Position numbers and translations under genes: made by a program | Shown here: in pieces, positions 1-64,000 of the stretch | Layout of the letters: each line of letters starts with the position of its first letter | Numbering within the stretch: the first letter of the stretch is position 1 | NCBI GenBank assembly: GCA_024276935.1 | Contig: JAJRWH010000013.1 | Location: 1-64,000 of the forward strand | Direction: 5' to 3' | DNA from: Deltaproteobacteria bacterium | GTDB lineage: Bacteria > Desulfobacterota > Desulfuromonadia > Desulfuromonadales > Geopsychrobacteraceae | DNA length: 64,000 bases | Notes under the pieces: model-generated | The model's input: only the letters and a program-made list of their open reading frames with translations | What the model was told of the DNA's origin: nothing | Databases searched by the model: none

Positions 1-60
1 AGGCAAACGATCCTCTTCATTTTTGGTAATAACCGTCACGGAAAGATGCAACTGACTCAT
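1..60 (-). CDS. Glycosyltransferase family 2, N-terminal fragment (continues past window edge)
   Basis: Reverse complement of 1-60 reads [20 protein letters not shown], a typical GT2 N-terminus; its ATG overlaps the stop of the next gene (ATGA). Confidence 0.7.
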   Translation of the reverse strand, partial: MSQLHLSVTVITKNEEDRLP

Positions 61-1334
61 AATGTTTCCCCAAGTGATTCACTGCGGGGGAAAAATGCTG
101 CAAAACTGACAACAAAGCTGGCTACCATTGACGATCTGGCCAGCCAGTTTTCGGTCAAACCGAAGGAGGCAAAACAAACCAGAACAACCAGAGCACCGAC
201 CCACTGCAATGACGGATTTTGCTGGTTATTCCTTGATCTCATTAAAACGAATCCTGGAATAACAAAAAGCGCAAGAACCATGGCGACAAAACCTATCACT
301 CCTGTCATCCCCAGATATTCAAAGTAAATACTATGGGCGTGTGTGTAGTCTTTATCAAGTTTAACCTGCCCCATTTTACGCGCCTGCACAATTTCAACAC
401 CAAAATCTCCCAAACCGGTCCCAATCAATGGATGTTGCAGAAACAGCCGCCCCGCATGTTTCCACATTTCTATTCTGAGAGAATCAGAATGCCCTGCATT
501 GCTATCGATTGAGGTCCCAGTAGAAATGGCAGTATACCGTTGTAATAAACCTGTCTTTCCCCCATAGGTAACACCAAGAACCATAACGCTCAATACAATA
601 ATCACAGCAGGAATCCCCAGCCGCTTTAGGTAGAGGGGAGTTATCTGCTTGCGACAACAACAGAACAAAACAAAAATAACCGGAGGGAATACCAGAAGAG
701 CACCCCTGGTACCAGAAAAGTAAACCACCAGCAAAAAGGCAAACATGGCTAACCAGACACCTATCAATCGGCGGCCGGATTCTCTGGTCGCAGAAATAAC
801 CAGATACACCAGTAACAACATCGCGGCCAACATCATCAGGTCACCGAAAATAATCGCATTGTAGTATCCTTGGGCTCTTTGTAAACCTTCGCTCCAAAGA
901 CTGTGGGCCGCAACACCCAGATTGATTGGAGCCGCAATCAGCAACCCAATCAGAAACTTCTTGCTCAGATCGTAGCGGCAATTTGCCGTACCATAAAAAA
1001 GCGGCAACAGACAGAGAAGGTCGAGCAGTTTTTCAAGACGTCTGAACCCGGCACTTACGTCCTGAGCATTGATAAAACTTAAGGTTGCCGTCGCAACAAG
1101 AAAAAACAAACCAGCAACAATAAAAAATTGGTCACGCGAAGGTTTTTGCCTGCCCCTGAACGCCAACGGGATCGACAAAAGAACCATCAAAAACAGCAGA
1201 ACAGAGGAATAATGCCGGATACTTGCCATTCCGACAGGAAAAAGAAGAACAAGTCCGGCAAAAGCCCTCTCGAAAAAAGTACTTTCAGCAACGGTGGTGA
1301 GGCTCTCAGCTTTCAACAGTTTCAGCCTCATCAA
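57..1334 (-). CDS. O-antigen ligase / polymerase family membrane protein
   Basis: Multi-TM ORF with a Wzy_C-like region ([12 protein letters not shown]...[18 protein letters not shown]); lies in an LPS cluster. Confidence 0.85.
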
Positions 1335-2559
1335 TCAGCATAACCGGAATCCCGTCACGAATCGGATAAGCCAGATGGCAGGTCGAGCAAACAAGTTCTT
1401 CAGCAGAATCGACCTGCTGCAGTGAAACTTCACCTTTACATTTCGGGCAAGCCAGTATTTCAAGCAGTTCTTTTGCCAGAGGCATGTGATGGTTCCTTCC
1501 TATCACTCTATCCAGATGAGAGAAAAAAGTTGATTCTTCCTCAATACAAATTTCCAACCCGGCTGAAAAGCAGGGGCATGGCAAAGACCGTGCAGACAAC
1601 TTGACGGCATCCTTTTCGGTTGTCAGTAATAGATCTGCATTGGCTGCCTCTGCAATGATTTTCTGTATCGTCTGTTGATCATAGACAACATGATCTCCCA
1701 GGGCCAATCTCTCCTGCAACACCACTCCTTTTTTTTCAAGGGCCAAAAAGAATCTTTCCGGTCGCGCAATCCCGGCAAAGGCGACCACCTTTTTACCGGC
1801 AATATCGGTAAAAGAACATTTTTCCCCTTGTAGAGAAATCAGTTCATTTGCCAGAAAATTACGAACCCTGACTGCAGGTTTATCCCAGGTATAAGAATTT
1901 TCAGCAGCAGGTTCACCCGTCAGACAAATCAGATCTGCGCGTGAAACAGCCGAAGGTGGTTCTCGCAAGATCCCCGCAGGCAAAAGCAACCCATTACCAA
2001 AGGGTTTCCGAGTATCAACCAGCAGCAGATTCAAATCCCGGGCGACCTGACGGTGCTGAAAAGCGTCATCCAGAATAATCAGATCTGCACAGTTGTGCCG
2101 TTCGATATATTCGATAGCCAGCCGACGTTTTGCCGCAACCAGAACAACCGCCTGTGGATTGCGCCGTGCCAACAGACAGGGCTCATCCCCGGCCTCATCG
2201 GCAGAGAGAAGGGGCCCTTCTCCCAGACTGACAATCCCGACCTCCCCCTGAAAACTCCCCCCATATCCCCTACTGACAACGGCAGCACGCAAATCTTTTT
2301 GCTGTGCATAGCGAAGCAACAGATCAACCATGGGCGTTTTCCCGGTTCCGCCAACTGCCAGATTACCAATGGCAACGACAGGTATTCTGGTGTGATAAAC
2401 AGTACGCAGGCCAACATTGAACGCCAGACTCCGCAGACGCACAATCAGGCCATAAATAACCGAAAGCCATCGCAACAGAAGAAAAAGAACCTGCTGGGAC
2501 AATCCATGCGGACCAACTTCAACCAGGCGTTGATGCAGAGATTCGAACTGACGCATCAT
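1306..2559 (-). CDS. lpxK: Tetraacyldisaccharide 4'-kinase (LpxK) fused in frame to a C-terminal Trm112/YcaR-like domain
   Basis: [16 protein letters not shown] Walker A region of LpxK; C-terminal [24 protein letters not shown]...[20 protein letters not shown] is Trm112-like. Confidence 0.9.
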
Positions 2560-3871
2560 CTCTCCTTAAAAAGGGCCTGATTCGCTCAAAGGTCCTGAGT
2601 GTCGCACCAGAATTCTTCTCAATCACCAACTGTCCGTTTTGTCCCATACTTGAACGCAAAGCCAAATCTGAAAACAACAACTCAAGAGTTGCGAGTAATT
2701 CTTCCTCTGTCGCAACACGACGGGAGGCTCCTGCATCTTTTAACAATCTGGCAATTTCAAGAAAGTTTGCCATATGAGGACCATGCAACACCGGTTTACC
2801 ACAACGAGCAGGTTCAAGCAGGTTGTGCCCACCAACCGGAACCAGGCTTCCGCCGACAAAAACAACATCAGCAAGATCGTAAGCCAGATCAAGTTCTCCC
2901 ATGGTATCAAGCAGAAGAATTGTGTGGTCCGATCTTTCTCCCTCGTCCTGCCAACGGGTTCGACGCACGTAGGCGCTGTCACTTTTCTCAAGCAGCTCGG
3001 AAACCGCATCAAAACGGGAGGGATGTCTTGGAGCAAGAACCAGAAAACTCGGGATTCCCTTTTGCAGCAACTGTTGGTGACAATTAATCAACAGCTCATC
3101 TTCACCTGTTCGCGTCGAGCCGCCAATCCAGACAAACTCGCTGGTTCTAATGGTTTTAGCCAACTCGTTCGCAAGAGATTGTTCTCCCTCAACAATGCCG
3201 ACATCAAACTTTACATTGCCGGTCACTTCCACCCGCGATTCTTCCGCACCCAGGGCCCGAATACGCCGGGCGCAGATTGCGTCCTGCATACAAAAATGGG
3301 AGAAAGCCTGAAGCATCGGCTGGATCAAAAAACGAATCCGGCGATAGCGTGAAAATGATCGTTTTGAAATCCGCCCATTGACCAGCAGAAGTGGAATATT
3401 CCGGCGTCGAATCAGGCGCAGAAAATTGGGCCAGAGTTCGGTTTCAACAATCAGGACGAGTACAGGATCAAGACGCCGCAAAAAACGCCGCATAATAAAA
3501 CCCAGATCCAGTGGAAAAAAAACCACCAAATCAAGTTCATCGATTTGTGCCGCAACCTGGCGACCAGTAAAAGTCATTGTTGACAGGATGATAAAAAGAT
3601 CGGGCTCTTCCGTCTTCAACTTGCGGATCAGCGGCTTTGCCGCCAGAACTTCACCAACTGAAACGGCATGAACCAGCACCCGTTTCTTGTTCAGCAGTTG
3701 TCTTTTAACCGTACGCGGATAATGGGCAAAACGTTCCAAAGTCCCTCGTAGCGCGAGATGATAAGAAAGTCCCCTCAGAAAACCATAGGGCAGCAGAACC
3801 AACGAAGCACAAAGAATGATCAGATCATACAGCAGTCGCACCCCTGGCCTCCAGACAGCTCTCTGCTGCAC
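2519..3871 (-). CDS. waaA: 3-deoxy-D-manno-octulosonic acid transferase
   Basis: [43 protein letters not shown] motifs. Confidence 0.93.
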
Positions 3872-4490
3872 GTTGATTTTCCCTCATCGCCAATTCAATC
3901 CGCTCGCGGAAGGCATCTGTCGACTCTCCTTGCTGATAGAAGAGGGCTTCACCAAAAGAATAAACGCCGCGAGAAAAAGGATAGGGCAACAAAAAGCGGT
4001 CCCAGGAGGCAAAACGATGTCCACGGCTGCACACAAACGCCATTGGAACTATCGGTCGACCGGTCAATCGGGCCAGTTGAACAACACCATCCTTGATCTG
4101 GTGTCTGGGGCCTTTGGGACCGTCAGGAGTAATCACCAGATCGGTTGGCTCATCGGCAAGTTTTATTAAATATTTGAACGCAGCCCGCCCGCCCCGACTC
4201 GACGAACCTCGAACAGCATCCTGACCAAAAGAACGCATCACCCTGGCAATCAGTTCTCCGTCTTTAGAGGCACTAATCAGAATTCGGGCCTTTTTGCCCG
4301 GATACCCCAGGACCATCATCAGCAACTGGTCATGCCAAAAAGAGATAATGACATTCTGTTTACGTTGCCACTGGTCTGTTAACTGTTCGAGCCCCAGCAC
4401 TTCACAACGAATACACAGATGAAGAAAACGGATAATCAACGCAGCCAGGGGCGGCGCAAAAAAAATCAGGAGTCTGTTACCTAGTTGCAT
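3825..4490 (-). CDS. DUF374 lysophospholipid acyltransferase family protein
   Basis: ISASKDGELIARVMRSFG...RGSSSRGG...VITPDGPKGPRH motifs. Confidence 0.88.
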   Translation of the reverse strand: MQLGNRLLIFFAPPLAALIIRFLHLCIRCEVLGLEQLTDQWQRKQNVIISFWHDQLLMMVLGYPGKKARILISASKDGELIARVMRSFGQDAVRGSSSRGGRAAFKYLIKLADEPTDLVITPDGPKGPRHQIKDGVVQLARLTGRPIVPMAFVCSRGHRFASWDRFLLPYPFSRGVYSFGEALFYQQGESTDAFRERIELAMRENQRAAESCLEARGATAV

Positions 4491-6229
4491 GAAGAACTCG
4501 ACTCCTTGAACTGCATCTGGTGGAGGCGGTGGTAAAGTCCTCCCATCGCCATCAGCTGTTGATGAGTCCCTGTCTCTTTGACTTCTCCTTGCTCCAGCAC
4601 CAGAATTCGGTCGGCATGTTTGATCGTTGACAGGCGATGGGCAATCACAAAAGTGGTGCGATCACGCATCAAATTGGCGAGAGCCTGTTGTACCATCGCC
4701 TCGCTCTCGGTATCGAGAGCGCTGGTTGCTTCATCCAGCAACAGAATCGGCGCATCACGCAGGATCGCCCGTGCAATGCACAAACGTTGGCGTTGCCCGC
4801 CAGATAACCGCACGCCTCGATCCCCTATCATTGTTTGATAACCCTCCGGCATTTGACGGATAAAGTCATCAGCAAAAGCCTGCTCTGCGGCAGCGACGAT
4901 CTCGCTTTCTGTTGCGCCCGATGACCCATAACAAATATTTTCGGCAATGGTCGCGTTAAACAAAAAGGTTTCCTGATCAACCAGAGCCAAACGATCATGC
5001 AGTGATCGTTGGGTCAAACTGCGAATGTCATGCCCATCAATCAGAATCCGCCCTTCGGTCGGGTCGTAGAAACGGCAGATCAACGAAGCAATGGTACTCT
5101 TCCCGGCCCCACTGGGACCGACCAGGGCAATCACCTCTCCCGGAGCAACTTTGAGATTCAGGTTTTTAATAACCGGTTCCGAATCATAAGAGAAACTGAC
5201 CTGCTCAAAACAGATTTCACCACGCCCCTCAGGCAAATCAATGGCCTGTTCATCTTCGATAATTTCAGGCTCTTCATCCAGAATTTCGAAAACCCGCTCG
5301 GCCCCTCCCATCGCTTGCTGAACGGCATTATTGACCTTGGTCAACCTTTTGAGTGGCGTATACATCAAAAGAATTGCCGCCATAACGGAGAAGAGTTGTC
5401 CCTGGGTCATCTCGCCAGCCATGACCCGGCTCAATCCATACCAGAGCACAACAGCGACACCAACAGAGGTCAGCAGTTCCATCACCGGCGCAGAAAGAGC
5501 ACTGTATTTGAAAGTTTTGCGAATAAAACGGTAGAAGGTGGCATTGTCACTGACAAACTTGTCAATTTCATGCTTTTCAGTGGCAAATGCTTTGACAACT
5601 TTGATCCCGGAAAAGGCCTGTTCCAGAGCCATCGTGACCTGCCCCATGGCTCCCTGGCCGCGACGCGAAAACTTTTTTATCCGTTTGCCGATCATGGAGG
5701 CTGGTACTGCCGCTGCCGGGATGACGACAAAGGCCATTGCCGCCATCCGCCAGTCGGTATAAAAAGCAATGACCGTCAAGGCAACCAGCGTTGTCGACTC
5801 ACGCAGGACAGATACCAGAACCTTGGAAAGAGCCGCCTGCATCAGGTTGACATCATTAAGGATTCTCGACATCAGTGTTCCCGAGGCATTCCCCGAATAA
5901 AATCGCATCGACAGGGACATACTGTGCGAAAACAGCTGATTGCGAATATCCTGAATCGCTAACTGTCCGGCAGTATTGATATAGAACTCCTGAATATAAC
6001 GTGAGATCCCTTTAAACAACGCCAGCCCGACCACCAGAAACGGAACCATTTTAGCCAGACCAAAATCCTGGGCGATAACAATCTTGTCGATAAAAGGTTC
6101 GACCAGCTTGGCAATTGCCCCATCGGTTGCAGCCACCCCGAGTGAAGCCAGCATCGACAAGGCAATCCGCCCCTTGTAGGGGGAAGCGTATGTCAGCAGG
6201 CGACGATATAGTCTTTTATCCAAACTCAT
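4481..6229 (-). CDS. msbA: Lipid A export ABC transporter, ATP-binding/permease protein (MsbA-like)
   Basis: TM domain plus GPSGAGKST, LSGGQRQRLCIARA, LLLDEATSALD. Confidence 0.92.
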   Translation of the reverse strand: MSLDKRLYRRLLTYASPYKGRIALSMLASLGVAATDGAIAKLVEPFIDKIVIAQDFGLAKMVPFLVVGLALFKGISRYIQEFYINTAGQLAIQDIRNQLFSHSMSLSMRFYSGNASGTLMSRILNDVNLMQAALSKVLVSVLRESTTLVALTVIAFYTDWRMAAMAFVVIPAAAVPASMIGKRIKKFSRRGQGAMGQVTMALEQAFSGIKVVKAFATEKHEIDKFVSDNATFYRFIRKTFKYSALSAPVMELLTSVGVAVVLWYGLSRVMAGEMTQGQLFSVMAAILLMYTPLKRLTKVNNAVQQAMGGAERVFEILDEEPEIIEDEQAIDLPEGRGEICFEQVSFSYDSEPVIKNLNLKVAPGEVIALVGPSGAGKSTIASLICRFYDPTEGRILIDGHDIRSLTQRSLHDRLALVDQETFLFNATIAENICYGSSGATESEIVAAAEQAFADDFIRQMPEGYQTMIGDRGVRLSGGQRQRLCIARAILRDAPILLLDEATSALDTESEAMVQQALANLMRDRTTFVIAHRLSTIKHADRILVLEQGEVKETGTHQQLMAMGGLYHRLHQMQFKESSSSCN

Positions 6230-6252
6230 AGAGTTAATTCCATAATTGTGTG

Positions 6253-7404
6253 TCAGCAGGTTTTTGTAATCAACTTTGCCACCCGTTCAGAACAGCCAGG
6301 TTCTCCCAACCGGGTACAAACAGACTTCAGCCCCCTTGTCACCTGGGCGCGGTAAGAGGAATCATCAAGCAATCGCAGAATTTCTTTGGACAGAGCATGA
6401 GGACTGGCCTGCTGTTGCAGAAATTCTCTGACAACTTCCTGACCGGCAACAATATTTACCAGACTGAAATGAGGGATTTTAACCAGCAGGCTGCCGACAA
6501 AATAGCTGAGCCGAGCAGCCTTGTAAAGCACTGCCATCGGAGTTTTACACAGTGCAGTTTGCAGAGTCACGGTCCCTGAGACACAAAGCACCGCATCACA
6601 GGCCGCAGCAACTGCATAAATCGATTCCTGACTCAAGGTGATAGGCAATCCGCTTGTTTGAATCCGAGCTCTGAATTCATCAGCATTCAGGGAAGGAGCC
6701 ACCGGAAGAATAAATTTTGCCTGGGGTTTCTGTTGCAGAATCAGTGCTGCGGTTTCCAGCAGAGTGGGCAAAATATATTTCAATTCACTGCGCCGGCTGC
6801 CGGGAAAAATCCCGATCAGCGGTGTTGACTTGTCTGCAACCAGATCCTGACGGAGATTCCTGAGAGGCTGTTCGGCAACAAATTCATCAAGCAATGGATT
6901 GCCGACATATTCAGCTCGCAACTTTTCGCCAGCATAAAGGGGAGGTTCAAAAGGAAATATCAGGGCCAATTGATCAACTCTTTCACCAATTGTTTTTATC
7001 CGGCCCTTCTTCCAGGCCCAAACCTTGGGGGCAATGTAGTAAAGAACCGGCACACCCTGATCACGCGCAACTTTGGCCAATCTCAAATTAAACCCGGGAT
7101 AATCTATCAATAAAAGCAGATCAGGCTTGTTTCCCCCCTGCAACTGCTGTTCAAGCCGTTTGAAACGATTGCGGATGGTTGGCAAATGAGCCACAACTTC
7201 GAGCAGCCCCATAACAGCCAGATCCTCTGCCGGAAAGAGAATCTGGCACCCGGCGTCAGTCATTCGCTTTCCGCCAACGCCGTAGAAATCAACCTTCAGC
7301 TGCAGATTGTGTGCAGCACGGATCAGGTTTCCTCCATGCAGATCTCCGGAGGATTCCCCCGCAACGATCAGCACTCGTTTGTATTTTTTTGAATCTGTTG
7401 CCAT
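6253..7404 (-). CDS. lpxB: Lipid-A-disaccharide synthase
   Basis: VAGESSGDLHGGNL, YYIAPKVWAWKKGRI, GIFPGSRRSE. Confidence 0.95.
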   Translation of the reverse strand: MATDSKKYKRVLIVAGESSGDLHGGNLIRAAHNLQLKVDFYGVGGKRMTDAGCQILFPAEDLAVMGLLEVVAHLPTIRNRFKRLEQQLQGGNKPDLLLLIDYPGFNLRLAKVARDQGVPVLYYIAPKVWAWKKGRIKTIGERVDQLALIFPFEPPLYAGEKLRAEYVGNPLLDEFVAEQPLRNLRQDLVADKSTPLIGIFPGSRRSELKYILPTLLETAALILQQKPQAKFILPVAPSLNADEFRARIQTSGLPITLSQESIYAVAAACDAVLCVSGTVTLQTALCKTPMAVLYKAARLSYFVGSLLVKIPHFSLVNIVAGQEVVREFLQQQASPHALSKEILRLLDDSSYRAQVTRGLKSVCTRLGEPGCSERVAKLITKTC

Positions 7405-7424
7405 TTAATTCTTCTCGAATGCAA

Positions 7425-7457
7425 AAGGCGAAAACTGCCAGGATCAGTTTTCGCCTT
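7425..7457. terminator. Terminator-like hairpin between lpxA and lpxB
   Basis: Perfect 13-bp arms AAGGCGAAAACTG / CAGTTTTCGCCTT with a 7-nt loop. Confidence 0.6.
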
Positions 7458-7481
7458 CACCAATCACGCAACAAAAAGGGA

Positions 7482-8252
7482 TTAACGTGCCAGTCCACGC
7501 TCGCTTTTTTTAAGGAACGTGACGAAGTAGTCCAACTCAGCAGACTTATCAAGAGTCGATTCTATGGTCGAAATCGCTTCTTCCAACGTCATCCCTGAGC
7601 GAAAAACAAGTTTATACGCCTGTTTGATCGTCTTAAGAACATCCGCCGAAAAACCACGTCGTTTCAAGCCAATCAGGTTCAACCCGACAACCTTGGCCCG
7701 ATCTCCCTGAACGATGGTATAGGGTGCCGCGTCCTGAGCAATCATTGACCCGCCACTGGCCATAACATGAGCACCCACCCGGGTAAACTGATGGACCGCT
7801 GACAGTCCACCCAAAATAGCAAAATCATCCACCTCGACATGACCGGCCAAAGTAGCTCCGTTTGCAAGGATCACATGATTACCAACCAGACAATCGTGGG
7901 CAACATGGGAGTAAGCCATCAGAAGATTGTCATGGCCAATTTTGGTCACCCCGCCGCCATCCTCAGTCCCTAAGTGCAGGGTGGTAAATTCACGAATCTT
8001 GTTACGATCACCGATAATCAGAGTCGTCTCTTCTCCATGGAATTTAAGATCCTGTGGAATCGCTCCGATCGAGGCAAACTGAAATATCTGATTTTCACAA
8101 CCGATCCTGGTTCGGCCTTCAATCACCGTGTGCGGTCCAATACTGGTCCCGGAGCCGATAACAACATTTTCCCCGATCACAGCATAGGGCCCGACTTTCA
8201 CACCTTCAGCCAAATTGGCACCAGGGGCAATAATTGCGGTTGGATGAATCAT
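7482..8252 (-). CDS. lpxA: UDP-N-acetylglucosamine O-acyltransferase
   Basis: Left-handed beta-helix hexapeptide repeats; MIHPTAIIAPGANLAEGVKVGPYAVIG; LNLIGLKRRGFS. Confidence 0.95.
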   Translation of the reverse strand: MIHPTAIIAPGANLAEGVKVGPYAVIGENVVIGSGTSIGPHTVIEGRTRIGCENQIFQFASIGAIPQDLKFHGEETTLIIGDRNKIREFTTLHLGTEDGGGVTKIGHDNLLMAYSHVAHDCLVGNHVILANGATLAGHVEVDDFAILGGLSAVHQFTRVGAHVMASGGSMIAQDAAPYTIVQGDRAKVVGLNLIGLKRRGFSADVLKTIKQAYKLVFRSGMTLEEAISTIESTLDKSAELDYFVTFLKKSERGLAR

Positions 8253-8264
8253 TTTCTGTCCTGT

Positions 8265-8702
8265 CTATTTGTCCACAAATGTGGCTTTTAGCTCCGCCTC
8301 GGTCACCAGACTGTCACCAACATAGGCCTTGCCTTTGAAAATATGAATTCCACGCCGGGTAGAGAGAAGCTCAAGCTCAATTTTCAATTGATCTCCCGGT
8401 TTAACCGGCTTTCTGAAACGAGCTTTGTCAATACCGACAAAGTAAGTGACTTTTCCTTCGCCGGCATCACCCAAAGCTGAAATATAGGCCCCGCCAACCT
8501 GAGCCATCGATTCAAGAATCAACACACCCGGCATGATGGGATGATCCGGAAAATGTCCCTGAAAGAAAGGTTCATTAATCGTGACGTTCTTGTAGCCAAT
8601 GCACTTCTTCCCCTCTTCAGTCTCCTCAAGTCGATCCACCAGTAAAAAAGGATAGCGATGAGGAAGAAGTTTAAGGATATCGGTCGTATCGAGCTGGATC
8701 AT
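8265..8702 (-). CDS. fabZ: 3-hydroxyacyl-[acyl-carrier-protein] dehydratase
   Basis: [32 protein letters not shown]. Confidence 0.96.
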
Positions 8703-9736
8703 TGATTCTGCTCCTTGATCTGTTTTTCAAGTTCCTGCAAACGTTTGTTCAGGGTCGATATTTCACGGCGCATCTCAGGTAACCGACCAAAAACCAACGA
8801 CGATTTCAACCATTGTTTATGCGGCAGGGCCGGTGTTCCCGAATAGACCTGATTCCCTTCGAGATCCTGCGCTGCACCGCCTTTGCCTGCCAGGGTGATA
8901 TTATCTCCCAGCTTGACGTGTCCACTGACCGCAGACTGACCTCCGAATGTCGCATGCCGACCTATTTTACAGCTGCCAGCCATTCCGGTCTGGGCGGCAA
9001 CAACCGAATGCTCACCCACAACAACATTGTGCGCTATCTGCACCAGATTATCGAGCTTGCATCCCTGCTTGATCCTGGTTTCGCCCAGAACGGCACGGTC
9101 CAGACAACAGCAGGCCCCAATTTCAACATCATCCTCAAGAACAACAATCCCGACCTGGGGAATTTTATAATAAGCTTCCCCATCGGGTGCAAACCCGAAA
9201 CCATCAGAGCCGATTATTGCGCCTGGTTGTAAGATCACCCGTTGTCCCATCCGGGTTCTTTCACGAATAATACAACCGGCATGAATCAGGCAATCAGCTC
9301 CAATTTCCACATCATCATAAATTACAACGTTCGGATAAATTGTCGTTCCGGCACCAACAACAACATTCTCACCCACAACAACACCCGGATAGATACTGAC
9401 CCCTTCTCCAATTGTGGCCGAAGGAGCAACAATCGCCCCTTCCATAATCCCGACAGAGGTCGAGGCCGGGGGTTGCAATGCCGTCAACACCTTGGCAAAT
9501 GCCAAATAGGGGTTGTCGCAAATCAGCAGGTTCTTCCCTTCGACATCAATTCCAGAAGAAATAATGATTGCTGAGGCCTGACAGGCGGCAAGATGGGGAA
9601 GATATTTAGGATTGGCCAGAAAGGTCAAATCACCCTCCCCCGCCTGATCGATAGTCTGGATTCGCCTGATCTCAACCTGAGAATCACCGACGACCCGACC
9701 TTCAATCAATTCAGCCAGCTGTTCGAGTGTAGCCAT
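8699..9736 (-). CDS. lpxD: UDP-3-O-(3-hydroxymyristoyl)glucosamine N-acyltransferase
   Basis: Hexapeptide repeats; [16 protein letters not shown]-terminal coiled helix. Confidence 0.95.
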
Positions 9737-9748
9737 CGCTATAAAATC

Positions 9749-10252
9749 CTATTTCCCCGAGTTGTAGGCCTTGATCACATCATCGGTCATATCGACAGAT
9801 GGGTCACCGTAGATGATCGAACTTTCACTTTTTTCAAGAACAATCGCATACCCTTTTTCTTTACCAAGCTTGCGCGCAACCTTAAGAATGTCACTAATGA
9901 TACGCTTGGTAAAATCATTGTCTTTTTGCCGCAACTCTTCCTGAATATCCTTGGTGAAACGTTTGAATTCTTTGGCCCGTTGCTGAAATTCACGTTCTTT
10001 TTTTGAACGGGCTTCGTCTGAAAGCAAAACAGCCTGTTTCTCAAGCTCCTTCTGCATATCCTTCAAGGCTTCCTGCTCAGCAGCAACCTTGGCTTCATAT
10101 TTTTTGACCTGCTGGCTGATCTCGGCTTTGGCTTTAACACCGGCATCACTCAAATTCAGGGCTTTCTGCAAATCGATGAACGCGACACCACCAGCAGCAA
10201 AGGCCGTTGAAGCCACAAATACCAACAGAACACCAAGAACAAACTGTTTCAT
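9749..10252 (-). CDS. OmpH/Skp family periplasmic chaperone
   Basis: Signal peptide; VAFIDLQKALNLSDAGVKAKAEI; coiled-coil body; between bamA and lpxD. Confidence 0.88.
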   Translation of the reverse strand: MKQFVLGVLLVFVASTAFAAGGVAFIDLQKALNLSDAGVKAKAEISQQVKKYEAKVAAEQEALKDMQKELEKQAVLLSDEARSKKEREFQQRAKEFKRFTKDIQEELRQKDNDFTKRIISDILKVARKLGKEKGYAIVLEKSESSIIYGDPSVDMTDDVIKAYNSGK

Positions 10253-10276
10253 TGTCTTTTCTCCATAACTTAAACG

Positions 10277-12514
10277 CTAAAAGAACGACCCTATACTGAA
10301 TTCGAAGACTGAACTCTTCTCACCATCTCGTGGATCAAGATTATATCCCCACTCAAACCGCAGTGGCCCCAAGGGACTCAACCAGCGCACACCATAACCG
10401 GCACTGTAACGCATATCTGAAAAATAATTTTCACTTTCTCGCCAGGCGTTCCCTGTATCGGCAAAGAACAATCCTTTCAACTTGTACTCTTCACTAAGTG
10501 GAAACAGGAACTCCAGGTTGAAAAAGGCTGCCTTCTCACCACCAATAAAGGTGTCCCCCTCTTTGGGACCCACTTCTCTTGTTCTAAACCCCCTGATTGA
10601 ACGTAATCCTCCCAGAAAAAATTTTTCACTATCTGGAATCTCGGTGTCAGTCGTTTTAACGACATACTTGATATTGCCATTCAGGGAGACAACTGTTTTC
10701 CAGAATAGTGGGAAGAAATGGCGATGGCTGAGTTCGAACTTGGCAAATTTATCTGTTCCTCCGAGCCCGGCATACTCAGCAGAAAAGGAAGAAACACCTC
10801 CCCGTGAGGGATCCAGACGATAATCAGTCGTGTTTCGGCTTAAAATTCCTGTTACTGAAGATAGCGTAGAAGGCCCGTCCTGAATCCCGGCAGCAATCGC
10901 CGAATCAGTGAGATCATAAGTATCTTTTTCTTCATAACGATAAAGAACCAGACCACGAGAATATTTCCCGATCGGGTGTCCTACTTTTACCGCACCACCC
11001 GTTGCATCCTCAGAAAAATCGGTCCATTCCCGTTCGGTTTTGTATAACTCAAATCCGGCAGACCAGCGAGTATCAAGAAAGTACGGATCGGTCACACTGA
11101 CACTGTAAAGCTGTGAGGCTCCCCCAATGGTTGCCGAAGCATTGAGCCTGATCCCGTAACCCATAAAGTTGGCCTGGGAAATTGATCCTTGGGTAATGAA
11201 GTTATCAACCGATGAATAACCGGCCCCGATCGTAAAGTTTCCGGTTGGTTTTTCAGAAACGTTAATATCAAGTTGATTCAAATCTCGCTGACTTCCGGCA
11301 CTTGTTGAAATACCGATATCTTCAAAAAAGCCCAGATTGCGCAATTTTCGACGACTCGTTTTTATTTTTGACGCACTGTAAAGATCCCCTTCGACCAGTG
11401 CCAATTCCCGGCGAATAACTTTGTCGCGGGTAATTGTATTTCCGCTGATGCGTATTTTCTCAATATGAATCAGATCACCTTGTTCAATCTCCAGTTTCAG
11501 ATCAATCGTTTGCTCTTCAACATTTTTACTGGTAAAGGGAACAACATTGACATTCGCATAACCTTGATCGGCATAAAGATCGGTCAGAGCGAGAACTGAG
11601 TTACGCAGCTCTGTACGATTGAAAGTATCACCTTCTGCCAGCGTTAACAGATCCTTCAACTCCTTACGCGACTTAAGCAGATCACCAGTAATCCGCAGCC
11701 GCCCCACCTTATACTGCTGACCTTCATCAATCTCAATCAAAAGCTTCATGTATTTGCCATCATCAATCAGGCTGATTTGGGGCTGTTTGACTCGAACATC
11801 CATATAGCCATGATCGTAATAAAGAGCTTTTATTCTTTCCAGATCGATCTGAATCTGCTCTGCCTTGTAAGTCCCCCGATCCGTCATCCAGGACCAGATC
11901 CAACGCTTCTTGGTTTGCATGACATCGACCAGATCATCACTCTCGATCATCTGGTTACCATCAAAAACAATTTTATCGATCAGGATTTTTTTCCCCTCAT
12001 CGATTTTGAATGTCAGCAAACTCTCATTGCGTTCATCAGTTTTCAGTTGTGTAGAAACCTTGACCGCATAATATCCATCAGTGTGATAAGCGTCTTCCAG
12101 GGCAGCGATACTTTCCTTCACCTTGACCGGATCATAGATTTCAGGAGGCTTGATTGTCGTCAGGGGACGCAGTTTTTCGTCCGTCAGTTTTTTTATTCCA
12201 TCAAAACGGATCTCTCTGACCAGAGGACGTTCATGGACCACAAAAACCAGAACTTTTGTTTTATCTTCTTCGCGCAAATCCGCAGTGACATCGTCAAAAT
12301 AACCAAGCTTGAAGATTGCCTGGATATCACGATCAATGTCGTCAAGGCTGACCTCTTTGTCGGAGTGAACCGTCAAAACCGCACGGATAGTGGCACTGTC
12401 CACCCGATCATTCCCCTCCAGCTGGATGTCGGTCAGTTTGATCTTTTCAGCGTGAGCCAATGAGATGATCGACAACAAAATCAGACAGACTGGAAGAATT
12501 CGGCGCAACATCAA
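10277..12514 (-). CDS. bamA: Outer membrane protein assembly factor BamA
   Basis: Signal peptide, POTRA repeats, C-terminal beta barrel with FFLGGLRSIRGFR and a terminal FEFSIGSFF. Confidence 0.95.
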   Translation of the reverse strand: MMLRRILPVCLILLSIISLAHAEKIKLTDIQLEGNDRVDSATIRAVLTVHSDKEVSLDDIDRDIQAIFKLGYFDDVTADLREEDKTKVLVFVVHERPLVREIRFDGIKKLTDEKLRPLTTIKPPEIYDPVKVKESIAALEDAYHTDGYYAVKVSTQLKTDERNESLLTFKIDEGKKILIDKIVFDGNQMIESDDLVDVMQTKKRWIWSWMTDRGTYKAEQIQIDLERIKALYYDHGYMDVRVKQPQISLIDDGKYMKLLIEIDEGQQYKVGRLRITGDLLKSRKELKDLLTLAEGDTFNRTELRNSVLALTDLYADQGYANVNVVPFTSKNVEEQTIDLKLEIEQGDLIHIEKIRISGNTITRDKVIRRELALVEGDLYSASKIKTSRRKLRNLGFFEDIGISTSAGSQRDLNQLDINVSEKPTGNFTIGAGYSSVDNFITQGSISQANFMGYGIRLNASATIGGASQLYSVSVTDPYFLDTRWSAGFELYKTEREWTDFSEDATGGAVKVGHPIGKYSRGLVLYRYEEKDTYDLTDSAIAAGIQDGPSTLSSVTGILSRNTTDYRLDPSRGGVSSFSAEYAGLGGTDKFAKFELSHRHFFPLFWKTVVSLNGNIKYVVKTTDTEIPDSEKFFLGGLRSIRGFRTREVGPKEGDTFIGGEKAAFFNLEFLFPLSEEYKLKGLFFADTGNAWRESENYFSDMRYSAGYGVRWLSPLGPLRFEWGYNLDPRDGEKSSVFEFSIGSFF

Positions 12515-12536
12515 ATAAGGTTCCCTCTTTAAAATG

Positions 12537-12556
12537 ACTCCTGCCCACGCAGGAGT
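12537..12556. repeat. Small hairpin between bamA and lolD
   Basis: 8-bp arms ACTCCTGC / GCAGGAGT with a 4-nt loop; function unclear. Confidence 0.4.
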
Positions 12557-12656
12557 TCAGACAAAACTTCAAATTGCCATAAAGACGCGATTATAGGGGT
12601 TTGCTCCCGGCAGTTCAACCACAACCCGCACCTGCGGATGTTGGGCACAGGCCAGG

Positions 12657-13334
12657 TTAATTCAGATCATCAGCAGCCAGCTGACCATCTTCAATTTTCA
12701 AAACCCGATCCATCCGGGCCGCAAGCAGATCATTGTGAGTCACAATCACCATGGTCAAGTTGTAGTGACTGTGCATCCTGTCGAGCAGAGCAAAAATATC
12801 GGCAGAGGTTCGCCGATCGAGATTACCTGTCGGCTCGTCAGCCAGCAGCAGGCGGGGTTTCTGGATTAATGCTCGTGCAATGGCCACCCGCTGTTGCTCC
12901 CCACCAGAAAGAGCGCCCGGCTTATGTTCAAAACGCTCCTCCAGCCCAACCTCTGCCAATATCTCAGCTGCAGGCAGACGAGCATCCTTGCGTGATTGCC
13001 CTGCAATCAACAGCGGCATCATTACATTTTCTAATGCTGTAAACTCAGGCAACAACTGGTTAAATTGAAAAACAAACCCGATTGTGCTGTTACGAAAAGC
13101 ATCAAGTGCTGCGCCTTTGAGGGCAAAAAGACTCTTGTCTTCAAAAAGAACTTCACCTGAAGTCGGGTGATCAAGCCCCCCCATAAGGTGCATCAACGTT
13201 GTTTTTCCGGCCCCGGAACTTCCGACCACAGCAACCCGCTGGCCAACACCAACCTGAAGATTGATATCGCGCAGAACATGTAGCGGTCCGTTGATCGTAG
13301 AGAAAGATTTATTTAAACCGTTAATCCTGATCAT
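12657..13334 (-). CDS. lolD: Lipoprotein-releasing system ATP-binding protein
   Basis: [59 protein letters not shown]. Confidence 0.93.
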
Positions 13335-13343
13335 AAAACGATC

Positions 13344-14594
13344 CTACTCATAGCGCAGCGCTTCAGCAGGATCCATCCGCGAAGCACGCCAGGCCGGATA
13401 AACCGTTGCGGCCAGAGATATGGCCAGGGCTATCCCCACAACTGCCAGAACATCGGTCACAACAATCTCTGACGGAAAGTGTTCCATCCCGTAAACGGCC
13501 TGGTCAAAGATCCGGATTCCAAATGTCGCCTCAAGCCACTTGATAAGAGGATCGGCATAATGAGCCAGCCCAACCCCGAACACTGTTCCAAGGGACGTTC
13601 CCAGAACACCGATAATCGCCCCTTCAAAAACAAATATTTTCATAATACTGCGTGCATTGGCCCCCATGGCACGCAAGATTGCGATATCGCGATTCTTTTC
13701 CATCACAACCATGATCAGGGTTGTTGCAATGTTAAAGGCAGCCACCAGTACAATGATTCCCAGAACGATAAACAACCCCAGTTTTTCAAGTTTTAACGCA
13801 CTGAGAAAAGAACCATAGAGGCTCTGCCAGGGCCGGATAATATAGGGAAATGGAAACTCTCGACTTAAGGTACCTGAAACCTGTGGCGCCTGATCAAAGC
13901 GTTGAACCTCAATTTCTATCCCGCTGATTTCACCCGGAGAGTCAAAAAAACTCTGAGCCGTTTCTATATTGATATAGGCAAAAAAACTATCGATCAGACT
14001 GCTCGGCTTTTCAAAAATGCCGACAATCCGAAAAGGTTTCATTTTGGGGATCATGCCAAAAGGAGTAATTGTGAACAAAGGAGGAATCACGTTGACACTG
14101 TCGCCAACTGACACACCAAGACTGGTTGCCGTATCAAGCCCGATGATAATTCCCGGTCGGTCAAGATCTTTGCCAAAAACCCCGTCACCCGGAGCAAGAT
14201 TGTCCGCATGAAGTAATTTCTGAGTAAAAATCTTATGGCGGGGTTCAACCCCTTTAACGCTGACTGCAGCAACATTTCCACGCGACAGCAACATCGCCTC
14301 GCGAGAAACATAAGGAGTCACTGAAACCACCTGGGGCAGTTTGCGGGCCGCCTCAACCAGTTTCTGCTGTTCACTGATCCCTTCACCAAAACGCTGGACC
14401 AGAACATGGGGGACATTCCCCAAAATCTGCTGCCGCACGCCATTGGTGAACCCGGTCATGACCGCCAGCACCAGAATCAGTGCCGCCACCCCCAACATCA
14501 CCCCGAAAATCGAGATAAACGAAATGACCGAGATGAAGGTCTGTTTTCTCTTGGCGCGCAGATAACGCAGACTGACGAACCATTCAAAAGACAT
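13344..14594 (-). CDS. Lipoprotein-releasing ABC transporter permease (LolC/LolE family)
   Basis: FEWFVSLRYLRAKRKQTFISVISFISI; C-terminal YPAWRASRMDPAEALRYE. Confidence 0.92.
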   Translation of the reverse strand: MSFEWFVSLRYLRAKRKQTFISVISFISIFGVMLGVAALILVLAVMTGFTNGVRQQILGNVPHVLVQRFGEGISEQQKLVEAARKLPQVVSVTPYVSREAMLLSRGNVAAVSVKGVEPRHKIFTQKLLHADNLAPGDGVFGKDLDRPGIIIGLDTATSLGVSVGDSVNVIPPLFTITPFGMIPKMKPFRIVGIFEKPSSLIDSFFAYINIETAQSFFDSPGEISGIEIEVQRFDQAPQVSGTLSREFPFPYIIRPWQSLYGSFLSALKLEKLGLFIVLGIIVLVAAFNIATTLIMVVMEKNRDIAILRAMGANARSIMKIFVFEGAIIGVLGTSLGTVFGVGLAHYADPLIKWLEATFGIRIFDQAVYGMEHFPSEIVVTDVLAVVGIALAISLAATVYPAWRASRMDPAEALRYE

Positions 14595-14613
14595 CGATTC
14601 CAGGTCCGCCCTG

Positions 14614-16098
14614 TCAGTCCGTTGCAGATTTGAGTTGAGGAAAAAGAATAACGTCGCGAATCGATGCGGAGTCGGTCAACAACATAACCAACCGGTCGAT
14701 ACCGATCCCTTCACCCGCTGTCGGTGGTAAGCCGTATTCCAGAGCACGAACATAATCGGCATCCATATCATGGGCTTCGTCATCGCCTGCCGCCTTCTCT
14801 TCAAGTTGCTTGAGAAAACGTTCTTTCTGGTCAAGCGGATCATTCAACTCGGAAAAAGCATTGGCCAGTTCACGTCCAACGATAAACAGTTCAAACCGAT
14901 CAACAACATCCGGATTTTCGTCATTCTTGCGCGACAACGGCGATATTTCGGTCGGATATTCGGTAATAAAGGTGGGTTGCCACAGCTTTGGTTCAACGAC
15001 AATATCAAAAACCTCAGCCAGAAGCTTGCCTGGTCCCATGTCCTTGTCCGGCTCAAGGCCCAGAGTCTCTGCATACTGACGCAGTTTTTCGGGATCATCA
15101 AGTACCGCCATGTCGACATCACCGTATTTGACAATCGACTCCTTCAGCGTCAGTCGATCCCATGGTGGCGTCAAATCAACCTCTTTTCCACCATAACTGA
15201 TTTTCAGGTCACCACAGATGTCGCTGGCCAGATGGCAGATCAGCTCTTCGGTATAATCCATTAAATCCTGATAGGTCGCGTAGGCACGATAGAACTCCAT
15301 CATGGTGAACTCAGGATTATGCTGAATTGAAATCCCTTCATTGCGGAAATTGCGGTTGATCTCAAAAACCCGGTCAAAGCCACCGACAACCAGACGTTTG
15401 AGATACAATTCAGGGGCGATCCGCAAAAAGAGATCCATCTTCAATGTATTGTGATGCGTTACAAATGGCCGTGCTGTCGCCCCACCAGCAACCGGGTGCA
15501 TCATCGGTGTCTCGACTTCGAGATAGCCATTATCAATCATATGACTGCGGATCAGATTGATAATGCGGCTACGCTTGCGAAACAGCTCTTTGACATTGTC
15601 ATTGGCAATCAGGTCCAGATAACGTTGGCGATAGCGGGTTTCAACATCTGTTAAACCATGCCATTTTTCCGGCAGTGGCAACAGAGATTTGGTCAACAAC
15701 TGAATGGAAGATGCCCGCAGCGACAGCTCATTGGTCTTGGTGCGAAATGGTGCCCCTGTCACGCCGACGATATCACCGATATCGTACTTGCGAAAATGAC
15801 CGAAGATTTCTTCTCCGACCTGATCACGCGCAACGTAAATCTGCAAACGTCCACTACCATCCTGAAGCTGAATAAACGCGGCCTTGCCAAAATCACGGCG
15901 GGCCATAATTCGCCCGGCAACAGCATAACTGGCCTGACAATCCTTTAGACACTCGGCATCGTTGTCGGCATGCAGTTCGGCAACTTCAGCAGTCTGATGG
16001 CTGGGAACAAAGCCATTGGCAAAGGGATTGATTCCCGCAGCCCGAAAATTATCAACTTTTTCGCGCCGTTGGCGCAACAAATCATTCAACTCTTCCAT
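14614..16098 (-). CDS. lysS: Lysyl-tRNA synthetase (class II)
   Basis: VETPMMHPVAGGATARPFVTHHN, PPTAGEGIGIDRLVMLLTDSASIRDVILFPQ. Start set at MEELNDLLRQ. Confidence 0.95.
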   Translation of the reverse strand: MEELNDLLRQRREKVDNFRAAGINPFANGFVPSHQTAEVAELHADNDAECLKDCQASYAVAGRIMARRDFGKAAFIQLQDGSGRLQIYVARDQVGEEIFGHFRKYDIGDIVGVTGAPFRTKTNELSLRASSIQLLTKSLLPLPEKWHGLTDVETRYRQRYLDLIANDNVKELFRKRSRIINLIRSHMIDNGYLEVETPMMHPVAGGATARPFVTHHNTLKMDLFLRIAPELYLKRLVVGGFDRVFEINRNFRNEGISIQHNPEFTMMEFYRAYATYQDLMDYTEELICHLASDICGDLKISYGGKEVDLTPPWDRLTLKESIVKYGDVDMAVLDDPEKLRQYAETLGLEPDKDMGPGKLLAEVFDIVVEPKLWQPTFITEYPTEISPLSRKNDENPDVVDRFELFIVGRELANAFSELNDPLDQKERFLKQLEEKAAGDDEAHDMDADYVRALEYGLPPTAGEGIGIDRLVMLLTDSASIRDVILFPQLKSATD

Positions 16099-16206
16099 CT
16101 TTTTTTCTATCCTTTTAGCGGTTGGCTCAAGTGCCGAACGATAACCCCTGCCAGGCGGTTTCGTCAAGGAGAAAGCCGGAAGAAGACCCAGGCCTGCCGC
16201 GTTGCG

Positions 16207-16620
16207 TCATATTCCCTCAAACGCACACAAGGCCTCACGAAACGATGCCGGGATTCTGACCGGTCGACGTTTTTGGTAATCAAAGCAGATGACAGGCGTT
16301 GACCCTTCAGCAGTCAGCACAGAGTCTCGCTCAATCCGGTAATCAAGCTGAAAGCTGGATTTGCCAATTTCCGGGCAACGCACTCCAATCTGAAGCTCTT
16401 GTCCCAGAAATATCTCGGCCCTGAAATAGACATGAGCTTCCGGCAGGATAATCCCACACCCGCCAAGATCAAGCTCGGAATAAGGTCCAAGAGCCGCCAG
16501 GTATCCAATTCGGCCATCCTGAAAAATATTCAGAATCGCAGAATTGGCAACATGCCCACCATAATTAATGTCAGCAACACGAACCCGGTAGGGCATTGTG
16601 AAAGAGAACTCTTGCATCAC
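16207..16620 (-). CDS. Acyl-CoA thioesterase-like hotdog-fold protein
   Basis: PYRVRVADINYGGHVANSAILNIFQDGRIGYL resembles 4HBT thioesterases. Confidence 0.8.
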   Translation of the reverse strand: MMQEFSFTMPYRVRVADINYGGHVANSAILNIFQDGRIGYLAALGPYSELDLGGCGIILPEAHVYFRAEIFLGQELQIGVRCPEIGKSSFQLDYRIERDSVLTAEGSTPVICFDYQKRRPVRIPASFREALCAFEGI

Positions 16621-16713
16621 GGACTCTCCTTTGGTGTAATCGCGCTGCCCAACTTACCAAAAAATCATTTAAAATGGTGAAGAATCATCCCTCTTTAAAC
16701 AAGGAGAAAACCT

Positions 16714-17381
16714 GTGAGTTGCCTTCCCGTGAGCCGTCCTTTAACTCTGGTTGAAATTCGTGTTCTTGGCTGCCTGGTCGAAAAAGAGCTTGCGACTCCA
16801 GAATACTACCCCATGACCCTGAATGCCCTCGTCAATGCCTGCAACCAGAAATCGAACCGATCTCCGGTGGTCAACTTCGATCAGCAAACGGTCGCGGAAG
16901 CACTTGAAGCACTGCGTCCCCTGGGCCTGGCGACGCAATCAGCAGAAGGTGGACGGCGGCCAAATTCTGCCACAACCTTTATGGCAAGTTTCGTCTCGAC
17001 AATGCAGAAATGGCCATCATGGCCGAACTCTTACTGCGTGGGCCCCAAACAGGTGGCGAATTACGCCAACGAGCCAGTCGGATGCAGCAGATCGACTCCC
17101 TGGAGCAGGTTGAAAACCTTCTGCACGAATTAATGGACCGCGAAGACCCGCTGGTCAGCAAACTCCCTCGGCAGGCAGGGCGAAAAGAACACCGCTATGC
17201 TCAGCGTCTCTCCGGTGAACCTGAAATTGAAGAACAGGAGCTTAAGGCTCCTGCGGCCATATTACAGGTTCGCGCTGAAAATCAACGCCTGGAAGAGCTG
17301 GAATCAGAAGTCGACCAACTCAAGCGGGAAATAACAGAACTGAAACGTGAATTTGAATCATTTCGTCGTCAATTCGAATAA
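16714..17381 (+). pseudogene. YceH/DUF480 family gene split by an apparent -1 frameshift near 16961-16964
   Basis: N-terminal half ([40 protein letters not shown]) is in one frame; C-terminal half ([33 protein letters not shown]...LVSKLPRQAGRKEHRYAQRLSG) is in another. Confidence 0.82.
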
Positions 17382-17493
17382 GCTCAACGGCAACTCACTG
17401 ATTCAGATTTGACCCCTGTGGGCAACCCGTGATACAGCTGTCAGGCTTTCAGCACCACCCCCTGCCTGAGACGGCCTGACAAAAGAGGATTCA

Positions 17494-17952
17494 ATGAAAA
17501 AGAAACTGCTCATCATGTTCTGTTTTCTGGCAGGAATTGCCCTGACAATTCTGGGAGGATTCCATTATCTTTCGGTCCAGAAAGAATCACAGTACGCAAC
17601 AACAGCGGTCCCTTACATCAAAAAAGTCATCCCAGAGTTGTCCAAATGGGATCCCGATATCGCCAGAAAATACCTATCACAAGAGTTTCTGGAAAAAACT
17701 CCTGAAGAATTCTTTAACCAGACGATCAGAGCCCTGGCAAAAATTGGTTCATTGCAGGCCATGGAAGAACCTCATTTTGAAGAGGTCTATTCCGGCGATA
17801 CGCCAAAAGGTGAAAAAGAAACCATTATCAGCTATACGGTCAAGGCAACCTACTCAACAGGCGACGCACTTATCACCTTAACCCTGCTGGACCGCGGTGG
17901 TGTGATGAGCGTTTACCGATTCAATGTACAATCTGCAGCGTTGGGCCATTGA
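17494..17952 (+). CDS. Hypothetical membrane-anchored or exported protein
   Basis: N-terminal hydrophobic segment MKKKLLIMFCFLAGIALTILGGF; upstream AGAGG; no family recognised. Confidence 0.65.
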   Translation: MKKKLLIMFCFLAGIALTILGGFHYLSVQKESQYATTAVPYIKKVIPELSKWDPDIARKYLSQEFLEKTPEEFFNQTIRALAKIGSLQAMEEPHFEEVYSGDTPKGEKETIISYTVKATYSTGDALITLTLLDRGGVMSVYRFNVQSAALGH

Positions 17953-17953
17953 A

Positions 17954-18769
17954 TCAACGCTGACAACCGGGACAGAAATAGGTTGTTCTCTGTCCCAGTA
18001 GAAACTGCTGAATCACCGCATTACATTTGTGACATTTTCTATCCGTCCGTCCGTAAACCTGGAGCTCCTGCTTGAAATATCCAGGTTTTCCATCGCTTTG
18101 ACGAAAATCCTTGAGGGTGGTCCCGCCTGCGGCGATCGCCTTGGCAAGAATGGTCTGAATCGCATGCAGAAGCTGGCAACATTCTTTAGAGGTCAGACTC
18201 TGGGCTGGCCGACGGGGATCAATCCCCGCAGCAAAAAGAGCTTCGCTGGCGTAGATGTTTCCCACCCCAACCAGAATTTTTTGATCCATAATGAACGATT
18301 TGATCGCCAGCCGTCGTTTACGTGAAGCCTGAAATAAATAATTGGTCGCCAGATTCTTCGCCAACGGTTCAGGGCCCAGATTTTTCAACAAACGATGTTC
18401 AAAGGGGTCTGTTTCCAGATAGAGCAACAGACCAAAGCGACGAGGATCATTAAACCTCAAGCAGCTGTTATTATTAAACAATATATCAACATGATCATGC
18501 TTTTGCGGTTGTTCCTGGGTGGCGACAAAACGCAGCACACCGCTCATTCCCAAATGAATCAACAACGTCCCCTGATCCAGATGAATCAACAGATATTTGG
18601 CCCGCCGCGAAATTGATTTGATCAACCGGCCACGAAGTCGTTGAGAAAGATGGGGATCAAGAGGCAGGCGCAATCTGTCGATCCGGCAGATTACCTGCTC
18701 GATTCGACAGTTACAAATCAATGGTTCTAGACCATTTTTGACTGTTTCTACTTCGGGAAGTTCGGGCAT
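17954..18769 (-). CDS. mutM: Formamidopyrimidine-DNA glycosylase
   Basis: MPELPEVETVKNGLEP; C-terminal zinc finger CHKCNAVIQQFLLGQRTTYFCPGCQR. Confidence 0.96.
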   Translation of the reverse strand: MPELPEVETVKNGLEPLICNCRIEQVICRIDRLRLPLDPHLSQRLRGRLIKSISRRAKYLLIHLDQGTLLIHLGMSGVLRFVATQEQPQKHDHVDILFNNNSCLRFNDPRRFGLLLYLETDPFEHRLLKNLGPEPLAKNLATNYLFQASRKRRLAIKSFIMDQKILVGVGNIYASEALFAAGIDPRRPAQSLTSKECCQLLHAIQTILAKAIAAGGTTLKDFRQSDGKPGYFKQELQVYGRTDRKCHKCNAVIQQFLLGQRTTYFCPGCQR

Positions 18770-18778
18770 GGCCTGACG

Positions 18779-19192
18779 TTAAAAACGAATCTTGAGGGGT
18801 TGGCGATCAAAATGGACAAAATCGAGATCTTCCGGTTTTCCAACATAATCCTCGGCTGTCAGTTTTTGCGCTGAATGATAGCGCCAGCCGTCTGGCGTAG
18901 CAATCAGTCGAGCCAGTTCAAACAAGGTCTGAGTCTCACCATCTGTGGCAAAGTTCAAGGTACAGATAACTTCAACCCCCTCTGCAGTGGTTCGCCAGGC
19001 ACCAATATGCACCTCTCGCACAAGCAATCCGGCCAGAGCCTGCTGGGCATATTCAAGGTATGATTCTTCATCAGGAAACTGCTCAAGAAAAGGAGCCTGT
19101 GGATGATAACTGGCATATAGTGCTGAGAAATCCCGAGTTTTCAGTGCCGCAAAACGATCTCGAATAATCTGAGCTACATCATTTTCCACCAC
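18779..19192 (-). CDS. YchJ-like / NTF2-fold small protein
   Basis: DVAQIIRDRFAALKTRDFSALYASYHPQAPF...GWRYHSAQKL resembles the YchJ middle domain; start (GTG) inferred. Confidence 0.6.
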   Translation of the reverse strand: MVENDVAQIIRDRFAALKTRDFSALYASYHPQAPFLEQFPDEESYLEYAQQALAGLLVREVHIGAWRTTAEGVEVICTLNFATDGETQTLFELARLIATPDGWRYHSAQKLTAEDYVGKPEDLDFVHFDRQPLKIRF

Positions 19193-19199
19193 CAACTCC

Positions 19200-20051
19200 T
19201 TACTCGTCCCGCAACCGCGGATCCAGCGCGTCACGAATCCCTTCACCGAGCAAGTTGTAGCCCAGCACGGTGATGAGGATAGCCAAACCGGGAAACACAG
19301 ACAACCACCAGGCGTAACCAAGTGTCTGTTTGCCGGCAATCAGCATGTTGCCCCAGGAGGGCGTTGGTGGCTGAACACCGATCCCCAAAAAAGACAATGC
19401 ACTCTCAGTCAGTATGGCCCCGGCAACTCCCAGTGACGCCGAAACAAGAACCGGTGATAAGGCATTGGGCAACATATGGCGAAGAATAAGACGTAGATCA
19501 CTGGCGCCAACGGCACGCGCTGCGAGAACAAATTCACGCTCACGCAAACTTAAAAATTCTGCCCGGACCAGACGCGCTACTCCCATCCAACTGGTAATGC
19601 CAATAACGATCATAATGTTCCAGATCGAAGGTTCCAAAAAGGCAATAACCGCTAAAATCAGAAAAAAGGTTGGAAAACAAAGCATGATATCGACAAAACG
19701 CATGATAACAGCATCCACGAACCCACCATAAAACCCGGCCAGTGAACCGGCCAGAATTCCAATCAGAGTTGAAATACCAACCGCAACAAAACCAACCAAC
19801 AGCGAAATTCGTGCACCATAGAGCATCCGCAACAAGACATCACGCCCCAGATCATCGGTCCCCAACAAGTGTGCACTCCCCGGCGGAAGCAAGGCCTGTT
19901 TGATATCGATGGCAGCGGGGTCACCTGGCAACAGTACGGCCAACCCCGCAAGCAGAAACATCAGGATTACAATCACCCCACCGGCAAGAGCCATCCGATT
20001 ATGCTTGAGACGGCTCCAGACCACCTGCCGCCAAAAAGATTGTTTTTTCAC
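19200..20051 (-). CDS. Peptide/nickel ABC transporter permease (OppC/DppC family)
   Basis: LGTDDLGRDVLLRMLYGARISLLVG; AARAVGASDLRLILRHMLPNALSPVLV. Confidence 0.92.
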   Translation of the reverse strand: MKKQSFWRQVVWSRLKHNRMALAGGVIVILMFLLAGLAVLLPGDPAAIDIKQALLPPGSAHLLGTDDLGRDVLLRMLYGARISLLVGFVAVGISTLIGILAGSLAGFYGGFVDAVIMRFVDIMLCFPTFFLILAVIAFLEPSIWNIMIVIGITSWMGVARLVRAEFLSLREREFVLAARAVGASDLRLILRHMLPNALSPVLVSASLGVAGAILTESALSFLGIGVQPPTPSWGNMLIAGKQTLGYAWWLSVFPGLAILITVLGYNLLGEGIRDALDPRLRDE

Positions 20052-20120
20052 TGTTGTGGTTCCTTCCCTGGCAAGAATCAGCGTTGCTCATGGCATTACT
20101 TGCCAGGCAGTCGGCTCATT

Positions 20121-20741
20121 TTATTTAAGATAATCGACATCCCGATCTGACAGAACCCCCTTACGCAGCAGCAACGCAATCAGACGATCCAGGCGGTCTT
20201 CGGCATAGTCAACCTTATCCGCTTTACGTCCGGATATCTCAGAAAGCTCTTCAACCAGGGTCTTGCGCGGGGTCTTTGGGGTCGTCACCCGAGGTCGGCC
20301 TGACGGGAAGTGTCGATTCAGGGCTGTCTCAATTTCAAATTCGGGCGCAACCACGGCCTTAATCCGGCAACCAACCATAAATTGCAGATCGTCAATCAGT
20401 TGCAAATTGGTCGGGTCGGTCATGGCGACCACCAGAACCCGAGATTTTCCCTGAGATTCCCAGGTTACGGGAACAACCATATGTTCGTAGAGTTTGGTCG
20501 CGGGGATAGCCGTCAGAACATCTGCCGGAATCTGCAGCCCTTGCAGATCGACTCGCACAAAGCTGTCCTGCTCATCAAGAAACTGCAAAATGGTTTCTTC
20601 GGCAATATAGCCAAGCTTAACGAGCGCGCTGCCAATCCGCCCACCGACATTGCGCTGGAAAGAAAGGCCCGACTCAAGTTGAAATTTGTCTATCAACTCC
20701 GCTTCCACCAACATCTCACCCAATCTTGTTGTTTTCGCCAT
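20121..20741 (-). CDS. MshEN-domain (type II secretion GspE/PilB N-terminal) protein without an ATPase domain
   Basis: TRLGEMLVEAELIDKFQLESGLSFQRNVGGRIGSALVKLGYIAEETILQFL...VVAMTDPTNLQLIDDLQFMVGCRIKAVVAPEFEI; no Walker A. Confidence 0.82.
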   Translation of the reverse strand: MAKTTRLGEMLVEAELIDKFQLESGLSFQRNVGGRIGSALVKLGYIAEETILQFLDEQDSFVRVDLQGLQIPADVLTAIPATKLYEHMVVPVTWESQGKSRVLVVAMTDPTNLQLIDDLQFMVGCRIKAVVAPEFEIETALNRHFPSGRPRVTTPKTPRKTLVEELSEISGRKADKVDYAEDRLDRLIALLLRKGVLSDRDVDYLK

Positions 20742-20742
20742 C

Positions 20743-21732
20743 TTATAACCCCCTTGATTCACCCTGTCTGATCCGCGGATCAGCCAGAGCATAAGATATG
20801 TCCGCCAGGAGGTTCCCTGCCAGGGTCAGAACTGCCCCGATAACCAACACCCCCATAATCAGCGGATAATCACGCATCATGACACCATCATAAAAAAGTT
20901 TTCCCATTCCCGGAATGGCAAAAATAGTTTCGAATATGACACTGCCTCCGATCAATCCGGGCAACGAAAGCCCCAATATTGTAATAACCGGCAATAACGC
21001 ATTTCGTAAGGCATGTTTGTAGATAACCGTACGTTCCGACAGGCCTTTGGCGCGTGCCGTCATAATATAATCCTGCCGAACAACATCCAGCATATTGGAA
21101 CGCATATAGCGTGAAAACCCGGCCAGACCACCAATGGCAGCAATAAAAACCGGAATGATCAGATGAGTGATCCGATCAAGGAATTGTCCGGACACTGTCA
21201 TATATTCGTAACCAAGAGATTTCAGGCCAGAAACCGGCAGCCAGCCAAGCCGTACCCCAAACCAGTCCATCATCAACAAAGCCAACCAGAAAGAAGGCAT
21301 GGCAAAGCCAACGAAAACCAGGACCGTAGCAGAACGATCAAACAGACTGTTCCGGCGCACGGCCGAAATCACCCCGAGAGGCAAGGCAACAACCAGAATC
21401 ACCTGCAAAGACAAAAGGTTCAACAAGATTGTTACCGGCAACCGTTCGGTAATTTTGGCGAATACCGGACGATTATCCTGCGAGAAGGAGTTGCCAAAAT
21501 CCAGCTGAACCAAACGCCCCAACCAATGCAGATATTGTTCGTGAAGTGGCTTATCGAGACCATACTGTTTGAGCAAGCGTGCCTGAAGGTCAGAGCTGGC
21601 CTGAGGGTTCATCTCGGTTTGCAGATCGGTAGGTTCTCCGGGCGCAAGGTGGATGACCGTAAATGAAATCAACGTGATTCCAATCAACAAGGGAATCATC
21701 ATCAGCAGGCGACGAAAAATATATCGATACAT
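20743..21732 (-). CDS. Peptide/nickel ABC transporter permease (OppB/DppB family)
   Basis: [51 protein letters not shown]. Confidence 0.93.
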
Positions 21733-21768
21733 AAATAGATAACTACCCGATACAAATTGGCAAAATGG

Positions 21769-23385
21769 TTAACGACTGAATTTTTGCAACCTTTGCGGAA
21801 CATACCACTGGGTAAAATTGTAACGGATCCCTGCAGCAGTCGGTTTTATCCCATGAAAACGGCTGGCGACTGCCGACAAGGACTCTGGCACAAATAAAAA
21901 CGTATAGGGCTGGTCTTCAGCCAGAATCTGTTGAATTCGATCATAGCTCTGTTTCCGCTGCTGTTCATCGAAAACACGGCGGCCTTTTTCCAGCAACGCA
22001 TCGACCTCCGCATTTTTGTAACCGACAAAATTCAACTCGCGCGGCCCGGTCTTGCTCGAATGCCAAATATTATACTGATCCGGGTCTGGACCGGTTGACC
22101 AACCTAGAATCGTCGCATCGAATTTTCCGGGGTGTATAAACTCTTTCAGAAAGGTCGCCCATTCAATAATTCGTAACTGTACATCGACTCCAACCTGCCT
22201 GAAACGTCGTTGAATAATCTCTCCGGCCTTACTGCGCAGGTCATTGCCCTGATTGGTAACAATCGTAAAACGGAAAGGCTTGCCATCCTTGTCAAGAATA
22301 CCATCCCCGTCCCGATCTGCCCAACCGGCAGCCGCAAGCAGTTCGCGCGCTTTCTTCGGGTTATAGTCGTAACGTGGAACATCCGGATTATAGACCCAGG
22401 TATCGGGCTTATATGGCCCTGTCGCTATTTTGCCATAACCCAGGAGAACTCCGTCGATAATCTCCTGTTTGTCTATGGCATATGACAAAGCCTGGCGGAC
22501 CCGGCGATCCTGAAAAAGTGGCCGTTTCAAATTGTAACCCAGGTAAGTATAGCCGAACGACAGGTAACGGTATTTATTGAACAAACGTTTAAACGCCGGA
22601 GTATCTGTCTGGCGATCATACTGCAAGGGCTGCAGGGACATATAATCGAGTCCCCCGGTCTGTATTTCCAGAAACTGGGTTGAGGTATCGGGAATGATCC
22701 TGAAAACGAAACGTTTGATGTAGGGGCCCTCGGCAAAATAGTCCGGATTGGCTTCCAGAACAATCTTTTCACCATCCAGCCATTCTACAAAACGATAGGG
22801 CCCGGTTCCAACAGGATGTCTCGCCAGGCGACTCTCTGTGATTTTCACCCCTTCTAGCAGATGTTTTGGCAGGATCGACAGACTCCAGCTGATCAGGGCC
22901 GGAGCATAAGGCTGTTCATAGGTTACCTTGAAGGTATAGTCATCCGGTGCTTCTGCTTTTTTTACCTGCCGATAAGACTCTGCATAAGCCGTCGGTGTTT
23001 CGGGGTCGACATACAGCTGGTAGGTAAAAAGAACATCCGCAGAAGTCATTGGCACCCCGTCATGCCAGGTAATATTTTTCCGCAGATGAAAGGTAATCGT
23101 CAGATTATCCTCTGAAATGTCCCAGGATTCTGCCAGATCGCCAACGACTTTGAGATCACCGTTATAGCGGACCAGGCCGCTGTAAACCAGACCGTTAATC
23201 GTACTGGAGGCACTGTCAGAGGCCAGGATCGGCAATAATGTTGAAGCATCCCCGATTGAGCCTTCGATAAAGGTATCTCCAAAAACCGGTTTTTTATCGT
23301 CAGGTTGTTCCAGACTGCGTAATTGATCGCTCTGCGAACAAGCCGCCAGCAATACCACCAGAACCAGAATCACCAGGCGCATCAT
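21769..23385 (-). CDS. Peptide-binding lipoprotein (SBP family 5, OppA/DppA)
   Basis: Lipobox VVLLAACSQ; LAESWDISEDNLTITFHLRKNITWHDGVPMTSADVLFTYQ. Confidence 0.92.
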   Translation of the reverse strand: MMRLVILVLVVLLAACSQSDQLRSLEQPDDKKPVFGDTFIEGSIGDASTLLPILASDSASSTINGLVYSGLVRYNGDLKVVGDLAESWDISEDNLTITFHLRKNITWHDGVPMTSADVLFTYQLYVDPETPTAYAESYRQVKKAEAPDDYTFKVTYEQPYAPALISWSLSILPKHLLEGVKITESRLARHPVGTGPYRFVEWLDGEKIVLEANPDYFAEGPYIKRFVFRIIPDTSTQFLEIQTGGLDYMSLQPLQYDRQTDTPAFKRLFNKYRYLSFGYTYLGYNLKRPLFQDRRVRQALSYAIDKQEIIDGVLLGYGKIATGPYKPDTWVYNPDVPRYDYNPKKARELLAAAGWADRDGDGILDKDGKPFRFTIVTNQGNDLRSKAGEIIQRRFRQVGVDVQLRIIEWATFLKEFIHPGKFDATILGWSTGPDPDQYNIWHSSKTGPRELNFVGYKNAEVDALLEKGRRVFDEQQRKQSYDRIQQILAEDQPYTFLFVPESLSAVASRFHGIKPTAAGIRYNFTQWYVPQRLQKFSR

Positions 23386-24167
23386 GAGGACTCTCCGGAA
23401 GGTCGCAATTCGGGCAGCTTCAGGGGGAGTGCATTTGCAGGCGGAGTCAGGATAAATCGCTTATCTGCCGCCGGTTGGTTCAATTTGACCTCTGAAAAAG
23501 AAACCACAACTGAAAGCTTCTGCTGCGGGATTTCTATACGTGCCCGTCTTGGAAAACCATCTTCTTTGGCAAAATCATCATAGTTGACCAGCAACAATTC
23601 CTGCCCCGCTTGTAAATAGATACCGCGTCTTAAGCGAAGTTGTTCATCGAAAAAAAACTGTTGCTGCCGGTCGCCGCTAATCAGCCGAAGTCGATAACGA
23701 TCACCCTCGGTTGTAACCTGGGTTTCGAGGTACTCTGGTCGCGGGGGATCATAAAGCAGCAAACGGATTAACTCGGATGCACGCAAAGGCAAACGGGTAA
23801 AACGGGCCAGGACATCATCCCGGGCAGGCCCCTGATAAAACTTTCCCGGAACAGTGGTATTCAGAAAAACCTGCAACTGATCCTGATTAACCGTCAGCTG
23901 AAAAGCCAGCTGACCGAAAAAAGTCAAGACATCTACCCGCAACCGTTGTGGTTTTTCAACCAGCAAAAACTGACGAGTCGAAAAATATTTGCCATCCCGC
24001 CGAAATCCAACTTCGGCAGCAGCATCGAGTTGTTGCCATTTGCGGCCAGAAACCTTCAGCTTCTCCAGTAAAATGTTCGCAACAGGTGCAGGTGGCAAAG
24101 GAGGTTTGGGTCTGGCGCAGGCCAACAGAAGAAAAAACAGGCCAAATACAAGAATGTGTCGTCTCAT
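23382..24167 (-). CDS. DUF4292/LolB-like outer membrane lipoprotein
   Basis: Lipobox FLLLACARP; LEKLKVSGRKWQQLDAAAEVGFRRDGKYFSTRQFLLVEKPQRLRVDVLTFFG. Confidence 0.72.
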   Translation of the reverse strand: MRRHILVFGLFFLLLACARPKPPLPPAPVANILLEKLKVSGRKWQQLDAAAEVGFRRDGKYFSTRQFLLVEKPQRLRVDVLTFFGQLAFQLTVNQDQLQVFLNTTVPGKFYQGPARDDVLARFTRLPLRASELIRLLLYDPPRPEYLETQVTTEGDRYRLRLISGDRQQQFFFDEQLRLRRGIYLQAGQELLLVNYDDFAKEDGFPRRARIEIPQQKLSVVVSFSEVKLNQPAADKRFILTPPANALPLKLPELRPSGESS

Positions 24168-25960
24168 TGTCGGGGATGATCCTTCAGTAGCCGCTGCAAT
24201 TTGTTACGAGCAGTCGTTGAGTCGTGATCCAGTTCAAGGGATTTACGATAAACCTGCTCAGCGTCGTTCCAGCGCTGCAACGCAAGATAGACATCGCCAA
24301 GATGCTCCTGAATCAAAGCATCATCAGGATCAAGAACCACGGCTTTTTCGAGATGGGTTCGAGCCTCATCATAACGATGCATACGGTAATAGATCCAGCC
24401 AAGAGTATCGTATATATAACTGGATTTTTTTTGCTTCAACGCCTGCTGCGCCAGCTTCAAGGCCTGTTCGAGGTTCTCTCCCAGCTCTGCGTAGTGGTAG
24501 GCAATAAAGTTAAGCGCATCCGCATTTTGGGGATCAATGGCAAGAACCTCTTCCATGGCTTGCAATGCCTGTTGCCGTTCTTGCAATTGTTCAAAAATAA
24601 CACCCTGCTGATAATGCAATTTAACATCCCGGGGATAGGCCTCAATGCCCTGACGTACAACCTGCCCGGCCTCAGCAAATCGACCAACCTCGCCAAGAAA
24701 TGCCGACAGATAATAATAGACGTTAACGGTGGGGTTGCCGGTCGTCAATGCTTGCTGCAAAACCCTGATGCCCCGTTCGACATCTCCCTGCTGACGGTAC
24801 AGGTACCCCAGCTGCAAAACGGCCTCGGCGTAAACCTTTGAATCCTGAGGAATCTGTTCCAGAATTTTCAACGCATCATCCAGGCGCTGCTGTCCAATCA
24901 GAGCCATACTCAACGAATAGAGGTGACGCGGATCGTCAGGCTGAAGTTTGAGCACCTCACGAAAGCTCTGCTCCCCCCCCGCATAGTCTTCAAGGCTGAG
25001 TTGCAGCAAACCAATCCGGTTTAATATCTGGATATCCTCCGGGCGCTGCTGGTGAGCCTGGCGCAAAAGATCAAGCGCTTCATCATAACGTTCCTGTAAA
25101 ATCAGAATCCGCGCCAACTGTTTATAGACTGCCAATAATTCAGGATTATCCCGCAAGCTTTCACGGTACAGGTCAATGGCCTCATCAACCTGCTGTTCCT
25201 TTTCCAGCAACTGACCAAGCTCAAGAATCGTCTGCACCTGACCAGGACGGCGCAACAACAGTTCACGATAGGTTCTGGTTGCTGCTTGTGGTTGCTGGTT
25301 TCGCCGTTGTAAACGGGCCAGTGTCAACTGGCCGGGCAAGGAATCGGGATTCAGCTTTAAAAGAGTCTTTGTTTCGGCGATGGCTTTTTGAATCTCTCCC
25401 TGCTGATCGTAGACTGCGATCAATCGCAGGCGAAGAGTTTCATCCGCTGGAGTCTTTTTCAGTAATGTCCGATAGGCGGCGATCGCTTCAGGGTATCTTT
25501 TCTGGAAGAAACGCAGTTCCCCCATAAGCTCCCATCCGTCAGTCTGATCAGGAAAGAGTCGCAGCAATGTCTCAAGGGTCTGCCCGCCTTCTTCGAGCTG
25601 CTGATTATGCAGATAGGCCTTGGCCAGAGTAAGTTGCAACCACTCCGATTCGGGATCAAACGCCAACGCATGCTCCAGGGCTGAAATCGCTTCATCCCAG
25701 CGATTGTCCATGATCAACATCCGGAACCTGGCATAGCCAAAATATGCCTTGGCTTCAGGAAGTTCAATTTCCGAAATATAGGGCCGACGAACCTGGTCCT
25801 GGGGACTCACAGGTGGCGGTGCCAGAGAGGCACAACCACTCAGCAACAGAAGGGGCAGCACAACAGCCAAAACCAGAATACGACGAACCTTCAACCTAAA
25901 TTCTCCCACATCACTTGAAATCAGAAAAAGGATGATCCACACGTTTGAAGCATCAGACAC
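24164..25960 (-). CDS. TPR-repeat lipoprotein (true start probably internal, near VKVRRILVLAVV)
   Basis: Lipobox LLLLSGCASL; many tetratricopeptide repeats across the ORF. Confidence 0.85.
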   Translation of the reverse strand: MSDASNVWIILFLISSDVGEFRLKVRRILVLAVVLPLLLLSGCASLAPPPVSPQDQVRRPYISEIELPEAKAYFGYARFRMLIMDNRWDEAISALEHALAFDPESEWLQLTLAKAYLHNQQLEEGGQTLETLLRLFPDQTDGWELMGELRFFQKRYPEAIAAYRTLLKKTPADETLRLRLIAVYDQQGEIQKAIAETKTLLKLNPDSLPGQLTLARLQRRNQQPQAATRTYRELLLRRPGQVQTILELGQLLEKEQQVDEAIDLYRESLRDNPELLAVYKQLARILILQERYDEALDLLRQAHQQRPEDIQILNRIGLLQLSLEDYAGGEQSFREVLKLQPDDPRHLYSLSMALIGQQRLDDALKILEQIPQDSKVYAEAVLQLGYLYRQQGDVERGIRVLQQALTTGNPTVNVYYYLSAFLGEVGRFAEAGQVVRQGIEAYPRDVKLHYQQGVIFEQLQERQQALQAMEEVLAIDPQNADALNFIAYHYAELGENLEQALKLAQQALKQKKSSYIYDTLGWIYYRMHRYDEARTHLEKAVVLDPDDALIQEHLGDVYLALQRWNDAEQVYRKSLELDHDSTTARNKLQRLLKDHPRQ

Positions 25961-26145
25961 ATTATAGTCATAAAACCATTGTCATTACAGGGCTGTTTTC
26001 TATCCCTTGATTTATTGTCAACCACAAGGGTGCAGAGCAACACCCTCATCCCCCGGTCAGTTCCTCTCCCGACCAGGGCTGGCCAACCTTATGATTATAA
26101 TGTAAACTTTCGATTCAGGAGTCTTTGACCCGGCGGGGCAGCAGA

Positions 26146-26391
26146 ATGAAAAAGACCAACACAACATCGACACGTGAAGCTTGGATCCTCTGCCTGATTC
26201 TTGGGGTCATCATGCTCAATTTCCCCTTCCTGCAAATTTTCAATACCGGGCGCACACTTTTTGGCATCCCGATTCTGGTGTTTTACTTTTTCGTAGGCTG
26301 GCCGATCTCCATCTTCGTCATCCTGCTCTTTGTCAACCGGCTTCAGCGGGAAGAAGAAACCGAGACCTCAGACGATGAGGAGCAATCATGA
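26146..26391 (+). CDS. Small membrane protein, putative accessory subunit of the adjacent transporter-like protein
   Basis: About 81 aa with two TM segments; ATGA overlap with the next gene. Confidence 0.7.
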   Translation: MKKTNTTSTREAWILCLILGVIMLNFPFLQIFNTGRTLFGIPILVFYFFVGWPISIFVILLFVNRLQREEETETSDDEEQS

Positions 26392-29300
26392 TTTCACCTC
26401 TGCTTGTTGCGGTGATTTCAATCATCTACTTTGCCATGCTTTTCGGGGTGGCCTATTACGCCGACGCCCGGCGTAAAGCTGGCCATAGCCTGATCAACAA
26501 TCCTTATATCTATTCACTGAGCCTGGCTGTCTACTGTACCTCCTGGACCTACTATGGCAGCGTTGGGCGTGCGGCAACCAGTGGCCTCGATTTTCTGCCA
26601 ATCTATCTCGGACCGACCCTGATCGCATTTACCTGGTGGTTTCTGCTGCGCAAAATGGTCCGGGTCAGCAAAGAACAAAATATTGTCAGTATTGCCGACT
26701 TTATCTCCAGCCGTTACGACAGATCTCCCTGGATTGGTGCTCTGGTGACCCTGATTGCGGTCTTGGGCATCATGCCCTATATCGCTTTGCAACTCAAAGC
26801 AGTCGCCCGAACATTCGACCTGCTGGTCAGTCCGACAACCGTTGCCGAGGTTGGCTTGCAGGACCTTTTTCCGGTCTTGCCCACCTATGTCGATACCGCT
26901 TTCATGATGGCCCTGGTTCTCAGCCTGTTTGGCATATTATTTGGCGCACGACATCTTGATGCCTCAGAGCGTCATGAAGGTCTGGTTGCTGCAGTCGCCT
27001 TTGAATCAATTGTCAAACTGGTGGCATTTTTTACCGTTGGGATGTTCGTTACTTTTGGTTTGTTTGATGGTTTTGGCGATATTTTCAATCGTTTTGCCCA
27101 GCAATTTCCGGAACGACTCAGTCTCTTTCGCCTGGATACCGCTGCCATTCCCTACACAAAATGGTTCACTCTGACCTTTGCCTCAATGATGGCGATCATG
27201 TTTTTGCCCCGCCAGTTTCACATTATGGTCATCGAAAATGCCGATGAAAAACATATCAAGGAAGCCATGTGGCGCTTCCCCGGCTATATTTTTCTGATCA
27301 ACCTGTTCGTCATCCCGATTGCGTTGGGTGGACTGCTCCTCAATGGAGGAGACAGTTCGCAGGCAGATTATTTTGTCATCAATCTGCCATTGGCCGCAGG
27401 ACACCCCTGGTTGGCGTTACTGGTGTTCATCGGAGGTTTTTCGGCCTCTGCCGGAATGGTGATGGTCTCATCTGTCACACTCTCGACCATGATTCTCAAC
27501 CATCTGACTATGCCGTTGATTCTTCGTCTGAAAGTAGATATCCGTGATTTTTCTGCCATTCTGATCAACCTGAAACGTTTCGGCATTATTGGGGTCGTTT
27601 TTCTGGGATACCTCTATTATCGCGTCATCGGCGACTCGTATGCGCTGGTCAATATGGGGCTGATTTCATTTATTGCCGCCGCCCAGTTCGCACCAGCGGT
27701 TGTGGGTGGGCTCTATTGGAAACGTGCCAATAAAAAAGCCGCCATGGCCGGGCTGAGCCTCGGCTTTCTGCTCTGGTTCTACACCTTGCTGATTCCATCA
27801 TTCGTCATGTCCGGCTGGATGGAAAGCAGCATTCTGGATCTGGGCCCTTTCGGTATTGAACTTTTACGCCCCCTTCAGTTGTTCGGCCTGACCGGTTTTG
27901 ATATCTGGACCAACGCTCTGTTCTGGACTATGTTTTTTAATCTTGGTGCATTTTTATCCCTGAGTTTTTTCTGCAAGCAAAATGCAACAGAGCGGGAGCA
28001 GGCACAACACTTTGTTGATGTTTACGGTGATCACCTCGTCCCGGAACAGCGCCGTCGAATCAGCAAGGCACCAACGATTATGGAATTTGTCGAGTTGATG
28101 TCCAAGTTTATCGGCGAAAAACCGGCCAACGCCGCCATCTCTTCCTATCTGAAAAACCACGAAATCAACAGCAGAGGAAGCCTGGACGACCACGAAATAC
28201 CGGCCCTCAAAAGCTTTACCGAGAGAACGCTGGCCGGTTATGTCGGGGCCGCTCCGGCAAAAATTATCATCGACAACTATCTTTCGACCCGCGGCAGCGA
28301 AATGGAAGATGTTTTCGATATTTTTGGCACTGTCACTCTCAGTCGCACTGCCAGTCGCGAACAACTGAGCGTTCTCTATGAAGCGGCAAAAATCGTATCA
28401 CGCAGCAGTGATCTAGACAAAACCCTCAACGGCCTACTCAAGCTGCTGATGCAACAATTCAAATTTGATCTGTGTGTCATTCGCTTTCTTGACGAGCAGA
28501 GTATGACCCTGGCCGTCAAGGCTCAAATGGGAATGACCAGCAAACATTTTGGTGAATCTGAACGAAATCTCGATATGGAAACCTATATCGGCGCAGCCTT
28601 TCTGTCGAATACGGCCTCAGTGGTCAACGACACCGAATACCTCGACAAGCCCGAATCTTCTCAGATCATCCATCGAGAACGAATTAAATCCTTCGCTCAT
28701 GCTCCCATCGTGGTAGAAGGTGAACCCGTCGGAGTTCTCTCGGCCTTCTCACGCACGGCAAAAGGTATTTTTACAGATGAATTTGTCGCCCTGTTCAATA
28801 ATCTGGCCCGACAGGTCGGCATTGCCTGGCGAAATCACCAACAGTTGATTGAGCTCCTCAATGCCCGCGAGCAGGAGCGTGATCTGCAAATTGCCAAAAC
28901 CATCCAGATGGGTCTGTTGCCATCAGGAATTCCCGAATTCAGCAATGTCGATCTGGCGGGGCTTTGTGTCCCGGCCCATCAGGTCGGTGGTGATTACTAC
29001 GATTTTATCCGTCGGCAGAACGGAACCCTTGATCTGGTCATTGCTGATGTCTCAGGACACAACATCGGTTCTGCCCTGATTATGGCCGAAACCCGCACCT
29101 TTATTCAGGCGATGCGTCAAATTGAACAACCCTACGCCATGCTTGATGAGTTAAATCGCTTCTTCTGTGAAGACCTGTCACGGGCAGAACTTTTTGTTAC
29201 CATGTTTTACCTGCAATACCATCCGGAATCAGGCCGTTTACTCTATGCCAATGCGGGACATAACAACCCGGTTCTCTGGCGGCAACAAACAAAATCCTGT

Positions 29301-29642
29301 GAGATGATCGATGGCGATGGCATGATCCTCGGCATTAAACCTGACATCGATTTTGAACAACGAGAAACCCGGCTGGCAACAGGTGACATCCTGGTTTTGT
29401 ATACCGACGGCGTGACCGAAGCCGAGGATGGCAATGGCAATTTCTTTGGTGAATCACGGCTTCAGGCATTATTGGAAGAGCACCGGGATCTTTCTGCCAA
29501 AGATCTGATTGATCAAGTTCTGGAACAGATCCGGCTGTTCACCGGCAGTCGTCATTTTAATGATGATATTTCTTTGGTTATCATGAAAGTCATCCATCAG
29601 AACCCGCAGGATTCAACCGCAGACAAAGAACAGAATCGATAA
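26388..29642 (+). CDS. Sodium:solute symporter (SLC5/PutP-like) domain, GAF domain and SpoIIE-type PP2C phosphatase fusion
   Basis: N-terminal multi-TM SSS region (YSLSLAVYCTSWTYYGSVG...), GAF, then LQIAKTIQMGLLPSGIP...PAHQVGGDYYDF...IADVSGHNIGSALIMAETRTF...FNDDISLVIMKV. Confidence 0.88.
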   Translation: MISPLLVAVISIIYFAMLFGVAYYADARRKAGHSLINNPYIYSLSLAVYCTSWTYYGSVGRAATSGLDFLPIYLGPTLIAFTWWFLLRKMVRVSKEQNIVSIADFISSRYDRSPWIGALVTLIAVLGIMPYIALQLKAVARTFDLLVSPTTVAEVGLQDLFPVLPTYVDTAFMMALVLSLFGILFGARHLDASERHEGLVAAVAFESIVKLVAFFTVGMFVTFGLFDGFGDIFNRFAQQFPERLSLFRLDTAAIPYTKWFTLTFASMMAIMFLPRQFHIMVIENADEKHIKEAMWRFPGYIFLINLFVIPIALGGLLLNGGDSSQADYFVINLPLAAGHPWLALLVFIGGFSASAGMVMVSSVTLSTMILNHLTMPLILRLKVDIRDFSAILINLKRFGIIGVVFLGYLYYRVIGDSYALVNMGLISFIAAAQFAPAVVGGLYWKRANKKAAMAGLSLGFLLWFYTLLIPSFVMSGWMESSILDLGPFGIELLRPLQLFGLTGFDIWTNALFWTMFFNLGAFLSLSFFCKQNATEREQAQHFVDVYGDHLVPEQRRRISKAPTIMEFVELMSKFIGEKPANAAISSYLKNHEINSRGSLDDHEIPALKSFTERTLAGYVGAAPAKIIIDNYLSTRGSEMEDVFDIFGTVTLSRTASREQLSVLYEAAKIVSRSSDLDKTLNGLLKLLMQQFKFDLCVIRFLDEQSMTLAVKAQMGMTSKHFGESERNLDMETYIGAAFLSNTASVVNDTEYLDKPESSQIIHRERIKSFAHAPIVVEGEPVGVLSAFSRTAKGIFTDEFVALFNNLARQVGIAWRNHQQLIELLNAREQERDLQIAKTIQMGLLPSGIPEFSNVDLAGLCVPAHQVGGDYYDFIRRQNGTLDLVIADVSGHNIGSALIMAETRTFIQAMRQIEQPYAMLDELNRFFCEDLSRAELFVTMFYLQYHPESGRLLYANAGHNNPVLWRQQTKSCEMIDGDGMILGIKPDIDFEQRETRLATGDILVLYTDGVTEAEDGNGNFFGESRLQALLEEHRDLSAKDLIDQVLEQIRLFTGSRHFNDDISLVIMKVIHQNPQDSTADKEQNR

Positions 29643-29694
29643 ATAAGGTATAATCTTATGAGTCCCTACAATGACCGCTACAAGGAGTGAACAG

Positions 29695-30030
29695 ATGCAA
29701 CTTAAAACGGAAGAAATCGGTGATATTGTCCTGATCGTAATTGAAGAAGAACGCATGGATGCCCACAACAGCGGAACCTTCAAAGAGCAGATGCTGGCGC
29801 TGTTTGATGAAGGAAAGTGCAACTTGATCATCGACCTTTCAGCGGTCAGATTTGTTGATTCGTCCGGACTTGGCGCCCTGGTCTCAGGATTCAAAAATGC
29901 CAGCGCTCGCGAAGGAAGCCTGAAACTCTGCGGTTTACAGCCTCAGGTTCGTTCGATGTTCGAATTGACCCGACTGCATCGGGTCTTCGAAATATTCGCT
30001 TCAGTTGAAGAAGCCCAGGAAAGCTTCTAA
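29695..30030 (+). CDS. STAS-domain anti-sigma factor antagonist
   Basis: NLIIDLSAVRFVDSSGLGALVSGFKNA; SD AAGGAG upstream. Confidence 0.93.
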   Translation: MQLKTEEIGDIVLIVIEEERMDAHNSGTFKEQMLALFDEGKCNLIIDLSAVRFVDSSGLGALVSGFKNASAREGSLKLCGLQPQVRSMFELTRLHRVFEIFASVEEAQESF

Positions 30031-30047
30031 AGGCGGTTGTAACGACA

Positions 30048-30470
30048 ATGAAGGACAAGGTTGAAGTCGACATCATAATCCCCAACCAAACCCGATATCT
30101 GGGTCTGATTGGTCGCATCGGGGAGGATCTGGTTCACTCTCTCGGTCGCTATAGTGGCGACCGGGAAGAGTTGGCCTATCACCTGAATCTGGTGCTGACC
30201 GAAGCGATCACCAATGCCATTTGCCATGCCAATGAAAATGATCCGACCAAGCAGATTCAGATTCAGATTTCAGCCTCGGATTCGAGCCTGAAGATCAAGG
30301 TTTTTGATGAAGGGGAAGGCTTCGATCTGGCGGAACTGACAACCAGTGATATCCAGGATACCGATGAGTGCGGGCGAGGGATTCACATCATCCATCGTTT
30401 GATGGATCAGGTTAACTACCACCGATCCAACAAACGCAACGTACTTGAAATGGTCAAGAAACTTCACTGA
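30048..30470 (+). CDS. RsbW-like ATP-binding protein (anti-sigma factor kinase family)
   Basis: LNLVLTEAITNAICHANENDPTKQIQIQI...VFDEGEGFDLAEL...DECGRGIHIIHRLMDQV. Confidence 0.92.
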   Translation: MKDKVEVDIIIPNQTRYLGLIGRIGEDLVHSLGRYSGDREELAYHLNLVLTEAITNAICHANENDPTKQIQIQISASDSSLKIKVFDEGEGFDLAELTTSDIQDTDECGRGIHIIHRLMDQVNYHRSNKRNVLEMVKKLH

Positions 30471-31110
30471 TCAACCCGGGTGCCCTTTGCCCCAACAGCA
30501 GATCGGTCAATTCCTGATGGGAATTGACCTTTTGCGCCACGTCAAGACCCTCACCAAAAGCGATAAAAACCATCCCGGCAGCGGCAGCAGCCTGTTGATC
30601 AAGTTCTGAATCACCCACAAACAGACAATTTTGTGGCGCAATACCACCCAGCTGCTCTGCAGCCATAAACAACATGTCCGGTGCCGGTTTGGGTTTTGCC
30701 ACATGACCACTGGTCACAACAACCCTGAAAAAACTCTCCAGTTGAAAATGGTCCAGAACATCCTGCATGCTGACACCGCGATTTGTTGCCACAGCCAGAG
30801 GCATCTCCTTTGCCAGACATTGCAGCGCCGGTTTAAGGTCGGCAGCCTCTTTCATCAGCGGAGTAAATTCCCGGTAATCAAGCTCACGAGCAAAGGTCAG
30901 TGCTTCCGCGACAACAGACTCGCTCATCAAACGAGCCAGGACAACCGGACTGCTGGCCGTGTGGCAGATATGGGCACTTTCCGAATCGGGATCATCAATA
31001 ACAGGAAAACCAAATTCTGAAAAAATCCGATTGTAATAAGCCAGATTGGCTTGATGGCTGTCAAAAAGAACGCCATCACAATCAAATATTACGGCTTCAA
31101 TCTTGTTCAT
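30454..31110 (-). CDS. HAD-family hydrolase (phosphoglycolate phosphatase-like)
   Basis: VIFDCDGVLFDSH; VATNRG; KPKPAPDMLF; FVGDSELD. Confidence 0.88.
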   Translation of the reverse strand: MNKIEAVIFDCDGVLFDSHQANLAYYNRIFSEFGFPVIDDPDSESAHICHTASSPVVLARLMSESVVAEALTFARELDYREFTPLMKEAADLKPALQCLAKEMPLAVATNRGVSMQDVLDHFQLESFFRVVVTSGHVAKPKPAPDMLFMAAEQLGGIAPQNCLFVGDSELDQQAAAAAGMVFIAFGEGLDVAQKVNSHQELTDLLLGQRAPGLISEVS

Positions 31111-31888
31111 TTTCGGCTCTTTTCCGTACCCACAACAGGCCCATAAGTCCAAACAGAATCATCGGCAGTGACAACAATTGTCCCATAGTTGCCCCACCCC
31201 ACAAGTAGCCCAGCTGAACATCCGGTTCGCGAACAAATTCCACCAGAAAACGAAAACAACCGTAGCCGAGAAAAAAACTGAAAAAAGGAACACCCGTTCG
31301 GGTTCTGAGGCGGTGAAGCTGCCAGAGAATCAAAAACAGCAGCACCCCCTCAAGCATAAACTCATACAGCTGACTCGGATGACGCGGCAAATCCCCTGCA
31401 TAAGGAAAAACCATCCCCCAGGGCACATCTGTCGTTCGACCCCAGAGTTCTGCATTGATGAAATTACCAATCCGCCCCAGTCCAAGACCTACCGGTGCCG
31501 CAGCAGCAATAACATCGCCCATGGGCAGAATTGGATACTGATATTTGCGGCAGAACAACAGGGAGGCCAGAATCACTCCGAGCAACCCACCATGAAAACT
31601 CATACCGCCTTCCCATACGGCAAAGATTTTTTGCGGATGTTGCCAGAAATAAGGTGCATTATAAAAAACCACATAACCAAGTCGTCCACCCAGAATGACC
31701 CCCAGCACCGCGTAGAAAAGCAGATCAGACAATCTGTCCTTATTTAAATCCAGTCCGCGGCCTCGACTCATCCGTGAAATCCAGAATGATGCAAACAGGA
31801 ATCCCCCCAGATACATCAATCCATACCAACGGACAGCCAATGGGCCAAGATGAAAGATAACCGGATCAAATTGAGGATAGGTCAGCAT
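31097..31888 (-). CDS. lgt: Prolipoprotein diacylglyceryl transferase
   Basis: VRWYGLMYLGGF; MSFHGGLLGV; GRIGNFINAELWGR; RHPSQLYE. Confidence 0.96.
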   Translation of the reverse strand: MLTYPQFDPVIFHLGPLAVRWYGLMYLGGFLFASFWISRMSRGRGLDLNKDRLSDLLFYAVLGVILGGRLGYVVFYNAPYFWQHPQKIFAVWEGGMSFHGGLLGVILASLLFCRKYQYPILPMGDVIAAAAPVGLGLGRIGNFINAELWGRTTDVPWGMVFPYAGDLPRHPSQLYEFMLEGVLLFLILWQLHRLRTRTGVPFFSFFLGYGCFRFLVEFVREPDVQLGYLWGGATMGQLLSLPMILFGLMGLLWVRKRAENEQD

Positions 31889-31913
31889 AGTTGATTGTTC
31901 CTGAAGTGATTCA

Positions 31914-32882
31914 TCATCGAAAAAGATGATCAGAAAGTTGTTGCATGTCCTGCGGAAGAGGCAAATCGAAGGTCAATCGTTCTCCGCTGACAGGATGCGT
32001 AAACTCAAGATAAAACGCATGCAGCATCGGTCGGGAAACTGTCAGGCCGGCCCAGTTGACCGGGCCACCATAGAGTGGATCACCCAATAGTGGCGAACCT
32101 GCTTCTGACAGATGTGCCCGGATCTGGTGGGAGCGCCCCGTCAGGAGATTAACTTCGAGAAGAGCTGCGTCCTCCGCAGACTCCCTGGTTTGATAGCGGG
32201 TCACTGCCTTTTTTCCTCCACGTTCAACTGAAACAGTCCGGTTATACTTTCGTGAACGGGCCAATAACGAACAGATTTCAGCACTTGGTGGGTCTGGAGC
32301 ATTTTGCACCAACGCAAGATAACGCTTCTCGACCTGATGCTCCAGAAAAATCTTGCTCAATCCGGAGTGTGCCTTTTGGTGAATGGAAAAAACCATCACC
32401 CCCGAAGTCCCGCGATCCAGCCTTTGCACCATTCCGAGTTCAGGCTTTTTTCGCCCGGGTACCTGTCCCAACAACCACAATAAGGCTTCATAGACTGTCC
32501 CCTTGTAGCGTGAAGGTGTGGGTTGTGTATCGATACCCGCTGGCTTGTTAAGGACCAGCAGGTATTTATCACGAAACAGAATATCTTTGTCAGACAGACG
32601 AAAAGGTTCCAGAGAATAGCCATCAGTATGCAACTCTGCACGAGAACCGGCCTTAACAGTCAAGGAACAGGTTCGCGCCCTGCGCCCGTCAAGATGCACA
32701 CCACCAATATCGACAATCTTGCGAGCTTCGGTCCGTGAAAGGTCCTGAATCTGTGAGGACAGCCACTGGTCAAGCCTCATCCCGCTCGCCGAAGAATCAA
32801 CCCGCAACCGAAAAAGCTGCTTCTGGCCCCGTTGGTAAGAAATCTGTTTCATATCAAGTCCAGAATATTCCAATTGCTTCAT
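31914..32882 (-). CDS. RluA-family 23S rRNA pseudouridine synthase
   Basis: S4-like N-terminus; VQRLDRGTSGVMVF; LLTGRSHQIRAHLSEAGSPLLGDPLYGG. Confidence 0.92.
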   Translation of the reverse strand: MKQLEYSGLDMKQISYQRGQKQLFRLRVDSSASGMRLDQWLSSQIQDLSRTEARKIVDIGGVHLDGRRARTCSLTVKAGSRAELHTDGYSLEPFRLSDKDILFRDKYLLVLNKPAGIDTQPTPSRYKGTVYEALLWLLGQVPGRKKPELGMVQRLDRGTSGVMVFSIHQKAHSGLSKIFLEHQVEKRYLALVQNAPDPPSAEICSLLARSRKYNRTVSVERGGKKAVTRYQTRESAEDAALLEVNLLTGRSHQIRAHLSEAGSPLLGDPLYGGPVNWAGLTVSRPMLHAFYLEFTHPVSGERLTFDLPLPQDMQQLSDHLFR

Positions 32883-32903
32883 TTAAAATATTTAATTTTT
32901 CTC

Positions 32904-32931
32904 TTGACATCAAACTGAAGGATGGTAATAT
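32904..32931 (+). promoter_or_regulatory. Sigma70-type promoter of the 6S RNA gene
   Basis: TTGACA (32904-32909), 16-nt spacer, TAATAT (32926-32931). Confidence 0.75.
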
Positions 32932-32939
32932 CAGTAGCA

Positions 32940-33140
32940 CAAACAGAAAGATCTTTGAAATCTCTGGGGTGTTCGCGGTGACGGCGGCTTCTTGACCAAC
33001 GTTCAGTTAACCCGTCAAATCGTGAGGTTCTGGTGAGCAAGCCTGCTTCTTTGCAGGAAGCCTGAAAGAGCCTTCGATGACTAATTTAGGTGCAAGGTCG
33101 ACCTGGCGCTGTCTTACGGCATCCCGGAGCAGAGTGAGAC
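32940..33140 (+). ncRNA. ssrS: 6S RNA (ends approximate)
   Basis: CTCTGGGGTG (32962-32971) pairs over 10 bp with CATCCCGGAG (33120-33129); 5' ATCTCTGGGGTGTTCGC and central GGTGAGCA...GAAGCCTGAAA resemble E. coli 6S RNA (ATTTCTCTGAGATGTTCGC; GGTGAGCATGCT...GAAGCCTTAAAA); consensus promoter upstream. Confidence 0.85.
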
Positions 33141-33287
33141 AATTGGCAACTGCTGTCAGGCAGTGCCCGCCCTGCTGAATCGCAGGCCGTGTCAGTTGAA
33201 AGCCACCCGCAGCCAGTTTTTTCTCAACAGGTTCCGAGTGATGAGTAGGCCGTCACAACGTTTTTGGCGCCACAGCAGGTGCCAGTT

Positions 33288-33345
33288 GTCTTTGATAAGA
33301 GAAAAGCCCCGGTCATCTGACCGGGGCTTTTCTCTTATCAAAGAC
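33288..33345. terminator. Bidirectional intrinsic terminator (28-bp perfect inverted repeat)
   Basis: GTCTTTGATAAGAGAAAAGCCCCGGTCA / TGACCGGGGCTTTTCTCTTATCAAAGAC with a 2-nt centre; lies between ihfB/HU (minus) and the 6S region (plus). Confidence 0.85.
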
Positions 33346-33356
33346 CTGAACAACAA

Positions 33357-33656
33357 TCAGCTGTCAACGCGTTCCCGCAACTCTTTTCCGGTTTTGAAAA
33401 AAGGCGTTTTGCGGTTGGGAATACTGACAAGCTCACCGCTTTTAGGATTTCGGGCCTCACGAGCTCCACGCTCTCGCACGGAGAAAGATCCAAAACCACG
33501 AATCTCAACCCGATCTCCTTGCGACAAAGCATTACCGATTCCATTAAAAATCAGATTGACCACGCTTTCAGCATCACGTTTGTTGAGATATTCATGTTCT
33601 ATTGACAATTTTTCAATTAATTCGCTCTTGGTCATCTTACCCTCCAGCATCTGCAA
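33357..33656 (-). CDS. ihfB: HU/IHF family DNA-binding protein (integration host factor beta-like)
   Basis: MTKSELIEKLS...VEIRGFGSFSVRERGAREARNPKSGE. Confidence 0.9.
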   Translation of the reverse strand: MQMLEGKMTKSELIEKLSIEHEYLNKRDAESVVNLIFNGIGNALSQGDRVEIRGFGSFSVRERGAREARNPKSGELVSIPNRKTPFFKTGKELRERVDS

Positions 33657-33671
33657 GCGATCTCTAAATAT

Positions 33672-34559
33672 TTACATGCCCGTCCACAAATATTGTGGAC
33701 CCACCTTCCAACGCTGACGGGCATCAAAGGCAATACTTCCCAGGGTACTGTTCAATATTCTTTCGAGTAAATCAGGTTTCTCCGCCTCTGGATATATCAA
33801 GTCGGGATCATCACCCAAACCAACCAGACGCGAAGTATAATCAACCGCATCTCTAAAGCCACCGAGTTCATCAACCAGGCCTGCTGCCAACGCCTGACGA
33901 CCACTGAAAATACGTCCATCAGCAATTTTCATGACCTTCTCGGCGGGCATTTCACGACCAAGACTCACCGCCTCGACAAATTGTGAGTGAACATCGTCGA
34001 TCAAAGACTGCATCAGCTTTCTCTCAGCGTCACTGAAGGGTCGCGTCGGAGAACCAATATCCTTGAAACGGCCTGATTTAACAACCACAGAAGAAACGCC
34101 TACTTTTTTCATCAATCCCTCATAGTTCGGGAATGACATAATGACACCGATGCTCCCGGTTATCGTCCCCGGGTTGGCAAATAACCGTTTGGCCGGTGCC
34201 GCAATATAATAGCCACCAGAAGCCGTTACCGATCCCATCGAAACAATGACCGGTTTCTTTTTCTGGAGCTTGATTACCTCGGAATAAATCTCCTGTGAAG
34301 GGCCGACAGCCCCCCCCGGTGAATCAATTCGCAAGATAACAGCCTTGACTGAATTGTTGTCACGAAAGTCGATGATATCGTCAATCAGAGTATCCGATGC
34401 CATGATCGGGCCATAGATTTCGATGACACCTATTTTCTCGCCCACCGAGACCAACCCGGAGCGGGAACCTGACCGACCAAGGAAAACGGCAATCAACAAA
34501 AACACCAGAAATATCCCGGTGATTGTCAGGGTTGCCAATAATATCGGACGTTTTTTCAT
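33672..34559 (-). CDS. sppA: Signal peptide peptidase SppA
   Basis: AVILRIDSPGGAVGPSQEIYSEV; MGSVTASGGYYIAAPA; FANPGTITGSIGVIM. Start set at MKKRPILL. Confidence 0.93.
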   Translation of the reverse strand: MKKRPILLATLTITGIFLVFLLIAVFLGRSGSRSGLVSVGEKIGVIEIYGPIMASDTLIDDIIDFRDNNSVKAVILRIDSPGGAVGPSQEIYSEVIKLQKKKPVIVSMGSVTASGGYYIAAPAKRLFANPGTITGSIGVIMSFPNYEGLMKKVGVSSVVVKSGRFKDIGSPTRPFSDAERKLMQSLIDDVHSQFVEAVSLGREMPAEKVMKIADGRIFSGRQALAAGLVDELGGFRDAVDYTSRLVGLGDDPDLIYPEAEKPDLLERILNSTLGSIAFDARQRWKVGPQYLWTGM

Positions 34560-34571
34560 TCGCAACTCCCC

Positions 34572-34606
34572 CAAAAAAAGGGACCCCACCGCGAAGGCAG
34601 GGTCCC
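34572..34606 (-). terminator. Intrinsic terminator downstream of rpsA
   Basis: On the minus strand GGGACCC...GGGTCCC followed by TTTTTTT. Confidence 0.75.
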
Positions 34607-34627
34607 GATACACCTCAATCAGCTGTT

Positions 34628-36349
34628 TCAGGCATCCTGATCGTCGTCACGACCCTTGACACCCTGCAACAGGTCACCAAGGTTAGATGTTGCACTCTTT
34701 TGTGCACCAAGGAACTCGTTAACCTGTGCTTTTTCTTTTTGAACATCGATATTTTTGATCGACAGGGCAATCTTGCGATCAACAGTATCAACATGAAGAA
34801 CAGCGGCCTCAAGGACATCACCAATCTTGGCAAAATCCTTGGGATCCTCGATCTTTTCCTTGCTCAGTTCGGAAACGTGAATCAGACCCTCGATTCCCTC
34901 TTCCAGTTCAAGGAAAACACCGAAATCAGTGACAGAAGTCACGGCACCCTTGATGATCGTTCCAGAAGCATAACGGGCCGGAACGGTCTCCCAGGGATCA
35001 CTGTTGAGTTGCTTGAGACCAAGCGAGAAACGCTCGTTCTCACGGTCGATATTCAGAACCACTGCCTTGACAACATCGCCCTTCTTGAAAGCTTCAGAAG
35101 GATGTTTGATGCGTTTGGTCCAGGACAGGTCAGAAATATGAACCAGTCCGTCGATTCCTTCATCAACCCCGACAAAGATACCGAAGTCAGTGATGTTCTT
35201 GACCTGGCCCTCGATGATGGTCCCGATCGGGAACTTCTCACCGATGACTTCCCATGGGTTTGGCTCGACCTGCTTGAGGCCCAGAGAAATCCGACGGTTC
35301 TCAGTGTCCAGAGCCAGAACAACCGACTCAACATCGTCACCGATATTCAGAATTTTATTCGGATGCTTGATCCGCTTGGTCCAACTCATTTCCGAAACAT
35401 GAATCAGGCCTTCAACACCCTCTTCAAGCTCGATAAATGCACCGTAATCGGTCAGGCTGACAACCTTGCCAGTAACCTTGGTCTCAACCGGATATTTGGA
35501 TTGAACATCAAGCCAGGGATCATTTGCTGTCTGCTTGAGTCCCAAAGACACCCGCTCTTTTTCACGGTCAAACTTGAGGACTTTAACATTGATTTTATCA
35601 CCAACCGAAATGATGTCGGAAGGATGCTTGACGCGTCCCCAGGACATATCGGTGATGTGCAACAGACCATCGATACCGCCGAGGTCGATAAATGCACCAT
35701 AGTCGGTGAGATTCTTGACGATACCTTCAACAATCTGGTCTTCGGCCAGAGTTTCGAGAGTACCGCTACGCAAGCTCTCACGTTCTTTTTCAAGCAGAAC
35801 ACGACGTGAAAGAACGATGTTTCCCCGACGCTTGTTCAGCTTGATAATCTTGAATTCAAAGGTCTCACCAATAACCTTGTCAAGATTACGGACCGGGCGA
35901 AGGTCAACCTGAGAACCCGGCAGGAAAGCATTGACGCCGATATCGACCGACAGGCCACCCTTGATCCGGTTGACAATCCGGCCTTCGACAACTGCATCCT
36001 CTTCAAGAGAGTTCCAGATCTTCTGTCGATCAGCTTTTTCCTTCGACAGATTGATCATGCCGCTGTCACTTTCACCACCACCGAACAGGACATCATAGAC
36101 ATCACCAACATTGACATTGATTTCGCCATTTTCATCGGCAAACTCACGCAGTGGGATGACACCTTCTGACTTGTACCCGACATCGACAACAACAGAATCA
36201 GGATTAACCTGAACCACTGTTCCTTCTACGACATCGTTGCGCTTGAGCTCAAGACCACCCTGCTCATACTCATTGAGCAGTGCCTCAAAACTCTCTTCTT
36301 CGGACTCTACGTCCATTTCTTCGTCCAGCATTTCTTTTTCTTCAACCAT
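34628..36349 (-). CDS. rpsA: 30S ribosomal protein S1
   Basis: Tandem S1 domains (e.g. GLVHISDLSWTKRIKHPSEAFKKGD; ISLGLKQ repeats). Confidence 0.96.
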   Translation of the reverse strand: MVEEKEMLDEEMDVESEEESFEALLNEYEQGGLELKRNDVVEGTVVQVNPDSVVVDVGYKSEGVIPLREFADENGEINVNVGDVYDVLFGGGESDSGMINLSKEKADRQKIWNSLEEDAVVEGRIVNRIKGGLSVDIGVNAFLPGSQVDLRPVRNLDKVIGETFEFKIIKLNKRRGNIVLSRRVLLEKERESLRSGTLETLAEDQIVEGIVKNLTDYGAFIDLGGIDGLLHITDMSWGRVKHPSDIISVGDKINVKVLKFDREKERVSLGLKQTANDPWLDVQSKYPVETKVTGKVVSLTDYGAFIELEEGVEGLIHVSEMSWTKRIKHPNKILNIGDDVESVVLALDTENRRISLGLKQVEPNPWEVIGEKFPIGTIIEGQVKNITDFGIFVGVDEGIDGLVHISDLSWTKRIKHPSEAFKKGDVVKAVVLNIDRENERFSLGLKQLNSDPWETVPARYASGTIIKGAVTSVTDFGVFLELEEGIEGLIHVSELSKEKIEDPKDFAKIGDVLEAAVLHVDTVDRKIALSIKNIDVQKEKAQVNEFLGAQKSATSNLGDLLQGVKGRDDDQDA

Positions 36350-36512
36350 TGGGATAAAACCCCCTTACGTATTTCCCGACGCCTCGCGACGGCGAGCTCT
36401 GGCGAGACGCGCACAGTATCACAGCCCAAAAGAAAAAACAAAGCAATATTTTACAGCAGGTTAGTCACTTCGGTTGCCAAAATGACAAATGGGATTTGCC
36501 GTTCAGTGCGAG

Positions 36513-37343
36513 CTAAAAACAGCCTACTTTTGTCACAATTTCATCGATCAGAAACTGCGGAGTCGAGGCTCCGGCAGTCACCCCGACCCGTGTGACTCCC
36601 TGAAACCAGGCCGCAGAGATCTCATCAGCCGTCTCAACATGGTAGGTTGCTGTCCCCTGTTCACGACAAAGATCTGCCAGGCGCGTCGTATTGGCGCTGT
36701 TATAGCCACCAACCACCAGCATCAGATCAACCTTGTTTGCAATACTCACCGCTTCTTCCTGGCGCACCGAAGTGGCATCACAAATCGTGTTGTAAATTTT
36801 CAGTTTGTGACTTTTTTCAAGGCAAACACCAACTATCGCCCGAAAGTTTTCCATCGACTGCGTGGTCTGGGCAATAATGCCAATCATGCGACTTTTCGGT
36901 AATGCCCGTGCTTCTTCGGGACTGGCAACGACAACAACAGGCCCGCTGGCATAGGAGACAATCCCCTGAACCTCAGGATGGTGCGCTTCACCAACCAGAA
37001 CCAGCTGATAACCTTCACGGCTCAATTCGGCAGCAAATTCCTGTGCCCTGGTCACAAACGGACAGGTCGCATCAACAATCTTTTTGCCACAGTTATTAAG
37101 AGCCGCGAGCTCTTCAGCGGTAACCCCATGCGAACGCACCACAATGGCCTCACCATCGGCGTCCTCAACCTGCTGACAAACACGGATACCACGCTCTTCA
37201 AGTTTTTTGACCATCTGCGGCGAATGGATCAAAGGACCAAGAGATTGAAGTGATTGATGTTCGTCCGCAGCATCAAAAGCCATCTGGGTAGCACGTTTGA
37301 CACCGAAACAGAATCCGGCGCTTTTTGCGAGCAGAATTTCCAT
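36513..37343 (-). CDS. ispH: 4-hydroxy-3-methylbut-2-enyl diphosphate reductase
   Basis: MEILLAKSAGFCFGVKRA; VDATCPFVTRAQ; VVGGYNSANTTRLADLC; GVTAGASTP. Confidence 0.96.
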   Translation of the reverse strand: MEILLAKSAGFCFGVKRATQMAFDAADEHQSLQSLGPLIHSPQMVKKLEERGIRVCQQVEDADGEAIVVRSHGVTAEELAALNNCGKKIVDATCPFVTRAQEFAAELSREGYQLVLVGEAHHPEVQGIVSYASGPVVVVASPEEARALPKSRMIGIIAQTTQSMENFRAIVGVCLEKSHKLKIYNTICDATSVRQEEAVSIANKVDLMLVVGGYNSANTTRLADLCREQGTATYHVETADEISAAWFQGVTRVGVTAGASTPQFLIDEIVTKVGCF

Positions 37344-37374
37344 TGTACCTAAAAGCTCCTTTATCCTCTGCCCC

Positions 37375-38055
37375 TCACTCACCGGCCAGTTTAGCGCGGA
37401 CCACCTTGAGCATCAAATCCTTAACCTCATCAATCTGCAACGAGGTTGAATCGATATCTATGGCATCCGCTGCGCGCCGCAAGGGCGCATGTTCACGGTT
37501 GCTGTCGGCCTCATCACGAGCCCGTACCTCGGCTATTGTCTGTTGCAGGTCAACGTCAACGCCTTTGGCACGTAATTCTTCGAAACGACGACGACCACGT
37601 TCTTCAACCGAAGCCGACAGAAAGAATTTAACCTCGGCCTGCGGAAAAACCACCGTACCTATGTCACGGCCTTCAAGAACGACCCCGCCCTTTTCTCCTA
37701 ATTGTTGCTGCATTCGAACCAGTTCTTCCCGAACGGTCGAACAGGCCGCGACCTGTGAAGTCAGCAAGCTGACTTCGGGAGCACGGATAGCCATTGAAAC
37801 ATCTTCCCCATTGACAAAGACCCCTTCTTCACTTCCACTAGGTCGAAATTCGAGTTTCATCTGCTGGCAAAGCTGGCGCAAGGCAACGGCATCATCCAGG
37901 GGGATCTGCTGACGAGTTGCAAGCAGAGCCACCGAACGATACATGGCCCCGGTATCGATATGGGTATAACCCAGGGAGGTCGCAAGGGCTTTGCTCAATG
38001 TACTTTTCCCCGCGCCGGAAGGACCGTCAATGGCGATAATAAGTGATTTTGACAA
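37375..38055 (-). CDS. cmk: Cytidylate kinase
   Basis: IAIDGPSGAGKSTLSKALA; YTHIDTGAMYRSVAL; VVLEGRDIGTVVFP. Confidence 0.96.
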   Translation of the reverse strand: MSKSLIIAIDGPSGAGKSTLSKALATSLGYTHIDTGAMYRSVALLATRQQIPLDDAVALRQLCQQMKLEFRPSGSEEGVFVNGEDVSMAIRAPEVSLLTSQVAACSTVREELVRMQQQLGEKGGVVLEGRDIGTVVFPQAEVKFFLSASVEERGRRRFEELRAKGVDVDLQQTIAEVRARDEADSNREHAPLRRAADAIDIDSTSLQIDEVKDLMLKVVRAKLAGE

Positions 38056-38090
38056 GAAAATATCCTTAATAGGTTGGAGTAAAAACTGCT

Positions 38091-39410
38091 TCAGTGACCA
38101 AGCTGCTCAAGCAACTCCCAGAACCCGGGGAAAGAGGTCTCTGTGCAGGCGGTATCTTCAATCGTGACATCGTTTTCTGCCGCCAGGCTGGCAATCGCCA
38201 TGCTCATGGCAATACGATGATCACCGAAAGAGTTGACGCGTCCGCCCTGCAAGTGACCCGTCCCGGTAATGCGAATGCCATCATCAAGGGCCTCAACCTG
38301 GCCACCAATCTTCCCGAGAGTTTCACAAACAGCAGCTATCCGGTCTGTTTCCTTGACCCGCAATTCTCTGGCATCACGGATCAGGGTTTCTCCTTCGGCA
38401 AAAACGGCCGCGACACACACCACAGGAAATTCGTCAATTGCTCGAGGGACAAGCTCCCCACCAATTTTGATGCCACGCAGCAGACTGTGACGAACCAGCA
38501 GATCCGCAACAGGCTCACCCGACAACTCACGTTGGTTCAACAGATCGATATGTCCCCCCATCTGCCGCAAAATATCAATAATTCCACTCCGGGTCGGGTT
38601 GACCCCCACATTTTTCAACAACAGTTCTGAACCAGGGGTAATCAACGCTGCCACCAGAAAAAAGGCCGCCGAAGAAATATCACCCGGGACTTCAACCTCT
38701 CTGCCCTGCAAGTTGACCGGTCCCGTTACCTGGGCACCGCCCGGCAACTGCTGAACAGCGACCCCGAAATAACGCAACATCCGCTCACTGTGATCACGCG
38801 ACAGGTGGGGCTCGAAAATCCGGGTCTCACCTTCGACCTGCATTCCCGCCAGCAGAACCGCCGATTTGACCTGGGCGCTGGCAACCGGCGAGTGATATTC
38901 ACCGGCTCGCAATTGACCTCCCTGGATAGCCAAAGGAGCCTTGGTATTCTGTTGCCGGCCGGAAATATTTGCCCCCATGCTCGTCAAGGGCTTGATGATA
39001 CGGGCCATCGGACGACGGCGCAGATATTTGTCGCCACTGAGAACAGAAAAAAAAGGTTGGGCTGCGAGAATTCCACTCATCAACCGCATGGTGGTTCCCG
39101 AATTACCACAATCGACGACATCTTCCGGTTCCTGTAAACCATGAAGGCCACGGCCATGTATCAATAACTCATGCCCCTTGTCCTCGACGCGAACTCCCAT
39201 CTGTTGAAAAGCCGCCAGTGTTGCCAGGCAGTCCTCTCCCCGCAGGAGACCACGAACCCGACTGGTCCCTTCGGCAAGAGAAGAAAACATAATCGCCCGG
39301 TGGGATATGGATTTATCGCCAGGCACAAGTATTTCGCCTTTTAGCCCCTGGCTCGGTTTCAGTGTTCTGGTTTCTGACTGATGCATTGTCTTAAATTGTC
39401 TTTCTGTCAA
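38091..39410 (-). CDS. aroA: 3-phosphoshikimate 1-carboxyvinyltransferase
   Basis: VPGDKSISHRAIMFSSLAEG; DCGNSGTTMRLMSGIL; RELRVKETDRIAA. Confidence 0.96.
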   Translation of the reverse strand: MTERQFKTMHQSETRTLKPSQGLKGEILVPGDKSISHRAIMFSSLAEGTSRVRGLLRGEDCLATLAAFQQMGVRVEDKGHELLIHGRGLHGLQEPEDVVDCGNSGTTMRLMSGILAAQPFFSVLSGDKYLRRRPMARIIKPLTSMGANISGRQQNTKAPLAIQGGQLRAGEYHSPVASAQVKSAVLLAGMQVEGETRIFEPHLSRDHSERMLRYFGVAVQQLPGGAQVTGPVNLQGREVEVPGDISSAAFFLVAALITPGSELLLKNVGVNPTRSGIIDILRQMGGHIDLLNQRELSGEPVADLLVRHSLLRGIKIGGELVPRAIDEFPVVCVAAVFAEGETLIRDARELRVKETDRIAAVCETLGKIGGQVEALDDGIRITGTGHLQGGRVNSFGDHRIAMSMAIASLAAENDVTIEDTACTETSFPGFWELLEQLGH

Positions 39411-39440
39411 TTATTCAAGCGCTTTTCCCTGACCGTCAGG

Positions 39441-40307
39441 TTACAAAATTGCGTCACGCAGTTCTTTGGAACGATGGAAGAATTCAAAAAGTCGTTCCAT
39501 ATCACCATTGCGAACATCTTCTTTCAATTCGGAAAAAAAGGATTCGAACTGCTCCATCATTTCAAGCAATGCTTCCCGATTGGTCAGGGCAATATCGCGC
39601 CACATCATCGGATCTGACGAAGCAATTCTGGTAAAATCACGAAATCCCCCCGCTGAATACTCCAGAATATTTTCTTCATAATGATCATATGACCCGACCG
39701 CATTCACCAGAGAATAAGCCACCATGTGAGGCAAATGGCTGATCGCCGCCAGTATTCGGTCATGTTTTTCAACCGACATACAAACGACCTCACTTCCTGC
39801 GGCCTGCCACATGGCCGTAACCTGCGCCAGGGCTTGCACGTCGGTGGTACTCTCTGGCGTCAGGATGCAGCGTTTCCCCTGATAAAGACTGGAAAATGCC
39901 GCCTCGGCACCACTCTTTTCGGTTCCGGCAATCGGATGGCCCGCAACAAAATGGACCCCTTCAGGAACCAGCGGACTGATCGTTCGTACCAGTTCTCCTT
40001 TGACACTGCCCCCGTCAGTCACTATTGCGCCCGGCTTGAGCGCAGGAGCAATCCGGGCAACAAGATCAGCAAGAGTCAAAACCGGAGTCGCCAGAAAAAC
40101 CAGATCCGAGTCAGCGACCGCCTTTTGGGGATCACGTTCATAAGAATCGATGATTCCCAGAGCCAGAGCCTTTTCGAGATTGGGTTTGCCGCGGCCACAA
40201 CCAACAACCTCGCCGACAAAACCGGCCTCTTTGAGAGCCAGAGCCAGAGAGCCTCCAATCAATCCGACACCAATAACCGTCATCCGTCTGATGGGAAAAG
40301 AGCTCAT
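39441..40307 (-). CDS. tyrA: Prephenate dehydrogenase
   Basis: MTVIGVGLIGGSLALALKEAG; GGSVKG; GHPIAGTEKSG. Start at MSSFPIRRM, ATGA overlap with pheA. Confidence 0.93.
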   Translation of the reverse strand: MSSFPIRRMTVIGVGLIGGSLALALKEAGFVGEVVGCGRGKPNLEKALALGIIDSYERDPQKAVADSDLVFLATPVLTLADLVARIAPALKPGAIVTDGGSVKGELVRTISPLVPEGVHFVAGHPIAGTEKSGAEAAFSSLYQGKRCILTPESTTDVQALAQVTAMWQAAGSEVVCMSVEKHDRILAAISHLPHMVAYSLVNAVGSYDHYEENILEYSAGGFRDFTRIASSDPMMWRDIALTNREALLEMMEQFESFFSELKEDVRNGDMERLFEFFHRSKELRDAIL

Positions 40308-41392
40308 TCCTTTTCTCCTGCCTGGGCCAACGGATAAGAACCGAGTATCTTTAAAAAGTGACAATAACCACGCAGCTCTTCAATTGCAGCCGTAATTTGA
40401 TCGTTATCGACATGGCCGACAAGATCGAGAAAAAAGATATATTCCCAGGCCTTCTGTTTCATCGGGCGACTTTCGATCTTCACCAGGTTGATATCGCGCT
40501 TACTGAAAGGCTCAAGCATACGATAAAGGATTCCTGGCTCGTCCCGAACACTGAACATGATTGAGGTTTTGTCCCGTCCGCTCGGTTCAGGGGTCTGACG
40601 GCCTATCACCAGAAAACGGGTGAAATTGTTCGGGTTGTCCTCGATTCTGGCCTTGACAACCTGTAAACCATACTGCCGGGCCGCTGCATGACTGGCCACT
40701 GCAGCCACAGATGCATCCTCCGCCGCCATCTGCGCGGCAGCAGCGGTGCTGGCCAAATCCACCTGAGGGGTATCACGCAAATTTTCTTCCAGCCAGCGAC
40801 GACATTGGGCCAATGCCTGGGGATGAGAAACGACCTTGCAAACCTGCTCCAACTGACCACTTTGTGACAACAGGTCATGAGATATTTCGAGAAGGATCTC
40901 GGCGATAACCTGCAAATCAGAACCAATGAACATATCAAGAGTGTGATTGACGACACCTTCAGTCGAGTTTTCGACCGGAACAACTCCGTAGTGCGCACGA
41001 CCACGCTCCACCTCTTCAAAAACTGCCGGGATACTTTTTTGCGGGACCAGTTGCGCCGACAAACCAAATTGTTCCATCGCTGCAACGTGTGTAAAGGTCG
41101 ATTGAGGCCCCAAGAAAGCAACCTTCATCGGCAGTTCCAGAGACAGCGATGCACTGATAATTTCGCGAAAAACCCGGCATACGGAATCATTGGGAAAAGG
41201 TCCCGGATTTTGTGACTGCAACCGCTCAAAGATCGCCCGCTCCCGGCTGGGCACATAAAACTCGCGACTGGCACCGGCCTTGGCCTTGCCGACTTCAAGC
41301 ACCACCTGGGCACGATCATTGAGCAGACCAAGAATCTGATCATCGATCTGGTCAATTATTGTCCGGAGTTTGTTCAGATCTGGACTCGACAT
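40304..41392 (-). CDS. pheA: Bifunctional chorismate mutase / prephenate dehydratase
   Basis: LNKLRTIIDQIDDQILGLLNDRAQVV; VAFLGPQSTFTHVAA; GVVPVENSTEGVVNHTLD; NNFTRFLVIGR; ESRPMKQKAWEYIFFLDL. Confidence 0.95.
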   Translation of the reverse strand: MSSPDLNKLRTIIDQIDDQILGLLNDRAQVVLEVGKAKAGASREFYVPSRERAIFERLQSQNPGPFPNDSVCRVFREIISASLSLELPMKVAFLGPQSTFTHVAAMEQFGLSAQLVPQKSIPAVFEEVERGRAHYGVVPVENSTEGVVNHTLDMFIGSDLQVIAEILLEISHDLLSQSGQLEQVCKVVSHPQALAQCRRWLEENLRDTPQVDLASTAAAAQMAAEDASVAAVASHAAARQYGLQVVKARIEDNPNNFTRFLVIGRQTPEPSGRDKTSIMFSVRDEPGILYRMLEPFSKRDINLVKIESRPMKQKAWEYIFFLDLVGHVDNDQITAAIEELRGYCHFLKILGSYPLAQAGEKE

Positions 41393-41664
41393 CTCGTCTC
41401 CCTGTCAGCCACTGAACCGCCAGATAAGCTTGATCCCATGATGGATCAATTGACGAATTCACGTTGAAAAAACAGCAGATTTGCGGGTCAGGAAATGTAG
41501 CTCATCCAAGGTCAAAATGCAACTTGCGCCATCAGTTCTGCCCGCCTCGATAACAGTAATCGGCTCAGCTCAATCGAGCCTTGACCACAAGTCTGTCGAC
41601 CGTTAGACTGCCGCGAGATAAATAAACCTGTGTGACTCTTTCCAACCGTGAACAAGGAGTTCCG

Positions 41665-42852
41665 ATGTCGATCATCGCTGCCAAAATCAACGACTGTATT
41701 GAAAAATCATCATGGATTCGCCGGATGTTTGAAGAAGGAGCAACCCTTCGTCAGCAATATGGTGATGACAAGGTCTTCGATTTCACCCTCGGCAATCCGA
41801 CGATGGAACCACCTGCCGAACTAAAGCAGGAGTTAAAACGCCTGGCAGATAATCCCGTTGCGGGCATGCACCGCTATATGAACAATGCCGGTTACGAAGA
41901 AACCCGCAGCGCAGTAGCTGAAATGATCACTGAGAAATGCACCCGGTCGGTCACTGCCGAACATATCGTGATGTCCTGCGGGGCGGGAGCTGCCTTGAAT
42001 GTCTGTTTGAAAACAATTCTCAATCCCGGCGATGAAGTCATTATCCTTACCCCGTTTTTTGTCGAATACAAATTTTATATCGACAATCAGGGCGGAGTTC
42101 CGGTGGTGGTGCCAACGAAGGATGATTTCCAGCCAAATCTGGATGCAATCGAAGCGGCAATCAACGAAAAAACCCGGGCACTTATTATCAACTCACCCAA
42201 TAATCCGACGGGTGTTATCTATCCCGCTGAGACACTCGAAAAACTTGGTGAATTACTAAAACGCAAGCAGAAACAATTTGGTCGGCCACTGACCGTTATC
42301 TCGGACGAACCCTATGCCCGAATCAGCTTCGAGCAACAGGTCCCCAATATTTTCGACTGGATAGAAAATTCGATTATCGTCACCTCTCATTCCAAAGACC
42401 TGGCACTGCCTGGTGAACGGATTGGATACCTGGCTGCCAACCCCGCCATGCCGCAGGTCGATCTGTTCATGCAAGGTGCGATTTTTTGCAATCGGGTCCT
42501 GGGTTTTGTCAATGCCCCTGCATTGATGCAACGCCTGGTCACCAACCTGCAACGCTGTAGTGTCGACATCGGTAAATACCGTAAAAAACGTGACCGCCTT
42601 TACGAATACCTGAGTTCTCTCGGGTTCAAGATGGTCAAGCCCGGTGGCGGATTCTACCTCTTCCCCCAATCTCCTCTGGCAGATGAGATGGAATTTATCA
42701 GCCTGGCACAAAAACATTTAATTCTGCTGGTTCCCGGTTCCGGCTTTGGAGCCCCCGGTTATTTCCGTATTGCCTATTGTGTCGATGACGAAATGATAGA
42801 ACGCAGTCTGACGGCCTGGCAGGCTCTGGCCAAAGAAATAGGACTTGCATAA
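41665..42852 (+). CDS. Pyridoxal phosphate-dependent aminotransferase (class I/II)
   Basis: FDFTLGNPTMEPP; INSPNNPTGVIYP; SHSKDLALPGERIGYLA. Start set after SD AAGGAG. Confidence 0.9.
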   Translation: MSIIAAKINDCIEKSSWIRRMFEEGATLRQQYGDDKVFDFTLGNPTMEPPAELKQELKRLADNPVAGMHRYMNNAGYEETRSAVAEMITEKCTRSVTAEHIVMSCGAGAALNVCLKTILNPGDEVIILTPFFVEYKFYIDNQGGVPVVVPTKDDFQPNLDAIEAAINEKTRALIINSPNNPTGVIYPAETLEKLGELLKRKQKQFGRPLTVISDEPYARISFEQQVPNIFDWIENSIIVTSHSKDLALPGERIGYLAANPAMPQVDLFMQGAIFCNRVLGFVNAPALMQRLVTNLQRCSVDIGKYRKKRDRLYEYLSSLGFKMVKPGGGFYLFPQSPLADEMEFISLAQKHLILLVPGSGFGAPGYFRIAYCVDDEMIERSLTAWQALAKEIGLA

Positions 42853-42876
42853 TAAAAAACATCATGACATGATACT

Positions 42877-42912
42877 AAAGAGCGCATAAATAAGCATAAT
42901 TATGCGCTCTTT
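42877..42912 (+). terminator. Terminator-like hairpin downstream of the aminotransferase
   Basis: AAAGAGCGCATAA / TTATGCGCTCTTT arms. Confidence 0.65.
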
Positions 42913-42921
42913 CAATACCGC

Positions 42922-42949
42922 TTGCACGGACGAATTTACGGGCTATATT
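42922..42949 (+). promoter_or_regulatory. Possible sigma70-type promoter for the downstream small ORF
   Basis: TTGCAC, 16-nt spacer, TATATT. Confidence 0.4.
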
Positions 42950-43022
42950 TAATAAATATACGTTTATCTGCCCGGTAAATGTATTTGTCGTTTCTGCTTC
43001 TGACCTGACTTAAGGGATCATC

Positions 43023-43319
43023 GTGACCTCTGTAACAGGCCTGCTGCCCCAGACATATACCCGATTGCAACCGCTCAGAGAGCAAAGGGTCGAGCCACGT
43101 CAGGAACAGGTTATTGAGGCAGAATGGCGTCCTCTCTACGATCCGGCCCCCTCGCTGTATTCAGCCAACTCCACTTCGGCAATTTTGGCAACGGGTGATT
43201 TTCAGCCAGGGCCTGAATCGCTCAATATTCGCAATATTCGCTATGCGGCGGCTAAATACCAGCAAATGACTCCTGAACTCCCCAACCTTCGCGGCAGCCG
43301 GGTGGACACGATCATCTAA
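43023..43319 (+). CDS. Hypothetical 98-aa protein (GTG start)
   Basis: Intact ORF with its own candidate promoter between plus- and minus-strand genes; no family recognised. Confidence 0.55.
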   Translation: MTSVTGLLPQTYTRLQPLREQRVEPRQEQVIEAEWRPLYDPAPSLYSANSTSAILATGDFQPGPESLNIRNIRYAAAKYQQMTPELPNLRGSRVDTII

Positions 43320-43343
43320 TCTGACAGCCCCAAGCCCCCGAAA

Positions 43344-45056
43344 TCAGACACAACTCGCTTTAAAATCCACCACCTGCAACTGCACCGAATCATTTCCCCT
43401 GAAACTGTTTATTTCCGGCTTGCCCAGCAGATCAATCGGGCCCTGCAGTTGTGCCAGGCGCTCTGCCTGACCAAACGCAATGCAATCGATACGATCACCC
43501 TGTGCTGCGACACTGAAACGAAGATGTTTTTCCCCTACGATTTTGGCCGATAAAACATCAAGATCACGACAGACAAAAGCAGGTTGAGGATTTCCTATCC
43601 CGAAAGGGGCCAGGTCGCCAAGTTGGACAACTGCCGTTTTCTCAAGCTCGCTCAACGTCACCTCTCCGTCATGTTCCAAACGCGGCAGCAGATCTTCGGC
43701 CTGTAATTGTTCCGCTGCGACTCGTTCAAAGTCGCGACGAAATTCAGCAACATCTTCTGCAGGTAAAGAGAGCCCTGCCGCAGCGGCATGACCACCATAA
43801 CTGCTAAGGGTATCTGCGGCGCGTCCTAAAGCCGCAAAAAGATGAAAACCATGAATTGAACGAGCAGATCCTTTGCCAACACCATCGGCAAGTGCGATCA
43901 GAATTGTTGGACGATAATACCGCTCAACCAAACGACTGGCAACAATGCCAATCACGCCCGGATGCCAACCCTCGGCAGCCAGGACCAGGCTGAAATCTCC
44001 CCCCTGCCCTTCTTCAACCTGGGCAATTGCCTGTTGCAGGGTCTGCGCCTCGAGCTGCTGACGTTCAAGGTTGCAGCGATCAAGATGCCGAGCCAGATCA
44101 GGCATTGCCAGAGGGCCTTCATCAAGCAACAGCTGGACACCCAGCGCCGCATCCTCCAGACGTCCAGCAGCATTCAAGCGTGGTGCAAGACGAAACCCGA
44201 CACTGCCACAGGTAACTTTTTTCACATCGGCCACCTGTTTCAATGCTTTCACTCCGGGCCGATATGCCGAATCCAGCCCTTGAAGTCCATAGCGCACCAG
44301 AATACGGTTTACCCCTGTCAGCGGAACCATATCAGCAATGGTTCCCAGTGCGACCAGATCAAGACTCTGACGTAAATCGGGTTCAGAACGGTCCTTAAAC
44401 CAGCCATTTTCACGTAAACGTCGCCGCAGACTCAGAAGTAAAAAGAACGCAACACCCACTCCGGCCAGATCCGGCCAGGGAAATCGATTGGCGGGCAGAT
44501 GAGGATTAACCAAAGCTGAACAGGTGGGCAGTTGCGCGGGAGGCTGATGATGATCGGTAATAATCAGGTCAAGACCGAGCTCATTCACCAGATCAGCCTC
44601 GGCCAGAGCTGACACACCACAATCGACCGAAACAATGAGAGAACAGCCTGACCGGGCAGCCCGATTGATCGCTTCACCCGACAAACCATAACCATCCCGG
44701 GTCCGCAATGGGATGTGGTACTCCACATCAGCCCCAAAATTGCGCAGTGTTTCGACAAGCAAAGCGGTTCCGGTAATGCCATCAACATCGTAATCACCAT
44801 GAACCGCGATACGTTCATGCCGATACAAAGCCTGTTCAAGTCTGGAAACGGCAATTTCCATCTCAGGCAAAAGATCAGGATCTGGAAGTGAACTTAATCT
44901 GGCATGAAGAAAGTCTCGCGCCACTTCGGCAGAAGATATCCCTCGATTGACGAGAACCTTTGCCGTCAATGGCATGATGTCCAATTCTGTCATCAATTCT
45001 GTTATTTTTTTCTGTTCAGAAATGCGAGCGACCCAGCGCTTTTTCTCTGTTGTCAT
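43344..45056 (-). CDS. recJ: Single-stranded-DNA-specific exonuclease RecJ
   Basis: VHGDYDVDGITGTALLVETL; ITDHHQPP; ALVNPHLP; GSARSIHGFHLFAAL; GGHAAAAGLSL. Confidence 0.95.
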   Translation of the reverse strand: MTTEKKRWVARISEQKKITELMTELDIMPLTAKVLVNRGISSAEVARDFLHARLSSLPDPDLLPEMEIAVSRLEQALYRHERIAVHGDYDVDGITGTALLVETLRNFGADVEYHIPLRTRDGYGLSGEAINRAARSGCSLIVSVDCGVSALAEADLVNELGLDLIITDHHQPPAQLPTCSALVNPHLPANRFPWPDLAGVGVAFFLLLSLRRRLRENGWFKDRSEPDLRQSLDLVALGTIADMVPLTGVNRILVRYGLQGLDSAYRPGVKALKQVADVKKVTCGSVGFRLAPRLNAAGRLEDAALGVQLLLDEGPLAMPDLARHLDRCNLERQQLEAQTLQQAIAQVEEGQGGDFSLVLAAEGWHPGVIGIVASRLVERYYRPTILIALADGVGKGSARSIHGFHLFAALGRAADTLSSYGGHAAAAGLSLPAEDVAEFRRDFERVAAEQLQAEDLLPRLEHDGEVTLSELEKTAVVQLGDLAPFGIGNPQPAFVCRDLDVLSAKIVGEKHLRFSVAAQGDRIDCIAFGQAERLAQLQGPIDLLGKPEINSFRGNDSVQLQVVDFKASCV

Positions 45057-45943
45057 CGGGCTTCCTTGTGGTTTCCGCCAGGACGTTCAAGAACGGGACG
45101 ATAAACAACCCGACCAAGCCAGTCGTCAACCCGGCCATCAAAGAAGAATTCTTCCAGATCCGAACCGGCAGAATCGCTCCAGTAGTTATTTCGCAGATCA
45201 ACCGGTTTTCGAAGCCCTTCCCCCAGACTGACCTGATAGGGACGGTTTTCGATAAAGCTGTTGCCCTCGATTCGATAATCGCGGGGTTCGGCAGAAATAA
45301 ATAACCCCTTGCCGTTAGATTGAATCAGATTGTTTCTGATAACCGGAGCACCAAAATGGAATCGGATCGCAGTTCCATTGTTTTCAAAAAGATTGTTTTC
45401 AACCCGCAGTCTGGTATCGTGAAAACGCACTCCGACATGATTATTTTTAAAAGTAGAATATTCAATACTGACCCGCGAATTTCGGGCATGGATAGCACTG
45501 TCGGCCTGTTTAAACCGACAATATTTAAAAAATGCCCCTGGAGAATCCTCAATATTAACCCCTCCCCAACTTCCGGCATTACCTGCGGGATCACCCGCCA
45601 TGAAAATAATTGGGTTTTCCTTGGTACCACGCGCGTTCAACCGACCCCGGACAATCAGTTCACTGCCAGTAAAGTAGGGATGTTCCTGATAAAGGTCTTC
45701 TCCAGGAGCCGGCGGGTCAAAAAGAATTCGGGTGCCGGGAGCAATTGTCAGCTCCGCTGATTTGGCAAGAATAAGATCACCACTTAGACGAACTTCTCCC
45801 TGCCAATAAATATGACCTTTGAGGACCTGCCCTGTCGGCTGCCCTCTGTAAAGACAGGAAACAGGGCCAAGCAGCAACATCAGATAACAGAATAAACGCA
45901 GCATGTCCAATGGGATCCAAAAGTGAAATGACGACGGAAGCAA
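45053..45943 (-). CDS. Right-handed parallel beta-helix protein with N-terminal lipoprotein-like signal
   Basis: LLGPVSCLYRG lipobox-like; repeats such as IEYSTFKNNHVGVRFHDTRLRVENNLFENNGTAIRFHFGAPVIRNNLIQSNGKG. Confidence 0.8.
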   Translation of the reverse strand: MLPSSFHFWIPLDMLRLFCYLMLLLGPVSCLYRGQPTGQVLKGHIYWQGEVRLSGDLILAKSAELTIAPGTRILFDPPAPGEDLYQEHPYFTGSELIVRGRLNARGTKENPIIFMAGDPAGNAGSWGGVNIEDSPGAFFKYCRFKQADSAIHARNSRVSIEYSTFKNNHVGVRFHDTRLRVENNLFENNGTAIRFHFGAPVIRNNLIQSNGKGLFISAEPRDYRIEGNSFIENRPYQVSLGEGLRKPVDLRNNYWSDSAGSDLEEFFFDGRVDDWLGRVVYRPVLERPGGNHKEAR

Positions 45944-45944
45944 G

Positions 45945-45977
45945 AACGGCCAGCCCGTTGTTCGGGCTGGCCGTTCA
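45945..45977. terminator. Terminator-like hairpin
   Basis: 14-bp perfect arms GAACGGCCAGCCCG / CGGGCTGGCCGTTC, 5-nt loop. Confidence 0.6.
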
Positions 45978-45987
45978 CAGGGAACAA

Positions 45988-46554
45988 TCAGTTACCACCA
46001 GAGGTCGGATGGTTTTTTATGAAATCCAGTTCTGCGCGAACCTGATCAGAACCGTTCCCAGAAGGATTAAGTGTCAGGTAACGCTCCCAGACCTCTTTGG
46101 CCCGTTTGAAATCCTGAAGATCGTAACGATAAACGATCCCCAGATTAAACAGACTCTGAATATGAGTCGGGTCGACCTTGGCTGCTTGCTCAAAATTGGT
46201 TACGGCCTTGTCAAACCAGCCAACCTTGCGAAACATGACTCCCTGATCAGTCAGGACGTTGGGATCATCCCCCTTGATTGCCAGAGCCTTGTCGTACGCA
46301 TCAATCGATTTCATCGGCTGATTCGAATCGAAATAGGCATTTCCCAACTGAACCCAGGCATTACGATTTCCCGGTTCTTTTGCCACAATCCCTTCCAGCA
46401 TTGAAATCTGCTGGCTGGCATTGACTGCCGGAGCCGCTGCGACTGGCGCTGATGCAACAGAACGGTCATCTTTACGTGCATTGGTAAAGATAACACCGAC
46501 CAAAACACCAACAACCAATGCAACAACAGCAAAAAGAATCGTTTCTTTTTTCAT
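45988..46554 (-). CDS. Membrane-anchored TPR protein
   Basis: N-terminal TM; repeats NAWVQLGNAYFDSNQPMKSIDAYDKAL and PNVLTDQGVMFRKVGWFDKAVTNFEQAAKVDP. Confidence 0.85.
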   Translation of the reverse strand: MKKETILFAVVALVVGVLVGVIFTNARKDDRSVASAPVAAAPAVNASQQISMLEGIVAKEPGNRNAWVQLGNAYFDSNQPMKSIDAYDKALAIKGDDPNVLTDQGVMFRKVGWFDKAVTNFEQAAKVDPTHIQSLFNLGIVYRYDLQDFKRAKEVWERYLTLNPSGNGSDQVRAELDFIKNHPTSGGN

Positions 46555-46575
46555 CCGGATCTCCTTGAAGGCCTG

Positions 46576-47481
46576 TTAACTCTTTCGGGCTTGGCGCTGC
46601 TCCCAGAATATCAGAATTGGGCTGGCAACGAAAACCGATGAATAGGTACCAACCAGAACACCGATCAGCATGGCAAAGGCAAAATTGTGAATAACGCCTC
46701 CCCCCAGAACAAAAAGAGCCAGAATAACCAACATGGTCGTCCCTGAAGTCAACAGGGTTCGTGACAAGGTGTCATTGATGCTGCGATTGACAATAAAGGA
46801 AAAACCTTCCTTGTTGTGACGACCAAGATTCTCACGAATCCGGTCATAGACGATAATGGTGTCATTCAACGAGTAACCGATAATCGCCAAAAATGCTGCA
46901 ATAATCGGCAAATCAATTTCTTTACCAAAGAGACTGAATGCCCCCAGGGTAATCACGACATCATGGATCAGGGCAATGATGGCTCCCACGGCAAAACGAA
47001 ATTCGAACCGCCAGGAAATATAAGCCAGAATTCCCAACATCGCATAAAGGATTGCTTTCAAACCTTTCAGGCGCAAATCCTTGCCAACCTGAGGACCGAC
47101 CATTTCTGTCCGGCGGACATCAACCTTGTCGCTACCGTAGGTTGCCGCCAACTGCTCCTGAACGCTCTGAGCAAGCCCTTTGAGTTTTGCCGAAGTATTT
47201 TCCATCCGGATCATGAACTCGTTTTTGTCATCACCAAACTGCTGGACAACCAGGCTGCCAAGATTCATCCCCTTGAGAGCCTCCTTGATCTCGGCCGCTC
47301 CGGTTGGTTCGGTAAAACGGACCTGAACCAGCGTTCCACCTGCGAAATCAATCCCGTAATCAGGGCCACCTTTGCTTATCAATGAAACAATACCAACCGC
47401 AATCAACAGCAGCGAAACAATAATTGCAATTTTCCGCTTGCCGACAAAGTCGATATTGGTATCCGATTTGATCAACTGCAT
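46576..47481 (-). CDS. secF: Protein translocase subunit SecF
   Basis: GPDYGIDFAGGTLVQVRF; GYSLNDTIIVYDRIREN. Confidence 0.95.
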   Translation of the reverse strand: MQLIKSDTNIDFVGKRKIAIIVSLLLIAVGIVSLISKGGPDYGIDFAGGTLVQVRFTEPTGAAEIKEALKGMNLGSLVVQQFGDDKNEFMIRMENTSAKLKGLAQSVQEQLAATYGSDKVDVRRTEMVGPQVGKDLRLKGLKAILYAMLGILAYISWRFEFRFAVGAIIALIHDVVITLGAFSLFGKEIDLPIIAAFLAIIGYSLNDTIIVYDRIRENLGRHNKEGFSFIVNRSINDTLSRTLLTSGTTMLVILALFVLGGGVIHNFAFAMLIGVLVGTYSSVFVASPILIFWEQRQARKS

Positions 47482-47496
47482 TTCCGGAACCTCCTT

Positions 47497-49107
47497 TTAA
47501 ATGCTCAGCCGCCGCACTTGCCGGCGGTTCAGGAAAAAGTCGAAGATCACTCGCGAAACAAAAATCGCGGTAAAAAGCGAAGCCACAATACCAATTGACA
47601 AGGTTACGGCAAATCCTTTAACCGGTCCGGTCCCGAACTGAAACAGGACCAATGCGGCAAGCAAAGTCGTCAGGTTGGCATCCATAATGGTCATAAATGC
47701 TTTGCCATAACCAAGATCAAGAGCGACTTTGGGGGCTTTCCCCAGGCGTAACTCTTCTCTGACCCGCTCGAAAATAAGCACGTTTGCATCAACCGCCATC
47801 CCCACGGTCAAAACGATTCCGGCAATACCCGGCAAGGTCAGAGTCGCTCCGAACAAAGAAAGCATCGCACCGATAAAAACCACGTTGAGGATCAGGGCAA
47901 AAACGGCCACCAGGCCAGAGAGGTTGTAGTAAATAATCATCGCGGCAACGACCAGAAGACTGCCGACAATGATTGATTTGATCCCCTTGCTGATCGAGTC
48001 ATGTCCCAAAGAGGGACCAACCGTTCTGTTTTCAAGGATTTTAACCGGTGCAGGCAATGACCCGGCTCGCAGGACAATCGCCAGATCTGTCGCTTCCTGT
48101 GACGTGAATGAGCCGGAGATCTGGGCGCTGCCACCCGAGATACGTTCACGGATAACCGGAGCCGAATAAACCGTATCATCCAGCACAATCGCCATCCGCT
48201 TGCCAATATTGGCAGCGGTCAACTGGTCAAAGCGTTTGGCTCCGACACGGTTGAAATCAATCGAAACATAAGGTTCGTTGTAGCGGGTATCGATTCGCAC
48301 ATTGGCATCCTCCAGCAAATCCCCGGTCAACGAGGTCTTGGTATAGACGACAATCGGTGTTTCCGTCACGGCTCCGGTACGCTTGTTGGTATCGCGCTCA
48401 TAGAGCAACTGAGTCCCGGCGGGCAGGTTACCCTTTTGGGCTTCAGCAATATCAACATTCTCGGCAACCATTTTGAAGTCGAGCCGCGCGGTCTTTCCGA
48501 TCAGGGCAATCGCTCGTTCCGGATCTTTGATCCCGGGCAACTGGATCAGGATGCGGTTGTCTGACTGACGCTGCAGGGTCGGTTCACTGACCCCGAACTC
48601 GTCAACCCGGTTCCGCATGGTTTCAAGCGCCTGACGTACTGCGTAATCCGCAATATTTTCGGCTTCTTTTTGACTGAGTTGATAATGTTTTTCGATGTAG
48701 CCACCGCGCGCGGGCAGGGTCTCTCCCTCCAGGCTGGGAAAGTTCTCAGCCATCAGGGCATCGACCTGGGCACTGGCGTCAGCATCATACACAATAACAA
48801 CCAGCCGACCACCTTGACGGCGCTCAATCCGCTTGAACACAATGTCCTTTTCACGCAACAGGGCATCGACCTGGTCACTCAGGGAATCGACCCGGCTTTC
48901 AACAGCCTTGTCGACATCGACTCCCAGAACCAGGTGCATCCCACCCTGAAGATCGAGCCCTCGATGAATTGGATCAACCGCGTTCTGCCACCAACCGGGC
49001 AAGCTATCCTGCATGACGGTTGGCGCCAGCGAGAACAGGGCCAGAATCAAGCAGATCAGAACGACCAGACCCCGAATCTTGATACTCTTCGACATAATTG
49101 TCGCCAC
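47497..49107 (-). CDS. secD: Protein translocase subunit SecD
   Basis: HRGLDLQGGMHLVLGVD; ILIQLPGIKDPERA; GMAVDANVLIFERVREE. Confidence 0.96.
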   Translation of the reverse strand: MATIMSKSIKIRGLVVLICLILALFSLAPTVMQDSLPGWWQNAVDPIHRGLDLQGGMHLVLGVDVDKAVESRVDSLSDQVDALLREKDIVFKRIERRQGGRLVVIVYDADASAQVDALMAENFPSLEGETLPARGGYIEKHYQLSQKEAENIADYAVRQALETMRNRVDEFGVSEPTLQRQSDNRILIQLPGIKDPERAIALIGKTARLDFKMVAENVDIAEAQKGNLPAGTQLLYERDTNKRTGAVTETPIVVYTKTSLTGDLLEDANVRIDTRYNEPYVSIDFNRVGAKRFDQLTAANIGKRMAIVLDDTVYSAPVIRERISGGSAQISGSFTSQEATDLAIVLRAGSLPAPVKILENRTVGPSLGHDSISKGIKSIIVGSLLVVAAMIIYYNLSGLVAVFALILNVVFIGAMLSLFGATLTLPGIAGIVLTVGMAVDANVLIFERVREELRLGKAPKVALDLGYGKAFMTIMDANLTTLLAALVLFQFGTGPVKGFAVTLSIGIVASLFTAIFVSRVIFDFFLNRRQVRRLSI

Positions 49108-49148
49108 TCCTTTCAGACGAACATTCTGAAGATATAAGGTCCGTCGCC

Positions 49149-49460
49149 TCAGGCGTCGCCTTTTACTTCAGTGATCGAAACGCGGTTCAGTTTAATTTTG
49201 ACGCCGGTTGCAACTTCAATGGTAACCGTTGAATCTTCAACCGCGGCAACCTTGCCATAGATACCTCCAGCAGTTACAACCTGATCACCTGCTTTTAAGG
49301 CACTGACCAGTTCACGATGTTGCTTGGCCCGCTTTTGCTGTGGACGAATCAACAGAAAATAAAAAATAGCAAACATCAGGACCAGCATGATCAGTCCCTC
49401 GTAGCCCTGCTGTCCCCCTTGTGAGCCACTACCCGCCATGGCAAATGCTTCTGATACCAT
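49149..49460 (-). CDS. yajC: Preprotein translocase subunit YajC
   Basis: YFLLIRPQQKRAKQHRELVSALKAGDQVVTAGGIYGKV. Confidence 0.95.
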   Translation of the reverse strand: MVSEAFAMAGSGSQGGQQGYEGLIMLVLMFAIFYFLLIRPQQKRAKQHRELVSALKAGDQVVTAGGIYGKVAAVEDSTVTIEVATGVKIKLNRVSITEVKGDA

Positions 49461-49507
49461 CGATTCAATCTCCTTTTGTTGAATAATGATTGATCATAAA
49501 AAACAAC

Positions 49508-51665
<2,158 letters not shown>

Positions 51666-51827
51666 GAGATCCGCTTGTCTACACCCTTTTGCTGGGCAAA
51701 CCAGCGACTTAGAAAATCATAGTTGGGAAGCAAAGTCAAATCCAATTTCCACGCAATCAAACATGTTGTCTTGGCCGATTTTCCTATATTCAAGAATCAC
51801 TATAAATGGTATATTAGCCAACTAGGC

Positions 51828-51843
51828 TGGCAGATAATTTGCA
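51828..51843 (+). promoter_or_regulatory. Candidate sigma54 (-24/-12) promoter upstream of the HD-GYP gene
   Basis: TGGCAGATAATTTGCA matches TGGCA-N6-TTGCA spacing. Confidence 0.45.
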
Positions 51844-52036
51844 CAGTCATTCACCACCTTCAAAACTATGGTGCGACATGTTTGGCATGAGCACAAGGTC
51901 GGTGCCTCCAGAAAACCTGTTTGTTGCGAAGGAATCTGTGCAACCCGGAAGACACAATGTGAGGGGGGAAACTGTGAATTCGGGCTTTTAACGAGTCAGA
52001 TGCAGCTTTTCAACGGAATGGACATCGTTCATTAAA

Positions 52037-54079
52037 ATGAATTCCCTCAAGATCAAAATATTGGGCCTGACAATCGGCATTACAATTATTGTCGTTCTTC
52101 TGGGGACCTGGCATAACCTGAGAACCCAGTCTGTCATGATTGAAAGAATTGCCGCTCATGACAGTCGCCTCCTTTCCAGCACCATCCGCAACAGTATCCG
52201 CACCTCTATGTCGGTGGGCAGAAATGACGACGTTCGCAGCATCCTCAAGGAAATTGCTGAAGAGGCAACCATTTCCAACGTCCGTGTTATCGACCCTAAC
52301 GGCAAAATATTACTTTCTGCTGACGAATCGGAAATCGGAACATTGGCCCCGGCGGTCGACCTCATGTCCTATCGCCGCTCTCCCAACGGCTTTTCGTTTA
52401 TGCCCTCAGAAGGAAACCTGTTTATATCAACTCTGCCAATCTTCAACGGTGAAGATTGTCATCGTTGCCACAGCAAGCAAAACAAGGTGCTGGGAATTCT
52501 CAACGTACACCTTTCTCTCGACAGTATCGAATCGGTCCAAAGAAAGGGTCGCGAAGCCAACCTGATTTCATCGGCAACCATCATCGGGATCATGATCTTT
52601 TCGATCACCTTTTTCATTCTTTACTACGTCGATTCCCCTATCCGGCAAATGGTCGCGGCTATGACCAGACTTGAAAATGGTGAATTTGACAAGGCCGCTA
52701 CGGACATCACAAGTTCGCGCGAGATGTCGACTCTTTCCAATAAATTCAACAGTATGGTCAGACGGTTGCAGTCACTCATCGATTCAACGGTTTCTTACGA
52801 ACGCGAAACCGCAGTCCACAAGGAAAAACTTTCTCATCAATCCAAGATTGAAAGCATGAATGTTACTCTTGAGGACCGTTTGCGTGAAATCGAATATCTG
52901 AACATAACTCTGGAAGAACGCATAGAAGAGGTTGAAGAGGCCAACTTCAAAATTGCCGATCTGGCCGGAGACCTTGAAGACCGTAACACCAATCTGGCCA
53001 ATGCGGTTCACCGTTTATCGGCTCTGTATAAAATGGGCTTGGCGGTCAACTCAACGATGGACCTGGGACAGCTTTTCAACCTGCTCCTGCATAAGGCAAC
53101 CAGCTCACTTAACGCGAGCATTGGCTATATTCTGCTGCTTGACAAAAACAGACGAACTTTACGGATTGGAGATGTCGTCGGCTTGCAAAACCCGGGATTT
53201 GACCGCTCCATGACGATTGATCTGGCCCGTGGTGGTGTTTCAGACTGGGTGATCGAAAATCGTGAGCCGATCCTGATTCGCAACATTGAGGACACCCGAG
53301 AGTTTTCACGGATGAGTCGCCTGGGCTTTGCTCGTGAAACAATCCTTTGTGCCCCCCTGTTCGTTCAGGATGAAATTTTCGGGACCCTGACAATCGCCAA
53401 CCGCCCTGATGGAGCCACCTTCAATGATGAAGATCTGGAAATGCTCTCAACCATCGCTGCCCAGGCGAGCGTAGCCATCAAAAATGCCCGGCTTTACGAA
53501 GAGCAACAGAGCACCTACTTAAGTACCGTACATGCGCTGGTTTCAGCCATTGAAGCAAGCGATCCCTACACCCGAGGTCATTCAGAACGTGTCACACGTT
53601 ATTCTCTCGCCCTGGCCCGTCGCCTGGACTTGCCTGAGTCGGCAACCAAAGACCTGGAGCAGGCGGCGATTCTGCATGATATCGGCAAGATCGGCATCGA
53701 TGATTCTCTTCTGCACAAGGTGGATGTATTGTCTCTAAATGACATAGACCGCCTACACCAACACCCGATAATCGGCATGAGGATTCTGGAGCCAATCCAG
53801 TTCATGGTCCGTATTCGGGAAATTATCGGCCAACATCATGAGCGTTTTGATGGCCAGGGCTATCCTTTAGGACTCTCAGGAGACAAACTTCTCCTCGAAG
53901 CACGAATACTTGCCGTGGCGGACAGCTACGATGCGATGACCTCGGACCGGCCCTACCGCAAGGCTCTGCCGGAAGATGTTGCCCTCAAGGAACTGGAACA
54001 ACATACCGGTACTCAGTTTGATCCACGTATTGCAACCGTTTTTATCGAAATGATTCACAAAGGTGAACTCGGTGGCTGA
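52037..54079 (+). CDS. Sensor HD-GYP protein: extracytoplasmic CxxCH-containing domain, HAMP, GAF, HD-GYP
   Basis: Two N-terminal TMs flank a domain with DCHRCHSKQ; GAF region; HDIGKIGIDD and HHERFDGQGYP of the HD-GYP family. Confidence 0.9.
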   Translation: MNSLKIKILGLTIGITIIVVLLGTWHNLRTQSVMIERIAAHDSRLLSSTIRNSIRTSMSVGRNDDVRSILKEIAEEATISNVRVIDPNGKILLSADESEIGTLAPAVDLMSYRRSPNGFSFMPSEGNLFISTLPIFNGEDCHRCHSKQNKVLGILNVHLSLDSIESVQRKGREANLISSATIIGIMIFSITFFILYYVDSPIRQMVAAMTRLENGEFDKAATDITSSREMSTLSNKFNSMVRRLQSLIDSTVSYERETAVHKEKLSHQSKIESMNVTLEDRLREIEYLNITLEERIEEVEEANFKIADLAGDLEDRNTNLANAVHRLSALYKMGLAVNSTMDLGQLFNLLLHKATSSLNASIGYILLLDKNRRTLRIGDVVGLQNPGFDRSMTIDLARGGVSDWVIENREPILIRNIEDTREFSRMSRLGFARETILCAPLFVQDEIFGTLTIANRPDGATFNDEDLEMLSTIAAQASVAIKNARLYEEQQSTYLSTVHALVSAIEASDPYTRGHSERVTRYSLALARRLDLPESATKDLEQAAILHDIGKIGIDDSLLHKVDVLSLNDIDRLHQHPIIGMRILEPIQFMVRIREIIGQHHERFDGQGYPLGLSGDKLLLEARILAVADSYDAMTSDRPYRKALPEDVALKELEQHTGTQFDPRIATVFIEMIHKGELGG

Positions 54080-56267
54080 TAAAGCTGACATTCCTCACAT
54101 CATTCCCAAATTTGAAACTTTCCAACTAACCAGGCAACTGTTATGGCCCCTGGTCATCCTGTTGCTGGTCCTGGCAGGCACCTCAGTCGTCGGTTCTTCT
54201 CTCTTGCTCTACAACAGCCTGAGTGCCTCCATAGATCATCAGCTCGACCATGCCCAGAAAATGGTCTACCGTGATCTGAAAAATCGCGAAATGCTGCTGG
54301 CCGACTTGCTGGTTCTGCTCAGTTTGAAACCGGCTTCTATTCCGACAACAGAACTGGAAGCTGAAGCACGGGCCTATCAACCCCTTCTGGACCTCCATCT
54401 CTATGATTCACGCAGTAAACTGAGTGAGCCATTACGGGCATTGAGTGAAACCGTAGTTCAAAGCAAAACCGGACTGCGTTACATTACCTATGACAAACGT
54501 ACAGATCTCTACTATCTCACTCTGGCAGCCCCCGCAAAACCACCACGCAATGCGCTTCTGATGCAGTTTCCCATCAATAGAAGGCTCTTAAAACTTCTTG
54601 CCGAACGCTATTTGTGCGACTTTTCCCTCTACTCCGAAGAAGGCCGCCTGATGGCCAGCAGCAGTGACAAGGGAAATCCCGACCTGCAACTTTCTGAAGA
54701 TCAGCTGGCTCGCATCAGCAAAAGCAACCATCTATATACATCAAAAATTGAGGATGTTGACTACCGCAGCCTGTATGTTCCACTCCCTTTGGGCAGTGAC
54801 GGCATTCTTTACCTGGCCACCAGTCATTCTCTAGACAATCTCAATGGTCTTCTGTTAACGCACAGCTGGCGCCTGCTGATGACTGTCATCCTGGCCCTTG
54901 CCCTGGGGGCGTTCATCTACTATCACCGGCTCAAACATGCCCTGACACCCCTTAAGAACCTGCTTGAAACCATCCACCAGGTTTCACGGGGAAACCTGTC
55001 CAGCCGCACCGAGTTGACTGACGGAAACTGTCTCAATGAGTTGGGAAACAGTTTCAACCTTATGCTGGATCAGCTGGAAACCCTTATCGAAAAACGGCTT
55101 GAAAATGAAAAAAATGCGGTTCTGACTCAAGAGACACTCAAGTACAACAATCATCTCAAAAAGAAAAATCTGGAGATCGAAAAAGCCAATATCCTGCTTA
55201 AGGAGCAATACGAAGAGCTTACGGCTCTTTTTCAGGTTTCACGCAGTTTGACGGCTGCCCTCGACCAGAACTTACTGTTCGAAAAAATATTCAGTGTATT
55301 TCGCGAATCTCTTCATTGTGACCGCATCGTCCTGTTGCTTTACCAGGCAGGCGATGAATCTCTTGAAGTCATCAAAACAACAGGCCTCGATGCCACAACG
55401 GTCAAGGGACTTTCTTTTAAACTGGGCGAAGGGATCAGCGGGATGGTTGCAGCGTCCATGCAACCTATTTACAGCCCCGACTTAAGTACCGATGACCGTA
55501 ACCTCAGTTACAAGGGACGCTGGGTTTCCTCTGGCAGCTTACTCTCGATGCCGATGGTCCTGCAGGGCCAACTGATCGGCGTACTGAACATTCATCATCA
55601 GCAACCAGACGCATTCAGCCCCATTGCCCAACAGATGGCTCAGGCAATCGCCGATCAGGCCGCTATCTCCATCGAAAACTCGCGACTTTATGAAAAAACC
55701 CGCGCCCTGTCGGCAACCGATGATTTGACAGGACTGGCCAACCGTCGTCAGTTCCAGGATTTTCTGCAACGCGAATGGACTCAAGCACGACGCTATCAGG
55801 ACAATTTCAGCCTGTTAATGATCGACATTGACAACTTCAAGGCTTATAACGATATCCACGGTCACCTTAAAGGAGATATTGTCCTGAAAAAGGTTGCCGC
55901 ACTGCTGCTGCAAAATACTCGGGGAATTGATCTGGTCGCGCGTTTTGATGGCGAAGAATTCGTTCTTTTACTTCCGAAAGCGAACCGCGAGGGCAGTCTG
56001 GCAGTCGCAAACAAGCTATGTCGGTGTATCGAGAATGAATATTTTGCAGGAATGGAGGCGAGTCAGCCCCAGAAAAAACTGACTATCTCGATCGGAGTTG
56101 CCAGCTACCCGACCGACAGTACCGATATTTATGAGTTAGTAAATCTTGCCGATGAGGCTTTGTACCAGGCCAAACATCAAGGCCGGAATTGCGTCGTCGC
56201 CTGGAAACGAGAGAATTCTTCTCTCTCCAACAGAGAAAACAAGCAACCCTCATTACCACCTACCTGA
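54063..56267 (+). CDS. Membrane HAMP/GAF/GGDEF-family protein (signature DGEEF)
   Basis: Two TMs, GAF, then SLLMIDIDNFKAYNDIHGHLKGD...RGIDLVARFDGEEFVLLLPKA; GTG start overlaps the HD-GYP stop by 17 nt. Confidence 0.88.
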   Translation: MNSVADKADIPHIIPKFETFQLTRQLLWPLVILLLVLAGTSVVGSSLLLYNSLSASIDHQLDHAQKMVYRDLKNREMLLADLLVLLSLKPASIPTTELEAEARAYQPLLDLHLYDSRSKLSEPLRALSETVVQSKTGLRYITYDKRTDLYYLTLAAPAKPPRNALLMQFPINRRLLKLLAERYLCDFSLYSEEGRLMASSSDKGNPDLQLSEDQLARISKSNHLYTSKIEDVDYRSLYVPLPLGSDGILYLATSHSLDNLNGLLLTHSWRLLMTVILALALGAFIYYHRLKHALTPLKNLLETIHQVSRGNLSSRTELTDGNCLNELGNSFNLMLDQLETLIEKRLENEKNAVLTQETLKYNNHLKKKNLEIEKANILLKEQYEELTALFQVSRSLTAALDQNLLFEKIFSVFRESLHCDRIVLLLYQAGDESLEVIKTTGLDATTVKGLSFKLGEGISGMVAASMQPIYSPDLSTDDRNLSYKGRWVSSGSLLSMPMVLQGQLIGVLNIHHQQPDAFSPIAQQMAQAIADQAAISIENSRLYEKTRALSATDDLTGLANRRQFQDFLQREWTQARRYQDNFSLLMIDIDNFKAYNDIHGHLKGDIVLKKVAALLLQNTRGIDLVARFDGEEFVLLLPKANREGSLAVANKLCRCIENEYFAGMEASQPQKKLTISIGVASYPTDSTDIYELVNLADEALYQAKHQGRNCVVAWKRENSSLSNRENKQPSLPPT

Positions 56268-56271
56268 TTTA

Positions 56272-57621
56272 TCAGTGTCCTTCGTACAGAATCTTCCAGC
56301 GGCTGTCATCCTTGACCAGATAAAGTTGCTTTTGCATGTCACCATTATAATTGTTTGACCGATACTGCTGCGTAAAGGTCGCAACCACCATCTTACGGCC
56401 CTCACTACCCTGACGGGGATAGCCGAACAGAGAGATCCCTCGCAGGGCAATACTCTGATGTGTTTTCCAGCGCAAAACCCGGGTTTTATACTCTTTCCAG
56501 CGGGTCAGATCATAACGGCCACTCCAGAAGTCTGGTGCATAGTTTTCAAGATAACTGGCAAGATCAACCTTTTCCCAACTGCTTCGCCAACTCTCAAGCA
56601 TTGATTGCAGCTCAATATTTCTGTCCAGCCACTGCCGACCGCTGATCCATTCTACCCGACCACTGATAACAACCGGTGTCACCCCCGGTTCAATATAACG
56701 TCCAATGCGTAAAAGCTCACTGTTGGTCAGGGCAACACAACCTTCTGTATCGCGGGGCGGGCGACTGTAAAGCGTTTTGTCTGTGCCATGCAGCCAGATA
56801 CCGTAGCCTGTTTTTGCCAGATGCCGATCAAAAGCATTGGGATAGTTAACCGGAAAAGCCCCTGTCCCATATTGTATCGGCAATTTATCGTCACTGATGT
56901 GACCAGTCACAAAATACACCCCACTTGGCGTCTTCAGATCTCCCTTACGGTACTTATTCCCCTCTTTTTGCCCCAAAACCACGTAATAATCATCAACCAG
57001 CTGCGGAGGCAAACCCGTTCCCGCATTTCGAAAAACGTATAGTCGGTTGGCAGCTTTGTCCACCAGCAGGGCGTATTTTATTGTAGGATTCAGAGCAATA
57101 AATGCCGCAGGAATCTTCTGTTCTCGCAGCAGGCTGAGATAGCCACGCAAACGAGCACGGGCTTCGCGACGCAGGTTTTCAATTTCCTGCCCGTCTTCAC
57201 CCGTATCAAGAGTTGCCAGAAGTTCCGTCCCTCCCAATTGATCAAGGCGTTCAAAACGGGCGACCAGCAAATCGCCATAAACCAGATGTGCCAACTGAAA
57301 TTTCGGGGCTCTTTTTGTCAAATCGCGCAAAATTGTGATCGCTGAATCCAGGCGATCATTTTGAAACAACAACAAGGCCTTGAGCAGATTGGCCTCATGA
57401 TCATCCGGGTTCTGGGTCAAACGTTGTTCCAGGCGGCGCAAAAGGGCCTGCTGACGAGGAAGCAGAGTTCCCAGAAAATCAGCTTCGAGAAGTGTCCTTC
57501 CCTGGCCGGCCGGATCCAGAGCAGCCGTTGGGGGCTGATTCCGCCAGAGAGCCCACACACTGACCACCGTTGCAATCAGGAGCAGAGCAATAACACAAAG
57601 GACAAACCCGCGTCTTATCAT
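56272..57621 (-). CDS. L,D-transpeptidase (YkuD family) with TPR-like N-terminal region and C-terminal NTF2-like domain
   Basis: YALLVDKAANRLYVFRN; GIWLHGTDKTLYSRPPRDTEGCVALTNSEL (HGT...GCV catalytic motif); C-terminal domain resembles that of the upstream gene. Confidence 0.9.
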   Translation of the reverse strand: MIRRGFVLCVIALLLIATVVSVWALWRNQPPTAALDPAGQGRTLLEADFLGTLLPRQQALLRRLEQRLTQNPDDHEANLLKALLLFQNDRLDSAITILRDLTKRAPKFQLAHLVYGDLLVARFERLDQLGGTELLATLDTGEDGQEIENLRREARARLRGYLSLLREQKIPAAFIALNPTIKYALLVDKAANRLYVFRNAGTGLPPQLVDDYYVVLGQKEGNKYRKGDLKTPSGVYFVTGHISDDKLPIQYGTGAFPVNYPNAFDRHLAKTGYGIWLHGTDKTLYSRPPRDTEGCVALTNSELLRIGRYIEPGVTPVVISGRVEWISGRQWLDRNIELQSMLESWRSSWEKVDLASYLENYAPDFWSGRYDLTRWKEYKTRVLRWKTHQSIALRGISLFGYPRQGSEGRKMVVATFTQQYRSNNYNGDMQKQLYLVKDDSRWKILYEGH

Positions 57622-59675
57622 CAGCGCACCCGTCCCAGAGATTTTTCTTCGACAATTAACCAGGAATCCCCATCACGCCGCAGAACAAAAGACTTTCGGG
57701 TTTTATCTCGATACCGGTCACTTCGATAATGCTGAACAACCTGAACCTTTGCCGTGTCACCAGTTCCACTGATTGCTTCAATCGGTTCAAGACTGACCTC
57801 GATAAAGGTCGGAGCTGACAGACGCTGACGTCGCTGATTCTCCCAGACCTGACGTGAAAGATTATTCGGCGGTGTATATTCAGGTGCATATCGGGCCAGA
57901 TACGCATCAATATCCTGGGCAGACCAGGCAGCGGCCCACTGTTGCAGAAACTGTTGTGGCGCAAGGGAAACCTTGGCAGCAGCTCTGGGCTCTGATTCGG
58001 GTTCTCCCTGAGGAGCAGCTTCAACCGCAGCGGAAACCGGCTGTTTTGGGTCGGCACTGGCAGATTCTGCGCGAATCGGGGTCTTCGTTTTGTCCGCAGT
58101 CTCAACCGGCACCTTGACAGCAGTCTCCCCGGCTTCCGGCGCTGCAGATACCTTAACAGGCGTTTTTTGAGCTGTCCTGGCCCTGGTCACCTCTTCGGAT
58201 ACTGTTTTGTCTGCTTCAGGTTTCAACTGCTGGCCAACTGTCCCCAGAACTTGTAATTTGACAGGTTTTTTTTCTCCCTCAAGCAACAGGGCCTTACCAT
58301 AACTGTCACGAGCCATCGCCGCATAGACGGTTCCGATATTACGATAGATCGCAAGATAGTCAGGAGCTGTTTCAAGAGCATTTTTAAGCAATGCCTGCGC
58401 CTGTTCAAGATCCCCTTCTGCCGCATAGAGGGAGGCCAGATTATTATAGGGCCGCGGCGATCCAGGGTTACGTGCGATCAATGCCAGATAGGCTTTTTTC
58501 GCTTTGGCATATTCTCCGGCCAGTAGCAAGCGGTCCGCCTTGTCAAGACCTGCAACGCTCGCAACCCTGATTTCTGGCTGCGCTGCTGCCATCTCCGGTC
58601 TGGGAACCACAAAATACAAAGCCACCCCAATGACCGCACCAACTACCAGACCTAAAAGTAACATCAGATAGCTGAAAGAAGAACTGGACCTGCCAACGAC
58701 CTCAGAAGGAGAATCAAGCGAATCTTCCGACAAGGACGGCTCATCCCGGCGTTGCTGCTCACGTTCGGCAAGCGTTTTTTCAATGCGTACCGTCATCTCA
58801 TTGACATTGTCCTCAGCAGACTGGTCCGCCATCGAAACCTCTCCCTGTTGCTGAACTGAAAGTTTTTGTGGATTAAATTCTGCGGCATCCGCCTCAACAA
58901 CCAATGAATCAATCATCCCAAGCAGTGCACCTGCCGAAGGACGTTGCTGAGAATCTGTCTGCAACATCCGATCGAGAAGGGGCTGGAGAAACTGGTACTC
59001 GGACGGCAGGGCCGGAAGAGGCTCATCAAGCCGCAGCATCGCAATCCGAAAATCGTTATCTGCCTGAAAAGGCAGGATGCCGCACAGCATTTGATAGAGC
59101 ACAATGCCCAAACTGTAGATGTCTGAACTCGCACCCGGTTGTGCCCCCCTGACCTGCTCTGGGCTTACATAATAAGGATCAATGCCAAGGGTATAGTCCA
59201 GCTTGAGAAAACAGGCCATCCCGACATCGGTCAGAATCAGCTGTTCGTCGGGCCCAACAAGGATATTACCTGGTTTGAGGTTCCCGTGAACCACATCCGC
59301 TGCATGAAGATGCTCCAGAATCCCGGCAAGGTCCCTGGTGAAGCGCAATGCCTGCCCTGGTCGCAAACGCACCCCAAGGATCTGTTTGAAATTTCCTCCC
59401 GGGCTGAATTCAGAAACATAAAAAGCCCGCCCATCAGCCTGACCAACTTCAAGCAACCGGGCAATGCCAGGGTGCTTGATACGACAAACAGGTTCTGCTG
59501 CGGTAATGAAATTCTTACGTGATACCTCATCAGGCAAAAGTTCTTCAGTGAGAACAGTCAGTCGGACAAGGCTTCCGCCAGCCTCTTTTCTGGCCTGATA
59601 GTTTTCGATCGCCAGTCGATTGCCAAGGGGAGAATCGATCAAATAACCGGCAAATGTCTGACCCGCTTCGAACAC
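57621..59675 (-). CDS. Ser/Thr protein kinase-fold membrane protein, predicted pseudokinase, with extracytoplasmic TPR and C-terminal NTF2-like domain
   Basis: Kinase-fold landmarks HGNLKPGNILV, TDVGMA, YVSPEQ, SDIYSLGIVLYQMLCGILPF; TM YLMLLLGLVVGAVIGVALYFVV; TPR then a NTF2-like tail; TGATG overlap with the downstream gene. Confidence 0.85.
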   Translation of the reverse strand: MFEAGQTFAGYLIDSPLGNRLAIENYQARKEAGGSLVRLTVLTEELLPDEVSRKNFITAAEPVCRIKHPGIARLLEVGQADGRAFYVSEFSPGGNFKQILGVRLRPGQALRFTRDLAGILEHLHAADVVHGNLKPGNILVGPDEQLILTDVGMACFLKLDYTLGIDPYYVSPEQVRGAQPGASSDIYSLGIVLYQMLCGILPFQADNDFRIAMLRLDEPLPALPSEYQFLQPLLDRMLQTDSQQRPSAGALLGMIDSLVVEADAAEFNPQKLSVQQQGEVSMADQSAEDNVNEMTVRIEKTLAEREQQRRDEPSLSEDSLDSPSEVVGRSSSSFSYLMLLLGLVVGAVIGVALYFVVPRPEMAAAQPEIRVASVAGLDKADRLLLAGEYAKAKKAYLALIARNPGSPRPYNNLASLYAAEGDLEQAQALLKNALETAPDYLAIYRNIGTVYAAMARDSYGKALLLEGEKKPVKLQVLGTVGQQLKPEADKTVSEEVTRARTAQKTPVKVSAAPEAGETAVKVPVETADKTKTPIRAESASADPKQPVSAAVEAAPQGEPESEPRAAAKVSLAPQQFLQQWAAAWSAQDIDAYLARYAPEYTPPNNLSRQVWENQRRQRLSAPTFIEVSLEPIEAISGTGDTAKVQVVQHYRSDRYRDKTRKSFVLRRDGDSWLIVEEKSLGRVR

Positions 59676-59744
59676 CTGAGCTCCTACAGTGACAACAAAA
59701 CAATAAGCACAACGCGCTATTTTACGCAGAAGTCCCCTAAAACT

Positions 59745-60785
59745 CTAGGGGAAAAGTGGTGCCGCCTGCAACCCGGAGCATTCATCAAACCCGCTTATCA
59801 GATTAAAATTCTGAATCGCCTGACCGGCCGCCCCCTTGACAAGATTGTCAATGACCGAGACAACAATAACCCGCCTGTTGCGTTCATCAACAACCAGACC
59901 GATATCACACAGGTTGGTGCCACGAACGAAGGCAATATTCGGCAACTGCCCCTCTTTCAAAATCCGGACAAAAGGCTCAGCGGCATAGCGTTTCTGATAG
60001 AGCTCCAACAACTCTGCCGTAGAAGAATCCTGCTTCAAACTCGCATAGATTGTCGAAAGAATCCCACGATCAACCGGTAACAGGTGAGGGCTGAAGCTTA
60101 CCTGAACAGGCTCACCTGCCAACTGGCTGAGGTTCTGTTCAATCTCGGGGGTATGACGATGGCTGGCAAGACCATAGGCCTTAAACCCCTCATTGACCTC
60201 ACAGAACAGGCTGGATTCTTTTAGCCCGCGACCTGCTCCCGTTGTACCCGATTTACTGTCTACGATCAGGGTTTGATGTTCTATCAGACCCTTCTCAAGC
60301 AGCGGCGCCAGTCCAAGGGCAATACTGGTTGGATAGCAACCGGGATTGGCAACCAGCTGTGCTTTGACCAGTTGTGCTCGATAAAGTTCCGGCAATCCAT
60401 AAACGGCATCGGCCAGCAATTCGGGGCTGGTATGCTCCTGGTACCAGTGTTCGTAAACCAAAGGGTCTCGTAACCGATAGTCAGCAGACAGATCAACAAC
60501 CCGACAACCTGCTGCCAGAAAACCGGGAACAACTTCCATCGCACTTTTGTGTGGCAATGCAGTGAAGACAACATCGGCACGGGCAGCAATCGCCTCGACA
60601 TCAAGGGCCTCGCACTCAAGATCATAGTAACCAGCAAGGCTCGGAAAAGCCTGACTGACAGGCTGTCCCTCATACTGCCGCGAAGTTACCGCGACAACCT
60701 CTGCCTGAGGATGACCGGCCAACAACCTGAGAAGCTCTACCCCGGTATATCCACTGGCTCCAATAATGGCGACTTTCTGCATCAT
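59745..60785 (-). CDS. argC: N-acetyl-gamma-glutamyl-phosphate reductase
   Basis: [54 protein letters not shown]. Confidence 0.96.
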
Positions 60786-60800
60786 AAACCTCTAAAAATA

Positions 60801-60833
60801 AAAAAAGGGAAGCCACCGGGGCTTCCCTTTTTT
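60801..60833 (-). terminator. Intrinsic terminator downstream of rplM-rpsI
   Basis: Minus strand GGGAAGCC...GGCTTCCC followed by a T run. Confidence 0.8.
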
Positions 60834-60872
60834 CTACTGGAACAGGACCCGGCCAAACAACGGCCCGGGAAT

Positions 60873-61265
60873 TTAACGTTTTGAGAACTGGAAGCTGCGT
60901 CGCGCGCCACGACGGCCATATTTCTTCCGTTCTTTGACACGGCTGTCCCGGGTCACGAACCCGGCCTTCTTCAAGGTGCCGCGCAGTTCAGCGTCAGCAA
61001 CCAGCAGGGCGCGGGTAATCCCGTGCTTGATCGCACCGGCCTGCCCTGAAGCACCGCCACCGCAGACATTGACATAAACGTCAAACTTGCCCGAATTATC
61101 CGTCAACTCAAACGGCTGACGAACAATCATCTTCGAAGTCTCACGACCGAAGTACTCATCGAGAGAACGTTTATTGATAACAATTTCGCCAGTACCGGGC
61201 TTGATCCAGACCCGGGCTACAGACGATTTTCTTCTTCCTGTTGCATAAAACCTTTGATCGGCCAT
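60873..61265 (-). CDS. rpsI: 30S ribosomal protein S9
   Basis: [42 protein letters not shown]. Confidence 0.97.
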
Positions 61266-61288
61266 CCGGCTATCTCCTGATTATCGTC

Positions 61289-61717
61289 TTAAAAAGCGAG
61301 TTCTTTGGGTTGTTGCGCACTATGCGGATGCTCACTCCCCGCATAAACCTTCAGCTTGGTGAACATTTTGCGTCCAAGCCGGTTTTTGGGCAACATCCCC
61401 TTGACAGCCGCCTGAATCAGCATCTCCGGCTTCTTCTGCAACAGGTCATTCGCATTAATCGAACGAATACCACCAGGATAACCGCTATGCCGATAATACA
61501 TCTTGGCATCCAGCTTGTTCCCGGTCAGTCTGACCTTATCTGCATTGACGACAACAACAAAATCCCCGGTATCAACACTTGGGGTATAGATTGCCTTATG
61601 CTTGCCACGCAATACACGGGCGATTTCAGTCGCGGCACGTCCGAGAACCTTGTCCTCAAGATCGACCACATACCATGCTCTTTTGATGTCTTGTTCTTTA
61701 GCGACTTCGGTACTCAT
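61289..61717 (-). CDS. rplM: 50S ribosomal protein L13
   Basis: [58 protein letters not shown]. Confidence 0.97.
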
Positions 61718-61777
61718 CGCGTCCTCTCTGGAAAACTGTAATTACTACGGGTTTGTGGGGCTCACAAATCGAAGAAG

Positions 61778-62581
61778 CTAGCTGATTAGCCCTGTATTGT
61801 CAAGCTCTTTTTGCAACCCTGAATCCTCTTTACGGAACAACTGTTCCGAGTACTCGACCGCCATCAAACAAAGACCTTGTGCGGGTGCCGTCAAACGGGT
61901 TTCTTCCCCTGCTCCCTGAGAAAGCAGGCGGTGGATATCTTCTTTTGTGCGTTTTCCAGCCCCGATCTGGACAAGGGTTCCTACCATCATCCTGACCATA
62001 TGGCGTAAAAACCCACTGCCCCGTACGTCAATATGCAGTTCATCTCCCACTTCCTGCACATCGATAGAATCTATTCGCCTGACAGTTGTCCTGGCACTAC
62101 ACCCCGAACCACGAAAGGCGACAAAATCATGTTCACCAATAAATAATTGCGCAGCTTCCCGTATCAGCGCAATATCAAGCGGCTTGCGTACATACCAGCA
62201 GTAAGGGGCATGTAAAGGGGACCGAACCGGCGCCAGATACAGGCGGTACTGATACCATTTCGCCCCGGCACTGTAACGGGCATGAAAATGTTCAACAGCT
62301 TGTCGAACCCGAATAACGGCAATATCCCGCGGCAAAAACCGATTAACACCATGAAGATAAGCATTCAGCGACAAGGGAGAATCAGTCTTGAAATGGGCCA
62401 CCATTCCCCGCGCATGAACTCCGGCATCGGTCCGACCCGAAGAATAGATCGTCAGCATCTGACCTGTGAGTTGGGCCAGAGCCTCCTCCACACGCTGCTG
62501 AACACTCATACCATTCAGCTGTCGCTGCCAACCGACATAGGCCGATCCGTCATATTCGATCCAAAGAGCGATAACAGCCAT
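61778..62581 (-). CDS. truA: tRNA pseudouridine(38-40) synthase
   Basis: IEYDGSAYVGWQRQ; YSSGRTDAGVHARGMVAHF; GSGFLRHMVRMMVGTL. Confidence 0.96.
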   Translation of the reverse strand: MAVIALWIEYDGSAYVGWQRQLNGMSVQQRVEEALAQLTGQMLTIYSSGRTDAGVHARGMVAHFKTDSPLSLNAYLHGVNRFLPRDIAVIRVRQAVEHFHARYSAGAKWYQYRLYLAPVRSPLHAPYCWYVRKPLDIALIREAAQLFIGEHDFVAFRGSGCSARTTVRRIDSIDVQEVGDELHIDVRGSGFLRHMVRMMVGTLVQIGAGKRTKEDIHRLLSQGAGEETRLTAPAQGLCLMAVEYSEQLFRKEDSGLQKELDNTGLIS

Positions 62582-63349
62582 CTACAGACTCCAGCATCCC
62601 AGGACAAAAACAACGCCTGAAGCCAGAGATAACGACTCGACCCACCGCCAGCGAAACGACATCTCTTTTGTCGTAAATTCCCGCTTTCCGCGCCAGATTT
62701 CACCTGCAAGGTCGTCTGCCTGTCCGACCAGGGAAAGAATCATTTCACCGACCGAACGCGCCAACTGGCGCAAGAAGGTGGCAACCCCCTGCCCCTTTTG
62801 TTTTTTGACCCGCTTGACCAGTGGTTCGCCCTGCTGAAAAACCTGCGGCAAGAAATAGAACACCAACCCCAGCAGCCCGCCCAGCTCGGCAACAGGCACC
62901 CCGAAGCGCCGCAGAGGAGAGAGCAGCTTCATCATCCCCCAGGACACCGCTTCCGGAGAGGTCGTCAAAGCAAAAAGAAGGGTAACAAACAGTGCCAGAC
63001 CCAGCTGGATATCAACCATCACGCCCCGCAGTAATCCGTCATAGGAAAGTATCCGCAGGCCAAACAGGGTTCGCCCCGGGGTCAGAAACAGATGGAGAAG
63101 CAGGGTAAAAAGAAGCAGCCAACGTAAAAAATAAAGCCGCCGCCAGTATTGTGAAAGAATTGGGGGCTGCCACGCCAGAATCGCAACAAGACAGGCAGAC
63201 AGAACTGCCAGGACCACAAAATTGTGGGTGGAGAAAATCAGCATCATCAACAGGAGTGACAGCAGAAGCTTCAGCCGGGGGTCAAGACGCTGTATCCACT
63301 CAAGCGGAAATGTGGCTTCAATTATTGGCAACCGCTCAACCATAGCCAC
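62582..63349 (-). CDS. EcfT/CbiQ-family energy-coupling transmembrane protein
   Basis: LDPRLKLLLSLLLMMLIFSTHN; multiple TMs; C-terminal cytoplasmic helix region. Confidence 0.78.
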   Translation of the reverse strand: MAMVERLPIIEATFPLEWIQRLDPRLKLLLSLLLMMLIFSTHNFVVLAVLSACLVAILAWQPPILSQYWRRLYFLRWLLLFTLLLHLFLTPGRTLFGLRILSYDGLLRGVMVDIQLGLALFVTLLFALTTSPEAVSWGMMKLLSPLRRFGVPVAELGGLLGLVFYFLPQVFQQGEPLVKRVKKQKGQGVATFLRQLARSVGEMILSLVGQADDLAGEIWRGKREFTTKEMSFRWRWVESLSLASGVVFVLGCWSL

Positions 63350-63351
63350 CC

Positions 63352-64000
63352 TTATTGATGCCGGGTTTCAGCCAAGACCTTTGCAGCCAGACGTACGGCA
63401 TTCCCGGCACCACAGCGAACGATATTGTCCACGACATACCAGAAATCAAGCGTTGTCGTCGTTTCCTCTGAAGAATGCAATCGTACAAGAACATCATTAC
63501 AACCAACGGCATCGAGCAAGGTCGGATAATCCCCCTGATCCTGAAGATCGATTCCGCTGGTGGTTGTCAACCAATCGATAACCTGTTCTCTGGCCACCGG
63601 GGTTGCAAAATCAACTCGGACAAACCCACCCTCACCGTAAAACAACGGCAACTCAAGCTGATTGATCCTGATAGCAAGATCTGTATCATTTAAAATCTTA
63701 CCAAGTTCGGCCCTCAAAGAGACTTCACGGGAATCATCCCCAGAGGGCAAACCGTTGAAGGCCAATTGAGCCGGAAAAATTTTATTCTGAGCGGGGCGAC
63801 CGTTCAACAATTCGCCCGTTTGCTTTCTTAGCTCATCAAGGCCCTGCGTTCCCCGGGCCGAGGCAGGAGTCACCATTGTCACCAGCAGACGCTTGATCTC
63901 GCCTGCCTTACGCAGAGCGCCCAGCAATAACGCGAGAGCCACGACCGAACTGGCCGGAGAACTGCAAACACCACTCGAAAATGCTTCATCATTGACCCCG
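63352..64000 (-). CDS. asd: Aspartate-semialdehyde dehydrogenase family, C-terminal part (continues past window edge)
   Basis: The frame continues to the window edge as GVNDEAFSSGVCSSPASSVVALALLLGALRKAG; FNGLPSGDDSREVSLRAEL. Confidence 0.82.
   Translation of the reverse strand, partial: GVNDEAFSSGVCSSPASSVVALALLLGALRKAGEIKRLLVTMVTPASARGTQGLDELRKQTGELLNGRPAQNKIFPAQLAFNGLPSGDDSREVSLRAELGKILNDTDLAIRINQLELPLFYGEGGFVRVDFATPVAREQVIDWLTTTSGIDLQDQGDYPTLLDAVGCNDVLVRLHSSEETTTTLDFWYVVDNIVRCGAGNAVRLAAKVLAETRHQ

Follow-up and report, generated by a model that had tools for sequence, protein, structure and literature searches.

A YkuD enzyme and a co-encoded partner with a shared NTF2-type tail in Desulfuromonadales: a candidate carboxypeptidase module with an optional pseudokinase

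The locus and its two proteins

The window, by which we mean the whole 64,000-nucleotide stretch of deltaproteobacterial DNA that was analysed, contains two adjoining genes on its minus strand. The upstream gene encodes a membrane protein with a kinase fold (termed here the partner) and the downstream gene encodes a YkuD protein (termed the enzyme). Their features are as follows.

57621–59675, minus strand: partner gene, pseudokinase–TM–TPR–NTF2(Cds6_C), 684 aa, GTG start (ORF, Pfam)
58890–59675, minus strand: pseudokinase domain, residues 1–262 (Pfam Pkinase, E = 2.6e-29; AF2 pLDDT mostly 80–98; TM-score to PknA 0.82)
58746–58817, minus strand: cytoplasmic juxtamembrane helix, residues 287–310 (EMTVRIEKTLAEREQQR; AF2 helix)
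58608–58673, minus strand: single transmembrane helix, residues 335–356 (hydropathy peak at 339; helix in model)
58290–58568, minus strand: periplasmic TPR segment, residues 370–462 (Pfam TPR models up to 2e-7; helix pairs in model)
57972–58238, minus strand: disordered periplasmic linker, residues 480–568 (pLDDT ~30–44)
57630–57959, minus strand: NTF2/Cds6_C domain of the partner, residues 573–682 (PF24125, E = 5.3e-13; pLDDT mostly >90)
57619–57623, minus strand: TGATG stop/start overlap (sequence; catca on the plus strand)
56272–57621, minus strand: enzyme gene, TPR–YkuD–NTF2(Cds6_C), 449 aa, ATG start (ORF, Pfam)
57541–57618, minus strand: N-terminal signal anchor or TM helix of the enzyme, residues 2–27 (hydrophobic segment; helix in model)
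57262–57459, minus strand: TPR-like helical region of the enzyme, residues 55–120 (Pfam TPR matches, TPR_16 E = 1.6e-6; helices in model)
56665–57075, minus strand: YkuD catalytic domain, residues 183–319 (PF03734, E = 1.7e-17; invariant columns)
56281–56610, minus strand: NTF2/Cds6_C domain of the enzyme, residues 338–447 (PF24125, E = 5.2e-29; pocket mapping)

The stop codon of the partner gene and the start codon of the enzyme gene have one base in common. This overlap at 57621, and the coordinates of both open reading frames, had been given correctly in an earlier reading made from the letters alone (the sequence-only reading), as the sequence and the ORF list confirm. The GTG start of the partner is supported by its alignment to StkP, which runs from residue 1. 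The overlap is 1 nt in the window's genus and 4 nt in most other members of its family, and the gene order truA–rplM–rpsI–argC–partner–ykuD recurs in most genera of that family.

Starting at its N-terminus, the partner forms the kinase fold and the juxtamembrane helix in the cytoplasm, crosses the membrane once, and continues in the periplasm as TPRs, a long linker and the terminal NTF2 domain. The juxtamembrane helix is also found at the N-terminus of orthologs from the same genus that have no kinase. The linker evolves fast, with 26% identity to the nearest ortholog. The overall arrangement is like that of the PASTA kinases PknB and StkP, in which a kinase fold in the cytoplasm is joined through a transmembrane helix to an extracytoplasmic domain that binds the wall (in the partner, a prediction). 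Unlike those kinases the partner has neither the catalytic lysine nor the catalytic aspartate, and TPR–NTF2 takes the place of the PASTA repeats. The enzyme is anchored at its N-terminus and also carries TPR-like helices; the presence of such a segment in both proteins had been read from the sequence and is borne out by the Pfam matches and the models.

The YkuD enzyme and its probable reaction

The three nearest solved relatives of the enzyme are all YkuD LD-carboxypeptidases with a C-terminal NTF2 domain: Bd1075 of Bdellovibrio (7o21, E = 1.9e-37), Csd6 of H. pylori (3.9e-28) and Pgp2 of C. jejuni (1.4e-19). The AlphaFold model of the enzyme superimposes on them with TM-scores, normalized by target length, of 0.87, 0.69 and 0.72 respectively; near the active site (~220–228 and 281–300) the model is only moderately confident, with pLDDT in the 40s to 60s. 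The enzyme has the same YkuD–Cds6_C order, the catalytic histidine and cysteine, the tyrosine and tryptophan of the D-Ala pocket and all five functional residues of the NTF2 pocket. It differs from its relatives at the N-terminus, with a TPR segment and anchor where they have either a short loop or a dimerisation domain. Since this half is unlike the dimerisation domain of Csd6 and Pgp2, the regulation of the enzyme may differ from theirs. It differs too in its genetic setting: bd1075 is described as monocistronic (PMC8938487), whereas the enzyme is encoded together with a partner that bears an NTF2 domain of its own.

The active site, taken as intact in the sequence-only reading, is so: none of 24 orthologs differs at H278, G279 or C295. 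The same holds for Y251 and W276, which align with Tyr133 and Trp158 of Csd6. These form the D-Ala pocket, and distinguish the carboxypeptidases from DpaA in the paper reporting the DpaA structure (PMC10653827). The position two residues beyond the catalytic cysteine (A297 in the window) is alanine within the genus and valine in the other orthologs (GCVA or GCVV). In most transpeptidases it is arginine (PMC8938487), which is absent here from the enzyme and the 24 aligned orthologs.

Based upon the closest relatives, the Tyr/Trp pair and the residue other than arginine at Cys+2, the enzyme is likely to be an LD-carboxypeptidase of the Csd6/Pgp2/Bd1075 type, with the trimming of tetrapeptides to tripeptides as its probable reaction, and 3-3 crosslinking is unlikely. 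The alternative is an L,D-transpeptidase, forming 3-3 crosslinks or attaching proteins to peptidoglycan. L,D-transpeptidase is the Pfam name of the YkuD domain, and sequence gives no certain reading of activity; yet with three carboxypeptidases as the closest solved relatives, and pocket and Cys+2 residues that are not those of a transpeptidase, we regard this as quite unlikely. The crosslinking or lipoprotein tethering put forward in the sequence-only reading is accordingly disfavoured by the carboxypeptidase relatives, the invariant Tyr251 and Trp276 and the lack of arginine at Cys+2.

The enzyme also has features of DpaA/YafK (LdtF), which belongs to the hydrolase branch of the YkuD proteins and has alanine at Cys+2. 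The alignment to DpaA spans the catalytic part only, and DpaA lacks the tryptophan of the D-Ala pocket (Met133, PMC10653827) that the enzyme possesses. Identity as a DpaA/YafK amidase is disfavoured; the NCBIfam match (NF040599) is weak, with 24.2 bits against a cut-off of 365, and the diagnostic residues also argue against it.

The shared NTF2 tail

Both proteins end in Cds6_C (PF24125), the 'Cds6 C-terminal NTF2-like domain' of Pfam, for which Bd1075, Pgp2 and Csd6 are the solved relatives. The match of the enzyme scores 101.2 bits against a cut-off of 27. The likeness of the two C-terminal domains had been noticed from the letters, and it extends to the fold; the topology is identical in the two models, with helices followed by a four-stranded sheet.

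The NTF2 pocket of Pgp2 is a peptidoglycan-binding site. Substitution of Y233, F242, K257, K307 or E324 gives proteins that do not restore helical cell shape, and K307A loses binding to the sacculus (all PMC8038945). In Bd1075 the NTF2 domain, including the pocket residue Y274, directs the enzyme to the convex face of the cell (PMC8938487). Profile alignments to the PDB chains place the five Pgp2 residues, in the order given, at Y357, F365, K379, K431 and E447 of the enzyme and at Y592, Y600, R615, K661 and E677 of the partner. Y274 of Bd1075 corresponds to Y420 in the enzyme and Y650 in the partner. Among 221 distinct domains taken from the collected loci, with similar residues pooled, all five pocket columns lie within the 12 most conserved of 102; the associated p of ~1e-5 is naive, as neither positions nor sequences are independent. 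This conservation is a sign of a common type of ligand, which in these bacteria we infer to be peptidoglycan, and the tail of the partner should thus recognise a ligand like that of the enzyme's tail. The earlier suggestion that the shared domain leads both proteins to the same feature of the peptidoglycan is thus plausible, given the pocket conserved in both and the precedents of Pgp2 and Bd1075.

One position consistently sets the two kinds of pocket apart. At the K257 position there is lysine in all 101 YkuD-type domains of the same set and arginine in all 120 partner-type domains, and therefore the enzyme and the partner may bind ligands that are not identical. The split is not universal, since in domains from other families of the phylum this position is lysine in TolC and BamD-type proteins as well.

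The tails might instead pair with one another. NTF2-fold domains often dimerise, and those of the enzyme and partner are encoded side by side at every locus of the paired set. Self-interaction of the NTF2 domain was also raised as a possibility for Bd1075 (PMC8938487). These points would suit a heterodimer that brings the two proteins together in place of binding peptidoglycan. The placing of all five peptidoglycan-pocket residues among the most conserved positions of the domain argues against this, as does the occurrence of the same tail on unrelated envelope proteins (TolC, FadL and NHL), and we think it unlikely.

The tail is indeed widely spread. Elsewhere Cds6_C is found on TolC-type channels (L059 and L164), a FadL-type protein (L063), a BamD–LptA fusion (L155), NHL propellers (L061 and L064), and Sel1 (L062), Lcl_C (L047 and L054) and AAA–YkuD (L158) proteins. 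A gene of the Lcl_C type directly follows ykuD in one genus and at some outgroup loci, and another is present elsewhere in the genome to which the window belongs. The spread across envelope proteins suggests that Cds6_C may be a movable wall-binding tail. It is possible, and we put this forward tentatively, that it serves as a general peptidoglycan-reading tail, comparable to OmpA_C and SPOR as an addition to very different envelope machines; the two copies at this locus would then couple the trimming of stem peptides to a pseudokinase platform.

The pair, the pseudokinase and a proposed mechanism

Cds6_C occurs in 46 of the 277 genomes of the window's class, and in most genomes of its family. 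Wherever the domains of enzyme and partner share a contig, they are spaced by ~1.35 kb. A wider search found 569 relatives of the enzyme. For the 80 best matches, a set biased to enzymes resembling that of the window and not implying a partner for every Cds6-type YkuD protein, a Cds6_C gene lies directly upstream of ykuD in 77; the remaining three start on, or close to, the end of a contig, so that all 77 testable loci are paired. Most are from Beta- and Gammaproteobacteria. The pair is therefore conserved in related genomes. It is real and old and not a product of chance, since it is kept with overlaps of 1 or 4 nt through the family and is found in other phyla. A literature search combining pseudokinase, NTF2 and peptidoglycan returned no papers, and the pair is undescribed in the literature found.

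The partners examined from Beta- and Gammaproteobacteria consist of TPRs and Cds6_C, in most cases preceded by a signal-like N-terminus; they have no kinase. Additional N-terminal domains were considered for three long partners (L103, L133 and L143; 535–835 aa), which gave matches to TPR and Cds6_C only. These are probably ORFs with over-extended starts, because the signal-like hydrophobic segment of L103 and L133 comes only after the first 180–300 residues.

In the set examined, partners with a kinase fold were found at Desulfuromonadales loci only. The kinase domain of the window is clearly related to that of StkP (E = 4e-28), but the label of pseudokinase given earlier is correct: the lysine of VAIK is threonine (VRLT) and the aspartate of HRD is asparagine (HGN), while the DFG aspartate is retained (DVG). 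The VAIK lysine and HRD aspartate are both missing from every kinase copy in the window's family. Copies from the wider order retain the lysine or the HRD aspartate, and none has all three motifs intact. That the fold keeps some unusual catalysis, such as AMPylation of a cytoplasmic target, would fit the intact fold and the DFG aspartate, which the window protein and the ortholog closest to it both retain. The family-wide loss of the other two residues, together with erosion of DFG itself in several copies, makes this highly improbable.

In a tree of the kinase domains, the copies of the window and of G067 group with those of the rest of the family, while StkP and the copies from the wider order fall outside this group (99/97 support); this suggests one origin. 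The partner TPR segment has a dN/dS of 0.03 against the nearest ortholog and the pseudokinase values of roughly 0.10–0.19, comparable to those of Cds6_C, with dS near saturation in most of the pairs. The pseudokinase is under purifying selection where it is kept.

The kinase is cleanly absent from seven relatives within the family, of which five belong to the window's own genus and two to a sister genus, and tblastn revealed no convincing kinase remnants at the kinase-less loci. In the five same-genus genomes argC lies directly upstream, and the juxtamembrane and transmembrane helices of the partner remain. The well-supported branches of the enzyme tree require at least three gains or losses of the kinase; a single gain with two losses would suffice, and loss with later re-acquisition inside the window's genus is a further possibility.

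The sequence-only reading had made the pseudokinase a gate for the enzyme. As the core regulator it would sense a cytoplasmic signal and control the periplasmic YkuD protein across the membrane. Its gene is tightly coupled to that of the enzyme, it is under selection, and there is a mycobacterial precedent for a pseudokinase regulator, in which MviN recruits FhaA and peptidoglycan synthesis is inhibited (PMC12599244). However, the module's core must be something else, because the pair occurs without the pseudokinase in the Beta- and Gammaproteobacteria examined and in seven family relatives, five of them from the same genus with identical gene order. A central gating role is thus unlikely, and the pseudokinase was ruled out as the conserved half of the pair. 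It is functional where kept, yet not essential to the module, and could add regulation where present. The tail of the partner, and not its kinase, is probably what matters.

We therefore favour, with a probability of a little over one half (about 0.55), a module comprising an LD-carboxypeptidase and a dedicated non-catalytic partner that binds peptidoglycan, with the pseudokinase as an optional cytoplasmic accessory. Its domains, pairing, conservation, pocket residues, degenerate kinase motifs, selection and kinase absences were computed; carboxypeptidase activity, peptidoglycan binding by the partner, contact of the two proteins and docking by the pseudokinase are what we infer. The YkuD protein, anchored in the membrane and facing the periplasm, would remove the terminal D-Ala from tetrapeptide stems, and its NTF2 pocket would hold peptidoglycan so as to limit cutting to certain sites. 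The partner, translated together with it from the upstream gene, would contribute TPRs and another NTF2 domain, whose pocket is of the enzyme's type, and the disordered linker of 90 residues would allow this tail to reach the wall from a TPR platform anchored at the membrane. There it may bind the same peptidoglycan as the enzyme or that nearby. Its TPRs probably contact the enzyme or an envelope complex; the two are co-translated and each carries TPRs, which suggests that they touch each other directly. Trimming would thereby be restricted in place or timing.

In Desulfuromonadales the partner would have gained, ahead of the transmembrane helix, a kinase fold for which the usual phosphotransfer should be impossible. 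Most likely it serves as a docking site for a cytoplasmic protein, in the way that MviN recruits FhaA, and only in these species would trimming be linked to the cytoplasm. MviN (MurJ) of M. tuberculosis is a membrane protein that acts in wall metabolism; its cytoplasmic kinase fold is incapable of catalysis and dispensable for the core function (PMC12599244). The partner is likewise a membrane protein with a non-catalytic cytoplasmic kinase fold. Unlike MviN it has no MurJ flippase domain by Pfam and its kinase fold is joined to TPR–NTF2.

The earlier interpretation needs revision on two points, to a carboxypeptidase in place of a crosslinker, and to the TPR–NTF2 partner in place of the pseudokinase as the conserved half. 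The locus also serves as a warning that the most striking domain of a conserved neighbour need not be its functional core. Judging by its spread to outer-membrane proteins, Cds6_C may be a wall-binding tag, a role not ascribed to it in the papers found. Csd6, Pgp2 and Bd1075 set cell curvature, and a conserved second protein whose tail has the same type of pocket bears on how such enzymes are confined to part of the wall. The presence of the pair in many culturable Beta- and Gammaproteobacteria, such as relatives of Azoarcus, opens that question directly to genetic study.

Lysine and arginine in the Cds6_C pocket

The residue equivalent to K257 of Pgp2 in the C-terminal NTF2-like domain Cds6_C is K379 in the product of ykuD (56272-57621, minus strand) and R615 in that of the pseudokinase partner gene (57621-59675, minus strand). 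Within the main domain set the position is lysine in all YkuD-type domains (101/101) and arginine in all partner-type domains (120/120); this split does not hold in more distant families. It may be a sign of differing ligands.

Genes adjacent to ykuD

Two overlapping genes of the window are convergent with ykuD:
52037-54079, plus strand, HD-GYP/GAF gene
54063-56267, plus strand, GGDEF/GAF gene

Neighbourhood comparison places this pair next to ykuD elsewhere in the genus too, as well as in one further genus, which hints at a connection with c-di-GMP. In one genus and some outgroups ykuD is directly followed by a gene for a secreted Lcl_C and Cds6_C protein, which in the genome of the window lies on a different contig from ykuD.

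Other proteins carrying Cds6_C

Features of the gathered loci (L numbers; coordinates within each locus):
L054 3728-4504 (G000:C96) and L047 5787-6572, secreted Lcl_C and Cds6_C proteins, with similar ones elsewhere
L055 4686-6662, L056 4712-6649, L057 5857-7656, L058 5448-7358 and L060 3478-5253, second-family kinase-fold and Cds6_C proteins
L158 4601-6493 and L160 3688-5577, fusion proteins with an AAA domain ahead of a C-terminal YkuD/Cds6_C part
L155 3717-6338, BamD/YfiO-like TPRs, LptA/LptD_N domain and Cds6_C in one protein
L059 4881-6638, L164 3500-5425 and L063 3089-5044, TolC-family or FadL-family outer-membrane proteins with a C-terminal Cds6_C tail

The second kinase-fold family, found in the same bacterial family, is unlinked and more degenerate still than the first. 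The AAA fusions are a further instance in which this type of YkuD enzyme is combined with a cytoplasmic nucleotide-binding fold; that of L158 is adjoined by a second YkuD-Cds6_C gene. The L155 product is an unusual putative outer-membrane assembly fusion, and L153 and L154 have Cds6_C genes close to it in size. The tails of the TolC- and FadL-family proteins possibly link the outer membrane to peptidoglycan.
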